From contig NZ_FZTC01000053.1 of assembly GCF_900200035.1 (NCBI RefSeq), forward strand, positions 62,001 through 126,000: a stretch of 64,000 nucleotides of DNA. The letters run 5' to 3'. The DNA is from Klebsiella grimontii. GTDB lineage: Bacteria > Pseudomonadota > Gammaproteobacteria > Enterobacterales > Enterobacteriaceae. Positions 1-64,000 of the stretch are shown piece after piece. A program made the position numbers and the translations under genes. Each line of letters opens with the position of its first letter. Within the stretch, counting starts at the first letter, position 1. The notes under the pieces are model-generated. The model was not told the DNA's origin. It saw only the letters and a list, made by a program, of their open reading frames with translations, and made no database searches.

Positions 1-2
1 TT

Positions 3-359
3 CACCCGCAGCGGCAGGATATTTGCTTTAGCACCGATATCCGCCAGGGAATTTTCGACGCCGGAACCGTGGTCTACTGGGCCCTGCAAATTCTGATGTG
101 GCTGGGATTTAAAACCATTCTGATAAGTGGTCTGGATATGAGTAATTTCAACCAGCCGCGCTTCTACGAAACGGAACAGGATAAACTCCCCTCCTGGCTG
201 GCAAATAAGGTGGATGACCTGGTCATGCCGTCCTTTTCGCACGCTGCCAACGTGCTGCAACAAAACCATATTCGGGTCGTTAACTTCTCTTTAGAAAGCG
301 CGGTTCCGGAAACGATTTTCGCAAAGGTTTCTTTTGATGAGTACTTTAAAAATAAGTAG
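3..359 (+). CDS. WaaZ-like LPS core biosynthesis protein, C-terminal part
   Basis: Open reading frame that enters from the left edge (in frame from base 3) and ends at the TAG at 357-359; only the last 118 codons or so are present. The visible part contains FDAGTVVYWALQ, then GLDMSNFNQPRFYE, a pattern I associate from memory with the WaaZ (RfaZ) family of inner-core Kdo-modifying proteins. It overlaps the waaL start by 23 bases, so the two are translationally coupled in one core operon. The WaaZ assignment is by resemblance only. Another core glycosyltransferase of similar fold is possible, and the missing N-terminus prevents a check. Confidence 0.55.
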   Translation, partial: HPQRQDICFSTDIRQGIFDAGTVVYWALQILMWLGFKTILISGLDMSNFNQPRFYETEQDKLPSWLANKVDDLVMPSFSHAANVLQQNHIRVVNFSLESAVPETIFAKVSFDEYFKNK

Positions 360-1503
360 TTACGCCAGACAGGGCTACACCGTTTTCTTCACTTTATTTC
401 TGTTTTTTAGCGCCGTTTTTTGCGTATCAACCCGGACAAACAACCTTCTTCATTTATCTATTTTGCTGTTTTTGCTTTCACTGCTTAACCACGATAACCG
501 TCAGGCGCTAGCGGAAAGCATCCGCCAGCGGTGGCTGGTTTATATCCTGCTGGTGGTATTCTGCGTTTACTATGCCCTGAGCAACATTTGGGGGCAGACG
601 CCGCAGCATATCGACTCGCCGCTGACGCACGGCGCCTATTTATTTTTTTATCTCCTGCTGCTAACTACCCTGCTGGGCGACCCCCGAACCCGACATCTGG
701 CGCTGCTGAGCGTCGTTGCCGGGATCACGGTGCTCTCCATCTGGACGATGGCGATCGATTTCACCCTGGTCCTCAAAGAGCGCCTGGTATCACCGGGTAA
801 TCCCGGCCCGACTAACGTTATCGACCTCGCGGGTTATTGCGGTATCGGTATCCTTATTTGCGCCATGCTGCTGAAGGAGAAAGGCAGCCATCTCCTGTAT
901 GTGCCGATGGCGATCATGCTGGTGATGCTGTTTCTGACTCAAAGCCGCGGCCCGATTATCGCCCTGCTGGCGGCGTTTGTTTGCACCCTGCACCTGCACG
1001 TCTTTACCCGGCGTAATGTTCTGATTGTCGCCGCGCTAGCGTTGGTTCTGGGCGCGCTTTTCTTCTTCACGCCAACGGGAGACCTGCTGCTGGCGCGCTT
1101 TGAAGAGCTGGGCACCCAAAGCGGTTTGCGCCTCAGTATCTGGCGCCATACGCTCCAGGAAGTGGCCAGCCAGCCGTGGCTGGGTCGTGGCTTTGACTAC
1201 GAGCTCAACTTTACCAACTACAGCGGCGAGCATATCACCACCACCCACAGCGTCTATCTTGGCGCACTGCTGAAAGGCGGCATAATCGGCCTGGCGCTGC
1301 TGCTGGCGGTGAATGCCGGAGGGTTATGGCAGGCATGGCGTAACCAGCAGGATGGCCGCTACGGGCTGGCGATTTTTATCTATGCGCTGATTTTTATGGC
1401 TTCGCAGGGCATGTTTATCATCAGCAACCCTCGCGAAAGCTGGCCGCTGTTTTGGCTACCGCTGGGCATTGCGCTCAGCGGAGGCCTGAAGGCGAAACGC
1501 TAA
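337..1503 (+). CDS. waaL: O-antigen ligase WaaL
   Basis: Inner-membrane enzyme that transfers undecaprenyl-linked O antigen onto the lipid A-core. The 388-residue protein is almost entirely hydrophobic helices, as usual for the family. It has the Wzy_C/ligase-type segment TQSRGPIIALL and, in the late periplasmic loop, THSVYLGALLKGG with His304, which matches the conserved ligase histidine region. ATG at 337 was chosen over the TTG one codon earlier; an AAAGG about 9 bases upstream is the likely ribosome site. WaaL sequences differ strongly between strains, so identity rests on topology, motif and position in the core cluster. A strong terminator follows immediately. Confidence 0.88.
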   Translation: MSTLKISSYARQGYTVFFTLFLFFSAVFCVSTRTNNLLHLSILLFLLSLLNHDNRQALAESIRQRWLVYILLVVFCVYYALSNIWGQTPQHIDSPLTHGAYLFFYLLLLTTLLGDPRTRHLALLSVVAGITVLSIWTMAIDFTLVLKERLVSPGNPGPTNVIDLAGYCGIGILICAMLLKEKGSHLLYVPMAIMLVMLFLTQSRGPIIALLAAFVCTLHLHVFTRRNVLIVAALALVLGALFFFTPTGDLLLARFEELGTQSGLRLSIWRHTLQEVASQPWLGRGFDYELNFTNYSGEHITTTHSVYLGALLKGGIIGLALLLAVNAGGLWQAWRNQQDGRYGLAIFIYALIFMASQGMFIISNPRESWPLFWLPLGIALSGGLKAKR

Positions 1504-1512
1504 GAGAAGGAG

Positions 1513-1537
1513 AAGGGCCCGCAGCGGGCCCTTTTTT
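1513..1537. terminator. Bidirectional terminator between waaL and the convergent GT9 gene
   Basis: Ten-base GC-rich arms (AAGGGCCCGC / GCGGGCCCTT) around a single base, followed by a T run on the plus strand and preceded by AAG on the other side. It ends the plus-strand waaL transcript. The stop codon of the minus-strand gene lies inside the T run, so it probably serves both directions. Confidence 0.85.
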
Positions 1538-2618
1538 ATGCCTGCTGGCGAGCGGCGATCAGGGCATCCGCCTGGGCTTTGATCACCGGCCAGACCGCGT
1601 CAATGGTCATGTCGGCGACGTTAGTCTCTTCGCAGACAATTTGTCTGGCCTTGTCATAACCCGGAGCCCAGATGGTATAGCCCGGCAATCCGGTGTCTTT
1701 GAGTTTACGTTTGTTGTAAACCGCCACCATGGGCTTGTCGAACGCGCGAGCAATATGCACGATGGCGGTATCCGCCGTAATCACCAGATCGCAGTGGCGA
1801 ACAATCTCAACCGCTGAATTAATATTGCTATCAGGCAGATGCAGCGCCGTTTCCAGATTAAGCTGACGAATTTTCTCGCTATGCCCGACCATCACGACGC
1901 TGATTTTATAAGGGAGCGTATATAAGCGCTCAATCAGGGCAGAAACCTGATGACGGCAAAAGTCTTTATCCGTTGAGGCGGTAAACGGGTTGATGGCAAT
2001 GCAGAGCTCGCTACCCTGTTGCTGAGCCAGCAGTGTTTTAACTCTTTCCCGCTCAAAAGCATCGCCGGGCAGATGATAGTGGTAATGAGGGTGTTCTATG
2101 CCAAATAGCCTGGCGACGGCTTTATAGCGGGCGGAAATATGGCTGCTGCTATCCAGAAAAGGGATGGAGTGATCGTAAAGTTTATATTCTTGTTTATTAA
2201 AACCGATAACGCAGCCAGGCTGCAAATCAGCCAGCAGTTTAAAACGCTCGTAGGTTTTAACATCGTCAAAATCAACGACCGCGTCAAATCCTGCCGCGCG
2301 CAACGCATTTAACGGCATCCGCGGCTGATATAAATAGACCTGCTCAAGAAAATCCGCGCCGGCAAGCATCTGCTTACAAACCGGCCCGGTCAGCACAGAA
2401 ACCTTATAGCCCCGGTCGGCTAAAAGCTTTGCGCAGCCGGTTGTCACGACCATATCCCCAACTTTGTCATCCAGGCGCAATAATAAAACATGCTGAATCT
2501 TCGCGGGATTAAAGGGCTGGCGCGCGCTTTTATTTCTGTAACGATAGTTAATTAAATTAAACTTAATTTCGCGGAAGAAGGCATTTTTCTTCCGCGTAAA
2601 CTGCTTCACGATACGCAT
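1536..2618 (-). CDS. GT9-family (heptosyltransferase-like) LPS core protein
   Basis: Cytoplasmic glycosyltransferase of family 9, 360 residues. The N-terminal domain has the signature LLLRLDDKVGDMVVTTG (about 45-61), the same layout as WaaC/F/Q heptosyltransferases, and the C-terminal domain has the nucleotide-sugar site region DLVITADTAIVHIARAF. The first 30 codons are A+T-rich compared with neighbours, common for core genes exchanged between strains. It lies 21 bases downstream of wabN on the same strand, suggesting one transcript. In Klebsiella core clusters an unnamed ORF of this kind occurs next to waaL. Donor and acceptor are unknown, so no symbol is given. Confidence 0.72.
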   Translation of the reverse strand: MRIVKQFTRKKNAFFREIKFNLINYRYRNKSARQPFNPAKIQHVLLLRLDDKVGDMVVTTGCAKLLADRGYKVSVLTGPVCKQMLAGADFLEQVYLYQPRMPLNALRAAGFDAVVDFDDVKTYERFKLLADLQPGCVIGFNKQEYKLYDHSIPFLDSSSHISARYKAVARLFGIEHPHYHYHLPGDAFERERVKTLLAQQQGSELCIAINPFTASTDKDFCRHQVSALIERLYTLPYKISVVMVGHSEKIRQLNLETALHLPDSNINSAVEIVRHCDLVITADTAIVHIARAFDKPMVAVYNKRKLKDTGLPGYTIWAPGYDKARQIVCEETNVADMTIDAVWPVIKAQADALIAARQQA

Positions 2619-2639
2619 ACGGTACCTGGTTGTGATCTT

Positions 2640-3635
2640 TTATCGCTGTGTGCGTTTCTGTTGGTAATACTCCGCCAACGTCATTCCCTTCACCTGTGGC
2701 GCCAGCCAGCTGAAAAAAGACTCCAGATCGGCATATAAACGCTCGATATCCTGCTCGTTTTTAAACGTTGGACTGCCGCCGGGCATGTACTCAGAAGAGT
2801 GGAGCATATATTCGACGTAGTCATTGCCCTGAGTCAACGTTTGTTCCACCACTTTTTTCATCGTCTCGACGTTGCCGCCCATCGGACGCAGCCAGTGAAC
2901 GGACGGCGAGCGCACTTTACCGCGCAGGCGATCGTAACCCTGCTTCAGGCTATTCATCCACGCGGGATGCTTGTACTGAATGCTCATCGGCACTTCCAGC
3001 AGCGATGATTGCCCTTCACGGCGGATATCGTTCTCGTCGAGGAAATAGGCGTGCTGCGGGAAATGACGGTAATCGGTGCCGCCGTCGCCCTGCGGCGCGC
3101 CTTTCGCCGTTTTCCAGTTCACCCGCGGCGTAACCGAACAATCCACCAGATAGCCATACTCCATCAGCAGACGCGCGTAGCGCTCGTCAAAGGCCCAGCG
3201 TCCTGCGCGATGGCTGACCATTTTGGTCTGGAAGGTCTCCTCCAGCAGACGGGTCATATAGTCGACTTTCGCCCGCATCGCCGCATCGCTGTACTCAATC
3301 AAGTACGGTTTATGCCGCCAGTCGTCATCGGTGAGCGGATCGGTCGGCGGACTGTTCCAGGCGTGCAGATGCATACCGATTTCCGCGGTTCCCCGGGCGA
3401 TCGCATCCTTAGCGAATTCGATATAAACCGGGTCGATGGCCATTTCATAGTTGGTCAACCAGACCGGTTTGAAACCGTACTTTTCGCAAAGCTGCTGAAA
3501 ACGCGGTAAATAACGCGCATTCTCGGTGGTGATGCTGTCATGTTTTTGCCAGAGGTTATCGCCCTCTGTGTCAATCGTGATGAGAAATGCGGGTTTGTGC
3601 ACGAAAACGTCCTCAGGCCATACGTATCGGGTCAT
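2640..3635 (-). CDS. wabN: WabN polysaccharide deacetylase of the LPS core
   Basis: Predicted deacetylase that removes the acetyl group from core GlcNAc to leave GlcN, working after WabH (established for Klebsiella). The protein is 331 residues. Catalytic features of the NodB-like fold are visible: ITIDTEGD (Asp22 region), GMHLHAWN with His89 and His91 as metal ligands, and SHRAGRWAFD. The frame is open further upstream, but that extension has an implausible composition and runs into the divergent waaQ start. The ATG at 3635 begins MTRYVWPEDVF and is preferred. Divergent from waaQ across a 78-base gap. Confidence 0.85.
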   Translation of the reverse strand: MTRYVWPEDVFVHKPAFLITIDTEGDNLWQKHDSITTENARYLPRFQQLCEKYGFKPVWLTNYEMAIDPVYIEFAKDAIARGTAEIGMHLHAWNSPPTDPLTDDDWRHKPYLIEYSDAAMRAKVDYMTRLLEETFQTKMVSHRAGRWAFDERYARLLMEYGYLVDCSVTPRVNWKTAKGAPQGDGGTDYRHFPQHAYFLDENDIRREGQSSLLEVPMSIQYKHPAWMNSLKQGYDRLRGKVRSPSVHWLRPMGGNVETMKKVVEQTLTQGNDYVEYMLHSSEYMPGGSPTFKNEQDIERLYADLESFFSWLAPQVKGMTLAEYYQQKRTQR

Positions 3636-3653
3636 GGTAGAGCAAGACAACGC

Positions 3654-3682
3654 TTCTCTCAATCTATCTGATCCCCTAGAAT
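3654..3682 (+). promoter_or_regulatory. Candidate sigma70 promoter of waaQ operon
   Basis: TTCTCT (3654-3659), a 17-base spacer and TAGAAT (3677-3682), ending 31 bases before the waaQ ATG. Good spacing, moderate boxes. No clear RfaH ops element (GGCGGTAG) was found in this gap. Confidence 0.5.
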
Positions 3683-3713
3683 CGGAACCCTGACCCTGAA
3701 TGAAGAACAGAGA

Positions 3714-4790
3714 ATGACGCCTGAAACCCGCACTTCCGGCCGCGTGAACCCGGCGCGAATCCTGGTCATCAAGCTGCGCCATCATGGCGATATGCTATTG
3801 ATAACCCCGCTTATTCACGCGCTAAAACAGCAATATCCCGCCGCCAGCGTGGATGTGCTGCTTTATGAAGAAACCCGGGATATGCTCGCAGCGAATACCG
3901 ATATCACCCACATTTACGGCATTGACCGGCGCTGGAAAAAACAGGGCGCCGGCCATCAGCTAAAGATGGAGTGGCGTCTGATTCGCACGCTCCGCCAGCA
4001 GCGCTACGATATGGTGCTCAATCTTGCCGATCAGTGGCCCAGCGCGATCATCACCAAACTGACCGGCGCGGCCACCCGCATCGGTTTTGACTTCCCGAAA
4101 CGTCGTCATCCGGCCTGGCGTTTTTGCCATACCGCCCTCGCCTCAACCGAGCAGCATAACCAGCAGCATACCGTGCAGCAGAACCTGTCGATTCTGGCGC
4201 CGCTTGGGCTGGCTATTGATGACGCGCCGGCGAAGATGGGCTACAGCGATCAGGACTGGCGCGCCAGCCGCGCGCTGCTGCCGGAAGAATTTCAGGATAA
4301 CTATATCGTCATTCAGCCGACCTCCCGCTGGTTCTTTAAGTGCTGGCGCGAAGCGCGGATGAGCGCCCTGATTAACGCGCTTTCTGACGCAGGCTACCCG
4401 GTCGTGCTGACCTCCGGCCCTGACGCCAGAGAGAAGCAGATGATCGACACCATTATGGCGGGCTGCCCCGATGCTCGCCTGCACTCCCTCGCCGGGCTGC
4501 TCACCCTGCGCCAGCTGGCCTCCGTCATCGATCATGCCCGTCTATTTATCGGCGTCGACTCGGTGCCAATGCACATGGCTGCCGCGCTGGGTACGCCGCT
4601 GGTCGCGCTTTTCGGCCCCTCCAAGCTCACCTTCTGGCGTCCCTGGCAGGCGCAGGGCGAGGTTATCTGGGCAGGCGATTTCGGCGCTATTCCCGACCCT
4701 GATGATATCGATACCGGCACGGACGAACGTTATCTCGATTTAATTCCCACCGACGCGGTTATCGCGGCGGCGAAAAAGGTACTGGCATGA
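3714..4790 (+). CDS. waaQ: WaaQ, LPS core heptosyltransferase III
   Basis: Transfers the third heptose (HepIII) from ADP-heptose to HepII of the inner core, at the cytoplasmic face of the inner membrane. 358 residues, normal for the family. GT9 features: RILVIKLRHHGDMLLITPLI near 17-36, where the HHGD segment is typical of WaaQ, and HARLFIGVDSVPMHMAAALGTPLVALFG in the C-terminal nucleotide-sugar domain. First gene of the waaQ-wabG-wabH run; its stop overlaps the wabG start by four bases (ATGA), showing translational coupling. Confidence 0.93.
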   Translation: MTPETRTSGRVNPARILVIKLRHHGDMLLITPLIHALKQQYPAASVDVLLYEETRDMLAANTDITHIYGIDRRWKKQGAGHQLKMEWRLIRTLRQQRYDMVLNLADQWPSAIITKLTGAATRIGFDFPKRRHPAWRFCHTALASTEQHNQQHTVQQNLSILAPLGLAIDDAPAKMGYSDQDWRASRALLPEEFQDNYIVIQPTSRWFFKCWREARMSALINALSDAGYPVVLTSGPDAREKQMIDTIMAGCPDARLHSLAGLLTLRQLASVIDHARLFIGVDSVPMHMAAALGTPLVALFGPSKLTFWRPWQAQGEVIWAGDFGAIPDPDDIDTGTDERYLDLIPTDAVIAAAKKVLA

Positions 4791-5914
4791 GTAAATTCAG
4801 GCTGGCTCTGGTACGCCAGAAGTATCGCCCGGACGGCGGCGCGGAACGCTTTGTCTCCCGCGCGCTGGAAGCCCTCGACGACAGCGATCTTGAACTGAAC
4901 GTCATCACTCGCGAGTGGCAGGGGCCGGTGAAGCCCGAGTGGAACATCCACATCTGCAATCCGCGCAAGTGGGGGCGGATCAGCCGCGAGCGTGGGTTTG
5001 CCGACGCCGCCCGCCAGCTTTGGCAGCGCGAATCATTTGACCTGGTGCAAAGCCATGAGCGCATCCCCGGCTGCGACCTGTACCGTGCCGGAGATGGCGT
5101 ACACCGCCGCTGGCTGCAGCAGCGCTCGCGCATTTTGCCCGGCTGGAAAAGCCGCCTGCTGTTTGCCGACCGCTACCATCGCTATGTGATGCAGGCCGAG
5201 CGCGAAATGTACCAGGACTCGCACCTGCGCGGCGTTATCTGCAACGCGGAGATGATTAAACGCGAGATTATTGAAGACTTCGGCCTGCCGGCGGAAAAAA
5301 TCCACGTCATCTATAACGCCATCGATAACCAGCGTTTTCTGCCGCCGACGGAAGAAGCCTTCGTCGCGCTGCGCGCCAAATGGAATCTGCCGATCCAGGC
5401 GACCTGCCTGATTTACGTCGGCTCCGGCTTTGAGCGCAAAGGGCTGGATGCGGCGATCCGCGCCATCGCCCCGACCAATCGCTACCTGCTGGTGGTGGGC
5501 AAAGATAAAGAGCAGGCTCGTTACCAGCAGTTGGCGAAAACGCTGAACTGCGAGGAACGGGTGCGCTTTTTCGGTATGCAGTCGGAAACCCTGCCGTTCT
5601 ACCAGATGGCCGATGGCCTGCTGCTGCCGACGCTGTACGATCCGTTCCCCAACGTCATTCTCGAAGCGATGGCCTGCGGCCTGCCGGTGATTACGACTAC
5701 CGGCTGCGGCGGCGCGGAGTTTATCGTTCAGGGCAGCAACGGCTACGTTTGCGATGCGCTGGATATCCCGGCCCTGCAGGAGTCGGTTAACGCCCTGCCC
5801 GCTCGGGCTTTGGGTTCTGCAGAAGGCCAGCGCGCCCGCGAGCGGATCATGACCTGCACCAGCGAACGGCTCTCGGCGCAGCTGCTCTCCCTCTATCAGG
5901 ATTTGGTGAAATAA
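4787..5914 (+). CDS. wabG: WabG, galacturonic acid transferase of the LPS core
   Basis: GT4-family enzyme known in Klebsiella to add galacturonic acid to HepII, a step needed for outer core assembly and capsule retention. 375 residues. N-terminal VRQKYRPDGGAERFVSRALE and the C-terminal donor-site stretch DPFPNVILEAMACGLPVITT (the E-x7-E region) are typical GT4 features. Many stretches match my memory of K. pneumoniae WabG, for example SHERIPGCDLYRAGDGVHRRW. It overlaps waaQ by four bases and ends two bases before wabH. Confidence 0.93.
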   Translation: MSKFRLALVRQKYRPDGGAERFVSRALEALDDSDLELNVITREWQGPVKPEWNIHICNPRKWGRISRERGFADAARQLWQRESFDLVQSHERIPGCDLYRAGDGVHRRWLQQRSRILPGWKSRLLFADRYHRYVMQAEREMYQDSHLRGVICNAEMIKREIIEDFGLPAEKIHVIYNAIDNQRFLPPTEEAFVALRAKWNLPIQATCLIYVGSGFERKGLDAAIRAIAPTNRYLLVVGKDKEQARYQQLAKTLNCEERVRFFGMQSETLPFYQMADGLLLPTLYDPFPNVILEAMACGLPVITTTGCGGAEFIVQGSNGYVCDALDIPALQESVNALPARALGSAEGQRARERIMTCTSERLSAQLLSLYQDLVK

Positions 5915-5916
5915 CG

Positions 5917-7011
5917 ATGCGCATACTGTTTGTTATCGACGGCCTGCCCGGCGGCGGCGCGGAAAAAGTGGTACTGACGCTGGCGGAGCATTTTCTTAGC
6001 CAGGGCGAACAGGTGTCGCTTTTTTCCCTGCGCGACATCTGCGAGTATCCGCTACCGGCGGGGCTGGATTATCAGGTCATCGCCGACCGCTGCCGCAAAC
6101 CCTGGCGCAAACTCACCGAGCTATCCCGGCGCGCGCGCCAGCTTGATACGGCAATCGAGAAAGCAGAACAGCAGGGCCGTTTCGAACTGGTGCTATCGAA
6201 TCTGCATAAAACCGACCGCATCGTCTCCCGCAGCCGCCTGCTGAACGGGCGCAACGTCTGGTTCTGCCTGCACGGCGTGTTCTCGACTTCCTATCTCGGA
6301 CACCGCAGCGGTTTTGACCGCTGGATGAAAAAGCAGAAGATCGGGCGCGTTTATCAGGGACGCAACGTCGTCACCGTCTCCGATGCGGTCGGTCAAGACC
6401 TGGTTGAGCAGTTCGCCATTCGCCCCGCCCAGCTGAAAACGATTTATAACCCGTTTGATATCGCCGCCCTGCGCGCCGCGGCTGAAGAACCCAGCCAGCG
6501 CCCCGACGGCGACTATATTATCCACGTCGGCCGCTTTCACCCCGGCAAACGTCACGACCGCCTGATTGAGGCCTATGCGCAAAGCGGCATCGACGCGCCA
6601 CTGGTGCTGCTGGGGCAGGGCAAACCGGAACAAGAACAGCGCCTGCGCCAGCTGGCGCAGCAGCTACAGGTTGCCGATCGCGTCCTGTTTAAAGGCTTCC
6701 AGAAAAACCCGCTGCCGTGGATTAAAGGCGCGCGGATGCTGGTCCTGAGCTCCGATAGCGAAGGCTTTGGCAACGTGGTGGTGGAGGCGCTGCTGCTGGA
6801 TACGCCGGTCGCCAGCACCCGCTGCCCGGGCGGCGTGACCGAGATCCTTACCGGCGAGCTGTCGCGCGGCCTGGCGGATCTCAACAGCCCGGCGCTGGCT
6901 CAGACGATGCAAAGCATTTACCATAGCCCGCCGGCCATCGACGCAGCGGCGCTGGAGAAGTTCAGCGTGGCATCGATTTGTCAGCAGTATCGTCAGCTGC
7001 GCAGCGCCTGA
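5917..7011 (+). CDS. wabH: WabH, outer-core GlcNAc transferase
   Basis: GT4-family glycosyltransferase, 364 residues. In Klebsiella WabH adds GlcNAc to the galacturonic acid placed by WabG; WabN then deacetylates it. Visible features: FVIDGLPGGGAEKVVLTLAEHF at the N-terminus (acceptor-domain glycine loop), IIHVGRFHPGKRHDRLIEAY at the start of the donor domain, and SSDSEGFGNVVVEALLLDTPVAST with the E-x7-E glutamates. Starts two bases after the wabG stop, so it is cotranscribed. The symbol rests on position and similarity. Confidence 0.85.
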   Translation: MRILFVIDGLPGGGAEKVVLTLAEHFLSQGEQVSLFSLRDICEYPLPAGLDYQVIADRCRKPWRKLTELSRRARQLDTAIEKAEQQGRFELVLSNLHKTDRIVSRSRLLNGRNVWFCLHGVFSTSYLGHRSGFDRWMKKQKIGRVYQGRNVVTVSDAVGQDLVEQFAIRPAQLKTIYNPFDIAALRAAAEEPSQRPDGDYIIHVGRFHPGKRHDRLIEAYAQSGIDAPLVLLGQGKPEQEQRLRQLAQQLQVADRVLFKGFQKNPLPWIKGARMLVLSSDSEGFGNVVVEALLLDTPVASTRCPGGVTEILTGELSRGLADLNSPALAQTMQSIYHSPPAIDAAALEKFSVASICQQYRQLRSA

Positions 7012-7040
7012 CGCCGTTATTTAACCAGGATCAATGAGTT

Positions 7041-8030
7041 ATGAGTCAAACGCCTTTACTAAGCATCGTAGCCGCCGTCTATAACGGCGAAAAATTCCTT
7101 GCGCAATTCTTTGAGTGCCTTGAGCAACAGCAGCTGGAAAGCTATGAACTGATCCTGGTGAACGACGGGTCGACGGACGGCAGCCTTGCGGTTATCGACC
7201 AGTGGAAAGAGCGCCTGCAAAACGTGATCGTGCTGGAGCAGGAAAACCAGGGCGTGTCGGTGGCGCGCAATACCGGCCTCGCCGCGGCGACCGGTAAGTA
7301 CCTGACCTTCCCGGATATCGACGATAAGCTTTACCCGGGCATGTACCGTACGCTTCTGGAAATGGCGGAAAAGGGCAATCTTGACGTCGCCACCTGCAAC
7401 GGCCGCTACGTCTACGAGACGAAAAAAGATATCCATCCCATTTTCCCGCTGGACCGGCTGCAGTCGACCGGCGTTTTGCCCGGCCACGTCTGGTTAAAGC
7501 AGGCGCTGGATTCTCGTAAGTTCCTGCACGTCACCTGGCTGAATATCTATCGCCGGGAATTTATCGCGAGCCACCGCTTCCATTTTGAGCCTGGCCTGCG
7601 TCATCAGGATATCCCCTGGACCACCGAAGTGCTGCTGGCGGCAGAACGCGTGCAGTACACCAGCGAGCAGTTCTACGATTACTATATTCACTCGGAATCG
7701 GTGTCGCATAAACCGGACAACGACGACACGCTGATGCGTTCAGCGCGCCACTACATGAAGATTCTGGAGATGCTGGACGCCATCAACCAGCGCTACCCGG
7801 ATAAGGTTCGCGATATTTCCGCCTGCCGCTGGCAGATCGCCAAAGAGGGGCTGGGAATTATTCATACCTTCGATAGCATGAAAGATGAGTCAAAAAAGCA
7901 TATTATCATTAAAGAGTTTTTCGACCGCGGCATCTGGCGCCTGATCTGGAAAAACGCCCGTACGTTCCGTCTACGCTGGCGTCTTGGACGCCGCTATCTG
8001 CGCATCAAGCGCTATCGCGACGCGGCTTAA
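7041..8030 (+). CDS. GT2-family glycosyltransferase, LPS core
   Basis: 329 residues. The N-terminal GT-A domain shows LSIVAAVYNGEKFLAQFFECL, VNDGSTDGS and FPDIDDKLYPGMY (the DxD-type metal/nucleotide site), standard for inverting family 2 enzymes. The C-terminus is strongly basic (RLRWRLGRRYLRIKRYRD), which would suit membrane association. Placed 29 bases after wabH on the same strand and before waaA, so it very likely acts on LPS core. I cannot name its sugar or acceptor; it may add a strain-variable outer-core residue. Confidence 0.8.
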   Translation: MSQTPLLSIVAAVYNGEKFLAQFFECLEQQQLESYELILVNDGSTDGSLAVIDQWKERLQNVIVLEQENQGVSVARNTGLAAATGKYLTFPDIDDKLYPGMYRTLLEMAEKGNLDVATCNGRYVYETKKDIHPIFPLDRLQSTGVLPGHVWLKQALDSRKFLHVTWLNIYRREFIASHRFHFEPGLRHQDIPWTTEVLLAAERVQYTSEQFYDYYIHSESVSHKPDNDDTLMRSARHYMKILEMLDAINQRYPDKVRDISACRWQIAKEGLGIIHTFDSMKDESKKHIIIKEFFDRGIWRLIWKNARTFRLRWRLGRRYLRIKRYRDAA

Positions 8031-8122
8031 TACTGAATCCCTTAGTTTCCGCCAAAGAGATAGCTTTACGCGGGTTAAATGCTTAGAATTTGCCCGCAAA
8101 AACATAAATACGGATAAATCGC

Positions 8123-9396
8123 TTGGAATTGCTTTATACCGCCCTACTTTACCTCATTCAGCCGCTGGTGTGGCTGCGACTGCTGTTACGCAGCCGTAAG
8201 GCCCCTGCCTATCGTAAACGCTGGAAGGAACGTTATGGCTTCTGCCAGAACAAGGTAGAACCGGGTGGCATCCTGCTGCATTCCGTTTCCGTTGGCGAAA
8301 CCCTGGCGGCTATCCCGCTGGTGCGCGCGCTACGCCACCGTTACCCCTATCTGCCGATCACCGTCACCACCATGACGCCAACCGGGTCTGAGCGCGCCAT
8401 GTCCGCTTTTGGCAAAGACGTGCATCACGTCTATCTGCCTTACGATCTGCCCGGCGCGATGAATCGCTTCTTCAATACCGTTCAGCCAAAGCTGGTTATC
8501 GTGATGGAAACCGAGCTGTGGCCGAACATGGTCGCCACACTGCACAAGCGTAAAATCCCACTGGTGATCGCTAACGCTCGTCTGTCCGAACGTTCGGCGA
8601 AAGGCTATGCCAAACTGGGTAAATTTATGCGTCGGCTGCTGAGCCGCATTACGCTTATCGCCGCGCAGAACGAAGAAGACGCTAACCGCTTTATCGCCCT
8701 TGGCCTGAAACGCAATCAGCTGGCGGTCACCGGCAGCCTGAAGTTTGATATTTCGGTCACCCCCGAGCTGGCGGCTCGCGCCATCACCCTACGCCGCCAG
8801 TGGGCGCCGCACCGCCAGGTGTGGATTGCCACCAGCACCCACGACGGCGAAGAACAAATTATTCTTCAGGCGCATAAAAAGCTGCTCGAGCGTTTCCCCA
8901 ACCTGCTGCTGATCCTCGTCCCTCGCCACCCGGAGCGCTTCGGCGACGCCCGCGAGATGGTGCAGAAAGCGGGAATGAGCTACACCCTGCGCAGTACCGG
9001 CGAAATCCCGTCGAACAGTACCCAGGTGGTGATTGGCGATACCATGGGCGAGCTGATGCTGCTGTACGGTATTGCCGACCTCGCGTTTGTCGGCGGCAGC
9101 CTGGTGGAACGCGGCGGTCATAACCCGCTGGAGCCCGCCGCTCACGCGATTCCGGTATTGATGGGCCCGCACACCTTCAACTTCAAAGATATTTGCGCCA
9201 AGCTGCAGCAGGACGACGGTCTGATTACCGTGACCGACGCCGATTCGCTGGTGACGCAGGTTTCCAACCTGCTGACCGATGAAGATTACCGTCTGTGGTA
9301 CGGCCGTCACGCGGTGGAAGTCCTGCACCAAAACCAGGGCGCCCTCTCCCGTCTGCTACAGTTACTACAACCCTACCTGCCGCAGCGGAGCCACTG

Positions 9397-9397
<1 letters not shown>
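8123..9397 (+). CDS. waaA: Kdo transferase WaaA
   Basis: Essential inner-membrane enzyme (GT30) that adds two Kdo residues from CMP-Kdo to lipid IVA. The 424-residue protein begins with a hydrophobic anchor (residues 3-22), then [19 protein letters not shown] with the catalytic Glu59, and later [27 protein letters not shown], the CMP-Kdo site. The start is TTG at 8123: no ATG is in frame nearby that keeps the conserved [13 protein letters not shown], and the ribosome site before it is weak. Its TGA overlaps the waaE ATG by one base. Confidence 0.95.
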
Positions 9398-10646
<1,249 letters not shown>

Positions 10647-10667
10647 TCCTGCGCCTTCGGGGCTCTT

Positions 10668-10701
10668 CCCGGAGGCGATGCTGCGCATCTGTCCGGGCTA
10701 C
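10668..10701. repeat. REP palindrome
   Basis: Imperfect palindrome beginning CCCGGAGGCG and ending CTGTCCGGGCTAC. Nearly the same 34-base sequence recurs at 44085-44118 and, inverted, at 56443-56478. It lies between the convergent coaD and mutM genes and may also act as a transcript end. Confidence 0.8.
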
Positions 10702-10746
10702 CGGACCAAGCGCAGCGCGAGACGGGATCAACGCAACCATCGCACC

Positions 10747-11556
10747 TTACTTCTGGCACTGGCGGCAATAAAACGTCGCCCGCTGTGCATGCTTGCTGCC
10801 GATAACCGGCGTCCCGCAAATGCGGCAGGGTTCACCTTTGCGACCATAAACCTGCAGCTCCTGGGCAAAATAGCCTGGTTTGCCGTCGCTTTGCAGGAAA
10901 TCCTTCAGCGTCGTCCCGCCCTGTTCGATGGAGCGCAGCAGGACCAGCTTAATCACTTTCACCAGCTGCTCGCACTCCTCTCGCGACAGAGAAGAGGCCA
11001 GCCTGTCGGGATGAATACCCGCCGAAAACAGCGATTCGCTGGCGTAGATATTGCCCACCCCAACCACCAGCTTGTTATCCATCAGCCAGGGCTTAATCGC
11101 GGTTTTCTTCTTCGCGCACTTCTGCTGGAGATAATCAGCGTTGAACTCATCGCTCAGCGGCTCCGGCCCCAGATGCGCCAGCGCCGGATGGCCCTCCAGC
11201 TCTTTGGTCCACAGCCAGGCGCCAAAGCGGCGCGGATCGGTATAGCGCAGGACCTTGCCGTTACTCATCACCAGGTCTACGTGATCGTGCTTCTCTGCGG
11301 GCAGCTCTTCGCTGAGGATACGCAGGCTGCCGGACATGCCGAGGTGGACGATAATCCAGCCGTCAGGCAGCTCCAGCAGCAGGTATTTGGCACGGCGGCG
11401 CACGCTGAGCACCGGAACGTCGCTCAGGCGATAGATCTCTTCGGAAACCGGCCAGCGCAGGCGTCCGTTGCGCACCACGGCGTGCAGGATGGTGGCGCCA
11501 ACCAGGTGCGGTTCAATCCCGCGGCGGCTGGTTTCTACTTCAGGTAATTCAGGCAT
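10747..11556 (-). CDS. mutM: Formamidopyrimidine-DNA glycosylase MutM (Fpg)
   Basis: Base-excision repair enzyme that removes 8-oxoguanine and related lesions and nicks the abasic site. 269 residues, full length. The mature N-terminus PELPEVET carries the catalytic Pro and Glu; [16 protein letters not shown] is the helix-two-turn-helix region; the C-terminal zinc finger is CRICGTPV ... YCRQCQK with four cysteines. The gene following on its upstream side is not rpmG as in E. coli but a four-gene operon (see 11620-16727). Confidence 0.97.
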
Positions 11557-11619
11557 ATTTTTCTCATATTAAAACAGCAGGCGCCGCTATTTTACCTCGT
11601 TCAGGAGGCCGCGACGCGA

Positions 11620-13956
11620 CTAGTGCTGAAAATTCACGCCGATGGTTATCTGCCTGCCATCGGGCTGCGGTTTGAACTTCCAGCGCCAGAGCATATCGAC
11701 CGCCCGCGCATCGTACTGTTCCACTTCGCTGCTTTTGCTCACCAGCACCAGCGTCGGCGCGCCGTTTTTATCAATATCAACGGTAAGCTCAGTCCGTTTA
11801 TCGCCCTGCATCTGCGGCGCCTTCCACTCAACGCCGAAGAAAGACGCGTTCAACACCGCATTCTTGTCGATATCAACCGTCATACTCACCGGCGGGTCAA
11901 AGGGAACGAGCGTTTCATGGCGGTCCAGCTTTTTGCTCGCCGGCAAGATTTCCCCGGCTTTTGCGGTCTCTTCACCTTTCGCTCTTTCCCCGAGGATATC
12001 AGCATAATCCGCGTACACTTTTGCCGAAAGAATCGCATTACGCTCGCCCATGCCAACCCGCATCAGTAGCTTAGTTTTGATATTCGCTATTTTCTGCTCG
12101 GTATCCTCGGCGAGTGGCTGTAGCAACAGGGAGTAGATCATTGCGCCGATGTACAGTTCAGGATCGCGCTCGGCCCACAGGCTGCCCCACCCCATCCACA
12201 CCTGCGGATCCTCCGGAGCCAGCGCCAGCAGTTGCGCCCACGTCGCCCGTTTCTCGTCAAAGGAAACATAGCTCTTTCTCAGCGCCAAATCCTTCAATAA
12301 CGGCGCATAGTAGGGATGCGTTTCGACCAGCGCTTCCATCGCCTCGGTCATTTCGGTAAAACCTTCTATTCTGCCTTTGGTCGTTTTTTCTCGTTTTTTG
12401 AAGTAGATAAGCTGTAAATTGCGCGCCTCTTCCGCGCTCAGTTTCTTCTGCGGAAAAAGCGCTTTCATCCGGGTGAATTGAGCGGCCATCTCTTGCGCGG
12501 CGGCTTCCATTCCAGGTTTATTATGCCGGGCCGCCAGCCGTGAGATACGCATCGCCCGTGATTCCATTTCCCGATAGTGTTCATTCGGAGACAGGCGATC
12601 GCTGATAAAGGTCACCGGCATCAGCAGGCGCTTTCCCTGCCGATTAGAGTGAAAACGCCACTGCGGCGCGTAGTGGAGCGCCGCTTTATCAAACTCGGGA
12701 ACGCCGCTGCTGCACTCAACCACCACGTTTAACAGCTCGCCGCTGGCGTCTGTATCCAGCGAGAGTACCGTCGTCGCCGACTTGATATATTTATTTATCG
12801 CCGGGTAGAGCATCGGCGGCACCGTCTCTTTGCCGATCCCATATCTTTCTGGCTCAATGCTGACGTGCCCCGGAAAGTGCTCGTTAACTGTGCTGATGCC
12901 ACGCACGGGGCCTTCTTTAAACACGATCGATTTCGATAAAGGCAGCACCTTGCTACCTTCGCCTTTTTCCGTTGCATACCGGTCCAATGGCAAATCACAG
13001 GAGCGCGTCTGCATTCTGGCCTGCAGAATATGTAGGATTTGCCGGTCGTCAGACGGCATTTGCGCGATATACGCCGCTAACCGCTGCTGTAGCGCAGGCT
13101 GGCGCGAGCTATCCTTCAGGCCCTCCGCCATCAATAATCCGCTCGTAATGCTTTGCGTAAGCGCCTGAAACTGCGAATTTCGCACCCGCTCATTATCGCG
13201 GGACTGGATCAGCGCTAACGCCCAACCCAGCCAGGCGTCAGAGTTTTCCGGCGCAATGGCGATTGCCTGCCGAAAGGCTCTTTCCGCCCGCGATTTGTCC
13301 GCATCCGTTGTCAGCGTCAGGATAGCCGCGGCCAGCGTCAGATCGCCACGGTCCGGCATCCAGCTGAGATAATCCGTTATTTTGGGTAATGCTTTCGCTT
13401 CTTGTTCGCGATAGCCCAGTGCCTGCTGCCAGAGCGCATCCGCGGCGGCGGCATCTTTTTCACTCCAGCCAAGCGGCAGCTCCGCTAATGGCTTTTTCTG
13501 CGCGATAAATTGCTCGACAATCTTGTGCTGATTAAACGGTTCCCCACGCAGGATTATCTGAATAAAACGGGCATGACGGTCATAGAGAAAATCCGCCCAG
13601 GCGGGCGATGCCAGCTGATTCATACTCTGCCAGCGCCGCTGGTTTTGCTCGCCAATTGGGACATTGAATAAGGTGATACCGATAACAAAAACAATCTGCG
13701 CCACGGCAGCAATCAGATAGCCTTTATTGCGCCGGGTAATCGCCACCCACATCAGGGCGGAAAAGTAGAGAGTTCCCCCTAGCCACAGGCCGTAGAGCAA
13801 TAAACGCTGGGGAGCATTCAGCGCCGCCGGTAAAAGCGAAAGCTTATCCACCAACATAAAGGGTGCAGACCAGAGAAAGAGCACCATATTCGGCGCGACA
13901 AAAAGCGCAATCAAAGACAAGATGACCAGCAGGTGTTTTAACTTCGGCGTAATCAT
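11620..13956 (-). CDS. Membrane protein with TPR-like repeats and two TonB_C-like domains
   Basis: 778 residues; I do not recognise a named family for the whole protein. It starts with three hydrophobic helices (about 8-34, 51-73, 80-98), which would put the rest in the periplasm if the N-terminus is cytoplasmic. A TPR-like segment follows near 220-250 (AERAFRQAIAIAPENSDAW). Two stretches resemble the TonB C-terminal domain: about 390-450 (LSLDTDASGELLNVVVECSSG ... WRFH) and the last 55 residues (LTVDIDKNGAPTLVLVSKSS ... WRWKFKP). No proline-rich TonB spacer is seen. The ATG directly abuts the kinase stop, so it is the last gene of the operon. Function unknown; a periplasmic sensor or effector is an inference. 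Confidence 0.8.
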   Translation of the reverse strand: MITPKLKHLLVILSLIALFVAPNMVLFLWSAPFMLVDKLSLLPAALNAPQRLLLYGLWLGGTLYFSALMWVAITRRNKGYLIAAVAQIVFVIGITLFNVPIGEQNQRRWQSMNQLASPAWADFLYDRHARFIQIILRGEPFNQHKIVEQFIAQKKPLAELPLGWSEKDAAAADALWQQALGYREQEAKALPKITDYLSWMPDRGDLTLAAAILTLTTDADKSRAERAFRQAIAIAPENSDAWLGWALALIQSRDNERVRNSQFQALTQSITSGLLMAEGLKDSSRQPALQQRLAAYIAQMPSDDRQILHILQARMQTRSCDLPLDRYATEKGEGSKVLPLSKSIVFKEGPVRGISTVNEHFPGHVSIEPERYGIGKETVPPMLYPAINKYIKSATTVLSLDTDASGELLNVVVECSSGVPEFDKAALHYAPQWRFHSNRQGKRLLMPVTFISDRLSPNEHYREMESRAMRISRLAARHNKPGMEAAAQEMAAQFTRMKALFPQKKLSAEEARNLQLIYFKKREKTTKGRIEGFTEMTEAMEALVETHPYYAPLLKDLALRKSYVSFDEKRATWAQLLALAPEDPQVWMGWGSLWAERDPELYIGAMIYSLLLQPLAEDTEQKIANIKTKLLMRVGMGERNAILSAKVYADYADILGERAKGEETAKAGEILPASKKLDRHETLVPFDPPVSMTVDIDKNAVLNASFFGVEWKAPQMQGDKRTELTVDIDKNGAPTLVLVSKSSEVEQYDARAVDMLWRWKFKPQPDGRQITIGVNFQH

Positions 13957-15330
13957 TTATGGCTTACTCCGAAGAATCGCCAGCAGCCCCATCACGGCTA
14001 TCCAGACAAAAATCAGGATTAACGCCGCATTATCGTACCAGGCATGCCAGGGACCGCTCAGTTGGGTAAAATTACGCGCTAATATGGCCATCACCAGCGT
14101 GCTAATCACAGCCAGCGCGCCATGCCAAACAAATGCAGGAACTTTGCTGCGCATATTGCGCCACAGCAGCGTTAACGGCCCCGGCCCAGTTGGCTGACGA
14201 GGTACCGCAGCGGCTGGCGCCACGCGAGGCTGCCGCTTTGCGGGCGCAGGCTTTGGACTAACGGTTTGTGTCCGCTTATGCTGCTTCGCCTGTTTTACGC
14301 CCTCAACAACCTGTTTTTCACGTGCGCAGACCAGGCACGGCATCCCGGCGAAATGCTGGTGTTTCTTACTACAGAGAACAATTTTTTGCGTACTGCGTAG
14401 CGCATAAGGACGCAGGATCTTCGCCCATTCATCGGCGGAAGGACGTTGGGCAGGCGAATCGCTAAAGGCGCGATCGAATAGCTTGCGTAGCCCAGCGGGC
14501 AGCAGGTGATGGGTACTGGCCGGTACCGGAGAGATATTCTTTGCGGCATTGATGCCGTAGGCGTAGCAACCGGCGGCGATGCGACCGGGTAAATCATCAG
14601 GCACTTTTGCCGCCTGCGCGCGGCCGCTATAGGGATGAATGCCGTGGTTGAGCAACTGGAAAATAATCACCGCCAGCGAGAAGCGGTCCTGAGCCTCTTC
14701 CTGTTCGCCCGGCACCTGGCCAATGCGCTGGAACTCAGGCGCCAGGTAATCCGGCGTGAACTGCCCGGCCGGGAAACGCTCGCCCTCGCCCTGGATGCTA
14801 AAGCCATCGCAGTCAAGCAGCGCGATGTACAGGCTGTCGCGATAAAAACGCAGGTTGACCGGCTTCATGTCGATAACCCGGTGCTGGCGCGCGTGTAACG
14901 CCGAGACCAGGGTGGCGAGGTTGCAGGCCAGGCTCACTTTGGCGCCAATCCCCTCCGGCAGATTCTGCGCCTTCGCCTGCCGCGACTGCAAAATATACTC
15001 CAGCTCAATAGTGCGCCGGGTATCGAGCACCGGCATAACAAAGCCAATAACCCGCTTGCGCTCGTCGAAGAGCAAATAGTCAGGCCACGCCAGTTGGACG
15101 ATCGCTTCACCGTCAGCAGGCGCGGGGATTTCCGGGCGCTGCGCAAGCATGGCGCTAAGCTTGCGCTGGTAATAGCCGGTATCGATATTGGGATGATAGA
15201 TTTTCGCGACGCGGGAAGGGTCATCCGCCAGAAAATAGACGCTGCCAGCGCCGCCGCTCTTAATCAGTTTTCCCAGGCGTACCGCGCGACGTTGCTCGTT
15301 ATAACACCCAGGGGCTTTTTTATGCTTCAT
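13957..15330 (-). CDS. Membrane-anchored Hanks-type Ser/Thr kinase (TerY-P/YegI-like)
   Basis: 457 residues. Kinase motifs look intact: glycine loop SGGAGSVY (25-32), VAK with Lys43, catalytic loop RVIDMKPVN with Asp154, Lys156 and Asn159, metal site LLDCDGF with Asp175, LAPE at 196-199, and Asp215 of helix F. After the kinase come a Cys/His cluster (Cys320, His324, Cys332, Cys335, probably zinc), a Lys/Pro-rich linker and two C-terminal membrane helices (about 400-418 and 434-453), so the kinase faces the cytoplasm. Its start overlaps the PP2C gene by 11 bases. The set kinase + PP2C + vWA matches the TerY-P triad and E. coli YegI/YegK/YegL. Substrate unknown. Confidence 0.88.
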   Translation of the reverse strand: MKHKKAPGCYNEQRRAVRLGKLIKSGGAGSVYFLADDPSRVAKIYHPNIDTGYYQRKLSAMLAQRPEIPAPADGEAIVQLAWPDYLLFDERKRVIGFVMPVLDTRRTIELEYILQSRQAKAQNLPEGIGAKVSLACNLATLVSALHARQHRVIDMKPVNLRFYRDSLYIALLDCDGFSIQGEGERFPAGQFTPDYLAPEFQRIGQVPGEQEEAQDRFSLAVIIFQLLNHGIHPYSGRAQAAKVPDDLPGRIAAGCYAYGINAAKNISPVPASTHHLLPAGLRKLFDRAFSDSPAQRPSADEWAKILRPYALRSTQKIVLCSKKHQHFAGMPCLVCAREKQVVEGVKQAKQHKRTQTVSPKPAPAKRQPRVAPAAAVPRQPTGPGPLTLLWRNMRSKVPAFVWHGALAVISTLVMAILARNFTQLSGPWHAWYDNAALILIFVWIAVMGLLAILRSKP

Positions 15331-16045
15331 TACGCAGAGCTACCAGAAGCGTCTTATCATCGCCGGTTATCGCCCAGGTGCGCGGGTCGTCAAGCGTGGC
15401 GCGTATCGCCTCACTCCCTTCAACCTCAGAGACCTGCAGCAAATAACGCAAAACAGGGTCCATAAAGGGGGAGAATAGCGCATCGCCGCGCTGGTTTAGC
15501 GCAAACGGCTGCACGCCGTCGGACATCATCACCAGTTGCGTGGCTCTGCCAGCAAACTGACGGATGCGTAAATGTTCGCGCCAGTCGTGGCTGGTGAGAA
15601 ACCAGGTCTGGTTGGCGTATTCACCGTTTTCAGGTAACGAGAAGTGCTGCTCAGCGTCGATGCTCAACTCCGCGACGCCATCACCGATATGCAGCACCAC
15701 TGAGGCGGTTTCCCCGAGCCATGCGGCCACAACGGTACAGGCAAAATCGCCTGCGGAAAGCCCTCGCTCCTGCGCCGCCAGCAGAACGACCTCACGCACG
15801 CTCGCTATCAGCGTCGCCAGCTGCTGTTCATCAGGCGCGGCGGTGAATTTCGCCAGCCGTTCGGCCAGCTCTCGGGCGACTAAAACCGCACCCTGTTCGC
15901 TATAAGCGGCTGAGCCTGCGCCGTCGCATACGGCGGCGACCAGACGATCGCCCAAATTGCGGTAGCAAAAGGCATCCTGACAAGGAAGGTTATTTTGTCG
16001 GTGGCTGCTGCCAATGACCGACGAAGCGTAAACGCGCCAGTTCAT
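15320..16045 (-). CDS. PP2C-family Ser/Thr phosphatase
   Basis: 241 residues; expected to dephosphorylate targets of the adjacent kinase. Metal-binding aspartates of the PP2C fold are visible: CQDAF (Asp24), VCDGAGSAAYSEQGA (Asp41), HIGDGVAEL (Asp122), MMSDGV (Asp176) and GDDKTLLVAL (Asp229/Asp230). All core motifs are kept, so it should be active. Starts four bases after the vWA gene stop and overlaps the kinase start. Compared with E. coli YegK it has the same gene-order role between vWA and kinase. Confidence 0.9.
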   Translation of the reverse strand: MNWRVYASSVIGSSHRQNNLPCQDAFCYRNLGDRLVAAVCDGAGSAAYSEQGAVLVARELAERLAKFTAAPDEQQLATLIASVREVVLLAAQERGLSAGDFACTVVAAWLGETASVVLHIGDGVAELSIDAEQHFSLPENGEYANQTWFLTSHDWREHLRIRQFAGRATQLVMMSDGVQPFALNQRGDALFSPFMDPVLRYLLQVSEVEGSEAIRATLDDPRTWAITGDDKTLLVALRNEA

Positions 16046-16049
16046 CGCG

Positions 16050-16727
16050 TCAGACCGAAATTTCTGACCAGCTATCCGTCGGCGGCAGCTGTGCTCTACC
16101 GCCAGGGGTAGACTGCGAAACTACCTGCATGCTGGCGCTCAGCCAGAGGAACAGCTCGCGGAACTGCAAACCTTTTAGCTGCTTCACGCCGTTTATACCG
16201 CTACGGCTGAAGTGACCCATCGATTCGGAAGCCTCGCTACCCACGCTAATCGGGAATACGGCAACCTTATTCGCCGCCTGCGCCTCGCGGCACTCCTGGG
16301 CCGCCGTCTGCCAGTTATCCGTTGGCGCGCCGTCCGACATCAAAAACAGCCATGGCCGGGTATAGGGTACGCCAGCTGCTTTCAGGCGCTGCTTTTCAGC
16401 TTCAATTTCACTTAACGCCATGCTGACGGCCTGCCCGGTAGGCGTTAAGCCGTTGGCTTCAAGAACAGGTGCGGTGAAATCCATCGCATCGCACCAGTCG
16501 CCGTACAGCTGACACTCGTCGTAACCGCCATATTTAATCACCAGCAGGCGAACGCGTTTGGCGGCTATCACATCATGCTTGAGTTCTTCTTCCAGCAGCT
16601 TGAGCCCCTGATTTAGCTGGGCGATTGGCTGGCCGTCCATGCTGCCTGAGCAGTCAAGGACTAAAATCAAAGGCGTACGCTGTTCACTATTATCGATAAA
16701 TGAAACATCCGGAATTAAAGACGTCAT
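16050..16727 (-). CDS. vWA-domain protein (TerY/YegL-like)
   Basis: 225 residues, one von Willebrand A domain. The MIDAS metal site is complete: DCSGSMDG (Asp25, Ser27, Ser29), LTPTGQA (Thr95/Thr97 region) and MSDGAPTD (Asp132). No signal peptide, so cytoplasmic. The ATG at 16727 has AGGGA seven bases upstream; an in-frame start further upstream would add a Cys/Arg-rich stretch and is less likely. First gene of the operon vWA-PP2C-kinase-TonB_C protein. The terminator of rpmBG lies upstream, so this operon has its own promoter. No other ter genes (terZABCDE) are in the window. Confidence 0.9.
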   Translation of the reverse strand: MTSLIPDVSFIDNSEQRTPLILVLDCSGSMDGQPIAQLNQGLKLLEEELKHDVIAAKRVRLLVIKYGGYDECQLYGDWCDAMDFTAPVLEANGLTPTGQAVSMALSEIEAEKQRLKAAGVPYTRPWLFLMSDGAPTDNWQTAAQECREAQAANKVAVFPISVGSEASESMGHFSRSGINGVKQLKGLQFRELFLWLSASMQVVSQSTPGGRAQLPPTDSWSEISV

Positions 16728-16758
16728 AACAATCCCTGTCGGTGGTTTTCTGTACCGG

Positions 16759-16787
16759 CAGGATAAACACCCCATGCTGGTAAGACA
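16759..16787 (-). promoter_or_regulatory. Candidate promoter of the vWA-PP2C-kinase operon
   Basis: On the minus strand TTGTCT, a 17-base spacer and TATCCT lie about 32 bases before the vWA ATG. Boxes are 4/6 and 4/6 with ideal spacing. A second weak TTGATA-containing candidate overlaps the Fur-like box further upstream. Confidence 0.4.
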
Positions 16788-16810
16788 AGAAAAACCAATT
16801 CATTCATATG

Positions 16811-16829
16811 GTTAATGATTATCAATAAA
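16811..16829. promoter_or_regulatory. Fur-box-like sequence
   Basis: The 19 bases starting GTTAATGATTATCAATAA match 14 of 19 positions of the enteric Fur consensus by eye. The core is TGATTATCA. It lies about 85-100 bases upstream of the vWA ATG in an A+T-rich gap. Direct binding is untested. Confidence 0.5.
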
Positions 16830-16880
16830 AAAGAAGAGCGGGATATATTTCGGAGGCAGGATGAGTGTAAAGCGAAAACA

Positions 16881-16906
16881 AAAAACCCCGCCGGGGCGGG
16901 GTTTTT
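16881..16906 (-). terminator. Terminator of rpmB-rpmG
   Basis: Minus-strand reading gives CCCCGCC / GGCGGGG arms flanked by A and T runs, starting 20 bases after the rpmG stop. It isolates the ribosomal operon from the vWA operon downstream. Confidence 0.9.
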
Positions 16907-16925
16907 CTGTACAAGGAGTCTAAAA

Positions 16926-17096
<171 letters not shown>

Positions 17097-17113
17097 TTAT
17101 TTCCTCTAAGTAC

Positions 17114-17371
<258 letters not shown>

Positions 17372-17495
17372 TTAGCTCGAGCTTCGTATGGGGTATTGGC
17401 GCCTCGTCAGGCTTTACAGCCCGGTCATCGCAGTTCTAAGCGAACTCTCGATTGCCAGGCCCAAATGCCAAACCCGAGATTCTCAAAGGTGGCGT

Positions 17496-17524
17496 AGTAT
17501 ACGCTGACTCGGCGATGTGCTCAA
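17496..17524 (-). promoter_or_regulatory. Promoter of rpmB-rpmG
   Basis: On the minus strand TTGAGC (17524-17519), exactly 17 bases, then TATACT (17501-17496). Near-consensus boxes with ideal spacing, as expected for a ribosomal protein operon. Confidence 0.75.
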
Positions 17525-17566
17525 GTCCCGAACAGACAAAGATCCCGATGGATCGCGCGATCGGGG

Positions 17567-18232
17567 CTAAATCCAGCCGCGTTCAGCGAAAGATACGTAC
17601 GCTCCGCGGCCAATGACAAGGTGATCCAGCACACGTATATCCATGAATCGACAACATTTTATCACTCTTTCGGTAATCAGCCTGTCGGCCTTGCTCGGCT
17701 CAGGACTACCGGATGGATGATTATGTGCCAGGATCACCGCGGCGGCGTTCACTTTGATGGCTTCGCGTACGATTTCTCGCGGATGCACCTCAACGTGGCT
17801 AAGAGTACCAGAAAAAAGTCGGCTATGTTTCAATACCCGATTCTGATTGTCTAAAAAGATCACCATGAAGATCTCGCGCTCTTCGTCGGCCAGCTGGCTT
17901 TGCAGAAATTCTCGCGTCATCGATGGGGTAACCAGCGAGGGTTCTTCGGTCATTCGCAGACTAAAATAGCGTCGCGCCAGTTCAGCGATCCCTTTTAGCT
18001 GCGCATATTTCGCCAGGCCAATGCCTTCCACCTCGGCAAACTGCGACTCCTCCGCCGATAACAGGCCGTACAGCGAGCCAAAACGCTGCAGCAACTCGCG
18101 CGAAAACGTCATCACATCCTGCGTGCGGGTACCGGTACGTAAAAATAGCGCCAACAGTTCAATATCCGACAAAACTTCGATACCGTAGCGCTGCATCTTT
18201 TCCCTCGGCATCAGGGATTCTTGTATTTCCAT
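17567..18232 (-). CDS. radC: RadC/UPF0758 family JAMM protein
   Basis: 221 residues. An N-terminal helix-hairpin-helix region ([21 protein letters not shown]) is followed by a JAB1/MPN metalloprotease-like domain with [14 protein letters not shown] and the metal motif [14 protein letters not shown]. Historically linked to DNA repair, but the E. coli radC102 phenotype was later traced to recG, so its role is unsettled. Divergent from coaBC. A weak hairpin (CCCGAT/ATCGGG arms) follows the stop. Confidence 0.93.
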
Positions 18233-18404
18233 CGCGGCCTCTCCTTCCTACTCCGCGCTATCCTGGCACAGCCTTTTTGCGCCGCCGATACGCAAGTTTT
18301 ATCCCTGCGTGGCGCCTCGCAAAGTGAATCTCTACCAGGCACACGATGCCGTGAGGATTGTGATAAGATGCGCGAATTCTGGTGTACCGCAACAGGAAAA
18401 AATC

Positions 18405-19619
18405 ATGATGAGTCTGGCTGGTAAAAAGATCGTTCTTGGCGTGAGCGGCGGCATTGCCGCCTATAAAACGCCAGAACTGGTGCGCCGCCTGCGTGACCGC
18501 GGCGCGGATGTCCGCGTCGCCATGACGGAAGCCGCAAAAGCCTTCATTACGCCGTTAAGCTTACAGGCGGTGTCCGGTTATCCGGTATCCGACAGCCTGC
18601 TCGACCCGGCCGCCGAAGCGGCGATGGGCCATATTGAGCTGGGGAAATGGGCTGATCTGGTCATTCTTGCCCCCGCCACCGCCGACTTAATCGCCCGCAT
18701 CGCGGCAGGCATGGCCAACGATCTCGTCTCGACGATCTGTCTCGCTACGCCGTCACCGGTCGCCGTCGTGCCCGCCATGAACCAGCAGATGTATCGCGCC
18801 GCCGCCACCCAGCATAATCTTGGCGTCATCGCCGCCCGCGGCCTGCTGGTATGGGGCCCGGACAGCGGCAGCCAGGCCTGCGGCGATATTGGCCCAGGGC
18901 GGATGCTCGACCCGCTGACCATTGTGGATATGGCCGCGCAGCATTTCTCTCCTGTCAAAGATTTGCAACATCTGAACATCATGATTACCGCGGGCCCCAC
19001 CCGCGAGCCGCTGGATCCGGTGCGTTATATAACCAACCACAGTTCTGGTAAGATGGGCTTCGCGATTGCCGCCGCCGCCGCGCGTCGCGGTGCGAACGTT
19101 ACGCTGGTGAGCGGCCCGGTTTCGCTGCCTACGCCGCCGTTTGTACACAGAATTGATGTCACCACAGCGCTGGAAATGGAAGCCGCGGTGCAAAATAGCG
19201 CGTCTCAACAGCAGATTTTTATTGGCTGTGCGGCAGTCGCCGACTACCGTGCGGTCGCCATCGCCGAAGAAAAAATTAAAAAACAAGGTGATGAATTAAC
19301 CCTGAAAATGGTTAAAAATCCGGATATCGTCGCAGGGGTCGCTGCGCTTAAGGCCAACCGCCCTTACGTCGTTGGGTTTGCCGCCGAAACAAATAATGTG
19401 GAAGAATACGCACGGCAAAAGCGAGCCCGCAAAAATCTTGATCTGATTTGCGCCAATGATGTTTCACAGCCAAATCAAGGATTTAACAGCGACAGCAATG
19501 CATTACACCTTTTCTGGCAGGAGGGAGATAAGCGCTTACCACTTGAGCGCAAGGAACTCCTGGGCCAATTATTACTCGACGAGATCGTTACCCGTTATGA
19601 TGAAAAAAATCGACGTTAA
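18405..19619 (+). CDS. coaBC: CoaBC bifunctional pantothenate pathway enzyme (Dfp)
   Basis: 404 residues. The N-terminal FMN-dependent CoaC domain (phosphopantothenoylcysteine decarboxylase) shows [19 protein letters not shown], the PAMNQQMYR active region and GDIGPGRML. The C-terminal CoaB domain (phosphopantothenate-cysteine ligase, CTP-dependent) shows [20 protein letters not shown] and [10 protein letters not shown] at 18405 has AGGA seven bases upstream; the ATG at 18408 is an equal alternative that differs by one Met. The 3' end overlaps dut by 23 bases. Confidence 0.96.
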
Positions 19620-20055
19620 GATTCTGGACCCGCGCGTTGGTCAGCAATTTCCGCTGCCGACCTATGCCACCTCCGGCTCCGCCGGACTTGACCTGCGAGC
19701 CTGTCTCGATGACGCCGTAGAGCTGGCTCCCGGCGCAACCACTCTCGTGCCGACCGGCCTGGCGATTCATATTGCCGATCCTTCTCTGGCCGCGGTCATT
19801 CTCCCGCGCTCCGGGCTGGGCCATAAGCACGGTGTCGTACTGGGTAATCTGGTCGGTTTGATTGATTCTGACTATCAGGGCCAGTTGATGGTTTCCGTCT
19901 GGAACCGCAGCCAGCAGAGCTTCATCATCGAACCCGGCGAGCGTATCGCGCAAATGGTGTTTGTGCCTGTTGTGCAGGCGGAATTTAACCTGGTGGAAGA
20001 TTTTGACGCCACCGATCGCGGCGAAGGCGGCTTCGGTCACTCAGGGCGTCAATAA
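19597..20055 (+). CDS. dut: dUTPase
   Basis: Hydrolyses dUTP to dUMP and pyrophosphate, keeping uracil out of DNA and feeding dTMP synthesis. 152 residues from the first of two adjacent ATGs. All five trimeric dUTPase motifs are visible, including [40 protein letters not shown] and the C-terminal arm [14 protein letters not shown]. It overlaps the end of coaBC, as in E. coli. Confidence 0.97.
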
Positions 20056-20230
20056 GCCCGGCGATAGAAAAAATCTTTCGGGGCGTCGCCGACAAAAGGG
20101 CAGCCTGAAGGATGAAGTGGAACCAGCATCGCAAAGCGCACTAATGCAATAACATCACCGCAGGCCACAGCTTGCGGTCGCTTTGTGGGTGCCTGCCTGA
20201 CAAGTGCTTTTTTCAGGGGTATTTTAAAAC

Positions 20231-20827
20231 ATGGCAGAAAAACAAACTGCGAAAAGGAATCGTCGCGAAGAAATACTTCAATCTCTGGCGCTAATGCTTG
20301 AATCCAGCGATGGGAGTCAGCGCATTACCACAGCGAAACTGGCGGCGTCCGTTGGCGTATCCGAAGCGGCTCTGTATCGGCATTTCCCGAGCAAGACCCG
20401 CATGTTTGATAGCCTGATTGAATTTATTGAAGACAGCCTGATTACGCGCATCAATTTGATTTTAAAAGATGAAAAAGACACCTCAGCGCGCCTGCGGCTG
20501 ATTGTTCTGTTGATTCTTGGGTTTGGCGAGCGTAATCCTGGGCTGACACGAATTCTGACCGGCCATGCGCTGATGTTTGAACAGGACCGGCTTCAGGGCC
20601 GTATCAATCAGCTGTTCGAGCGTATTGAAGTTCAGCTGCGTCAGGTGATGCGGGAAAAGAAAATGCGCGAAGGCGAAGGCTTTACCGTCGATGAGGCCCT
20701 GCTGGCCAGCCAGCTATTGGCCTTCTGCGAAGGGATGCTGTCGCGCTTTGTGCGCAGCGAGTTTAAATATCGCCCGACGGACGATTTTGACGCCCGCTGG
20801 CCGCTGGTCGCCGCCCAGCTGAAGTAA
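20231..20827 (+). CDS. slmA: Nucleoid occlusion factor SlmA
   Basis: TetR-family DNA-binding protein, 198 residues, that binds chromosomal sites and blocks FtsZ assembly over the nucleoid. The N-terminal helix-turn-helix is [31 protein letters not shown] (about 33-63). It follows dut after 175 bases that hold no gene. A stable hairpin follows it. Confidence 0.96.
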
Positions 20828-20842
20828 TTATCGCCTGTCTCT

Positions 20843-20863
20843 ATGCAGCCAGAAAGGCTGCAT
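20843..20863 (+). terminator. Hairpin after slmA
   Basis: Perfect 8-base arms ATGCAGCC / GGCTGCAT with an AGAAA loop, 15 bases after the slmA stop. No T run follows, so it may be an RNA-stabilising hairpin rather than an intrinsic terminator. Confidence 0.5.
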
Positions 20864-20927
20864 CTCTTCCCACAGGAACTTTATCCGCGTTGATATCCTG
20901 CAGCTCTTAGCGTAGCGGCTTAAATCA

Positions 20928-20945
20928 GCCCGGCGCCTGCCGGGC
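20928..20945 (-). terminator. Hairpin after pyrE
   Basis: Arms GCCCGGC / GCCGGGC with a four-base loop just past the pyrE stop; on the minus strand it is followed by TGATTTAA, a weak U tract. Confidence 0.55.
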
Positions 20946-20951
20946 CGCGGT

Positions 20952-21593
20952 TTATACGCCGTACGCTTCGCGATAGGCGCGAACTGACGCCAGGTGTTCA
21001 GCCATTTCCGGCTTCTCTTCCAGATAGCTAATCAGGTCTTTCAGCGTCACGATGGAAATCACTTTACAGCCGTAGTCGCGCTCAACTTCCTGAATCGCGG
21101 AGATTTCGCCGCGCCCGCGCTCCTGACGGTCAAGAGAAATCAGCACGCCGGCCAGCTCCGCGCCGTTGGCCTGGATAATTTCCATCGATTCCCGAATCGC
21201 GGTGCCTGCGGTGATAACATCATCCACCAGCATCACGCGGCCCTGCAGAGCGCTTCCCACCAGATTTCCGCCCTCGCCGTGGGTTTTCGCCTCTTTACGG
21301 TTAAAGCAGTAAGGCAGATCGCGGTCATGGTGTTCCGCCAGCGCGACCGCCGTGGTCGTGGCAATCGGAATACCTTTGTAGGCCGGGCCGAACAGCAGGT
21401 CAAAATCAATCCCGGAATCCACCAGCGCTTCGGCGTAAAAACGGCCTAACAGAGCCAGATCGCGCCCGGTATTAAACAGGCCGGCGTTGAAGAAATAGGG
21501 GCTCTTGCGCCCGGATTTCAGCGTAAACTCGCCAAACTTAAGTACCTGCTTGTTAAGCGCAAACTCAATAAACTGGCGCTGATACGGTTTCAT
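20952..21593 (-). CDS. pyrE: Orotate phosphoribosyltransferase PyrE
   Basis: Converts orotate and PRPP to OMP in pyrimidine synthesis. 213 residues from the ATG at 21593 ([13 protein letters not shown]); a start five codons upstream gives a non-conserved tail. PRPP loop [17 protein letters not shown] and the substrate segment [11 protein letters not shown] are present. Cotranscribed with rph; expression depends on the attenuator just upstream. Confidence 0.97.
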
Positions 21594-21624
21594 GGATTCG
21601 CTCCTCATCTTACTTTTCTACGGA

Positions 21625-21653
21625 CAAAAAAAAGGCGACTTCTCAGTCGCCTT
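21625..21653 (-). terminator. pyrE attenuator
   Basis: Between rph and pyrE. On the minus strand AAGGCGACT, loop GAGA, AGTCGCCTT and a run of eight T. In E. coli an equivalent element couples pyrE transcription to UTP supply through translation of the end of rph; here the rph stop is six bases before the hairpin, the same geometry. Confidence 0.88.
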
Positions 21654-21658
21654 AAAAA

Positions 21659-22375
21659 CTAGTTTTGCAACGCCGCTTTCTGCGTCGTGACAATGGATTC
21701 GATACCCCCCCGGGCCAGTGCCAGCAGGGTGAGGAGTTCTTCATGAGTGAACGGCTCGCCTTCCGCCGTTCCCTGCACCTCGATGATGCGACCATCTTCG
21801 GTCATCACCACGTTCATATCGGTTTCCGCCGCGGAATCCTCAACGTATTCCAGATCGCAAATCGCTTCGCCATTCACGATGCCTACGGAGACCGCCGCCA
21901 CCATCCCTTTCATCGGGTTGGTTTTCAGCTTACCGGCCGCAACCAGCTTATTGAGCGCATCGGCCAGCGCCACGCAGGCTCCGGTTATCGATGCGGTGCG
22001 GGTGCCGCCGTCGGCCTGCAGTACGTCGCAGTCCAGCGTGATAGTGAATTCACCCAGCGCTTTCAGGTCAACTGCAGCGCGCAGTGCGCGCGCGATCAGG
22101 CGCTGGATTTCCATGGTGCGCCCGCCCTGCTTACCTTTTGCGGCTTCACGCGCGTTGCGAGTGTGGGTAGAACGCGGCAGCATGCCGTATTCCGCGGTGA
22201 TCCACCCCTGGCCCTGGCCTTTCAGAAAGCGCGGCACGCCTTCATCAATAGAAGCGGTGCACAATACTTTCGTGTCACCAAATTCGACCAGCACGGAGCC
22301 TTCTGCGTGTTTTGTGTAGTTACGGGTCAGGGTTACTGGGCGCACTTGATTAGCGCTACGGCCTGCTGGACGCAT
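21659..22375 (-). CDS. rph: RNase PH
   Basis: Phosphate-dependent 3'-5' exoribonuclease that trims tRNA precursors. 238 residues, intact, unlike the frameshifted copy of E. coli K-12. ATG at 22375 begins [20 protein letters not shown]. Features: [20 protein letters not shown], the phosphate/active site [17 protein letters not shown] and [20 protein letters not shown]. Its C-terminal codons also serve as the leader for the pyrE attenuator. Confidence 0.96.
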
Positions 22376-22498
22376 GGTGTTCTCCGGCTTGAAACGAATG
22401 TGGCTGCGCATTATACGGATAATGCGCGCTTATTCCTATCCTGATAAGGCCTCGAAAGCTATAATCCACCCCACTCTCCTTTAAAAACAGGAACGTCT

Positions 22499-23362
22499 AT
22501 GATCCGCAGTATGACCGCCTACGCCCGGCGTGAAATCAAGGGTGAATGGGGTAGCGCCGCGTGGGAACTGCGCTCGGTAAACCAACGATATCTGGAAACC
22601 TACTTCCGCCTGCCGGAGCAGTTCCGTAGCCTGGAGCCCGTGGTGCGTGAACGTATTCGTTCCCGTCTGACCCGCGGTAAAGTCGAATGTACCCTGCGTT
22701 TTGAGCAAGACCCGAGCGCGCAGGGCGAGCTGATCCTCAACGAAAAACTGGCAAAGCAGCTGGTTAACGCCGCCAACTGGGTCAAAATGCAGAGCGACGA
22801 AGGCGAAATCAATCCGGTCGATATTCTGCGCTGGCCTGGCGTAATGTCGGCTCATGAGCAGGATCTGGACGCTATTACCGCCGAAATCCTGGGCGCGTTG
22901 AACGGCGCGCTGGATGATTTTATCGTCGCCCGCGAAACCGAAGGCCAGGCGCTGAAAGCGCTGATCGAACAGCGTCTCGACGGCGTGACGGCCGAAGTGG
23001 CTAAAGTGCGCGCCCATATGCCGGAAATTTTACAGTGGCAGCGCGAGCGTCTGGTTGCCAAGCTGGAAGATGCGGAAGTGCAGCTGGAAAACAACCGCCT
23101 CGAGCAGGAGCTGGTGCTGATGGCGCAGCGTATAGACGTCGCCGAAGAACTGGATCGTCTGGAAGCGCACGTGAAAGAGACGTGGAATATCCTGAAGAAG
23201 AAAGAAGCGGTCGGTCGCCGCCTCGACTTTATGATGCAGGAGTTCAACCGCGAGTCGAACACCCTGGCGTCTAAATCTATCAATGCTGAAGTGACGAACT
23301 CCGCCATTGAGCTGAAAGTACTGATCGAACAAATGCGCGAGCAGATCCAGAACATCGAGTAA
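22499..23362 (+). CDS. yicC: YicC family endoribonuclease
   Basis: 287 residues, starting MIRSMTAYARREIKGEWGSA, the N-terminal YicC signature, and ending with the conserved C-terminal region ESNTLASKSINAEVTNSAIELKVLIEQMREQIQNIE (only partly quoted families differ here little). YicC family members are reported endoribonucleases affecting small-RNA decay; the E. coli role is still incompletely defined. A long central helical segment (about 165-225) is visible. Divergent from rph; ends in a good hairpin. Confidence 0.92.
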   Translation: MIRSMTAYARREIKGEWGSAAWELRSVNQRYLETYFRLPEQFRSLEPVVRERIRSRLTRGKVECTLRFEQDPSAQGELILNEKLAKQLVNAANWVKMQSDEGEINPVDILRWPGVMSAHEQDLDAITAEILGALNGALDDFIVARETEGQALKALIEQRLDGVTAEVAKVRAHMPEILQWQRERLVAKLEDAEVQLENNRLEQELVLMAQRIDVAEELDRLEAHVKETWNILKKKEAVGRRLDFMMQEFNRESNTLASKSINAEVTNSAIELKVLIEQMREQIQNIE

Positions 23363-23395
23363 CGGTTTCCCGCCCGCCACATCACGTTCGGACAA

Positions 23396-23421
23396 AAGGC
23401 CATGGTAAATCATGGCCTTTT
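23396..23421. terminator. Bidirectional terminator between yicC and the CLC gene
   Basis: Arms AAAGGCCATG / CATGGCCTTT around GTAAAT, with T-rich sequence on the plus side and A-rich sequence on the other. It lies between convergent genes and can end both transcripts. Confidence 0.85.
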
Positions 23422-23435
23422 ATTTTCGCTGCGTT

Positions 23436-24695
23436 TCAGAAGAAATAGTTTTTATCCAGTATCCGGCAGGTTAAAAACGCCCCTGCGGCGCACAGCAGCG
23501 TGGGAGCCAGATAGCTGTGATCCATGTGGGTGAACTCCATCACCAGCGCTACCGCCGTTAGCGGCATTTGCATGGATGCAGCGAGGAACGCCGCCGCGCC
23601 GACGAGAGCAAAACTGGCGCACTCTCCCCCGGGAAGCAGCTGTTGCCAGAGCATGCACAGCAGCAGGCTGGTCATGCCGCCGACCGCCAACCCAGGCGTC
23701 AGCAGGCCGCCTTCCGCGCCGCCGCGCAGCACCGCCAGAATCACCACCATTTTTAGCGCCAGCAGCATCGCCGCCCCGGGGAAACCCAGTTCATCGTTGA
23801 GAGCCAGCTGCATAGGCCCTTTACCGTTTCCCGGAAGCTCAGGGAAATAGAGGCTGAGGACGGCGAGCAGGGAAAACGCCAGCAGACAGAAAACCGGCAT
23901 CTGCCAGTTACTTCGGACGTGCGAACGCGCCGTGCTGGTCGCTTTGCGAAAGAGCCAGGCCCCGGCGCCAAGAATGGGGCCGGCGATAACCGCCCACCAG
24001 AGAAATGAATGCGGCAGGATGTCGGAAGCAAAATGGTATTGCGATTCATCGCCTAACCCGAGCGTTGCCGTCCACGCGGCAATCGCCGAGGTGATAATCG
24101 CCGCCAGCATTTTTTCCCAGCTAAACGACAGCAGCATGACCTCAAGGCTGAATAACGCACCGGCCAGCGGGACGTTATACACCGCCGCCAGGCCCGCACC
24201 GGCGCCGCAGGCAACCAGCGTTCGGGTTTCATCCGCCGTCAGCCCCAGCTTACGCGCCACCATCCCCGCCCCCAGCGCGCCCATTTCCCGGGGAGCCACT
24301 TCGCGACCAAGCGGAGAGCCCAGCGCCACGGTGACGATCTGCAACAGAGCATGAATCGTTGTGGTACCCGCAGGCATTGGCACGGAAGGGTTAGCCACCG
24401 CCGCCGCAATTGAAACCCGCTTCTGCCCATAGCGTCCAAGCAGCCACCAGCCGAACCCGGCGATGGCTCCCCCCGCCACAATGGCCGAGATGCGACGAGG
24501 CCAGGAAGAATCCGTGACGCCCTGTAGAAATGACTCCGCGCTCACGATCTGCCCAGGGCTGTAGCCAAAAGCCAGGTGCTGAATCGCGTGTAAAATCAGC
24601 GCCAGAACCATACCTGACAGACCGGCCAGTATCCCCGTCAGCACAACGGCAATCAGGCGGGTGAAAGAGTTTTTATTGCCAGCGGCTGCAGTCAT
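23436..24695 (-). CDS. CLC-family chloride channel/antiporter-like protein
   Basis: 419 residues with ten or more membrane helices. The region matching the CLC gating-glutamate loop reads GSPLGREVAPREMGA, so the GRE glutamate is kept but the canonical GREGP is not. The usual GSGIP selectivity loop is not recognisable upstream (KRVSIAAAVANPSVPMP). Transported ion is therefore uncertain. ATG at 24695 is chosen; an in-frame ATG at 24749 has no ribosome site. Divergent from yicG across 275 A+T-rich bases. Confidence 0.8.
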   Translation of the reverse strand: MTAAAGNKNSFTRLIAVVLTGILAGLSGMVLALILHAIQHLAFGYSPGQIVSAESFLQGVTDSSWPRRISAIVAGGAIAGFGWWLLGRYGQKRVSIAAAVANPSVPMPAGTTTIHALLQIVTVALGSPLGREVAPREMGALGAGMVARKLGLTADETRTLVACGAGAGLAAVYNVPLAGALFSLEVMLLSFSWEKMLAAIITSAIAAWTATLGLGDESQYHFASDILPHSFLWWAVIAGPILGAGAWLFRKATSTARSHVRSNWQMPVFCLLAFSLLAVLSLYFPELPGNGKGPMQLALNDELGFPGAAMLLALKMVVILAVLRGGAEGGLLTPGLAVGGMTSLLLCMLWQQLLPGGECASFALVGAAAFLAASMQMPLTAVALVMEFTHMDHSYLAPTLLCAAGAFLTCRILDKNYFF

Positions 24696-24919
24696 TTTCT
24701 CAGGCCCTGAAGGAGGAAAATAAAAGGATAAAGGTCGGGAATTAAACATTAGGTATTCATTACGTATTCGCTAGAGATGTACGCCAGCGCCTTCATCATT
24801 ACTTTTTCTAATCTATATTAAATAATAAAATGACATATTAACGTTTAAAAACAGGATACATAGGCAATACAAACATTACATAAATCTGGTTAAAGACATT
24901 CACTTTAGAAAAACTCAAT

Positions 24920-24935
24920 CGTGATCCTGAGCACA
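24920..24935 (+). promoter_or_regulatory. CRP-like site upstream of yicG
   Basis: CGTGA, six bases, GCACA: 8 of 10 positions of the TGTGA-N6-TCACA consensus, 35 bases before the yicG ATG. The rest of the 24696-24970 gap is A+T-rich with no gene seen. Confidence 0.35.
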
Positions 24936-24970
24936 AATCGTTAACCTTCCGCCATCACCGTGGGGGATTT

Positions 24971-25588
24971 ATGCTGCTTCATATTCTTTATCTGATTGGG
25001 ATTACGGCGGAAGCCATGACCGGCGCGCTGGCTGCCGGGCGCCGCCGTATGGATACGTTTGGCGTCATTATCATCGCTACCGCGACGGCCCTCGGAGGCG
25101 GTTCGGTGCGCGATATTCTGCTTGGCCACTATCCGCTTGGCTGGGTACAACACCCCGAGTACGTCATTATTGTTGCCGTGGCCGCGGTCCTGACCACGAT
25201 TGCCGCCCCGGTGATGCCGCATCTGCGACGCTTGTTCCTGGTGCTTGATGCGCTCGGCCTGATCGTGTTCTCTATCATTGGCGCCCAGATCGCGCTGGAT
25301 ATGGGCCAGGGCCCGGTCATCGCCTCCATTGCCGCTGTGATCACCGGCGTTTTTGGCGGCGTGCTGCGCGATATGTTCTGCAAGCGCATCCCGCTGGTGT
25401 TCCAGAAAGAGCTGTACGCCGGGGTATCATTCGCCGCCGCGGTGCTTTATATCGCGCTCCAGCATTACGTCAGCAATCACGATGTGGTGGTTATCTCCAC
25501 CCTGCTGTTCGGCTTTACCGCCCGCATGCTGGCGCTGCGCTGGAAGCTGGGCCTGCCGGTATTTAATTACAACCATAGCGCACATTAG
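24971..25588 (+). CDS. yicG: YicG, TRIC-type (UPF0126) membrane protein
   Basis: 205 residues, seven predicted membrane helices arranged as two repeats. Each repeat has a glycine-rich motif: [15 protein letters not shown] near 37-51 and [21 protein letters not shown] near 115-135. This is the trimeric intracellular cation channel family; bacterial members conduct small ions, and glycine transport has been proposed for some. The physiological role in enterics is not established. Ends five bases before the stop of convergent ligB. Confidence 0.88.
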
Positions 25589-25593
25589 TGCTT

Positions 25594-28151
<2,558 letters not shown>

Positions 28152-28205
28152 ACCCACATTCAGTATTATGCCCAGTCATTTCTTCACCTGTGGAGCATTT
28201 TAAGT

Positions 28206-28481
28206 ATGGCACGCGTAACTGTTCAGGACGCTGTAGAGAAAATTGGTAACCGTTTTGACCTGGTACTGGTCGCCGCGCGTCGCGCTCGTCAGATGCAGGT
28301 AGGCGGAAAGGATCCGCTGGTACCGGAAGAAAACGATAAAACTACCGTTATCGCACTGCGCGAAATCGAAGAAGGTCTGATCAACAACAAGATCCTCGAC
28401 GTTCGTGAGCGCCAGGAACAGCAAGAGCAGGAAGCCGCTGAATTACAAGCCGTTACCGCTATTGCTGAAGGTCGTCGTTAA
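28206..28481 (+). CDS. rpoZ: RNA polymerase omega subunit
   Basis: 91 residues, starting [20 protein letters not shown]. Small RNA polymerase subunit that helps fold beta-prime and forms part of a ppGpp site. It sits 54 bases after gmk and 18 before spoT, the conserved pairing with the ppGpp enzyme. Confidence 0.97.
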
Positions 28482-28499
28482 TCACACTGCGGGTCGCCC

Positions 28500-30620
28500 T
28501 TGTATCTGTTTGAAAGCCTGAATCAGCTGATTCAAAACTACCTGCCCGAAGAGCAAATTAAACGTCTTCGGCAGGCTTATCTCGTTGCACGTGACGCTCA
28601 CGAGGGCCAGACACGTTCAAGCGGTGAACCCTATATCACGCACCCGGTAGCGGTAGCCTGTATCCTGGCCGAGATGAAACTCGACCACGAAACGCTGATG
28701 GCCGCTCTGCTGCACGACGTGATAGAAGATACCCCCGCCACCTACCAGGACATGGAGCAGCTTTTTGGTAAAAGCGTTGCTGAACTGGTAGAGGGGGTGT
28801 CAAAACTTGATAAGCTTAAGTTTCGCGACAAGAAAGAGGCCCAGGCCGAAAACTTTCGCAAAATGATTATGGCGATGGTGCAGGATATCCGCGTCATCCT
28901 TATCAAGCTTGCTGACCGCACCCATAACATGCGTACGCTGGGCTCATTGCGCCCGGATAAGCGCCGCCGCATTGCCCGCGAAACGCTGGAAATCTACAGC
29001 CCTCTGGCGCACCGTTTAGGTATTCATCACATCAAAACCGAGCTCGAAGAGCTGGGCTTTGAGGCGCTGTATCCTAACCGCTACCGCGTTATTAAAGAGG
29101 TGGTCAAAGCGGCGCGCGGCAACCGTAAAGAGATGATTCAAAAAATCCTCTCCGAAATCGAAGGGCGCCTGCAGGAAGCGGGAATTCCCTGTCGCGTAAG
29201 CGGTCGCGAAAAGCATTTGTACTCCATCTACTGCAAGATGGTGCTCAAAGAGCAGCGCTTTCACTCGATTATGGATATCTACGCTTTCCGCGTCATCGTC
29301 CATGATTCCGACACCTGCTACCGCGTGCTTGGCCAGATGCATAGCCTTTACAAGCCGCGTCCGGGTCGCGTCAAAGACTACATTGCCATTCCAAAGGCGA
29401 ACGGCTATCAATCTTTGCACACCTCGATGATCGGCCCGCACGGCGTCCCGGTTGAGGTACAAATTCGTACCGAAGACATGGACCAGATGGCGGAAATGGG
29501 GGTGGCGGCGCACTGGGCTTATAAAGAGCACGGCGGCGAGAGCAGCACCACCGCGCAAATCCGCGCCCAGCGCTGGATGCAGAGCCTGCTGGAGCTTCAG
29601 CAGAGCGCCGGTAGTTCATTTGAATTTATTGAGAGCGTGAAATCCGATCTGTTCCCGGATGAGATTTACGTTTTCACCCCGGAAGGGCGCATTGTCGAAC
29701 TGCCCGCTGGCGCGACGCCGGTGGATTTCGCCTACGCGGTGCATACCGATATCGGCCATGCCTGCGTCGGCGCGCGCGTCGACCGCCAGCCGTATCCGCT
29801 GTCGCAGTCGCTCTCCAGCGGCCAGACGGTGGAAATCATCACCGCGCCGGGCGCACGCCCGAACGCCGCGTGGCTGAACTTTGTCGTCAGCTCGAAAGCG
29901 CGCGCCAAAATTCGCCAGCTGCTGAAAAACCTCAAGCGCGACGATTCCGTTAGCCTCGGACGCCGCCTGCTCAACCACGCCCTCGGCGGTAGCCGTAAGC
30001 TGGCGGAGATTCCGCCAGAGAATATTCAGCGTGAACTTGAGCGCATGAAGCTGACAACCCTTGACGATCTGCTGGCCGAAATCGGCCTCGGCAACGCCAT
30101 GAGCGTCGTGGTGGCAAAAAACCTGCAGCAGGGTGAAACTACCGCCGTGCCTGTACAGCCGGCGCCTATCGGCCATAACCATCTGCCGATTAAAGGCGCA
30201 GATGGCGTGCTGATCACCTTTGCCAAATGCTGCCGTCCGATCCCCGGCGACCCGATTATTGCGCACGTCAGTCCTGGCAAAGGCCTGGTTATCCACCATG
30301 AGTCCTGTCGTAACATTCGCGGCTATCAGAAAGAGCCGGAGAAATTTATGGCGGTCGAGTGGGACAAAGAGACGGCGCAGGAATTTATCACCGAAATCAA
30401 GGTGGACATGTTCAACCATCAGGGTGCCCTGGCGAATCTTACCGCCGCGATCAACACCGCCTCTTCCAATATCCAAAGCCTGAATACGGAAGAGAAAGAT
30501 GGCCGCGTTTATAGCGCCTTTATTCGCCTCACCGCGCGCGATCGCGTACATCTGGCGAATATTATGCGCAAAATTCGCGTCATGCCGGATGTGATAAAAG
30601 TCACCCGTAACCGAAACTAG
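28500..30620 (+). CDS. spoT: Bifunctional (p)ppGpp synthase/hydrolase SpoT
   Basis: 706 residues. Domains in order: HD hydrolase (HPVAVACILAEM ... LLHDVIEDTPATYQ), RelA-type synthetase (YCKMVLKEQRFHSIMDIYAFRVIV; KPRPGRVKDYIAIPKANGYQSLHTSM), TGS (IYVFTPEGRIVELPAGATPVDFAYAVHTDIGH), helical/zinc-finger region (FAKCCRPIPGDPIIAH) and C-terminal ACT. Degrades (p)ppGpp under most conditions. The start is TTG at 28500; it fits the conserved N-terminus MYLFESLNQLIQ. Translation of rpoZ ends 18 bases earlier. Confidence 0.97.
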   Translation: MYLFESLNQLIQNYLPEEQIKRLRQAYLVARDAHEGQTRSSGEPYITHPVAVACILAEMKLDHETLMAALLHDVIEDTPATYQDMEQLFGKSVAELVEGVSKLDKLKFRDKKEAQAENFRKMIMAMVQDIRVILIKLADRTHNMRTLGSLRPDKRRRIARETLEIYSPLAHRLGIHHIKTELEELGFEALYPNRYRVIKEVVKAARGNRKEMIQKILSEIEGRLQEAGIPCRVSGREKHLYSIYCKMVLKEQRFHSIMDIYAFRVIVHDSDTCYRVLGQMHSLYKPRPGRVKDYIAIPKANGYQSLHTSMIGPHGVPVEVQIRTEDMDQMAEMGVAAHWAYKEHGGESSTTAQIRAQRWMQSLLELQQSAGSSFEFIESVKSDLFPDEIYVFTPEGRIVELPAGATPVDFAYAVHTDIGHACVGARVDRQPYPLSQSLSSGQTVEIITAPGARPNAAWLNFVVSSKARAKIRQLLKNLKRDDSVSLGRRLLNHALGGSRKLAEIPPENIQRELERMKLTTLDDLLAEIGLGNAMSVVVAKNLQQGETTAVPVQPAPIGHNHLPIKGADGVLITFAKCCRPIPGDPIIAHVSPGKGLVIHHESCRNIRGYQKEPEKFMAVEWDKETAQEFITEIKVDMFNHQGALANLTAAINTASSNIQSLNTEEKDGRVYSAFIRLTARDRVHLANIMRKIRVMPDVIKVTRNRN

Positions 30621-30624
30621 TATT

Positions 30625-31314
30625 ATGAATTCACAGCGTTATGCGCGTATCTGCGAGATGCTCGCCAGGCGTCAGCCTGACCTGACGGTCTGCATGGAGC
30701 AGGTCCACAAACCTCATAACGTCTCTGCGGTCATTCGTACGGCCGACGCCGTTGGCGTGCATGAAGTGCACGCTATCTGGCCGGGTAGCCGTATGCGTAC
30801 CATGGCCTCTGCGGCGGCCGGCAGCAATAGCTGGGTGCAGGTTAAAACCCACCGTACTATTGGCGAGGCCGTCACGCATTTAAAAGGCCAGGGCATGCAG
30901 ATCCTGGCGACCCACCTCTCTGATAAAGCCGTTGATTTCCGTGAAATCGACTATACCCGCCCTACCTGTATCCTGATGGGGCAGGAGAAAACCGGCATTA
31001 CGCAGGAAGCGTTAGACCTGGCGGACCAGGACATCATCATTCCGATGACTGGCATGGTGCAGTCGCTGAACGTTTCCGTCGCCTCGGCGCTTATCCTCTA
31101 CGAAGCCCAGCGCCAGCGGCAGAACGCCGGCATGTACCAGCGCGAAAACAGCATGCTGCCGGAAGAAGACCAACAGCGTCTGCTGTTTGAAGGCGGCTAT
31201 CCGGTGCTGGCGAGGGTCGCAAAACGCAAAGGTCTTCCCTACCCCCACGTCAACGAGCAGGGCGAAGTCGAAGCCGATGCCGCGTGGTGGGCCACCATGC
31301 AGGCGGCGAAGTAA
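30625..31314 (+). CDS. trmH: tRNA (guanosine-18-2'-O)-methyltransferase TrmH
   Basis: SPOUT-class enzyme methylating the ribose of G18 in many tRNAs. 229 residues. SPOUT motifs: HNVSAVIRTADAVGVHEVHA (about 31-50), CILMGQEKTGITQEALDLAD and the knot PMTGMVQSLNVSVASALILYEA. Starts four bases after spoT and ends two bases before recG, so all three are cotranscribed. Confidence 0.97.
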   Translation: MNSQRYARICEMLARRQPDLTVCMEQVHKPHNVSAVIRTADAVGVHEVHAIWPGSRMRTMASAAAGSNSWVQVKTHRTIGEAVTHLKGQGMQILATHLSDKAVDFREIDYTRPTCILMGQEKTGITQEALDLADQDIIIPMTGMVQSLNVSVASALILYEAQRQRQNAGMYQRENSMLPEEDQQRLLFEGGYPVLARVAKRKGLPYPHVNEQGEVEADAAWWATMQAAK

Positions 31315-31316
31315 TC

Positions 31317-33398
31317 ATGCAGGGCCGTCTGCTGGATGCGGTGCCGCTCAACTCCCTGACGGGCGTAGGCGCGGCCCAGAGCAGTAAACTGGCGAAAATC
31401 GGCCTTCACACAGTGCAGGATCTGCTTCTGCACCTGCCGCTACGCTACGAAGACCGCACCCATCTGTATCAAATCGGCGAACTGCTGCCCGGCGTTTACG
31501 CCACCGTTGAAGGCGAAGTTCTCAACTGCAATATCACTTTCGGCGGCCGCCGGATGATGACCTGCCAGATAAGCGACGGCTCCGGCATCCTCACCATGCG
31601 CTTTTTTAACTTCAGCGCGGCGATGAAAAACAGTCTGGCAACCGGGCGCCGCGTGCTGGCCTACGGCGAAGCGAAGCGCGGTAAGCACGGAGCGGAGATG
31701 ATCCACCCGGAATATCGGGTTCAGGGCGATATGAGTACGCCTGATTTACAGGAAACGCTGACCCCGGTTTATCCCACCACCGAAGGCATCAAGCAGGCTA
31801 CGCTGCGCAAGCTCACCGACCAGGCGCTGGAGCTGCTTGAAACCTGCGCGATCGCCGAGCTGCTGCCGCCGGAGCTGGCCCAGGGGATGATGAGCCTGCC
31901 GGACGCCTTACGCACCCTGCATCGCCCGCCGCCCACGCTACAGCTTAGCGAGCTGGAAAGCGGTAAACATCCGGCCCAGCGGCGCTTAATTCTGGAAGAG
32001 CTGCTGGCGCATAACCTCAGCATGCTGGCGCTGCGGGCAGGCGCCCAGCGCTATCACGCCCTCGCGCTTAGCGCTAACGACACGTTAAAAGACAAGCTGC
32101 TGGCCTCCCTCCCCTTTACGCCGACCGGCGCGCAGGCGCGCGTCACGGCTGAAATCGAGCGCGATATGGCGCTGGACGTGCCGATGATGCGTCTGGTGCA
32201 GGGGGACGTGGGCTCCGGTAAAACCCTGGTTGCCGCGCTTGCCGCCCTGCGCGCCATCGCCCACGGCAAACAGGTGGCGCTGATGGCGCCGACCGAGCTG
32301 CTGGCTGAACAGCACGCCAATAACTTCCGCAGCTGGTTCGAACCGCTGGGCGTTGAGGTGGGCTGGCTGGCGGGCAAACAAAAAGGCAAAGCGCGCCAGG
32401 CGCAGCAGCAGGCTATCGCCAGCGGACAGGTGCAGATGATTGTCGGGACCCACGCCATCTTTCAGGAGCAGGTCCAGTTTAACGGCCTCGCGTTGGTAAT
32501 TATCGATGAACAGCACCGTTTTGGCGTCCATCAGCGGCTGGCGCTGTGGGAAAAAGGCCAACAGCAGGGTTTTCATCCGCACCAGCTGATTATGACCGCC
32601 ACACCGATTCCGCGTACCTTGGCGATGACCGCTTATGCCGACCTCGACACCTCGGTCATCGATGAACTGCCGCCGGGCCGTACGCCGGTCACCACGGTGG
32701 CCATTCCGGATACCCGACGCAGCGATATTATCGACCGCGTGCGTAACGCCTGCACCCACGAAGGTCGTCAGGCCTACTGGGTCTGTACGCTGATTGAAGA
32801 GTCGGATCTGCTGGAAGCCCAGGCGGCGGAAGCCACCTGGGAAGAGCTGAAGCTCGCGCTGCCGGAGCTGAATATCGGCCTGGTGCACGGGCGCATGAAG
32901 TCCGCCGAGAAGCAGGCGGTGATGAGCGCGTTCAAGCAGGGCGAGCTGCATCTACTGGTCGCCACCACGGTGATTGAAGTCGGCGTGGATGTGCCCAACT
33001 CCAGTCTGATGATCATCGAAAACCCGGAGCGTCTGGGCCTGGCGCAGCTGCACCAGCTCAGAGGCCGCGTCGGGCGCGGCGCGGTAGCCTCCCACTGCGT
33101 GCTGCTCTATAAATCGCCGCTGTCAAAAACCGCCCAGAAGCGCCTGCAGGTTCTGCGCGACAGCAACGACGGTTTCGTCATCGCTCAGAAAGACCTGGAA
33201 ATTCGCGGTCCCGGCGAGCTGCTCGGCACCCGCCAGACCGGCAACGCAGAATTTAAAGTCGCGGACTTACTGCGCGATCAGGCCATGATCCCGGAAGTTC
33301 AGCGCATCGCCCGCCATATTCACGAACGCTATCCCCAGCAGGCCCAGGCGCTGATTGAGCGCTGGATGCCGGAAACCGAACGCTATTCCAACGCGTAG
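31317..33398 (+). CDS. recG: ATP-dependent DNA helicase RecG
   Basis: Branch-migration helicase that reverses stalled forks and processes R-loops. 693 residues from the ATG at 31317; the upstream extension lies inside trmH. N-terminal wedge/OB domain, then SF2 motifs: Walker A VQGDVGSGKTLVAALA, IIDEQHRFGV (DEQH box), TATPIPRTLAM, and ATTVIEVGVDVPNSSLMIIENPERLGLAQLHQLRGRVGRG. In E. coli the convergent gene downstream is gltS; here glpX follows after 53 bases, see findings. Confidence 0.97.
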   Translation: MQGRLLDAVPLNSLTGVGAAQSSKLAKIGLHTVQDLLLHLPLRYEDRTHLYQIGELLPGVYATVEGEVLNCNITFGGRRMMTCQISDGSGILTMRFFNFSAAMKNSLATGRRVLAYGEAKRGKHGAEMIHPEYRVQGDMSTPDLQETLTPVYPTTEGIKQATLRKLTDQALELLETCAIAELLPPELAQGMMSLPDALRTLHRPPPTLQLSELESGKHPAQRRLILEELLAHNLSMLALRAGAQRYHALALSANDTLKDKLLASLPFTPTGAQARVTAEIERDMALDVPMMRLVQGDVGSGKTLVAALAALRAIAHGKQVALMAPTELLAEQHANNFRSWFEPLGVEVGWLAGKQKGKARQAQQQAIASGQVQMIVGTHAIFQEQVQFNGLALVIIDEQHRFGVHQRLALWEKGQQQGFHPHQLIMTATPIPRTLAMTAYADLDTSVIDELPPGRTPVTTVAIPDTRRSDIIDRVRNACTHEGRQAYWVCTLIEESDLLEAQAAEATWEELKLALPELNIGLVHGRMKSAEKQAVMSAFKQGELHLLVATTVIEVGVDVPNSSLMIIENPERLGLAQLHQLRGRVGRGAVASHCVLLYKSPLSKTAQKRLQVLRDSNDGFVIAQKDLEIRGPGELLGTRQTGNAEFKVADLLRDQAMIPEVQRIARHIHERYPQQAQALIERWMPETERYSNA

Positions 33399-33451
33399 CG
33401 CGAACGTCATCTCGCCACGCTGCGCATAATTTTTATTCAGATGAGTGGATT

Positions 33452-34462
33452 ATGAAACGAGAACTGGCCATCGAATTTTCGCGCGTCACCGAAGCCGCCG
33501 CGCTGGCAGGCTACAAGTGGTTAGGCCGTGGTGATAAAAACACCGCCGACGGCGCCGCCGTCAACGCCATGCGCATTATGCTCAACCTGATCAACATCGA
33601 CGGCACCATTGTGATTGGCGAAGGCGAAATCGACGAAGCGCCGATGCTGTACATCGGCGAGCGCGTCGGTACCGGCCACGGCGATGCGGTAGATATCGCC
33701 GTCGATCCCATCGAAGGCACCCGCATGACGGCGATGGGCCAGGCCAACGCGCTGGCGGTCATGGCGGTAGGCGATAAGGGCTGCTTCCTGAACGCGCCGG
33801 ATATGTACATGGAAAAGCTGATTGTCGGCCCGGGGGCGAAAGGTACCATCGATATGAACCTGCCGCTGGCGGAGAACCTGCATAACATCGCCCGCGCGCT
33901 GAATAAGCCGCTGAGCGAATTAACGGTCACCATCTTAGCCAAGCCGCGCCATGACGACGTCATTGTTGAGCTGCAAAAGCTGGGCGTGCGCGTGTTCGCC
34001 ATCCCCGACGGCGACGTTGCCGCCTCTATTCTGACCTGCATGCCGGACAGCGAAGTTGACGTTATGTACGGTATCGGCGGCGCGCCGGAAGGCGTCGTTT
34101 CCGCAGCGGTGATCCGCGCGCTGGACGGCGATATGAACGGCCGTCTGCTGGCGCGTCACCACGTGAAGGGCGACAGCGAAGAGAACCGCCGCATCGGCGA
34201 AAACGAGCTGGAACGCTGCAAAGCAATGGGCATTGAAGCCGGCAAAGTGCTGCGCCTGGACGATATGGCGCGCAGCGACAACGTCGTTTTCTCGGCGACC
34301 GGCATCACCAAAGGCGATCTGCTGGACGGTATCACCCGTAAAGGCAATATGGCCACCACCGAAACCCTGCTGATCCGCGGCAAATCCCGCACAATTCGCC
34401 GTATTCAGTCGATTCATTATCTCGATCGCAAAGATCCGGATATCCAGCTGCACATCCTGTAA
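33452..34462 (+). CDS. glpX: Class II fructose-1,6-bisphosphatase GlpX
   Basis: Hydrolyses fructose 1,6-bisphosphate for gluconeogenesis. 336 residues, full length. Features: IVIGEGEIDEAPMLYIGERVG, the metal motif IAVDPIEGTRMTAMGQANAL, and GIGGAPEGVVSAAVIRALDGDM. In E. coli glpX is the third gene of glpFKX. Here it lies 53 bases behind recG and about 11 kb from glpF-glpK, with no clear terminator in between, so it may be read from the spoT-recG transcript. Confidence 0.97.
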   Translation: MKRELAIEFSRVTEAAALAGYKWLGRGDKNTADGAAVNAMRIMLNLINIDGTIVIGEGEIDEAPMLYIGERVGTGHGDAVDIAVDPIEGTRMTAMGQANALAVMAVGDKGCFLNAPDMYMEKLIVGPGAKGTIDMNLPLAENLHNIARALNKPLSELTVTILAKPRHDDVIVELQKLGVRVFAIPDGDVAASILTCMPDSEVDVMYGIGGAPEGVVSAAVIRALDGDMNGRLLARHHVKGDSEENRRIGENELERCKAMGIEAGKVLRLDDMARSDNVVFSATGITKGDLLDGITRKGNMATTETLLIRGKSRTIRRIQSIHYLDRKDPDIQLHIL

Positions 34463-34481
34463 AACATTTGATCAATAGAGC

Positions 34482-34505
34482 TTTCCAGCCTTTTCGGGCT
34501 GGAAA
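34482..34505 (+). terminator. Hairpin after glpX
   Basis: Nine-base arms TTTCCAGCC / GGCTGGAAA around TTTTCG, 20 bases after the glpX stop; only a weak T-rich tail. Confidence 0.6.
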
Positions 34506-34557
34506 TCTGCTCTCGTCGCGGTGAAGATACGCTAACAGGATTGAGAGGAGAGACGCT

Positions 34558-35304
34558 ATGGCAAACTGGGTTACAGGCAAAGTCGTAAAGGTTCAAAACT
34601 GGACGGATGCGCTGTTTAGCCTCACCGTTCACGCACCGGTTGCGCCGTTTACCGCAGGTCAGTTTGCCAAGCTGGGCCTGGACATTGACGGTGAACGCGT
34701 GCAGCGCGCGTATTCCTACGTCAACGCCCCCGGCAATCCCGATCTTGAGTTCTACCTGGTGACGGTTCCGGAGGGCAAGCTCAGCCCACGGCTGGCGGCA
34801 CTGAAGCCGGGCGACGAAGTGCAGATTGTCAGCGAAGCCGCCGGTTTCTTCGTCCTGGAAGAGGTACCGGATTGCGACACGCTATGGATGCTCGCTACCG
34901 GCACGGCGATTGGCCCGTACCTGTCGATTCTCGAAGAAGGGAAAGACCTGGATCGTTTTGAAAACCTGGTACTGGTGCACGCCGCGCGATATGCCGCCGA
35001 TCTCAGCTATCTGCCGCAGATGCAGGCGCTGGAAGCGCGCTATGCGGGCAAGCTGCGCATCCAGTCGGTCGTGAGCCGGGAAACCGCGCCGGGCATGCTC
35101 ACGGGGCGCATCCCGTTCCTGATTGAAACCGGCGCGCTGGAAGAGGCCGTCGGCCTGCCGATGAACGCCGAGAGCAGCCACGTTATGCTGTGCGGTAACC
35201 CGCAGATGGTGCGCGACACTCAGCAGTTGCTGAAAGAGACCCGGCAGATGAGCAAGCACCTGCGGCGCCGACCGGGTCATATGACCGCCGAACACTACTG
35301 GTAA
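34558..35304 (+). CDS. fpr: Ferredoxin/flavodoxin-NADP reductase
   Basis: 248 residues. Reduces flavodoxin or ferredoxin with NADPH and supports radical enzymes and oxidative-stress recovery. FAD-binding RAYSYVNAPGNPDLEFYLV, NADP-binding WMLATGTAIGPYLSILEEG and the C-terminal MTAEHYW with the stacking aromatic are visible. GAGAGGAG upstream is a strong ribosome site. Neighbour of glpX as in E. coli. The yiiS and uspD genes that E. coli has beside it are absent. Confidence 0.95.
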   Translation: MANWVTGKVVKVQNWTDALFSLTVHAPVAPFTAGQFAKLGLDIDGERVQRAYSYVNAPGNPDLEFYLVTVPEGKLSPRLAALKPGDEVQIVSEAAGFFVLEEVPDCDTLWMLATGTAIGPYLSILEEGKDLDRFENLVLVHAARYAADLSYLPQMQALEARYAGKLRIQSVVSRETAPGMLTGRIPFLIETGALEEAVGLPMNAESSHVMLCGNPQMVRDTQQLLKETRQMSKHLRRRPGHMTAEHYW

Positions 35305-35733
35305 TCAGGATTCCGCTTTCCAGCGCACGTCCAGCGTCTCTTTACCAAACTTATTCGCGCCCTGGGTGCCGACAAACGCGCCCAGGTCGATCAGCATCAT
35401 GACGATAATCAGCGTCGGTATAAACCGCCCGACGCCCCACTGCCAGACCACAGGCAGCATTGACCAGTTGCCCGCCAGCAGCATCCACGCCAGAATCATC
35501 AGCAGCGCCCAGAGCCCGGATTTACCCCGATCGTGCAGGCGTTTAATAGTCACCGCCGCCGTCGGCCACAGCAGGCACACCAGAATAAAAGCCGCCGTCT
35601 GTAGATTAAGAAGATTACTGCCGGCCAGCGTGAACAACGCGCTCATGGTCACTATCCAGATAGCGATCCAGATCCAGAAGTCGCGACGTCCAATCCGCCC
35701 TTTAATTGAGAATAGCCACTGCTGTAGGGTCAT
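35305..35733 (-). CDS. yiiR: DUF805 inner-membrane protein YiiR
   Basis: 142 residues with four hydrophobic helices. The DUF805 pattern is clear: an N-terminal amphipathic WLFSIKGRIGRRDFWIW, helices, the basic motif KRLHDRGKSGLWALLM after helix 2, and a C-terminal GTQGANKFGKETLD. Function unknown. Its stop abuts the fpr stop (convergent genes). Confidence 0.85.
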   Translation of the reverse strand: MTLQQWLFSIKGRIGRRDFWIWIAIWIVTMSALFTLAGSNLLNLQTAAFILVCLLWPTAAVTIKRLHDRGKSGLWALLMILAWMLLAGNWSMLPVVWQWGVGRFIPTLIIVMMLIDLGAFVGTQGANKFGKETLDVRWKAES

Positions 35734-35845
35734 ATTTTATTCCTTATCATCATCACCGACGTAGTTTACCCTGAAGGCGTGACTTTTTGACAAGCGTGAC
35801 GGTTCTCGTTTTAATCGTCAGCAGATAAAAAAAGGGAAGATGGGC

Positions 35846-36445
35846 ATGAAGAAGTGGGCAACCTTATGTTTGATTGGGCTGGCGGCGTTATCCGTTGGCC
35901 AAAAGGCGTTGTCCGCCGAGTCAGACGCCAGCGCTACGGCACCCTATCTTCTCTCCGGCGCGCCGGTCTTTGATATTTCCATCAGCGAGTTTCGGGAAAA
36001 ATTCAATCGCGATAACCCGAAGCTAACGCTCAATGAATTTCGCGCCGTCGCCGCCAGCAAAGACCAGGCGAACCTGACCCGCGCCGCCACCAAGATCAAT
36101 GAGAACCTCTACGCGTCGACCGCGCTTGAACGTGGAACCCTCAAAATTAAATCGATGCAAATAACCTGGCTACCGATTCAGGGGCCGCAGCAGAAAGCGG
36201 CGAAAGCCAGGGCCCTGGAGTATATGAGCGCCGTGATGCGCGCTTTTGTGCCCACGCTAAGTCAGACGCAAAGCCAGCAAAAATTGCAAAAACTGCTGAC
36301 CACCGGAAAAGGCAAACGTTACTTCAGCGAAACCGAAGGCGCGGTGCGCTATGTGGTGGCAGACAACGGCGAAAAGGGGCTGACCTTCGCTGTTGAACCG
36401 ATTAAGCTGGCGCTATCTGAAACGCTGGAAAACAACAATAAATGA
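35846..36445 (+). CDS. yiiQ: DUF1454 family exported protein YiiQ
   Basis: 199 residues with a signal peptide (MKKWATLCLIGLAALSVGQK, likely cut after ALSA), so periplasmic. The rest is a basic, helix-rich domain of unknown function. ATG at 35846 is preferred because AGGGAA lies eight bases upstream; the ATG two codons earlier sits too close to it. Keeps its usual place beside tpiA. Confidence 0.85.
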   Translation: MKKWATLCLIGLAALSVGQKALSAESDASATAPYLLSGAPVFDISISEFREKFNRDNPKLTLNEFRAVAASKDQANLTRAATKINENLYASTALERGTLKIKSMQITWLPIQGPQQKAAKARALEYMSAVMRAFVPTLSQTQSQQKLQKLLTTGKGKRYFSETEGAVRYVVADNGEKGLTFAVEPIKLALSETLENNNK

Positions 36446-36553
36446 CAAAAAGCAAAGCCTTTCCAGTGATGAATCTCTATACTGTTTCACAGACCATGCT
36501 GCCCTCGGGGGCGGCTATATTCCTTAATTCGCTTTGAAGCGTGGAGAATAAAA

Positions 36554-37321
36554 ATGCGACATCCTTTAGTGATGGGTAACTGGAAACTGAACGGCAGCCG
36601 CCACATGGTAAACGAACTGGTCGCAAACCTGCGTACCGAACTGGCTGGCGTGACCGGCTGTGCAGTTGCAATTGCTCCGCCTGAAATGTACATCGACCTG
36701 GCGAAACAAGCCGCTGCCGGCAGCCACATTCACCTGGGCGCGCAGAACGTTGACCTGAACCTGTCCGGCGCATTCACCGGCGAAACAAGCGCTGAAATGC
36801 TGAAAGACATCGGCGCTCAGTACATCATCATCGGCCACTCCGAGCGTCGTACCTACCACAAAGAGTCCGACGAGCTGATCGCTAAAAAATTCGCGGTACT
36901 GAAAGAGCAGGGTCTGATTCCGGTTCTGTGCATCGGTGAAACCGAAGCGGAAAACGAAGCGGGCAAAACCGAAGAAGTGTGCGCCCGTCAAATCGACGCC
37001 GTTCTGAAAACTCAGGGCGCGGCGGCCTTCGAAGGCGTGGTTATCGCTTACGAACCCGTATGGGCGATCGGTACCGGCAAATCCGCTACCCCGGCTCAGG
37101 CCCAGGCGGTGCACAAATTCATTCGCGATCACATCGCGAAAGCCGATGCGAAAGTGGCTGAACAAGTGATCATCCAGTACGGCGGTTCCGTTAACGCGGG
37201 CAACGCAGCGGAGCTGTTCACCCAGCCGGACATCGACGGCGCACTGGTTGGCGGCGCATCTCTGAAAGCTGACGCTTTCGCGGTGATCGTTAAAGCAGCA
37301 GAAGCCGCGAAAAAAGCGTAA
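36554..37321 (+). CDS. tpiA: Triosephosphate isomerase
   Basis: Interconverts dihydroxyacetone phosphate and glyceraldehyde 3-phosphate. 255 residues. Catalytic features: [12 protein letters not shown] with the active-site Lys, IIIGHSERR with the catalytic His, [20 protein letters not shown] with the catalytic Glu and loop 6, and YGGSVNAGN for phosphate binding. Codon use is biased to highly expressed codons. Confidence 0.98.
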
Positions 37322-37337
37322 TTCGCTTTAAAGGCTA

Positions 37338-37426
37338 CCCCCGGTCGCGCTTCGCAACCGGGCTACTGACCAGAAATCTGCAATATTTGTAGCCCGGCTC
37401 AGCACAGCGCAAGCCGGGTTTTTTAC
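37338..37426. repeat. REP pair with tpiA terminator
   Basis: A REP-like palindrome (37338-37366) followed by an inverted partner (37389-37418). The second forms CCCGGCT / AGCCGGG arms followed by six T (37419-37424), a good plus-strand terminator for tpiA. Confidence 0.75.
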
Positions 37427-37430
37427 CCCG

Positions 37431-38735
37431 CTATAGTTTCCCCAACGCCTGATACCACAGATAGTCCAGCGGCAGCAGAATCAAATAGCTCACCGCCGCC
37501 AGCGCGATACACAGCAGCATTCCCGCCCTTGCAGGCACTTTCCCCAGCCCCATCGCCACCACAATCGGTGACGCTTGATACGGCAGCAGCGGCGTGGAGT
37601 ACCCCAGCACCTGAATCATAATCACGCTCAGCAGCGGGAAGCCGGTCGCATCGGAGAAGCTCTGCGCGAAGGTGGTATACAGCGCCGGTACGCCGTTGGC
37701 GGTCATGATAAAGTTCAGCGCGCTGGTAATGCCGGTCAACGCGAGAAAGCTGGTAAACGGACTCTCTTTATCCAGCGGCATAATCTGCAGCAGCGCATTG
37801 CCCACCACGCCGCCGATACCGGTTTGGGTCACGGTGATAGCCAGCCCGAGAATGCCGGCAACGTAAATACAGGTGCGGATATTCACGCCGCTGGAAAACT
37901 CCTCGCCGCTGATAAAGCCGACCCGCGGCAGCAGCGTTACCACCGCCGCCGCCAGCCCCGTCCAGGCCGGCCCCACGCCGTGCCAGCTTTCGGTCACCCA
38001 GAGCGTCAGCACCACCGCCAGCAGCCACGCCAGGCGCTTCTCATCGCGGCTCATCGGCGGCAGCGGCGTCATGTCGCGCGGCGGGTGCGGTTTTCCGGGA
38101 AACAGCCAGCATATTAATGCAATCAGCACAGCGCCTTTGAGCCAGCCGAGCACCGGCGTATGCAGCAGTAAATAGGGCAGGTAATTCAGGTGAATACCAT
38201 ATGATCCCTCCGCCGCGCCGCTCATCACCAGATTCGGGACGTTGGCGGGTAGGATGGTGGCAGACAGCTGGAAGGTACCGAACCCCACCGCCAGCGCCAG
38301 GCCAAACCACGGGCGCGTCCCCTCTTCAATACCGGCACGCCTGGCCATTGCCGCCACAATCGGCATCAGCAGCGCGATACGTCCCATATTGGACGGCATC
38401 ACAAACGCCAAGGCATAGCTGAGCAGCACCACGCTGGCGACCATCAGCGGCCAGGAGTCGGTCAGCCGCGACGAAAGCGACCGCGCCGCCCTGTCCGCAA
38501 GTCCGGTTTTGCGGATAGCGATCCCCAGCACAAAGCCGCTGAACACCAGCCAGAACGCCGATGAGGCAAAGCCGCCGAAAATCACCTCCGGCGGCGCGAT
38601 TTTGGCGATCATCGCCGCGGCAAAAAACAGCAGCGCGGTCATAAACTCCGGTAGTAAAGAGGTCGCCCAGAGGAGAATAGTGATGCCGACGATGATAGAG
38701 GGAAGGAACAGAGGGTGGGAAAACCAGAGCGACAT
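37431..38735 (-). CDS. SLC13/DASS-family permease
   Basis: 434 residues with eleven or twelve membrane helices. SLC13/ArsB-NhaD superfamily features: SSAFWLVFSGFVLGIAIRKTGLADR near the N-terminus, and two sodium/substrate-type loops, MPSNMGRIALLMP and, in the second repeat, MTANGVPALYTTFAQ. Predicted sodium-coupled carboxylate or anion uptake; substrate not visible. AGGAGA lies before the ATG. A 98-base gap separates it from the gntR gene on the same strand; it could be an added member of that cluster or an independent gene. Confidence 0.82.
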   Translation of the reverse strand: MSLWFSHPLFLPSIIVGITILLWATSLLPEFMTALLFFAAAMIAKIAPPEVIFGGFASSAFWLVFSGFVLGIAIRKTGLADRAARSLSSRLTDSWPLMVASVVLLSYALAFVMPSNMGRIALLMPIVAAMARRAGIEEGTRPWFGLALAVGFGTFQLSATILPANVPNLVMSGAAEGSYGIHLNYLPYLLLHTPVLGWLKGAVLIALICWLFPGKPHPPRDMTPLPPMSRDEKRLAWLLAVVLTLWVTESWHGVGPAWTGLAAAVVTLLPRVGFISGEEFSSGVNIRTCIYVAGILGLAITVTQTGIGGVVGNALLQIMPLDKESPFTSFLALTGITSALNFIMTANGVPALYTTFAQSFSDATGFPLLSVIMIQVLGYSTPLLPYQASPIVVAMGLGKVPARAGMLLCIALAAVSYLILLPLDYLWYQALGKL

Positions 38736-38833
38736 ACCTGTCTCCTGTCGTTTTTTTCAGCAAGAATACGACGGACAACAGGACAGGTAAACGCCAGATA
38801 TAGTGGGGTTATGACAACACCGGTGCGGGCAGA

Positions 38834-39565
38834 TTAGTGATAATGAATTTCGCCAAAGTATTCCGACAGCACGTAATAACGGCAATATTCAAAAGGGCTG
38901 TTATGCCCGGCCTGAAACGTCTGTCTGGCGACGGATAATAGTGGTTTATTCGCCGCGATCTGCAGTTTTTCGCACAGGTCGGGGGAAGGTAAGATCGCCT
39001 CAACCTTTTCAATCGCCGAGTCACTGGTGACGTTTAATAGCGAATAAAGCGACGTATGTTCCAGCGCCTCTGGCGTGAGCTGCAGATCGGGAAAGAAGCT
39101 AAGATCGAGATAGATCTTTTCATGGTTAAACGGACGATTATTCAGGCAACGAATACGCGAGATATAGAGATAATGATGATGGGCGGGCAGGCTCAAACCA
39201 TCTGCCTGAGCGTCACGCGCGCGACGCGGCGCAATCTCAAGAATACGGTTCTCTATCTCGACGCTGGCATCCTGAAGATCGCTGGTAATGCCGCGAAACG
39301 TGTGGCCGTAGCTCACTCCCTCCGGCACTGAGCACACTACCGATCCGCTTCCGCGCTGGGACGAAATAATGCCCGCATTGATTAATTCGCTCCAGGCCTG
39401 TTTAACCACGATGAGCGAGACGTTATAGGCTCTGGCAACCTCTTTTTGCGTCGGCAGCTGGCTGCCTAACGGCAAGGACCCATTCTGAATCTGCTGACAG
39501 ATGATAAAAAATAGTTGCTTATAAAGCGGAGTAAAGCTCGTTTTATCAACCTGCAAACTGCGCAC
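38834..39565 (-). CDS. GntR/HutC-family regulator of the AIRs salvage cluster (STM4068-like)
   Basis: 243 residues. The N-terminal winged helix-turn-helix reads SLPLGSQLPTQKEVARAYNVSLIVVKQAWSEL (about 30-62), followed by a UTRA-type effector domain. The GTG at 39565 is used; a TTG three codons later has a better-spaced GAGGT and is a real alternative. Last of four genes transporter-kinase-glycohydrolase-gntR, an order I know from Salmonella STM4065-4068. Likely operator: the 32-bp palindrome at 43112-43143. Confidence 0.82.
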   Translation of the reverse strand: MRSLQVDKTSFTPLYKQLFFIICQQIQNGSLPLGSQLPTQKEVARAYNVSLIVVKQAWSELINAGIISSQRGSGSVVCSVPEGVSYGHTFRGITSDLQDASVEIENRILEIAPRRARDAQADGLSLPAHHHYLYISRIRCLNNRPFNHEKIYLDLSFFPDLQLTPEALEHTSLYSLLNVTSDSAIEKVEAILPSPDLCEKLQIAANKPLLSVARQTFQAGHNSPFEYCRYYVLSEYFGEIHYH

Positions 39566-39618
39566 CTCACGTCTTCGCCAGCAGGGGACGTTTTACCGTC
39601 CCCGGCAGGGTGAATTCG

Positions 39619-40659
39619 CTACCCTGCGATTTGCCTGGCCAGTTGTGCCAAATCGAAATGATTCATACGATCCACGGTCGTTAAATAATCGGCGGGAAAA
39701 GCCTCCACGCCATGGAATGCGCCGGAAATCGCTCCAACCATGGTAGCGACAGTATCAGTATCATTGCCGATATTAACGCCGGAGATAATAGCATCTACGG
39801 CAGAATTCGGACAACACGCGAACAGGCCAAAGGCCGCCGGTACGGCTTCACTGACGTGCAGCCCGGAACCAATAATATCGGCAAGTTCCACCACCGCCGT
39901 TTCCCAATGACGATGGCGTTGACCGATAGCCACGGCCAGCTCGATGCGTCGGGCAACGGATGGGCCTGCCACCATCATCGCTCCTTGCTCCTGCGCCAGC
40001 AGATAGCCTCTTTGCGCGCCATAAATACCGGCGGCAATAATGGTGTCCGCATTGGTCTGCGATCTTAATGCTTCACTGGTTGCCGCCGCCATCGCCGCTG
40101 CGCCGGACATCGCCAGCACGTTATTATGCGTAAAGCGGCAAATCTGCAGCGCGCAGTGAATCGCCGCGTCAATATCCCCCGGATGCAGCACCGCCGCCGG
40201 CCAAATCTTCATGGCGGCGCCGTTGGTGGCTTCCGCGTTTCCCTTATTAATAATCTGTACCGACTGCTTTTCGCCTTCAAGATCGCCCTGCAAGGAGGCA
40301 CGATTGTCATTGAATATCGCTTTCATTGCCGCACGCGTCGTCGGGCCGGTAAAGTTGGCGTAGTAAGGGTAATCCAGCCACTGCTGGAAGGCCTCGCGCA
40401 TCGCCTCATCGCTGACCTGGCGCTGATGACGCAGCAGCGCGTCCATAATGTATTTCGCCTGAATAAAATCATCCGTGCACATACCCGCTTCGTTGCAGCG
40501 GCCAAACGTATCCGCTGGCGGTTTTTGAAAGGTCGTTACCCAGCCGCCGAAATAGTCCTTAATTTGCTGCTGGGTCCGTACTTCCGTCGCCGCGCCCATC
40601 GCGTCCGCTGCAGCGGCGCCTACCAGGCATCCCAGTATTTTGTTTTGATCAACGTGCAT
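39619..40659 (-). CDS. ADP-ribosylglycohydrolase family protein (STM4067-like)
   Basis: 346 residues. The family's two magnesium-binding ends are present: LGCLVGAAAADAMGAATE at the N-terminus and GVNIGNDTDTVATMVGAISG near the C-terminus (DxD). Members cleave N-glycosidic bonds to ADP-ribose or related ribosides. In this cluster a nucleoside or riboside substrate linked to aminoimidazole riboside is more likely than protein ADP-ribose, but that is inference. Starts nine bases after the kinase stop with AAGGAG. Confidence 0.88.
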   Translation of the reverse strand: MHVDQNKILGCLVGAAAADAMGAATEVRTQQQIKDYFGGWVTTFQKPPADTFGRCNEAGMCTDDFIQAKYIMDALLRHQRQVSDEAMREAFQQWLDYPYYANFTGPTTRAAMKAIFNDNRASLQGDLEGEKQSVQIINKGNAEATNGAAMKIWPAAVLHPGDIDAAIHCALQICRFTHNNVLAMSGAAAMAAATSEALRSQTNADTIIAAGIYGAQRGYLLAQEQGAMMVAGPSVARRIELAVAIGQRHRHWETAVVELADIIGSGLHVSEAVPAAFGLFACCPNSAVDAIISGVNIGNDTDTVATMVGAISGAFHGVEAFPADYLTTVDRMNHFDLAQLARQIAG

Positions 40660-40668
40660 GATGACTCC

Positions 40669-41628
40669 TTATTTCACGGTCATGGCTTGTGCCAGCGAAC
40701 GGCTGGACAGAAAAGTATTGAGCTGGTCGGGATACGGCAGAGCGGTCATTGCCCCTTTTGCCGTCACCGCCATTGCGCCGCAGGCGTTGGCATTGCTGAT
40801 GGCCTCCGCCAGCAAGGCATGATTCCAGTAGTTTTCGCGGGAAAGCGTGAACAGCAGGCCGCCGACAAAGGCATCGCCAGCTCCGGTGGTATCGACGACC
40901 TCCACGCGCGGGGCGGGAAAAAGGAACTCTCCCTCGGCGGTGATGAGCAACGCCCCTTCGGCCCCCAACGAAATGATGGTGGTATCACAGCCCAGATCGC
41001 GCATGTAATACCGCGCATCCAGCCAGTGGCTGGCGCCGCTCAGCTGACACAGCTCATCGGCCGAGACTTTGCAGATAGACGCCAGCGCAGCGGAGCGGGC
41101 GATCAGGTCAGGGATCTCAGCGGTATTGCGCCACATCTTGCTGCGCAAGTTGACATCAAACAGAACGTAGCCGCCGGCCTCCCGCATTCTTCGCGCGCCC
41201 TCAAGACATGCCTCGCGAGCGGGACTGTCGGTGAGACCAATGGAGCTAAAGTAAAACCATTCGTATTTTCTGAACGTCGGCAGATCCTGAGGTGAAACGT
41301 AGGTATCAGCCCCCGGATGCACCAGATAGGTAAAGCTGCGCTCGCCGTCAGCCGTCAGATTGACGATCAGTACCGCACTGGTCAGGCTCGCATCCAGCCG
41401 CAGCGAAGAGACATCGACGCCGTTATCCTGAAAAACCTGGCGCAGGAAACGCCCGGCGTCATCGTCGCCAAGGCAGCCGATAAAACCGCACGTTCCGCCC
41501 AGCCTGGCAACGCAGACCCCCACGTTCGCCGAAGCGCCTCCGGGACATTTCAGGTAGCTGTTCTGTTTTTCCGGTACCAGGTCTACGGAGGCGTCTCCGA
41601 TCGCCCAAACCTTATTCATGGCATTCAT
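40669..41628 (-). CDS. Aminoimidazole riboside (AIRs) kinase, PfkB family
   Basis: 319 residues, close to Salmonella STM4066, which phosphorylates 5-aminoimidazole riboside to AIR, feeding thiamine and purine synthesis. PfkB features: KCPGGASANVGVCVARLGG (about 28-46) and the anion-hole/base motif VVDTTGAGDAFVGGLL near 245-260. ATG at 41628 has AGGAGG six bases upstream; a second ATG three codons later is less well placed. It follows the transporter after 10 bases. Confidence 0.9.
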   Translation of the reverse strand: MNAMNKVWAIGDASVDLVPEKQNSYLKCPGGASANVGVCVARLGGTCGFIGCLGDDDAGRFLRQVFQDNGVDVSSLRLDASLTSAVLIVNLTADGERSFTYLVHPGADTYVSPQDLPTFRKYEWFYFSSIGLTDSPAREACLEGARRMREAGGYVLFDVNLRSKMWRNTAEIPDLIARSAALASICKVSADELCQLSGASHWLDARYYMRDLGCDTTIISLGAEGALLITAEGEFLFPAPRVEVVDTTGAGDAFVGGLLFTLSRENYWNHALLAEAISNANACGAMAVTAKGAMTALPYPDQLNTFLSSRSLAQAMTVK

Positions 41629-41638
41629 TTACGCCTCC

Positions 41639-42973
41639 TTATGCCTGTTTTTGCGCAAGGGCGAGCTGAATATCACGATAATATTCGTTATTAATCAGAT
41701 ACTTTTTCATAAGCAGCCCAACCGCAAGATGGAACAGTGCCGGAATGAGCGTCATCATCAGCGCAATACCGGTGAGCGAACGCGCGCTCTGTTCAACGTC
41801 GGCCTGATAGCCAAAGTGGCTCAGCAGAAATCCCAGTACGCCCCCCGCGATCCCCATACCAAACTTCTGGAAGAAGAGAATGCCGCCAAACGCGAGGCCG
41901 GATACCCGCAGCCCGGTTTTCTTTTCGCCATAATCCACCGCTTCGGCGATAGAGGACCAGAACACCGGCATTTGCATATCGCAGAAGAAATTAATAAGAA
42001 AATAGAATGTAAATGCCAGGATAAGATTTTCACGCCCGACGAAGAAATACATCATCGCGCTTAGTACAAAGGTAATAATCTGGGTGTAGCGGAACATCTT
42101 AATTTTATCCCAGAACTTGGTTATCCAGGTGGTGGCGATCATCGCCAGAATAGAGGCGACAACGCCGGTAGTCAGAAAAGGTGAAATCAGGCTATCGCCG
42201 CCATTAAGATAATACTTGGCATAATAGGCCGCGACGGAACCGCGAATAACGTAACCGCACATCAGCAATAAAATAACAACCCCAAGAATAATCCACTGAT
42301 CGTTACGTAACAGATACTTAAACTGCTTCCCTACCGATAGCGAAGTAATTTCCGGCTCGCTACGTTCACGGGTGGTGAGAAAACAGAAGATAAACAGCAG
42401 GGCCCCCATCGCGCCCATTAGCCCCATAGAAAACTGGTAACCCAGCGCCTTGTTGCCCTGCCCCAGCCAGACGGCAAGCATCGGGACGACAATAGTGACC
42501 AGGAAAGCGGCAATTTTGGTCATCACAAAGCGATAGCCGTTTGCGCTTAGCCGTTCCACGGGATCGCTGGTAATCACGCCAATCATCGAGATATAGGGAA
42601 TAGTGATAGCGGTATAGACCAGGGTCATCAGAATATAGGTGCCATAGGCCCACGCCAGCTTGGCCATATAAACCATATCAGGCGTGATAAACATTAAATA
42701 AACGGCGAAGCCAAAAGGGATGGCAAACCACAGCAGCCACGGGCGATAGCGTCCCCAGCGCGTATTCAGCTTATCGGTAAGGACGCCCATGGCCGGATCG
42801 ATAATGGCATCGATCATCCGCACAACCACGAAAAGTACGCCGACATCAGCGGCGCTCAGGCCGTAGATATCGGTATAAAAATAGGCGAGAAGCAGCTGCA
42901 TGGCGATGATCACAACGTTTATCGCCATATCTCCTGCGCCGAAGCCGATTTTTTCCACGATAGAAAGTTTCAT
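41639..42973 (-). CDS. GPH-family (MelB-like) sugar/nucleoside transporter
   Basis: 444 residues, twelve predicted membrane helices. The N-terminus VEKIGFGAGDMAINVVI and the loop DKLNTRWGRYRPWLLW (helix 2-3 loop with the family's Asp and Arg) are typical of glycoside-pentoside-hexuronide cation symporters. First gene of the AIRs cluster, so it probably takes up aminoimidazole riboside or a related riboside (STM4065 counterpart). AAGGAATATCAAC precedes the ATG. A perfect palindrome lies 139 bases upstream. Confidence 0.88.
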   Translation of the reverse strand: MKLSIVEKIGFGAGDMAINVVIIAMQLLLAYFYTDIYGLSAADVGVLFVVVRMIDAIIDPAMGVLTDKLNTRWGRYRPWLLWFAIPFGFAVYLMFITPDMVYMAKLAWAYGTYILMTLVYTAITIPYISMIGVITSDPVERLSANGYRFVMTKIAAFLVTIVVPMLAVWLGQGNKALGYQFSMGLMGAMGALLFIFCFLTTRERSEPEITSLSVGKQFKYLLRNDQWIILGVVILLLMCGYVIRGSVAAYYAKYYLNGGDSLISPFLTTGVVASILAMIATTWITKFWDKIKMFRYTQIITFVLSAMMYFFVGRENLILAFTFYFLINFFCDMQMPVFWSSIAEAVDYGEKKTGLRVSGLAFGGILFFQKFGMGIAGGVLGFLLSHFGYQADVEQSARSLTGIALMMTLIPALFHLAVGLLMKKYLINNEYYRDIQLALAQKQA

Positions 42974-43037
42974 GTTGATATTCCTTTACGCTTAGCCGCG
43001 CAAATAGAGGGAACAATTAATGATGTCACTACATGAA

Positions 43038-43053
43038 ATAAAAACGTTTTTAT
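43038..43053. promoter_or_regulatory. 16-bp perfect palindrome upstream of the AIRs cluster
   Basis: ATAAAAACGTTTTTAT, centred on CG, 65 bases before the transporter ATG. The shape fits a LacI-type operator half-site pair. No bound regulator is known. Confidence 0.45.
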
Positions 43054-43111
43054 AAATAAGCCACCAGTCAGACATGCAATGGAGGCTATGAAGAGAGTGT
43101 AACGATCCTCA

Positions 43112-43143
43112 AAAAGATATAAAGGTATACCTTTATATCTTTT
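43112..43143. promoter_or_regulatory. 32-bp perfect palindrome, likely GntR operator
   Basis: Sixteen base pairs on each side match exactly, with the centre AAAGGTATACCTTT. It sits 139 bases upstream of the AIRs transporter. The GGTATACC core resembles operators of HutC-type GntR regulators (GT ... TA ... AC), and a GntR gene ends this operon. Confidence 0.7.
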
Positions 43144-43239
43144 GATCGGTTTCACATATTTTTATACACCCGATCCTACCCCGACGTTAAACCGGGATAA
43201 GAATCAAGGAGATAATGAATGGCGGGAACGTAAAGGAAA

Positions 43240-44001
43240 TTAACGGGATGCCAGAATGGCGCAGCTATGGTCCTGAATCTCTTCCGCCGATGCGCGATTC
43301 AGCGTCAGCAGGTTACGCTCGGTCGCCAGCAGCACCAGCGAGCCGTCGCTCTGCTTCGCCATCGCCAGCGCGAAACGCCCCATATGTTCGCGCGCTTCCG
43401 GCACCTCTTCAGCCAGCATCAGGAACGGGCTGCGCTGCGCCAGCTCCGTTTCGGTGACCCGGCGCGCCAGATATTCGTGGCCCAGTAGTCCACCGGGCAG
43501 CGGCAACCAGCGACTGCTGATAGCGGGCGCTTCCTTGTCCAGCTGAGTACGGACATCGGGACGCAAGCAGGAGATATGGATATGGAAATGATTTTGCGTG
43601 CGTCCGCTGCGCGAGTTGATGGTCAAGGAGACCGCGTCATCCGATACGGCGGAACCACGATGCTGGCTCATGATTTCACGCCCCTGCCAGGCCTGCCAGA
43701 AGAAGTTCGGCGTCAGGGGATTGAGCAGCAGCGGGCTTTCGGTGCCGTTAATGCGGTAAGTGGGCATCAGCAGATACTGCAGCGGGCCATTGCGGTCTTT
43801 AAACAGGACATAGCCGCCCTTCAGGTTCACTTCCGCGCAGGGCGCGGAATTCTGGCGCTGCTGTTGATTGGGGACGCACTGTTGCAGAACAATTTTGCGC
43901 AACGCGTCAGGGTTGCCGGAATGGAGCCAGTAGTAGCCGCCGGCCATCGCCGCCACAACCGCCACCAGCAGCGCTAATAAAAGGTATCGTACTCTTCGCA
44001 T
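43240..44001 (-). CDS. cdh: CDP-diacylglycerol pyrophosphatase Cdh
   Basis: Hydrolyses CDP-diacylglycerol to phosphatidate and CMP at the inner membrane. 253 residues. One N-terminal membrane anchor (about 5-26) precedes a HIT-related domain with [16 protein letters not shown], which holds the catalytic histidines. Sits next to sbp as in E. coli, but the tpiA side carries the AIRs cluster. Confidence 0.94.
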
Positions 44002-44084
44002 TCTATTTTCCTGTCTCAGCCAGAAACGGAAGAGTAACGCAGTTTGATGACTAAATGAAAACAGGAAGAGGTTCGGTGTGTTTT

Positions 44085-44118
44085 CCCGGAGGCGGCGCTA
44101 TGCGCCTGTCCGGGCTAC
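44085..44118. repeat. REP palindrome
   Basis: Starts CCCGGAGGCGGCGCTATGCG and ends CTGTCCGGGCTAC; same family as the copy at 10668-10701. Located between sbp and cdh. Confidence 0.8.
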
Positions 44119-44166
44119 CCCCTATTCCCGACAAACTCACCGCTGCCGGGAATAAGAAGAGGCTAT

Positions 44167-45156
44167 TTAACGCTGATTGATCTGGTCGAAGGTGCCGCCG
44201 TTGGAGAAGTGCTCTTTCTGCGCTTTCGTCCAGCCGCCAAACACGTCATCAATGGTGAACAGCTTCAGTTTCGGGAACTCATCGGCGTATTTTTTCGCTA
44301 TTTCAGGGTCACGCGGGCGATAGAAGTTCTTCGCCGCAATCTCCTGGCCTTCCGGCGAATAGAGGTACTTCAGATACGCTTCCGCCACCTGGCGAGTGCC
44401 CTTCTTGTCGACCACTTTATCCACCACGGAAACCGTCGGCTCGGCGAGAATCGATTCGCTCGGCGTCACGATCTCAAATTTATCTTTACCCAGCTCATTG
44501 GTCGCCAGCAGGGCTTCGTTTTCCCAGGCGATCAGCACATCGCCTATCCCGCGCTCTACGAAGGTGTTCGTCGCGCCCCGGGCGCCGGAATCCAGCACTT
44601 CGACGTTCTTAAACAGCGCTTTTACGAACTCCTGCGCCTTCGCCTGGTCGCCATTGTTCTGGTGCAGGGCGTAGCCCCAGGCCGCCAGATAGTTCCAGCG
44701 CGCGCCGCCGGAGCTTTTCGGGTTCGGGGTAATCACCGACACGCCTGGTTTAATCAGGTCGTTCCAGTCGTGAATCTGCTTCGGGTTGCCTTTACGTACG
44801 AGGAACACGATGGTGGAGGTATACGGCGCGGAGTTATCCGGCAGACGTTTCAGCCAGTTTTTGTCGATTCGGCCGCGTTCGGCAATTGCATCGACGTCAT
44901 AGGCCAGCGCAAGGGTCACCACGTCGGCTTCAATACCGTTGATCACCGAGGTCGCCTGTTTGCCGGAGCCGCCGTGGGATTGACGAATCACCACGTTGTC
45001 GCCGGTTTCTTGCTTCCAGTGGGCGCTAAAAGCTTTGTTGTACTGTTCGTACAGCTCGCGCGTCGGATCGTAAGAAACGTTTAATAGTTGAATGTCTTTT
45101 GCCAGAACGCTGGCGGATGCCAGCAACAGAGTTAACCCCACGCCCCACTTATTCAT
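44167..45156 (-). CDS. sbp: Periplasmic sulfate-binding protein Sbp
   Basis: 329 residues with a signal peptide ([19 protein letters not shown], cut before KDIQLL). Binds sulfate in the periplasm for the CysTWA importer. Family features: [28 protein letters not shown] (sulfate-binding loop) and [19 protein letters not shown]. In E. coli it lies next to pfkA; here the upstream neighbour is zapB, one of the novel junctions. Confidence 0.96.
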
Positions 45157-45277
45157 CGCACCGCTCTCTTTATGTAGTGTTGTGATGGATTAAGCGTGCC
45201 AGAAAGCGGACTGATGATTAAAGAATAAAAAAAGATTGGCTATAACTTGCGAGTATATAGAACGGGGAAGTGTTGCC

Positions 45278-45297
45278 CCCTCCCGAACGGGAGAGGG
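45278..45297. repeat. Short GC-rich hairpin between sbp and zapB
   Basis: CTCCCG / CGGGAG arms extended by CCC ... GGG. A perfect and longer relative (CCCCTCTCCC / GGGAGAGGGG) stands at 53238-53260. It follows zapB by 10 bases and lacks a T run. Confidence 0.5.
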
Positions 45298-45306
45298 CGG
45301 GAAGCG

Positions 45307-45994
<688 letters not shown>

Positions 45995-46846
45995 ATGAGC
46001 CAAACATCAACACTAAAAGGCCAGTGCATCGCAGAGTTCCTCGGTACCGGGTTGTTGATCTTTTTCGGCGTTGGGTGCGTCGCTGCGCTTAAGGTCGCGG
46101 GAGCCAGCTTCGGTCAATGGGAAATCAGCATCATCTGGGGTCTGGGCGTCGCCATGGCGATTTACCTGACCGCAGGGGTTTCCGGTGCGCACCTTAACCC
46201 GGCGGTCACCATCGCGCTGTGGCTGTTCGCCTGTTTTGACGGTCGTAAAGTTGTTCCTTTTATCATTGCGCAATTCGCTGGCGCCTTTTGCGCTGCGGCT
46301 TTAGTTTACGGGCTTTATTACAATCTTTTCTTCGATTTCGAACATACCCACAATATGGTGCGCGGTAGCGTCGAAAGTCTCGAGCTGGCAGGCATTTTTT
46401 CTACTTACCCGAACCCGCATATCAATTTTGTGCAGGCCTTCGCGGTAGAAATGGTGATTACCGCTATCCTGATGGGCGTCATTCTGGCGCTGACCGACGA
46501 TGGCAACGGCGTGCCGCGTGGCCCGCTGGCGCCGCTGCTGATTGGTCTGCTGATCGCCGTTATCGGCGCATCCATGGGCCCGCTGACCGGCTTCGCCATG
46601 AACCCGGCGCGTGATATCGGACCGAAAGCCTTCGCCTGGCTGGCAGGCTGGGGCAATGTCGCTTTCACCGGCGGCAAAGATATTCCTTATTTCCTGGTGC
46701 CGCTGTGCGCGCCAATCGTCGGTGCTGCGCTGGGCGCATTTTGCTACCGCAAGCTGATTGGCCGCCACCTGCCTTGCGACACCTGCGTCGTCGAAGAGAA
46801 AGAAGCCGCATCCCCCTCTACGACGCAACACAAAGCTTCGCTGTAA
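45995..46846 (+). CDS. glpF: Glycerol facilitator GlpF
   Basis: Aquaglyceroporin of the inner membrane, 283 residues, six helices and two half-helices. The two NPA-type motifs are SGAHLNPAVTIALW and GFAMNPARDIGPK (NPA and NPAR with the aspartate typical of glycerol channels). ATG at 45995 gives the conserved MSQTSTLKGQCIAEFLGTG; the upstream extension is not used. First gene of glpF-glpK. Confidence 0.97.
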   Translation: MSQTSTLKGQCIAEFLGTGLLIFFGVGCVAALKVAGASFGQWEISIIWGLGVAMAIYLTAGVSGAHLNPAVTIALWLFACFDGRKVVPFIIAQFAGAFCAAALVYGLYYNLFFDFEHTHNMVRGSVESLELAGIFSTYPNPHINFVQAFAVEMVITAILMGVILALTDDGNGVPRGPLAPLLIGLLIAVIGASMGPLTGFAMNPARDIGPKAFAWLAGWGNVAFTGGKDIPYFLVPLCAPIVGAALGAFCYRKLIGRHLPCDTCVVEEKEAASPSTTQHKASL

Positions 46847-48379
<1,533 letters not shown>

Positions 48380-48394
48380 GTTTGTTGAGGTATT

Positions 48395-48429
48395 CCCGGC
48401 TTGCGGCGTAAACGCCTTAGCCGGGCTAC
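48395..48429. repeat. REP palindrome at the glpK/gltS junction
   Basis: CCCGGCTTGCGGCGTAAACG ... TTAGCCGGGCTAC. It lies exactly at the junction where the glp block meets gltS. Confidence 0.75.
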
Positions 48430-48441
48430 CAAAACCAAAAA

Positions 48442-48476
48442 CCGCGCTGGCCTGTAGCGCAGCGTCTCCGGGTTTT
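48442..48476 (-). terminator. Probable gltS terminator
   Basis: On the minus strand CGCTG ... CAGCG arms within CCG ... CGG, then TTTTTGG, starting a few bases after the gltS stop. Confidence 0.5.
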
Positions 48477-48478
48477 TA

Positions 48479-49681
48479 TCAGCCGAATACCGGCAGCAGC
48501 AGATAGAGCTTAATCACCAGCGCGTTAACGATATCGATAAAGAACGCGCCCACCATCGGCACCACCAGAAACGCCATGTGCGACGGACCGAAACGGTCGG
48601 TTATCGCCTGCATGTTGGCAATCGCCGTCGGCGTCGCGCCGAGGCCGAAACCACAGTGGCCGGCGGCCAGCACCGCGGCATCGTAGTTTTTACCCATCAT
48701 CCGGTAGGTCACAAACACCGCATACAGCGCCATCGCTACCGTCTGCACCGCCAGAATGGCAATCATCGGCAGCGCCAACGACGCCAGCTCCCACAGCTTC
48801 AGGCTCATCAGCGCCATCGCCAGGAACAGCGACAGACTGACGTTACCCAGCACCGACACCGCGCGATCGAACACGCGATACAGCCCCAGCGCCGACAGGC
48901 TGTTGCTCAGGATCACGCCGATAAACAATACGCAAACGAAAGTGGGCAGTTCAAATACGGTTCCCGCCAGCAGTTGCGCAACGATCTTCCCTACCGTTAA
49001 GCAGATGGCGATCAGCGCAATGCTCTCAATCAGCACCAGCGAGGTGATCATGCGCCCCATATCCGGCTTTTCAAACGCGGTCGGCGCGAGCTGATCGTCC
49101 GGTGTGCCGTCAGGGGAAGAAGAGTGCTTAACCAGATAGCGCGCCACCGGCCCGCCGATCAGGCCGCCAAGGACGAGGCCGAAGGTTGCGCAAGCCATCG
49201 CCACTTCGGTGGCGTTGGCGAAACCATAGCGCTCAACAAACAACTTACTCCACGCCGCGCCAGTGCCGTGGCCGCCGGAAAGGGTAATCGAACCGGCCAG
49301 CAGCCCCATCAACGGGTCGAGGCCCAGCAGCTTCGCCATGCCGATACCGAGGGCGTTTTGCAGCAGCAGCAGCCCCACCACCACAATCAGGAACGTCCCC
49401 ACGACTTTACCGCCAGCCCGCAGGCTGGCGAGGTTGGCGTTGAGGCCGATAGTGGCGAAGAACGCCAGCATTAGCGGATCTTTCAGGCTCATATCGAAAT
49501 CAATTTCGATATCCATGCTTTTCTTTAATACCAGCAGCGCCAGCGCGACCAGCAGGCCGCCCGCGACGGGCTCAGGAATGGTGTATTTCTTGAGGAAAGG
49601 AACGGTTTGAACGAGTTTTCTACCCAGTAGCAACACTAAAGTTGCGGCAACGAGCGTCGATAAGGTATCGAGATGAAACAT
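48479..49681 (-). CDS. gltS: Sodium/glutamate symporter GltS
   Basis: 400 residues, ten or more helices in two inverted repeats, each with a glycine-rich re-entrant loop: GSITLSGGHGTGAAWSKLF and ILAAGHCGFGLGATPTAIANMQA-type sequence in the second half. ATG at 49681 (MFHLDTLSTLVAATLVLL); the longer upstream start is not conserved. Divergent from xanP as in E. coli, but its convergent neighbour is glpK rather than recG. Confidence 0.96.
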   Translation of the reverse strand: MFHLDTLSTLVAATLVLLLGRKLVQTVPFLKKYTIPEPVAGGLLVALALLVLKKSMDIEIDFDMSLKDPLMLAFFATIGLNANLASLRAGGKVVGTFLIVVVGLLLLQNALGIGMAKLLGLDPLMGLLAGSITLSGGHGTGAAWSKLFVERYGFANATEVAMACATFGLVLGGLIGGPVARYLVKHSSSPDGTPDDQLAPTAFEKPDMGRMITSLVLIESIALIAICLTVGKIVAQLLAGTVFELPTFVCVLFIGVILSNSLSALGLYRVFDRAVSVLGNVSLSLFLAMALMSLKLWELASLALPMIAILAVQTVAMALYAVFVTYRMMGKNYDAAVLAAGHCGFGLGATPTAIANMQAITDRFGPSHMAFLVVPMVGAFFIDIVNALVIKLYLLLPVFG

Positions 49682-49902
49682 AAAAAAGAGCTCCTTATAG
49701 GCGCATGATCCATTCACACGCGACGATATTCCCGGTGTCGATTGCTTCTCATCATGAGTAATCGGGAAGGGATTTTAAGCAGAAGTGTGGAAAAAAGGAC
49801 AGGAAAAGATATTTTGTAGGGATATTGATGCGATCAAGCATACAAAATGTTAATAAATGTTTGTTGCCTATTCCTTGTATAAATATTTATCGCTAACGAG
49901 TG

Positions 49903-49914
49903 GCAAACGTTTGC
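49903..49914. promoter_or_regulatory. PurR-like operator upstream of xanP
   Basis: GCAAACGTTTGC is a perfect 12-bp palindrome equal to the core of the PurR consensus. It lies 55 bases before the xanP ATG in the 287-base gltS-xanP gap. Confidence 0.65.
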
Positions 49915-49968
49915 TTTTGGTCTACAGTCCGATAAAATCCCCGCTTTGCCACCTTTGGGATTGTTGTG

Positions 49969-51360
49969 ATGTCCGTTAACACCGCAGAGTCAGAAAATGC
50001 GCAACCGGTTGCGCACAAGCAAACCAGCGAATTAATCTACCGCCTCGAAGACCGCCCGCCGCTACCGCAAACCCTGTTCGCCGCGTTCCAGCACCTGCTG
50101 GCGATGTTTGTCGCGGTCATCACTCCGGCGCTGTTAATTTGCCAGGCCCTGGGCCTTCCGGCTCAGGATACGCAACACATCATCAGCATGTCCCTTTTCG
50201 CCTCCGGCGTGGCATCCATCATTCAAATCAAAGCCTGGGGCCCGGTCGGCTCCGGTCTGCTCTCAATTCAGGGCACCAGCTTTAACTTCGTCGCGCCGCT
50301 GATCATGGGCGGCACCGCGCTGAAAACCGGCGGCGCCGATGTTCCGACCATGATGGCCGCGCTGTTCGGCACCCTGATGCTGGCCAGCTGTACGGAGATG
50401 GTTCTCTCCCGCGTCCTGCATCTCGCCCGCCGCATTATTACCCCGCTGGTCTCCGGCGTGGTGGTGATGATTATCGGCCTGTCGCTGATTCAGGTTGGCC
50501 TGACCTCCATCGGCGGCGGCTACGCGGCTATGGCCGATCACACCTTCGGCGCGCCGAAAAATCTGCTGCTGGCGGGCATCGTGCTGGCGCTGATCATTAT
50601 CCTTAACCGCCAGCGCAACCCATATCTGCGCATCGCTTCGCTGGTTATCGCGATGGCGGCCGGCTACCTGGCGGCATGGTTGCTCGATATGCTGCCGGCC
50701 AATACCGCGCCGACGGAAAGCAGCCTGATTATGGTGCCTACGCCGCTGTACTACGGGCTGGGCATCGACTGGAACCTGCTGCTGCCGCTGATGCTGGTGT
50801 TTATGATTACCTCGCTGGAAACCATCGGCGATATTACCGCCACCTCTGACGTCTCCGAGCAGCCGGTTTCCGGCCCGCTCTATATGAAGCGTCTGAAGGG
50901 CGGCGTGCTGGCTAACGGCCTGAACTCCTTCGTCTCGGCGGTATTCAATACCTTCCCGAACTCCTGCTTTGGCCAGAACAACGGCGTGATACAGCTGACC
51001 GGCGTCGCCAGCCGCTATGTCGGTTTCGTGGTCGCGCTGATGCTGATCGTGCTCGGGCTGTTCCCGGCGGTGAGCGGTTTTGTACAGCATATTCCTGAGC
51101 CGGTGCTCGGCGGCGCGACGCTGGTCATGTTCGGCACCATTGCCGCCTCCGGCGTGCGTATCGTCTCCCGCGAGCCGCTGAACCGCCGGGCGATCCTGAT
51201 TATCGCCCTGTCGCTGGCCGTCGGCCTTGGCGTCTCCCAGCAGCCGCTGATCCTGCAGTTCGCCCCTGACTGGCTGAAGAACCTGCTCTCCTCGGGTATC
51301 GCTGCTGGCGGTATCACGGCGATTGTGCTGAATCTGATTTTCCCGCCAGAGAAAAACTGA
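49969..51360 (+). CDS. xanP: Xanthine permease XanP
   Basis: Proton-coupled xanthine symporter of the NAT/NCS2 family, 463 residues with fourteen predicted helices. Signature motif [22 protein letters not shown] is present (substrate and proton site), as is the early [17 protein letters not shown]. The ATG at 49969 is used; a GTG immediately before it is an alternative. A PurR-like palindrome upstream suggests purine control. Confidence 0.96.
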
Positions 51361-51368
51361 TCCTCTCT

Positions 51369-51402
51369 GACGCTCCGGCCGCGCGATGCTGGCCGGGGCG
51401 TC
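51369..51402 (+). terminator. Hairpin after xanP
   Basis: Arms GACGC-CCGGCC / GGCCGG-GCGTC with one bulge each, eight bases after the xanP stop; no clear T run. Confidence 0.5.
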
Positions 51403-51505
51403 TGCATCATCAATCTCACATCATCTCATTACACAATTCCTGTCTTGAGGATTGCGCATAATTCGGGCATAACAGCCTTATGTGCCTCGCTCAGGATCGA
51501 AGATC

Positions 51506-53221
51506 ATGAAATTTCTCAGAAAGCTGATTCTCTGGCTGCTGATTGCCCTGCTGGTGGTGATTATTGCCGCTTACTTCCTGCTGCAAACCCAGTGGGGTGG
51601 GCGCCAGGCCAGCGCCTGGCTAAGCGACGGCACCGGCTGGAAGGTTTCTTTCAACAAGATGAACCATAATTTCTCCTCGCCGATGCACCTGCAGCTGCAA
51701 AACGTCACCCTCGGCCGCGACGGCAAACCCGCCACACTGGTGGCGCAAACGGTGGATATTGGTTTTAGCAGCCGCCAGTTTAGCGACCCGCTGCATGCCG
51801 ACGAAATCGTCCTCAGCGACGGCACGCTAAACTTTTCCCCTTCCTCTGCGGCGCTGCCGTTCGCCGCCGACCGTCTGCAGCTGCGCAATATGGCGTTCAA
51901 CAGCCCGGAGAGCGACTGGGATCTGAGCGCGCAGCGCGTCACCGGCGGCGTCAGCCCGTGGGCGCCGGAAGCGGGCAACGTGCTCGGCAAGAAAACGCAG
52001 ATTCAGATCAGCGCCGGTTCGATGACGCTCAACGGTATTGAAGCCAGCAACGTGCTGATTCAGGGGAATATTGATAACGGCGAAGTGTCCCTCTCGACCA
52101 TTGGAGCGGACGTCGCCCGCGGTACGCTCACCGGCACGGCGAAACGCAGCGCCGACGGCGGCTGGCAGGTCGATAATTTGCGCCTCAGCGAAATCCGCCT
52201 GCAAAGCGATAAATCCCTCGCCGACTTTTTCGCGCCGCTGACTACCCTGCCCTCGCTACAGATTGGCCGCCTTGATGTCACCGACGCTAGCCTGCAGGGG
52301 CCTGACTGGGCGATCGCCGGTCTCGACCTTAATCTGCGCAACCTCACCCTGAGCCGCGGCGACTGGCAAAGCCAGGAGGGTACGCTGTCGATGAACGCCA
52401 ACGAGTTTATTTACGGCTCGCTGCACTTCCTCGACCCGATCCTTAACGCCGGGTTCTCACCGCAGGGCATCGCGCTGCGCCAGTTCACCTCACGCTGGGA
52501 GGGCGGCATGGTGCGCACATCCGGCAATTGGCTGCGCGCCGGCAACGCCCTGGTGCTGGATGACGCGGCGTTCGCCGGGCTGGAATACACCCTGCCGGAC
52601 AACTGGAAGCAGCTGTGGATGGCGCCGCTGCCCGACTGGCTGCAAAGCCTGACGCTGAGAAAGTTCAGCGCCAGCCGCAACCTGATTATCGATATTGAAC
52701 CGGCGTTCCCGTGGCAAATCACCGCGCTTGACGGCTACGGCGGCGAGCTGCAGCTGGTGAAAAACCGCAGCTGGGGCGTGTGGAGCGGTAGCGCGACGCT
52801 GAACGCCGCCGCCGCGACGTTTAACCGGATTGACGTCCGCCGCCCGTCGCTGAAGCTGAGCGCCAACGCCTCAACGGTGAACGTTAACGAGCTCAGCGCC
52901 TTTACCGAGCGTGGGATCCTGCAAGCCACCGCGGCGGTGTCGCAGCTCCCGCAGCGCCAGGTCAACCTGAGCCTCAACGGTCGCGGCGTGCCGCTGAATA
53001 TTTTGCAGGCGTGGGGCTGGCCCGCGCTGCCGGTTTCCGGCGACGGGAACCTTCAGCTGACGGCGACCGGCAGCGTGCAGGCGGATGTGCCGCTGAAGCC
53101 GACCGTCAACGGGCAGCTTAGCGCGATAAATATGGAGAAACAGCAGGTGGCGCAGGTGATGCGCAACGGGGAGGTCTCCAGCACCCAGCCCCCTTCAGCA
53201 CCGGCGACAACGACTCCCTGA
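51506..53221 (+). CDS. yicH: AsmA family protein YicH
   Basis: 571 residues: one N-terminal membrane anchor (about 5-28) and a long beta-rich periplasmic domain typical of AsmA-like proteins, which are thought to bridge the envelope for phospholipid transport. ATG at 51506 (MKFLRKLILWLLIALLVVII) is supported by the anchor; eight extra upstream codons are unlikely. The C-terminus SSTQPPSAPATTTP is low complexity. Confidence 0.88.
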   Translation: MKFLRKLILWLLIALLVVIIAAYFLLQTQWGGRQASAWLSDGTGWKVSFNKMNHNFSSPMHLQLQNVTLGRDGKPATLVAQTVDIGFSSRQFSDPLHADEIVLSDGTLNFSPSSAALPFAADRLQLRNMAFNSPESDWDLSAQRVTGGVSPWAPEAGNVLGKKTQIQISAGSMTLNGIEASNVLIQGNIDNGEVSLSTIGADVARGTLTGTAKRSADGGWQVDNLRLSEIRLQSDKSLADFFAPLTTLPSLQIGRLDVTDASLQGPDWAIAGLDLNLRNLTLSRGDWQSQEGTLSMNANEFIYGSLHFLDPILNAGFSPQGIALRQFTSRWEGGMVRTSGNWLRAGNALVLDDAAFAGLEYTLPDNWKQLWMAPLPDWLQSLTLRKFSASRNLIIDIEPAFPWQITALDGYGGELQLVKNRSWGVWSGSATLNAAAATFNRIDVRRPSLKLSANASTVNVNELSAFTERGILQATAAVSQLPQRQVNLSLNGRGVPLNILQAWGWPALPVSGDGNLQLTATGSVQADVPLKPTVNGQLSAINMEKQQVAQVMRNGEVSSTQPPSAPATTTP

Positions 53222-53237
53222 CTTTCCCTCTCCCTCC

Positions 53238-53260
53238 CCCCTCTCCCCACGGGAGAGGGG
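53238..53260. repeat. Perfect GC-rich hairpin downstream of yicH
   Basis: Ten-base arms CCCCTCTCCC / GGGAGAGGGG with a CAC loop, 17 bases after the yicH stop. Related to 45278-45297. Confidence 0.6.
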
Positions 53261-53346
53261 CCTGTTCCATTCGCGAAACCTGTTGCCATTAAGCGGCTGT
53301 TTGTACCTATTTCCCGCAACCTGTTCCTTTCAAATAACGGACTTGC

Positions 53347-53352
53347 TATAAC
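53347..53352 (+). promoter_or_regulatory. Candidate -10 box of the IICB-GH4 operon
   Basis: TGCTATAAC gives an extended -10 (TATAAC) 63 bases before the IICB ATG. The region upstream holds three copies of CCTGTT(G)C(C) at 53261, 53279 and 53320, which could be regulator sites. Confidence 0.4.
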
Positions 53353-53415
53353 AAAAATACTGGAAGTTAAAAAAATAATTAAAGTCCCTGAACCTACAAA
53401 AATAAAGGAACAACC

Positions 53416-54975
53416 ATGTCCGTAATACGTCAGCGTATTCTGGAGAATATGCAAAAATTCTCCAGAGCAATGATCGGCGCAGTATTGTTCTTGCCGGTCA
53501 TTGGCTTAATTTTGGCACTCAGTTCAGTCTTAACTAACCCAACATTAATTTCGGAGACCAGTTTTTTACACCAGCTCGGACAGCTCCTCGGCGATACCTT
53601 CTGGCCTTTATTCGGCAATCTGGGATTACTCTTTTGCGTCGGCATTAGCTATGGTCTGGCAAAAGATAAAAAAACCGAAGTCGCGCTGGTTTCGGTAATG
53701 TGTTTTATCATGTTTCTTGGCGCTAACCACTCGTGGCTGGAGCATACCCACGGCCTTGCGGAAAAAATTAACGGCGAATATTACGGTACCGGGCAGACTC
53801 AGCTGCTGGGCTTTGTGGTGGTCGATATGGGGGTTTTCCTCGGGATTATTCTCGGCTGCACCATCGCCTGGGTGCATAACAAAGTCTCGACGATTGAACT
53901 ACCCGGCGCGCTCTCCATGTACGGCGGAGCCAAGCTGACGCTGGTGGCGATGACGCCGGTCGTCATTTTCTACGCCATCGCCTTTACCTGGTTCTGGCCG
54001 TTTATGACCCACGGCATCGCGGCGCTGACCGGTTTTATGAAAAACGCCGGCGTAGCGGGAGTCTTCGTTTACGGCTTCTTTGAAAAATTCCTCATCCCCA
54101 CCGGCCTGCACCACTTCGTCTGGTCGCCGTTCCAGCTCACGCAAATCGGCGGCACGCTGAGCGTCGACGGCCAGGTCGTCTCCGGTACCCAGGCGATTTT
54201 CCTCGCCTATATGCGCCACCCGGATTTAACCCCGGTGATGAACGAGGCGCTGCGTTTCTCGCAGCAGGGGATGACCACCATCTTCGGCCTGGCCGGCGCC
54301 TCGTTGGCGTTTTACCACACGGCGAAACCGGAGAAAAAAATGATGGCCAAAGCGATTCTGCTACCGGCCATTATCACCTCCATGCTCACCGGCATCACCG
54401 AGCCGATTGAGTTTACCTTCCTGTTCGTTTCGCCGCTGCTGTGGGTGATCCACGCCACCTTAACCGCGGCCTCGCAGGCGATTTGCGACATCTTTACCGT
54501 GCGTCCCTGGGGCGCTTCCGGGCTGATTGAGTTCCTGATTTACAACCTGCCGCTGCCGGTATCCCTGACGCGCTGGCCCGGCTACGTGCTTATCGGGATC
54601 GGTCAGTTCGCCGTCTACTACGTTATCTTCCGCACCCTGGTCGTTAAGTTGAATCTCAAAACGCCGGGTCGTGAAGACGATGAAAACGTGAAGTTATATA
54701 GCAAGGCGGATTATCGTAAAAAAATGGGCGAACCGCAGTCGGTGACTAACGAAATTATCAATGGCTTGGGTGGTAAAGAGAACATTATTTCCGTCGACAA
54801 CTGTTTCACCCGCCTGCGCGTCGCTATTCATAATATGGATCTGGTTGACGATACGATATTAAAAAGCACCGGCGCAAATGGCGTAGTACGAAATCGAAAT
54901 GAAGTTCAGGTTATTTACGGCGTCAAAGTGGGACAGGTTCGTTCCCGGGTTGATAGCTGGCTAGCAGAAAATTAA
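53416..54975 (+). CDS. PTS glucoside/maltose-type IICB permease
   Basis: 519 residues. An N-terminal IIC domain of the glucose superfamily (about ten helices; GFFEKFLIPTGLHHFVWSPF and TGITEPIEFTFLFVSPLLW are family landmarks) is followed by a IIB domain whose phosphorylated cysteine is Cys463 in DNCFTRLRVAI. No IIA domain, so phosphate probably comes from the glucose IIA (Crr). Best resemblance is to alpha-glucoside permeases (AglA, GlvC, MalX). The phospho-glycosidase 13 bases downstream hydrolyses the imported sugar phosphate. Substrate not proven. Confidence 0.88.
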   Translation: MSVIRQRILENMQKFSRAMIGAVLFLPVIGLILALSSVLTNPTLISETSFLHQLGQLLGDTFWPLFGNLGLLFCVGISYGLAKDKKTEVALVSVMCFIMFLGANHSWLEHTHGLAEKINGEYYGTGQTQLLGFVVVDMGVFLGIILGCTIAWVHNKVSTIELPGALSMYGGAKLTLVAMTPVVIFYAIAFTWFWPFMTHGIAALTGFMKNAGVAGVFVYGFFEKFLIPTGLHHFVWSPFQLTQIGGTLSVDGQVVSGTQAIFLAYMRHPDLTPVMNEALRFSQQGMTTIFGLAGASLAFYHTAKPEKKMMAKAILLPAIITSMLTGITEPIEFTFLFVSPLLWVIHATLTAASQAICDIFTVRPWGASGLIEFLIYNLPLPVSLTRWPGYVLIGIGQFAVYYVIFRTLVVKLNLKTPGREDDENVKLYSKADYRKKMGEPQSVTNEIINGLGGKENIISVDNCFTRLRVAIHNMDLVDDTILKSTGANGVVRNRNEVQVIYGVKVGQVRSRVDSWLAEN

Positions 54976-54988
54976 TTGGGAGTGATTT

Positions 54989-56368
54989 ATGAAATTAACC
55001 GTATTAGGCGGGGGCGGCGTTCGCTCTGCGTTTCTGGCAAAATCTCTGGCATATAATGCGCACCGCATTGGGTTAACGGAAGTGGTATTTCTCGACAGCT
55101 CCGCGGAGAACCTGGAGATATTCGGCGAGATTGCCCGCTATGTGTTTAATGCTATTCGCCCGGATATTCACTTCAGCGTGACCAGCGACCCGGTGCCGGC
55201 GCTGAAAAATAGCCACTATGTGATCACCACCCTGCGGGTCGGCGGCGATGAGAGCCGGATCCGCGACGAGCGTATCGCCCTGGAGCACAATACGCTGGGC
55301 CAGGAGACCACCGGGGCGGGCGGATTCGCCATGGCGATGCGCTCCATTCCGGCGATTCTCAACTACTGCCGCCTGATTGAAGAACATGCCGCCGAAGACG
55401 CCATTCTGTTTAACTTCACCAACCCGTCGGGCCTGGTCACCGAGGCGATTATCAAATCCGGCTTTAAGCGTCGGGTGTACGGCATCTGCGACGCGCCGTC
55501 GGAGCTGATTCGCGAGCTGCCGGCAATCCTCGGCTGCGACGAGCGCGATCTCGGCGTCGAGTGCTACGGGCTGAACCACTTCTCCTGGTTTACCCACTTC
55601 ACCGTGCGCGGCGAGGATGTCACCGAGCGCCTGATCGCCAGCCCGGACCTGTATCGCAAGACGGCAATGCAGTACTTTTCACCGGAGCTGGTTCAGCTGT
55701 GCGATAAGCAGCTGCTGAATGAATATCTTTATTACTACTACTATCGCGAAGTGGCTTTAAAAGCGATTCAGAACGCGCCGGAAACCCGCGGCGAGCAGAT
55801 TGCCCGCATCAATCACGATATGCGCGAAGAGCTGCGGACCGTGGATGTGAAAGCCAACCCGGAAGCGGCGTTTACCCTCTGGATGAAGCACTATCTGCGC
55901 CGGGAAAATAGCTATATGCAGAACGAGTCGCAGCAGGAAAAATTCCATACCCGCGAGCCGTTGACCTTAAAGCAGTTTATCGAGGAGCCGGATACCGGCG
56001 GCTACGCGGGCGTGGCGCTGGATATTCTGGAGGCGGTCAACAGCACCGCCACCAAGCGTATCGTGGTGTCGATGTCGAACAACGGCACGCTGGACTTCCT
56101 GCGCCCGGATGATGTGATTGAGATCAGCTGCGACCTGAGTAAAGACGGCCTGAAGCCAGTGACACCGAAGCATGTGCCGACGGCGCAGAAAAATATGATC
56201 GCCAGCGTGAAAGAGTATGAGCGGCTGGCGGTGGCGGCGATTCTGCAGCGCGATAAATCGCTGGCGGTACGGGCGCTAATGGCGCATCCGCTGGTCGGCT
56301 CGTATTCGCTGGCGAAAACGTTGGTTGAAGCCTATCTCGACGATAAGCAGTTCGCCGACTGGCAATAA
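54989..56368 (+). CDS. GH4 family 6-phospho-glycosidase
   Basis: 459 residues. GH4 enzymes use NAD and a divalent metal: here the NAD loop is VLGGGGVRSAFLAKSL, the metal cysteine is Cys167 in ICDAPSE, and His197 is in GLNHFSWFT. It also has GGFAMAMRSIPAILNYC and NFTNPSGLVTEAI. Sequence differs from K. pneumoniae AglB as I remember it, and the CDAPS form does not settle alpha versus beta specificity. Cytoplasmic partner of the IICB permease. Confidence 0.87.
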   Translation: MKLTVLGGGGVRSAFLAKSLAYNAHRIGLTEVVFLDSSAENLEIFGEIARYVFNAIRPDIHFSVTSDPVPALKNSHYVITTLRVGGDESRIRDERIALEHNTLGQETTGAGGFAMAMRSIPAILNYCRLIEEHAAEDAILFNFTNPSGLVTEAIIKSGFKRRVYGICDAPSELIRELPAILGCDERDLGVECYGLNHFSWFTHFTVRGEDVTERLIASPDLYRKTAMQYFSPELVQLCDKQLLNEYLYYYYYREVALKAIQNAPETRGEQIARINHDMREELRTVDVKANPEAAFTLWMKHYLRRENSYMQNESQQEKFHTREPLTLKQFIEEPDTGGYAGVALDILEAVNSTATKRIVVSMSNNGTLDFLRPDDVIEISCDLSKDGLKPVTPKHVPTAQKNMIASVKEYERLAVAAILQRDKSLAVRALMAHPLVGSYSLAKTLVEAYLDDKQFADWQ

Positions 56369-56384
56369 ACGTCCGGTAAAATCC

Positions 56385-56478
56385 CCCGGATGGCGGCTAA
56401 CGCCTTATCCGGGCTACGGGTTCGCCGCCGACTGCGGGCCGGGTAGCCCGGACAGGCGCGTCAGGCGCCGCCTCCGGG
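56385..56478. repeat. BIME: two REP units in opposite orientation
   Basis: A REP at 56385-56417 (CCCGGATGGCGGCTAACGCC then TTATCCGGGCTAC) and an inverted unit at 56443-56478 of the same class as 10668 and 44085. The second unit runs into the rpiR-type gene and encodes its last five codons and stop. Confidence 0.85.
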
Positions 56479-57192
56479 AAGGCCCGCCTGCATAAACCAC
56501 ATCTTCAGCAGCCGCTCAAAGCCGAGTATGCAGTAGCCGAAAAACGGATTGCTCCAGTAAATATCGTCATCAAACTTTTGCGGGTCATGAATGATAAACG
56601 CCGTATCCGCCGCCTGCGCCAGCGGGCTTTGATAATCGCCGGTAAAGCAGACCAGGTTAATCTCCTTGCCTTCCAGCGCTTTCACCCAGTTCAGCGCCGA
56701 ACTGCTGCGTCCGGATTTGGAAATAATCCAGATCGAATCAAATTTGGCGGCGTTCTTCTGCTCGAGAATTTCGTAATCCGGCCACAGCGCCAGGCTGGCA
56801 TTCACCCCGGTCACCAAAAATTTATTGTAGATATACTGGGCGATCAGCTGCGAAAAGCCGCTACCGTGAATCAAAATGCGGTGATGTTGCAGGCTTTCCA
56901 GCAGCGGAGCTATCCGCTCCGCCGGCTGAATGCTCATATAATCGATGTCGTTGGTCACATCGAGTTTGGGCATGGTGATATTGAATTTAATAAAATAGAC
57001 CAACTCCAGCCAGCCGCTGAATTTCAGCTTCTTCGCCAGGCGCACCAGCGAAGAGGGATTGCTATAACAGTGCTCCGCCACGGCGCGGATCCCCTCGCGA
57101 ACGCATTGCTCAGGATCGTTCTGAATAAAACGCAGCACGGTCATTTCCGTTTTGCTTAGCTTCACGTCACGAAAGATGTTTTCTAAATCCAT
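56461..57192 (-). CDS. RpiR/MurR family transcriptional regulator
   Basis: 243 residues. The N-terminal helix-turn-helix contains EHCYSNPSSLVRLAKKLKFSGWLEL (about 41-65). The SIS sugar-phosphate domain has ILIHGSGFSQLIAQYI and IISKSGRSSSALNWVKALEGK. Convergent with the IICB-GH4 pair, so probably its regulator. The last codons (PGGGA) and the stop come from a REP unit, so the C-terminus is likely a recent variation of the usual end. Confidence 0.88.
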   Translation of the reverse strand: MDLENIFRDVKLSKTEMTVLRFIQNDPEQCVREGIRAVAEHCYSNPSSLVRLAKKLKFSGWLELVYFIKFNITMPKLDVTNDIDYMSIQPAERIAPLLESLQHHRILIHGSGFSQLIAQYIYNKFLVTGVNASLALWPDYEILEQKNAAKFDSIWIISKSGRSSSALNWVKALEGKEINLVCFTGDYQSPLAQAADTAFIIHDPQKFDDDIYWSNPFFGYCILGFERLLKMWFMQAGLPGGGA

Positions 57193-57298
57193 ACCGGGCT
57201 CCTCTCAGCGCTAAACTACGCTATCACCCGGCGGCGCTGGCGTCTGTGTCATCAATCACCAGAATGAAATGAACGTTACTTTTTTAGACAAAATGGAA

Positions 57299-57324
57299 TA
57301 AAAAAACCCTCCGCTAAAGAGGGT
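57299..57324 (-). terminator. Terminator of the aldolase/isomerase PTS operon
   Basis: On the minus strand ACCCTC, loop, GAGGGT, then seven T. Lies 28 bases after the isomerase stop and separates the operon from the rpiR gene promoter region. Confidence 0.85.
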
Positions 57325-57351
57325 GGTGGATTCGGCAATGTCTATCTTTTT

Positions 57352-58026
57352 TCAGCACCCATACTCACTGCACAATAACCATTTTTTTGGTTCATCTTCC
57401 TGAATCATCGGGAAGCGGCCGCTCTCTTCCAGAAAACGGTTATCGCGCTTATCATCGTTCACCATCGAAATTTCCCAGCCCATCACCAGCGCGTTTTCAG
57501 CCCAAAAACGGTGGTACAGCGTGGGCGGCAAGCAAACACCCTGTCCGGGGTTAAGAACCAGGGTTTCTGCCGGTTTCAGCGTGCGCTGGCGGCCATCAAC
57601 CGCGACGCTCACGCTGCGCTGCATATCCAGCCGTTCATCTTCTGTTGCCCATGCCAGCTGCAGACAGAGCCGGCCACCGCCGCGGTTCAGAATGTCTTCC
57701 ATTTTGTGATAATGAAAATGCCAGGGGGTTTGCTGATCCTGCTGAATCTGCAACATCTTCTCGGCGTAGGGTTTGGGATAGCGCGAATCGCCCGGCGCGC
57801 CATTGCGCAGGGTCAACAGCGTCAGTCCGGTTTCCTGAAAACGGCCGCTGCCAAAATCGGTAATATCCCAGCCAAGCTGTAGATCCCGAACTTCTCGCCA
57901 CTCTTCAGTCCGCTTTTTCGCCCAGATATCGGCGGTAAAGCTGGCAAACTCGGGTAAGCAAATGCGAAAGGACTCGGCGATAGCGTGCGCTTTATCAATC
58001 GCGTAGTTAATCTGTGAACGTTTCAT
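57352..58026 (-). CDS. D-lyxose isomerase family cupin
   Basis: 224 residues, cupin fold. Metal ligands are visible as HFHYHKMEDILNRGGG (two His and a Glu) and, on the last strand, LYHRFWAE. It resembles E. coli O157:H7 Z5688, a structurally studied D-lyxose isomerase (D-lyxose to D-xylulose, also acting on D-mannose/D-fructose). It overlaps the ROK gene stop by 20 bases and is the last gene of the operon. C-terminal Cys (EYGC) unremarkable. Confidence 0.85.
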   Translation of the reverse strand: MKRSQINYAIDKAHAIAESFRICLPEFASFTADIWAKKRTEEWREVRDLQLGWDITDFGSGRFQETGLTLLTLRNGAPGDSRYPKPYAEKMLQIQQDQQTPWHFHYHKMEDILNRGGGRLCLQLAWATEDERLDMQRSVSVAVDGRQRTLKPAETLVLNPGQGVCLPPTLYHRFWAENALVMGWEISMVNDDKRDNRFLEESGRFPMIQEDEPKKWLLCSEYGC

Positions 58027-58939
58027 TTTCGACTCCGCTTCGGACGGCTAGCCAGGCTGCGCCGCGCATGCCGCTACTGTCGCCATGTCGGGCAGGCACG
58101 ATGGGGGTAATGAAATGGTCGGTAAACACCAGCGGGGCGACATCCGCCTCCAGGTCGTTCACCAGCAGCGCCACGTTAGACAGACCGCCGCCGAGAACAA
58201 TCACGCCGGGATCGATAAGATTCACCACCGTCGCCAGCGTCCGCGCCAGCTGCTGGCGAAAGCGCAGCACCTGCTCGCAGGCGGCATGCTCGCCCTCCAG
58301 CGCCCGGGCGATAATAGCCTGACTGCTGAGCGCCTCTTGGGTCAGCAGACGATAGCGCGCGCTCAGCCCGGTGCCGGAAATAAAGGACTCGACGCAGTTA
58401 TATTTTCCGCAATAGCAGCGCGCGGGCGGCCCATCGTTGACCTCCTGATATCCCGGCAGCGTGATATGCCCGCACTCCGCCGCAATCCCTGACGCGCCGG
58501 GGAAAATCTGGCGATTAAGCGCAATACCGCCCCCGCATCCGGTCCCCAGCGTCATGCCAAATACCAGTGAATAATCGGCGCCTGCGCCATCGCAGGCCTC
58601 TGATAAAGCGAAACAGTTGCCATCGTTCGCCAGCACAACCGGCTGGCCCAGGCGCTGCTCAAGCTCATCCTGTAAGCGGCAGCCGTTGATGACCTGAATA
58701 TTGGCATTGCGGATCTTGCCGCTCTGCGGGGAGATACTCCCCGGCAGGGCGATACCGATAGCCAAAGGCTGAGCCAGCTCATCACCAATCGCGGTGATTA
58801 ACTCCACCAGCGTTGCAATAAACTGCTGCCGGGTCTGTTTTCGCGTTTCAACGCGAAAACGCCTCCATTCATGGCCCTGTTCATCCATCACTACGGCGGC
58901 GATTTTGCTCCCGCCGATATCCAGCCCCAAATACTTCAT
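58007..58939 (-). CDS. ROK family sugar kinase
   Basis: 310 residues. N-terminal phosphate loop LGLDIGGSKIAAVVMDEQG; ROK signature region with LGTGCGGGIALNRQIF and the zinc set CGH ... CYCGKYNC (His and three Cys). Predicted ATP-dependent hexokinase/fructokinase-type enzyme in the cytoplasm. ATG at 58939 with AAGGAGG upstream; the long in-frame extension overlaps the aldolase gene and is rejected. Substrate in this operon unknown. Confidence 0.9.
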   Translation of the reverse strand: MKYLGLDIGGSKIAAVVMDEQGHEWRRFRVETRKQTRQQFIATLVELITAIGDELAQPLAIGIALPGSISPQSGKIRNANIQVINGCRLQDELEQRLGQPVVLANDGNCFALSEACDGAGADYSLVFGMTLGTGCGGGIALNRQIFPGASGIAAECGHITLPGYQEVNDGPPARCYCGKYNCVESFISGTGLSARYRLLTQEALSSQAIIARALEGEHAACEQVLRFRQQLARTLATVVNLIDPGVIVLGGGLSNVALLVNDLEADVAPLVFTDHFITPIVPARHGDSSGMRGAAWLAVRSGVENETFTD

Positions 58940-58989
58940 ACCGGCCTCCTTATTCATAGCGAGGCAGGTTTCCCCGCCCCGCCGCGGGA

Positions 58990-59850
58990 TTAGTACAGGC
59001 TGGCCTTGCCGGTTGAGCCAAACAGCTTCATTTTGTGGTGAATCACCTCGCGCGCGGCGTTTATCGGCTCCGGGTAAATCACATTCGGATCCCACCAGGT
59101 CTCTTTTGCCAGAATTTCGCGCGCTTTCTGGAAATAGGCATACTTCATATCGCTGGAAATATTGATTTTGCCGACGCCAAGCGTAACGGATTCCGCAATT
59201 TCCGCATCCGGATTAGCCGAGCCGCCGTGCAGCACCAGCGGAATCGACAGACGTCCGGCGATATCGCGCAGAATGTGCATCTGCAGCTTCGGCTGCATCC
59301 CCTTCGGATAGATACCGTGCGCGGTGCCAATCGCCACCGCCAGCGTATCCACGCCGGTGCGGGCGACGAAATCTTCCGCCTGCGCCGGGTCGGTATAGGT
59401 CACTTCTGACACGCCGCCTTCCACGGAAGTCCCGGTCTGGCCGATGGTCCCCAGTTCACCTTCCACCGACACGCCTACCGCGTGCGCCAGCCGCACCACC
59501 TCGCGGGTCAGGGCCACGTTTTCTTCATAGGGCAGCAACGAGCCATCGATCATCACCGAGGTGAAGCCGCACTGGATAGCACGTAAAACATGTTCCACCG
59601 ATGCGCCATGATCCAGATGCAGGGTGAAAGGCACGCGGCTGCGCTGGGTGATATCCCGCACGTAGCTAAAAAACGCGTCGCCAACAAAATCGTGCTCGCT
59701 GGGGTGAATGGAAATAATCGCCGGCGTATTTGTCGCTTCCGCCTCTTCCACCACAGCGCGAATAAAACAGCTATCCGCCACGTTAAATGCGCCGATAGCA
59801 AAACCGTGTTCACGGGTGGGTTTAAGTAATTCGTGCATTGAAACTAACAT
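58990..59850 (-). CDS. Class II ketose-bisphosphate aldolase, copy 1
   Basis: 286 residues. Zinc-dependent aldolase family of GatY/KbaY/FbaA. Metal and substrate motifs: FTLHLDHGASVEH with the catalytic Asp and zinc His, VEGELGTIG, AIGTAHGIYPKG (zinc His) and VLHGGSANPD with the third His. Active site looks complete. GGAGAATAACG precedes the ATG. Which bisphosphate (fructose, tagatose or another ketose) is not deducible from sequence alone. Confidence 0.88.
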   Translation of the reverse strand: MLVSMHELLKPTREHGFAIGAFNVADSCFIRAVVEEAEATNTPAIISIHPSEHDFVGDAFFSYVRDITQRSRVPFTLHLDHGASVEHVLRAIQCGFTSVMIDGSLLPYEENVALTREVVRLAHAVGVSVEGELGTIGQTGTSVEGGVSEVTYTDPAQAEDFVARTGVDTLAVAIGTAHGIYPKGMQPKLQMHILRDIAGRLSIPLVLHGGSANPDAEIAESVTLGVGKINISSDMKYAYFQKAREILAKETWWDPNVIYPEPINAAREVIHHKMKLFGSTGKASLY

Positions 59851-59930
59851 CGTTATTCTCCAGTTTCAGGGTGTAGTAAGCCTTGCCAGGGCATACGGGC
59901 GCCGGCATGGAAGGCATTACTGAAAGTTAA

Positions 59931-60782
59931 TCAGGCTTTGTTGATAGAGCCGGATGCGCGTAAATAGGGGACGATGGCGTCAGCGCTGGCCTGCTCCATC
60001 ACCGATAGCGCATCGGCCAGCTCAATGGTGCTGTCGTGGCACAGGGTGTGCAGCAGCGCCGCTTTCCCCGCTTCAAATACCGCCGCCCCAACGTTGATTT
60101 TTGCGACCCCGAATTCCGGGCAACGTTGCAGCTGCTCGAACGGCGTACCGCTCCCGCCGTGCAGCGCCAGCGGCACGGATGACGCGCGCTGTATCTGCGC
60201 CAGGCGGTCGAAATCGAGCATCGGTGTTACGCCGGGGGCGTACATACCGTGGGCGGTTCCCACGGAGACCGCCAGCAGGTCAATCCCGGTCTGTTCGATA
60301 AAGGGAGAGACGTCCTGCGGCTGGGTCATTAAATCGGCATTGCTGGCCTGGTCGTAGCGCGGCGCATCCGCCAGGTGCCCCAGTTCGCCCTCCACGCACA
60401 GCCCAACGCTGGCGGCCAGTTCAGCGACCGCTCGGGTCTGGCGGATGTTCTCCGCCAGCGCGAACGCCGAAGCATCGATCATTAACCCGCTAAATCCGGC
60501 GCGGAAAGCCTGACGTATTTTTATTGGGTCTTTGCCGTGATCGAGACTTAACGTCACGGGTACGCTCGCTTCTTCCGCCAGTACCCTGACTACCGCCGCC
60601 GCCGTCGTCGCCGGAAAGTGCGACAGGTGACCCTGATACAGGTTGAGAATAATCGGCGCGCGATGTTTTTCCGCCACGCGCACCGCCGCGCGTGCGCTTT
60701 CCAGGTTCATGCAGTTAATCGCCAGCAGGGCATACCGTTCACGCCAGGCTTTGATCACCATACTTTTCATATCGGCAAACAT
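59931..60782 (-). CDS. Class II ketose-bisphosphate aldolase, copy 2
   Basis: 283 residues, a divergent paralogue of the next gene. It keeps TLSLDHGKDPIKI, VEGELGHLAD, SVGTAHGMYAPG and ALHGGSGTP, so the zinc-binding histidines and catalytic Asp are present. The loop between EGELGHL and FIEQTG is different from copy 1. Ribosome site GGAGGCCCT before the ATG. Two aldolases in one operon suggest either two products, a hetero-oligomer, or one catalytic and one accessory subunit (compare GatY/GatZ in galactitol use). Confidence 0.86.
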   Translation of the reverse strand: MFADMKSMVIKAWRERYALLAINCMNLESARAAVRVAEKHRAPIILNLYQGHLSHFPATTAAAVVRVLAEEASVPVTLSLDHGKDPIKIRQAFRAGFSGLMIDASAFALAENIRQTRAVAELAASVGLCVEGELGHLADAPRYDQASNADLMTQPQDVSPFIEQTGIDLLAVSVGTAHGMYAPGVTPMLDFDRLAQIQRASSVPLALHGGSGTPFEQLQRCPEFGVAKINVGAAVFEAGKAALLHTLCHDSTIELADALSVMEQASADAIVPYLRASGSINKA

Positions 60783-60793
60783 AGGGCCTCCGT

Positions 60794-61885
60794 TTATTCG
60801 AGGGTAAAGGTGATTTCGTCGTCTTTGACCTTTTGGTCGTTCAGCTCATCAAACTCTTCATCGCGCTCGGTTACCGGCTTTTTCCACAGCGAGAGCATCA
60901 CGCCGCAAATCACGGTGCCAATCGCCAGAGAGAGGCAGAACAGCAGGGGATGCGTAAAGAGCGGCACCACGAACATCCCACCGTGCGGCACCGGACTCTC
61001 GACGCCCCAGGTCATGATCAGGCCACCGGCCACCGCTGACGCCACCACGCAGGATCCCACGACGCGCAGCAGATCCCGGGCGGCGATGGGGATCACCCCT
61101 TCGGTGATCATGCAGATCCCCATCGGGAACGCGGCCTTCAGGGCTTCGCGTTCGGCACGGGTATATTTATGGCGGGTCAGCAGGAACGAGAGGGTGATAC
61201 CGAACGGCGGGATTATCGAACCCACAAACTTCACCGCTTCCGGGCCGTAAACGCCGCTGACCAGCAGACCATCGGCAAACAGCGACATGGTTTTATTCAC
61301 CGGACCGCCGAAGTCGAAGGTCGCCATGGCGCCAAGGATGGCGCCCAGCAGGAAACGCGAGCCGCCCTGCATCGACTCCAGCAGGTGGATCAGCGCGTCC
61401 TGCAGCCAGGCAATGGGCTTGCCGATCAGAGTCATCATCAGCAAACCGCTAATAATGGTGCTTAATACCGGCAGCACCATAATCGGCATCAGCCCCTGCA
61501 TCGACTTCGGCAGCCGAATATAGTGCTTCAGCGCCAGTACCGTGTAGCCCACGAGGAAGCCGCCCAGCATGCCGCCAATAAAACCGGTATGAATTTGCCC
61601 GCAGACAAAACCCACGATCAAACCCGGAGCAAATCCAGGACGATCGGCAATGGAGTAAGCGATAGCGGCGCAGATCAAGGGTACAATCAGCCCCATTCCC
61701 CAGCCGCCGATTTGGTTTAACATCCACGGAATGGTGCCGGTTTTCTCGCCGACGTTCGTCCCGCCAAGGACTTGTCCCAGCGCGATACAGATCCCGGCGG
61801 CGACGATCAGCGGTATCATCCATGAAATACCGGTTAATAAATGCTTCTTAATTTCCTGTGAGACGGGAGTTTTATTCTCACTCAT
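60794..61885 (-). CDS. PTS fructose-type IIC membrane subunit
   Basis: 363 residues, about nine or ten helices. Fructose-family IIC features: TGISWMIPLIVAAGICIALGQ, GFVCGQIHTGFIGGMLGGFLVGY, ATFDFGGPVNKTMSLFADGLL and ITEGVIPIAARDLLRV. Imports and positions the sugar for phosphorylation at C1 by the separate IIB. Its C-terminal tail (DEEFDELNDQKVKDDE) is very acidic. Followed after 11 bases by aldolase copy 2. Confidence 0.92.
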   Translation of the reverse strand: MSENKTPVSQEIKKHLLTGISWMIPLIVAAGICIALGQVLGGTNVGEKTGTIPWMLNQIGGWGMGLIVPLICAAIAYSIADRPGFAPGLIVGFVCGQIHTGFIGGMLGGFLVGYTVLALKHYIRLPKSMQGLMPIMVLPVLSTIISGLLMMTLIGKPIAWLQDALIHLLESMQGGSRFLLGAILGAMATFDFGGPVNKTMSLFADGLLVSGVYGPEAVKFVGSIIPPFGITLSFLLTRHKYTRAEREALKAAFPMGICMITEGVIPIAARDLLRVVGSCVVASAVAGGLIMTWGVESPVPHGGMFVVPLFTHPLLFCLSLAIGTVICGVMLSLWKKPVTERDEEFDELNDQKVKDDEITFTLE

Positions 61886-61908
61886 GGTAGATCCCTCCAG
61901 ATTAAGGA

Positions 61909-62223
61909 TCAGGCATTCGCTAAGGATTTTTCGACCTTTTCGATAAACTGAATCGGCGACTTAATCACGACTTCCGTTTTTACTCTGACAATCCGTTTAT
62001 TTTTAAAACGCTCTTCGCCTTTGATTTTCACATCAATGGCAAGAATAACGACATCCGCAGCGTCAATATCTTCCGCCGCCAGTTCATTTTCAGTACCAAT
62101 GGTTCCCTGGGTTTCGACTTTGACATTGTGGCCCAGCGCTTTCGCGCCTTTAATCAGTTTCTCACGTGCAATATAAGTATGAGCAATACCTGCGGTACAG
62201 GCAGCAACACAGACAATATTCAT
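61909..62223 (-). CDS. PTS fructose-type IIB subunit
   Basis: 104 residues, starting MNIVCVAACTAGIAHTYIAR; Cys9 in the ACTAGIAHT loop is the phosphorylation site (canonical form CPTGIAHT, so Pro is replaced by Thr). Single domain, soluble. Accepts phosphate from the IIA below and passes it to the sugar. Confidence 0.92.
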   Translation of the reverse strand: MNIVCVAACTAGIAHTYIAREKLIKGAKALGHNVKVETQGTIGTENELAAEDIDAADVVILAIDVKIKGEERFKNKRIVRVKTEVVIKSPIQFIEKVEKSLANA

Positions 62224-62244
62224 CTCGGACTCCGCTAGTTATTG

Positions 62245-62715
62245 TTAGTAAATATCCGACTCGGCATATTGGTTAAACAGATCAATAATCCTCTGCGGAC
62301 TGGTTTCTTTGAGCAGTTGTTCAATAATGTCATCATCCGCCAGCGCGCCAGCGACCTGAGACAATAAGCGAATATGGGTGGTATTTTGATCTTCCAGACG
62401 AACGGCAAATAAAATAATGCAGCGTACCTGGCTGCCGTCCAGCGTTTCCCAAGCGATATCCTGCCGGGTGCGGCCAATGGCAAGGGTGGTATTAACAACG
62501 GCGGACGACTTTCCATGCGGGATCGCAATATGATTTTCAAACCCCGTTGAGCCTTCCGACTCACGCTGCCAGACATCCTGAATAAAGGTTTCGCGACAGC
62601 TTATCGCCCCGTCTTTTTGTAATAAGTCGGTTAACTCCTCGATGGCTTCCGCTTTATTCGTAGCGTGCATATCTAACAAAACGCGTTTGGTGTTTAAAAT
62701 CCTGGTTATGTCCAT
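62245..62715 (-). CDS. PTS fructose/mannitol-type IIA subunit
   Basis: 156 residues. Phosphorylatable His67 lies in NHIAIPHGKSS, the IIA-Ntr/fructose signature. ATG at 62715 has GAGGT eight bases upstream; an earlier in-frame ATG overlaps the regulator gene and is rejected. Lies 10 bases downstream of the regulator on the same strand. It may phosphorylate both IIB and the regulator's PRD domains. Confidence 0.92.
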   Translation of the reverse strand: MDITRILNTKRVLLDMHATNKAEAIEELTDLLQKDGAISCRETFIQDVWQRESEGSTGFENHIAIPHGKSSAVVNTTLAIGRTRQDIAWETLDGSQVRCIILFAVRLEDQNTTHIRLLSQVAGALADDDIIEQLLKETSPQRIIDLFNQYAESDIY

Positions 62716-62725
62716 ATTCTTTACC

Positions 62726-64000
62726 TCATGGATATAAAACTTCATTATCTACAGCAGATATTGCCGCGCGATGTAATTTGTCGGTAATGATTTTATCCGT
62801 AACCCGTCGGATATCGGCATCATTAAAAAATGCGCTAACATAGACTACCGGCAAAGCTATTTCCGGCAGATTAATCGTCGAAATAACCAGTTCAATCTGG
62901 TCCTGCGGTTGAAGGGTATGCAGGCTGCTTGCCGAAACTACGCCGACGATGGTCCAGTCAGGAAACGCTCTCAACACTCTACTTTTCAACAGATGAGATG
63001 TGCCGATTCCCGTAGAACAAACCAGCAGAACGCGCTTGCTGGCGACCTGCCTTTCCATCGCCGCCTGGAAATGAACGGTGAGATAGCCAACCTCGTCGTC
63101 GGAAACCGCGCACTCGCCCCAGCCGCTGAAAACCTGATTGACGGCCCGCTGGGTGAGCGGCCATACGTCCGTCAGCTCGCCCTTGATATCCTCAAGCAGA
63201 GGGTTACGAATATAAATCCGAAAATTAAGGCGGTTAATGAGCGGCTTTATATGAATGAGCAGACCATCGTATAACGCGCGATCGGCGGTTAAATCGATAT
63301 CAATCATGGTAGAAAAGGCGCTAATCAGGCGACCCGTGATTTGTCTGGCCTCATCGCTTGAGTGCATATAGCGCGCCATGCTTACGTCATCACGCTCTTC
63401 CACCATAACGCCGGATGAGATGATGTACTGATAAATAAACCAGACTTCATCTTCCGGCAGCGAATGGTCAATCCGCAGTTCAATTTTACGCAGCATATTC
63501 TGGGCAACGCTAAATATCGTCTCATCAAAAATCTGCTGCCCCTGTTCACGCCGCGGTAAGGCATTCCCACGGGTAATGCGATACATCATAATCAGGATAT
63601 GGGTGAAGATATTCACATAATACGGTTCGCCTAATGACCAGCACAGCTTACGCTCCATTTCCTGTAATAATGACTGTACAAATATAACGTCATCTTCACC
63701 AAAATAATGCACCAGCGCTTTATAGCTTCCTGAGTCCAGCCGGGAATGGATAATACAGCCGGGCTCATTATGATTAATTACCCCATTAATTAACGACGCC
63801 ATCGCCTGGCGGACGCTGTTTTCACTGCCTTCGATATGCGTCCCGCTCTGGCTGCGGATCAGCGTTAAGCCGAGCGGCGTAATCCATGATTCAATAATTT
63901 TCAGGTCATTAACGATAGAAGCGCTACTGATAAAATAACGCTCAGAGAGCTTATTAATTGATGTCTCCCGCGGCGTCTCACTTAACAGCTGCGAAGCAAT
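62726..64000 (-). CDS. PRD-containing BglG/MtlR-type transcriptional regulator, 5' end outside the window
   Basis: The frame stays open to base 64000, so the N-terminus is missing; about 424 codons are present. Visible in order: an N-terminal winged-helix remnant (ETSINKLSERYFISSASIVNDLK), two PRD domains, and a IIB-like domain with VLLVCSTGIGTSHLLKSRVL. No C-terminal IIA domain follows, unlike MtlR; the separate IIA gene is next door. The helix-turn-helix makes a DNA-binding activator more likely than an RNA antiterminator. It probably controls the operon it heads. Confidence 0.88.
   Translation of the reverse strand: MASQLLSETPRETSINKLSERYFISSASIVNDLKIIESWITPLGLTLIRSQSGTHIEGSENSVRQAMASLINGVINHNEPGCIIHSRLDSGSYKALVHYFGEDDVIFVQSLLQEMERKLCWSLGEPYYVNIFTHILIMMYRITRGNALPRREQGQQIFDETIFSVAQNMLRKIELRIDHSLPEDEVWFIYQYIISSGVMVEERDDVSMARYMHSSDEARQITGRLISAFSTMIDIDLTADRALYDGLLIHIKPLINRLNFRIYIRNPLLEDIKGELTDVWPLTQRAVNQVFSGWGECAVSDDEVGYLTVHFQAAMERQVASKRVLLVCSTGIGTSHLLKSRVLRAFPDWTIVGVVSASSLHTLQPQDQIELVISTINLPEIALPVVYVSAFFNDADIRRVTDKIITDKLHRAAISAVDNEVLYP

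Follow-up and report, generated by a model that had tools for sequence, protein, structure and literature searches.

Between rpmG and mutM in the stretch of Klebsiella grimontii DNA analysed here (64,000 nucleotides; hereafter the window), four minus-strand open reading frames, all of them open, run from 16727 to 11620 and encode a vWA protein, a PP2C-family phosphatase, a Ser/Thr kinase and a 778-residue membrane protein (Table 1). The first three recall the TerY-P triad and the E. coli Yeg proteins. This raises the question whether the fourth gene is a genuine partner of the other three and, if so, what its product might contribute to a phosphosignalling module.

Table 1. The four-gene operon and its features (positions in the window)
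Feature	Position	Strand	Evidence
vWA protein, 225 aa, first gene	16050..16727	minus	Pfam VWA 32.7 bits (cut-off 23.8)
PP2C-family Ser/Thr phosphatase, 241 aa	15320..16045	minus	Pfam PP2C_2 149.5 bits (cut-off 24)
Ser/Thr kinase, 457 aa, with CHCC motif and two C-terminal TM helices beyond the kinase domain	13957..15330	minus	catalytic residues, hydropathy
Fourth protein, 778 aa: N-terminal membrane region and two tandem TPR-TonB_C units, probably periplasmic	11620..13956	minus	Pfam, hydropathy, hhalign
Zinc-ribbon-like CHCC motif of kinase, residues 320-335	14326..14373	minus	kept in 24/24 aligned kinases
Two kinase TM helices and short loop between, residues 399-453	13972..14136	minus	hydropathy scan
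Membrane region of fourth protein, residues 2-99, three helices inferred	13660..13953	minus	hydropathy, homologue scan
First TPR-TonB_C unit, residues 115-455; TonB_C at 12631-12780	12592..13614	minus	TonB_C 26.6 bits; hhalign
Second TPR-TonB_C unit, residues 456-778; TonB_C at 11635-11796	11623..12591	minus	TonB_C 31.9 bits; hhalign
Likely operon promoter TTGTCT-17-TATCCT	16760..16788	minus	8/12 consensus matches
Terminator after rpmG, between rpmG and operon	16880..16907	minus	terminator scan

The genes are packed as tightly as a preliminary description of this DNA had it: a 4-base gap separates the vWA and PP2C genes, the PP2C and kinase genes overlap by 11 bases, the kinase and fourth genes abut, and mutM (11556) lies 63 bases beyond the fourth gene. 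The likely promoter, which with its 8 of 12 matches falls below the threshold of the promoter scan and is therefore absent from the scan output, recurs as TTGTCT-17-TAT[CT]CT in the upstream regions of all seven Klebsiella copies. A stem-loop similar to the rpmG terminator is also found 3′ of rpmG in Klebsiella spacers without the operon. Control by Fur was considered and rejected. Scored against the Fur-box consensus, positions 16811-16829, upstream of the operon, match at 15 of 19 in this genome, a value reached by 0 of 200 shuffles. The six other Klebsiella upstream regions score no more than 11 or 12 of 19, values that 23 to 136 of 200 shuffles attain, and the ten further regions 10 to 13.

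In the vWA protein, which scores above the Pfam cut-off, D25, S27, S29, T95 and D132 are invariant in all six aligned homologues and, by our own assignment, would form the MIDAS motif DxSxS...T...D that had been claimed for it. The PP2C likewise appears intact, with D24, D41-G42, D176 and D229-D230, its likely metal-binding residues, invariant in 6/6. For the kinase, Pfam Pkinase gives no match in the window's protein even at E 1; a profile of quartet kinases matches a Deinococcus kinase at 142 bits, and the latter passes the Pkinase cut-off (40.1 vs 31.7). K43, D154, K156, N159 and D173 are kept in 17/17 aligned quartet kinases. The zinc-ribbon-like motif suggested by C320, H324, C332 and C335 is present in all 17 and, with YegI included, in every one of the 24 kinases aligned. 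Two TM helices (399-417 and 435-453 by hydropathy scan) complete the intact, membrane-anchored kinase initially described, whose C-terminus comes a few residues past the last helix, in a short tail ending in Pro.

Is the fourth gene a real partner? Every searched genome in which the fourth protein matched at full length, 29 in all, encodes it beside the kinase (for 17 of these, Proteus genomes, the kinase and fourth gene only, checked by coordinates). The order vWA-PP2C-kinase-fourth gene is identical in 22 of 22 distinct loci, one of them cut by a contig end, which places the four genes together beyond chance and, with the 29 genomes, identifies the fourth as a real partner. Distances in the fourth-protein tree track those in the kinase tree (r 0.98, 17 rows); the correlation reflects mostly shared descent and indicates that the partner has not been swapped. 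All four genes are under purifying selection, with median dN/dS across seven Klebsiella genomes of 0.047 (vWA), 0.15 (PP2C), 0.12 (kinase) and 0.20 (fourth gene), ratios that are rough given the high dS (medians 0.4-0.7). The fourth protein is the fastest-changing of the four, with 23-28% identity between genera.

We then asked what kind of protein it is. TonB_C scores 50.9 bits over two stretches (Pfam cut-off 24.6); each passes the cut-off singly in a six-frame search, and TonB_C is found in 18/18 homologues, in line with the two domains originally noted. TPR matches stay below the Pfam cut-offs. What had been overlooked is that the large region following the membrane helices consists of two copies of a TPR-TonB_C unit, arisen by duplication (hhalign of unit 1 vs unit 2, profile E 2e-29). 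Among solved structures, the profile of the fourth protein recovers the TonB chains 9ddz and 9dc4 (E 1e-7). The TonB energy transducer has a single N-terminal TM segment with an SxxxH motif for contact with ExbB/D. The fourth protein, in contrast, has more than one membrane segment, TPR-like helices and a duplicated unit; SxxxH is absent from the first 40 residues in 18/18 homologues, and no exbB or exbD was recognised by eye beside the quartets. As judged from these sequence features, it is not an energised TonB.

Its topology, predicted from hydropathy, is most likely one of three membrane helices followed by periplasmic TPR-TonB_C units. In the window's protein the scan recognises two segments, 2-31 and 81-99; the helix expected in the middle is seen in 14 of 18 homologues though not in this one, and were it absent the TonB_C units would be cytoplasmic. 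Across homologues 2 to 5 segments are called, some overlapping, and the Entomohabitans proteins have an additional N-terminal one. The predicted cytoplasmic parts comprise a short N-terminus and, preceding the last helix, an Arg/Lys-containing loop, in which the 18-homologue alignment has no Ser/Thr at one kept place, making the fourth protein a poor candidate substrate for the kinase.

Taken together, we consider it probable that the quartet is a four-component transmembrane phosphosignalling system, a TerY-P/Yeg-like triad with its own envelope sensor. The fourth protein would sit in the inner membrane, its two periplasmic TPR-TonB_C units binding a periplasmic or outer-membrane protein or product, and would control through membrane helices a kinase that itself has only a short loop outside. 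The kinase would phosphorylate itself and cytoplasmic targets, the PP2C would reset the pathway, and the vWA protein may act as a metal-dependent adaptor joining kinase, phosphatase and target. We infer that a signal crosses the membrane, and the same holds for its direction and identity.

The wider kinase family gives a clue to the division of labour. In a tree of 34 kinases, the quartet kinases form one clade (17/17 rows, SH-aLRT 100); for this tree and that of the fourth protein the method was a 'quick' one with long branches flagged, and 17 of the 22 distinct quartet loci were included. The kinases of L048, L049 and L107 were omitted from the kinase tree. Two relatives outside the quartets carry a recognised domain beyond the TM segment, FGE-sulfatase in G575 and Big_5 and FG-GAP in G246. 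The pattern is not uniform across the seven non-quartet members of the wider group, whose placement carries long-branch warnings: a third kinase (L113) has a TM segment followed by about 200 residues without a Pfam name, L116 has four TM segments, L098 a TM segment and short tail, and L101 and L114 none by hydropathy scan. Neither G575 nor G246 has a vWA or PP2C gene adjoining the kinase, and the G246 kinase has lost catalytic residues. Since these two relatives bear such a domain on the kinase itself, the fourth protein most likely stands in for it, providing an ectodomain in the form of an independent subunit. What the preliminary description proposed as a link through two membrane proteins is thereby refined to a kinase with a separate periplasmic sensor subunit.

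The fourth protein might instead be the output, a periplasmic TonB_C protein that the kinase module switches and that binds TonB-dependent transporters or envelope proteins, for example shutting uptake of phages, bacteriocins or siderophores. In TonB the TonB_C fold binds outer-membrane transporters, and the two TonB_C domains, the solved TonB chains recovered and a divergence such as a part facing hostile partners might show all fit this reading. Even so, we regard it as unlikely: the protein offers the kinase almost no predicted cytoplasmic part to modify, it lacks the marks of an energised TonB, and the domain beyond the membrane on the kinase in two relatives favours input over output.

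Returning to the sensor-equipped triad, how does it relate to known systems? YegI is described as a membrane-bound, autophosphorylating Ser/Thr kinase that is dephosphorylated by PphC (PMC13232886). The likeness to YegL-PphC(YegK)-YegI pointed out earlier is borne out by homology of the vWA, PP2C and membrane kinase (184, 131 and 125 bits, respectively, with quartet profiles), and YegI too has the CHCC motif and, beyond its kinase domain, hydrophobic segments. The quartet kinases are nevertheless a clade apart from the YegI group (SH-aLRT 99 for the split in the same tree). YegI has N, S and S at quartet positions K156, N159 and G176, and its membrane segments are followed by a long tail, absent from the quartet kinases, in which HhH matches weakly (20.1 bits; cut-off 27). 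The annotated E. coli Yeg locus contains no TonB_C gene, and a search of E. coli genomes with the DNA of the kinase and fourth gene gave no match. TerY-P, according to PMC11090510, combines a TerY-like vWA, a PP2C and a Ser/Thr kinase with a zinc-ribbon-like tail, a composition that the quartet parallels with its PP2C, its kinase with the CHCC motif and a vWA protein above the Pfam VWA cut-off, and occurs in ter-associated, CoCoNuT-associated or stand-alone TerY-P-like modules. The quartet differs in its membrane-anchored kinase, its dedicated fourth subunit and the lack of ter genes nearby. The TerD genes of the host genome lie on another contig (C48), within 14,275 bases of which no vWA, PP2C or kinase match was found, so the operon does stand away from ter genes as first described. 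A literature search over titles and abstract openings, with subscription journals largely outside its scope, found no paper on the four-gene set.

Copies of the operon occur at about five chromosomal places, in some Klebsiella and Proteus and in bacteria related to them. Occupation of the rpmG-mutM site in 7 of 20 Klebsiella genomes, the other 13 having no operon and 97-219 bases between the two genes, agrees with the insertion proposed at the outset; in the seven carriers about 200 bases separate rpmG from the vWA gene downstream of it, and the fourth gene is followed by mutM. The operon is nearly fixed in Proteus (18/20 genomes) and patchy in the family (6/246 genomes). The contig scan used two peptide patterns built from quartet kinases and is hence biased towards close kin. 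Carriage by plasmids or phages was rejected: a search of 72,556 plasmid records gave nothing for the fourth protein, the kinase has 56 plasmid matches, all distant (best listed, 40% identity), and its one phage-labelled match is in a 'Bacteriophage sp.' contig of unverified identity.

TerY-P has been reported active against phages (PMC7699616, PMC10889362), and the same three catalytic parts, a patchy distribution and the several chromosomal places could point to stand-alone phage defence of this type with a membrane-bound extra component. An HNH_2 endonuclease is moreover the next gene upstream at a Serratia locus (L132), and a similar HNH_2-like ORF lies further upstream at L033, with an RHS element between. 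We nonetheless judge defence improbable, given the retention in Proteus and the single site in all seven Klebsiella carriers. The other scanned neighbours are not mobile or defence genes (RecR, CstA, fimbrial, WG-repeat, DmsC, molybdoenzyme, TreR, carbamoyltransferase and quorum-sensing proteins), the remaining ones being judged by eye. In PADLOC (E 0.1), the vWA and fourth proteins had no match and the kinase and phosphatase weak ones; the library includes a TerY model, matched at 16 bits by an Azospirillum relative.

Could the fourth gene have a life of its own? Among 369 genomes of the class, its profile matched in 62 in addition to the genome of the window, each time over a short stretch at or near the TonB_C columns; of the matches listed, with at most two candidates scored per genome, none outside the own genome covered more than 152 of 818 profile columns. 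A single-sequence search of the same genomes, again scoring at most two candidates in each, returned the own genome and one 68-residue match. None of five short-match loci examined has a kinase, PP2C or vWA match, and two (L119 and L122), inspected by eye, resemble ordinary TonB genes, their neighbours being ExbB/ExbD-like. Independent existence was rejected on these searches. That an independent TonB-family or TPR protein was grouped here by chance, as the commonness of TonB_C proteins of other architecture might suggest, is very hard to sustain, since the full-length protein was seen only beside the kinase, in 29 of 29 searched genomes and at about five places. The four-part system stands on both points that could have told against it: the fourth gene was not found full-length apart from the kinase in the genomes searched, and TonB_C persists in profile searches.

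A precedent for the mode of working is the H1-T6SS of P. aeruginosa, in which the inner-membrane kinase PpkA is opposed by PppA, which deactivates the pathway, and served by separate envelope proteins, TagQRST, with TagQ and PpkA required for the response to outer-membrane damage, according to PMC11881912. The likeness is one of arrangement (inner-membrane kinase, phosphatase, envelope proteins); we see no evidence of homology as a system, and no T6SS, Fha or Tag genes were recognised by eye among the window ORFs or neighbouring loci; near one Serratia locus there is an RHS protein that matches PAAR weakly. The quartet may be a split receptor kinase, in which the ectodomain borne by the kinase in some relatives has become a separate protein, and this duplicated TPR-TonB_C receptor reads TonB-dependent transporters or the state of the outer membrane and signals to a Hanks-type kinase, PP2C and vWA protein, a more specific proposal that we put forward only tentatively.

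With canonical catalytic residues and a large membrane protein of its own, the quartet offers a handle on the input of such kinases. If the TonB_C units bind outer-membrane transporters, cytoplasmic phosphorylation would be tied to the route taken by siderophores, bacteriocins and many phages. A split receptor kinase, if that is what the quartet is, would give enteric bacteria a Ser/Thr counterpart to the sensing of envelope stress by two-component systems.

Between rpmG and mutM, the window carries four genes head to tail on the minus strand, as tightly packed as the preliminary description had claimed, with its gap, overlap and abutting ends all found. This quartet is a real, conserved four-part system.

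Genes of the quartet in the window, in order of transcription
Gene	Position	Strand	Basis and remark
vWA gene	16050-16727	-	ORF reading; first of four
PP2C gene	15320-16045	-	ORF reading; 4-base gap after vWA
Kinase gene	13957-15330	-	ORF reading; 11-base overlap with PP2C
Fourth gene, 778 residues	11620-13956	-	ORF reading; abuts kinase

The proposed partnership of the fourth gene with the other three is borne out by its distribution, since the kinase gene adjoins it in all 29 distinct searched genomes that carry it. Within the family, the fourth protein as query gave matches in 6/246 genomes, and the kinase as query gave 10 matches, the strong ones in the same six genomes. The four weaker kinase matches (93.2 bits or less) comprise three in YegI-like triads and one in a more distant vWA-PP2C-kinase set, L048:1733-8125, where three vWA-like genes, a PP2C-like gene and a kinase-like gene form one run. 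The quartet occurs in 7 of the 20 Klebsiella genomes searched; in Proteus, the kinase gene is present in 18/20 genomes and the fourth gene in exactly those 18, with about 20 bases between the two according to the coordinates listed; and in the genus of Serratia silvae both kinase-positive genomes (2/7) have the full quartet. All four genes stand in order at 15/15 loci of named genomes, counting a MAG locus (L032) whose fourth gene is cut by the contig end, and gene order is identical in 22/22 distinct loci read (named plus further loci, five shared contigs counted once). Outside the family, no second full-length fourth protein was found in 369 genomes of the class, at most two candidates being scored per genome. 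In one Proteus genome (G641:C1:779526-783368), a stop lies inside the fourth gene and its last part follows about 1.3 kb further, so that this copy is probably interrupted.

By sequence, the genes of the catalytic parts appear to be functional. The Pfam match of the vWA protein lies above the cut-off, and that of the PP2C reaches 149.5 bits (cut-off 24); the putative metal-site residues of both (our assignment) are invariant in six aligned homologues each. Pfam Pkinase does not match the window's kinase even at E 1; the quartet kinase profile, in turn, matches a Deinococcus kinase with 142 bits, which itself exceeds the Pkinase cut-off (40.1 bits). The glycine loop, K43, D154, K156, N159 and D173 are kept in 17/17 aligned quartet kinases, and past the kinase domain a C-H-C-C set is kept in 24/24 aligned kinases, E. 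coli YegI included, in support of the zinc-ribbon-like tail proposed earlier. A hydropathy scan called two transmembrane helices with a short loop at the C-terminal end. The earlier account of a MIDAS vWA protein, an intact phosphatase and an intact kinase with two membrane helices agrees with these data.

As to the fourth protein, its two proposed TonB_C-like domains held up in profile searches: two stretches exceed the cut-off in a six-frame search, 18/18 homologues have a Pfam match, and the protein's profile finds TonB chains 9ddz and 9dc4 in the PDB (E 1e-7). The TPR-like domains fared less evenly, as their matches stay below the Pfam cut-offs, although the profile does find designed TPR chains in the PDB. 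In the hydrophobic N-terminal region, the scan called segments at residues 2-31 and 81-99 of the window's copy, and a middle segment between them in 14/18 homologues, the window's copy not being one of these. An Arg/Lys-containing loop precedes the last helix; given three helices and this loop inside, the positive-inside rule would place the remaining ~680 residues in the periplasm. New here is that the part past the membrane region is one unit, duplicated: residues 115-455 and 456-778 match each other at E 2e-29 over 302 columns in profile comparison, the helical parts alone at E 1e-11 and the TonB_C parts at E 1.5e-22, and 20/20 column-shuffled controls gave E 0.13 or worse. In Entomohabitans teleogrylli (L028:7791-12888), the whole fourth gene is present in two divergent tandem copies.

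The kinases of 17 tested quartets form one clade (support 100), nested in a larger kinase group, which is split from the YegI group (support 99). The main division of the fourth-protein tree is similar to that of the kinase tree, and fourth-protein distances track kinase distances (r 0.98), being about 3.4 times longer. Median dN/dS among seven Klebsiella genomes (21 pairs) is 0.047 for vWA, 0.15 for PP2C, 0.12 for the kinase and 0.20 for the fourth gene (mutM, 0.018); hence all four genes are maintained by selection, the fourth changing fastest on this measure. A terminator predicted 3′ of rpmG, before the quartet, and a promoter-like TTGTCT-17-TAT[CT]CT upstream in 7/7 Klebsiella regions suggest that the quartet has its own transcript. 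An Rfam search of window 6000-22000 gave no match. Upstream of the operon lies a Fur box match (15/19; window 16811-16829), not kept in other Klebsiella genomes.

Insertion between mutM and rpmG, as first described, is evident from the 13/20 Klebsiella genomes in which 97-219 bases separate these genes (minus-strand distances worked out from coordinates), the other 7/20 having the quartet there. In Proteus its neighbours are recR on one side and a cstA-family gene on the other; in Providencia the quartet adjoins fimbrial genes, with the same cstA-family gene close by. In Entomohabitans it is flanked by treR and a carbamoyltransferase gene, and in Enterobacillus by a molybdoenzyme operon and a quorum-sensing pair; in Serratia it is found near an HNH_2 endonuclease gene. 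The fourth gene of Providencia is closely followed by an ORF of 150 residues (L034:13980-14432), whose WG-repeat match lies at the cut-off. Downstream of the Enterobacillus quartet come genes for an acyl-homoserine-lactone synthase and then a LuxR-type protein (L042:14170-15567), and a LuxR-type regulator gene is next downstream at both Serratia loci (L033:13961-14698 and, short, L132:9371-9757); none was recognised by eye at other loci. The HNH_2 gene is directly upstream of one Serratia quartet (L132:2891-3823), and at the other an RHS element separates the quartet from a similar ORF (L033:248-1183). The patchy spread, the several chromosomal places and the HNH_2 neighbour would fit a reading of the quartet as a defence system, against which stand its near fixation in Proteus and single site in Klebsiella.

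As noted earlier, the first three genes match known triads: they are homologous to YegL-PphC-YegI of E. coli, and resemble TerY-P as defined in PMC11090510. YegI is reported to be membrane-bound and autophosphorylating and to be dephosphorylated by PphC (PMC13232886), and antiphage activity is reported for TerY-P (PMC7699616, PMC10889362). What sets the quartet apart is its membrane subunit, the separate clade of its kinases and the absence of ter genes from its surroundings. The genome's own ter cluster (L131:8504-14275), with five TerD-family matches, lies on another contig without any vWA, PP2C or kinase of the quartet type, in keeping with the placement first reported. PADLOC gave no match for the vWA and fourth proteins and weak matches only for kinase and PP2C. 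A vWA-PP2C-kinase triad also occurs at L116:4519-7422 on MT836238.1, an unverified GenBank 'Bacteriophage sp.' entry that may be a bacterial contig. The listings of the literature searched contained no description of the four-gene quartet.

Among seven non-quartet kinases of the wider group, two have a domain with a Pfam name beyond the transmembrane helix: FGE-sulfatase in one (G575; L099:4225-6273) and a Big_5 plus FG-GAP match in the other (G246; L100:7945-10950), neither with a vWA or PP2C gene beside it. In the latter, catalytic positions are no longer conserved: D173 is replaced by G, K156 by T and N159 by H. The Azospirillum kinase (L113) has a transmembrane segment and ~200 more residues without a Pfam name, L116 four transmembrane segments and L098 a short tail; in L101 and L114 the scan called no transmembrane segment. 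In the kinase-like L101 protein (L101:6851-7957), D154, K156, N159 and D173 are all replaced, so that it is apparently a pseudokinase. Since these kinases differ beyond the kinase domain, the ectodomain pattern supports a sensor role of the fourth protein in a suggestive, not uniform, manner.

In the proposed arrangement, the quartet kinase would have only a short loop outside, where the fourth protein would supply the large part; with three helices, the latter would have almost no cytoplasmic part for the kinase to modify. Together with the ectodomain pattern, these features make the fourth protein more likely an input than an output. The nearest working analogue is TagQRST-PpkA-PppA of P. 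aeruginosa, whose envelope proteins and inner-membrane kinase react to outer-membrane damage (PMC11881912). We consider a sensor role of the fourth protein the best reading, and a somewhat probable one.
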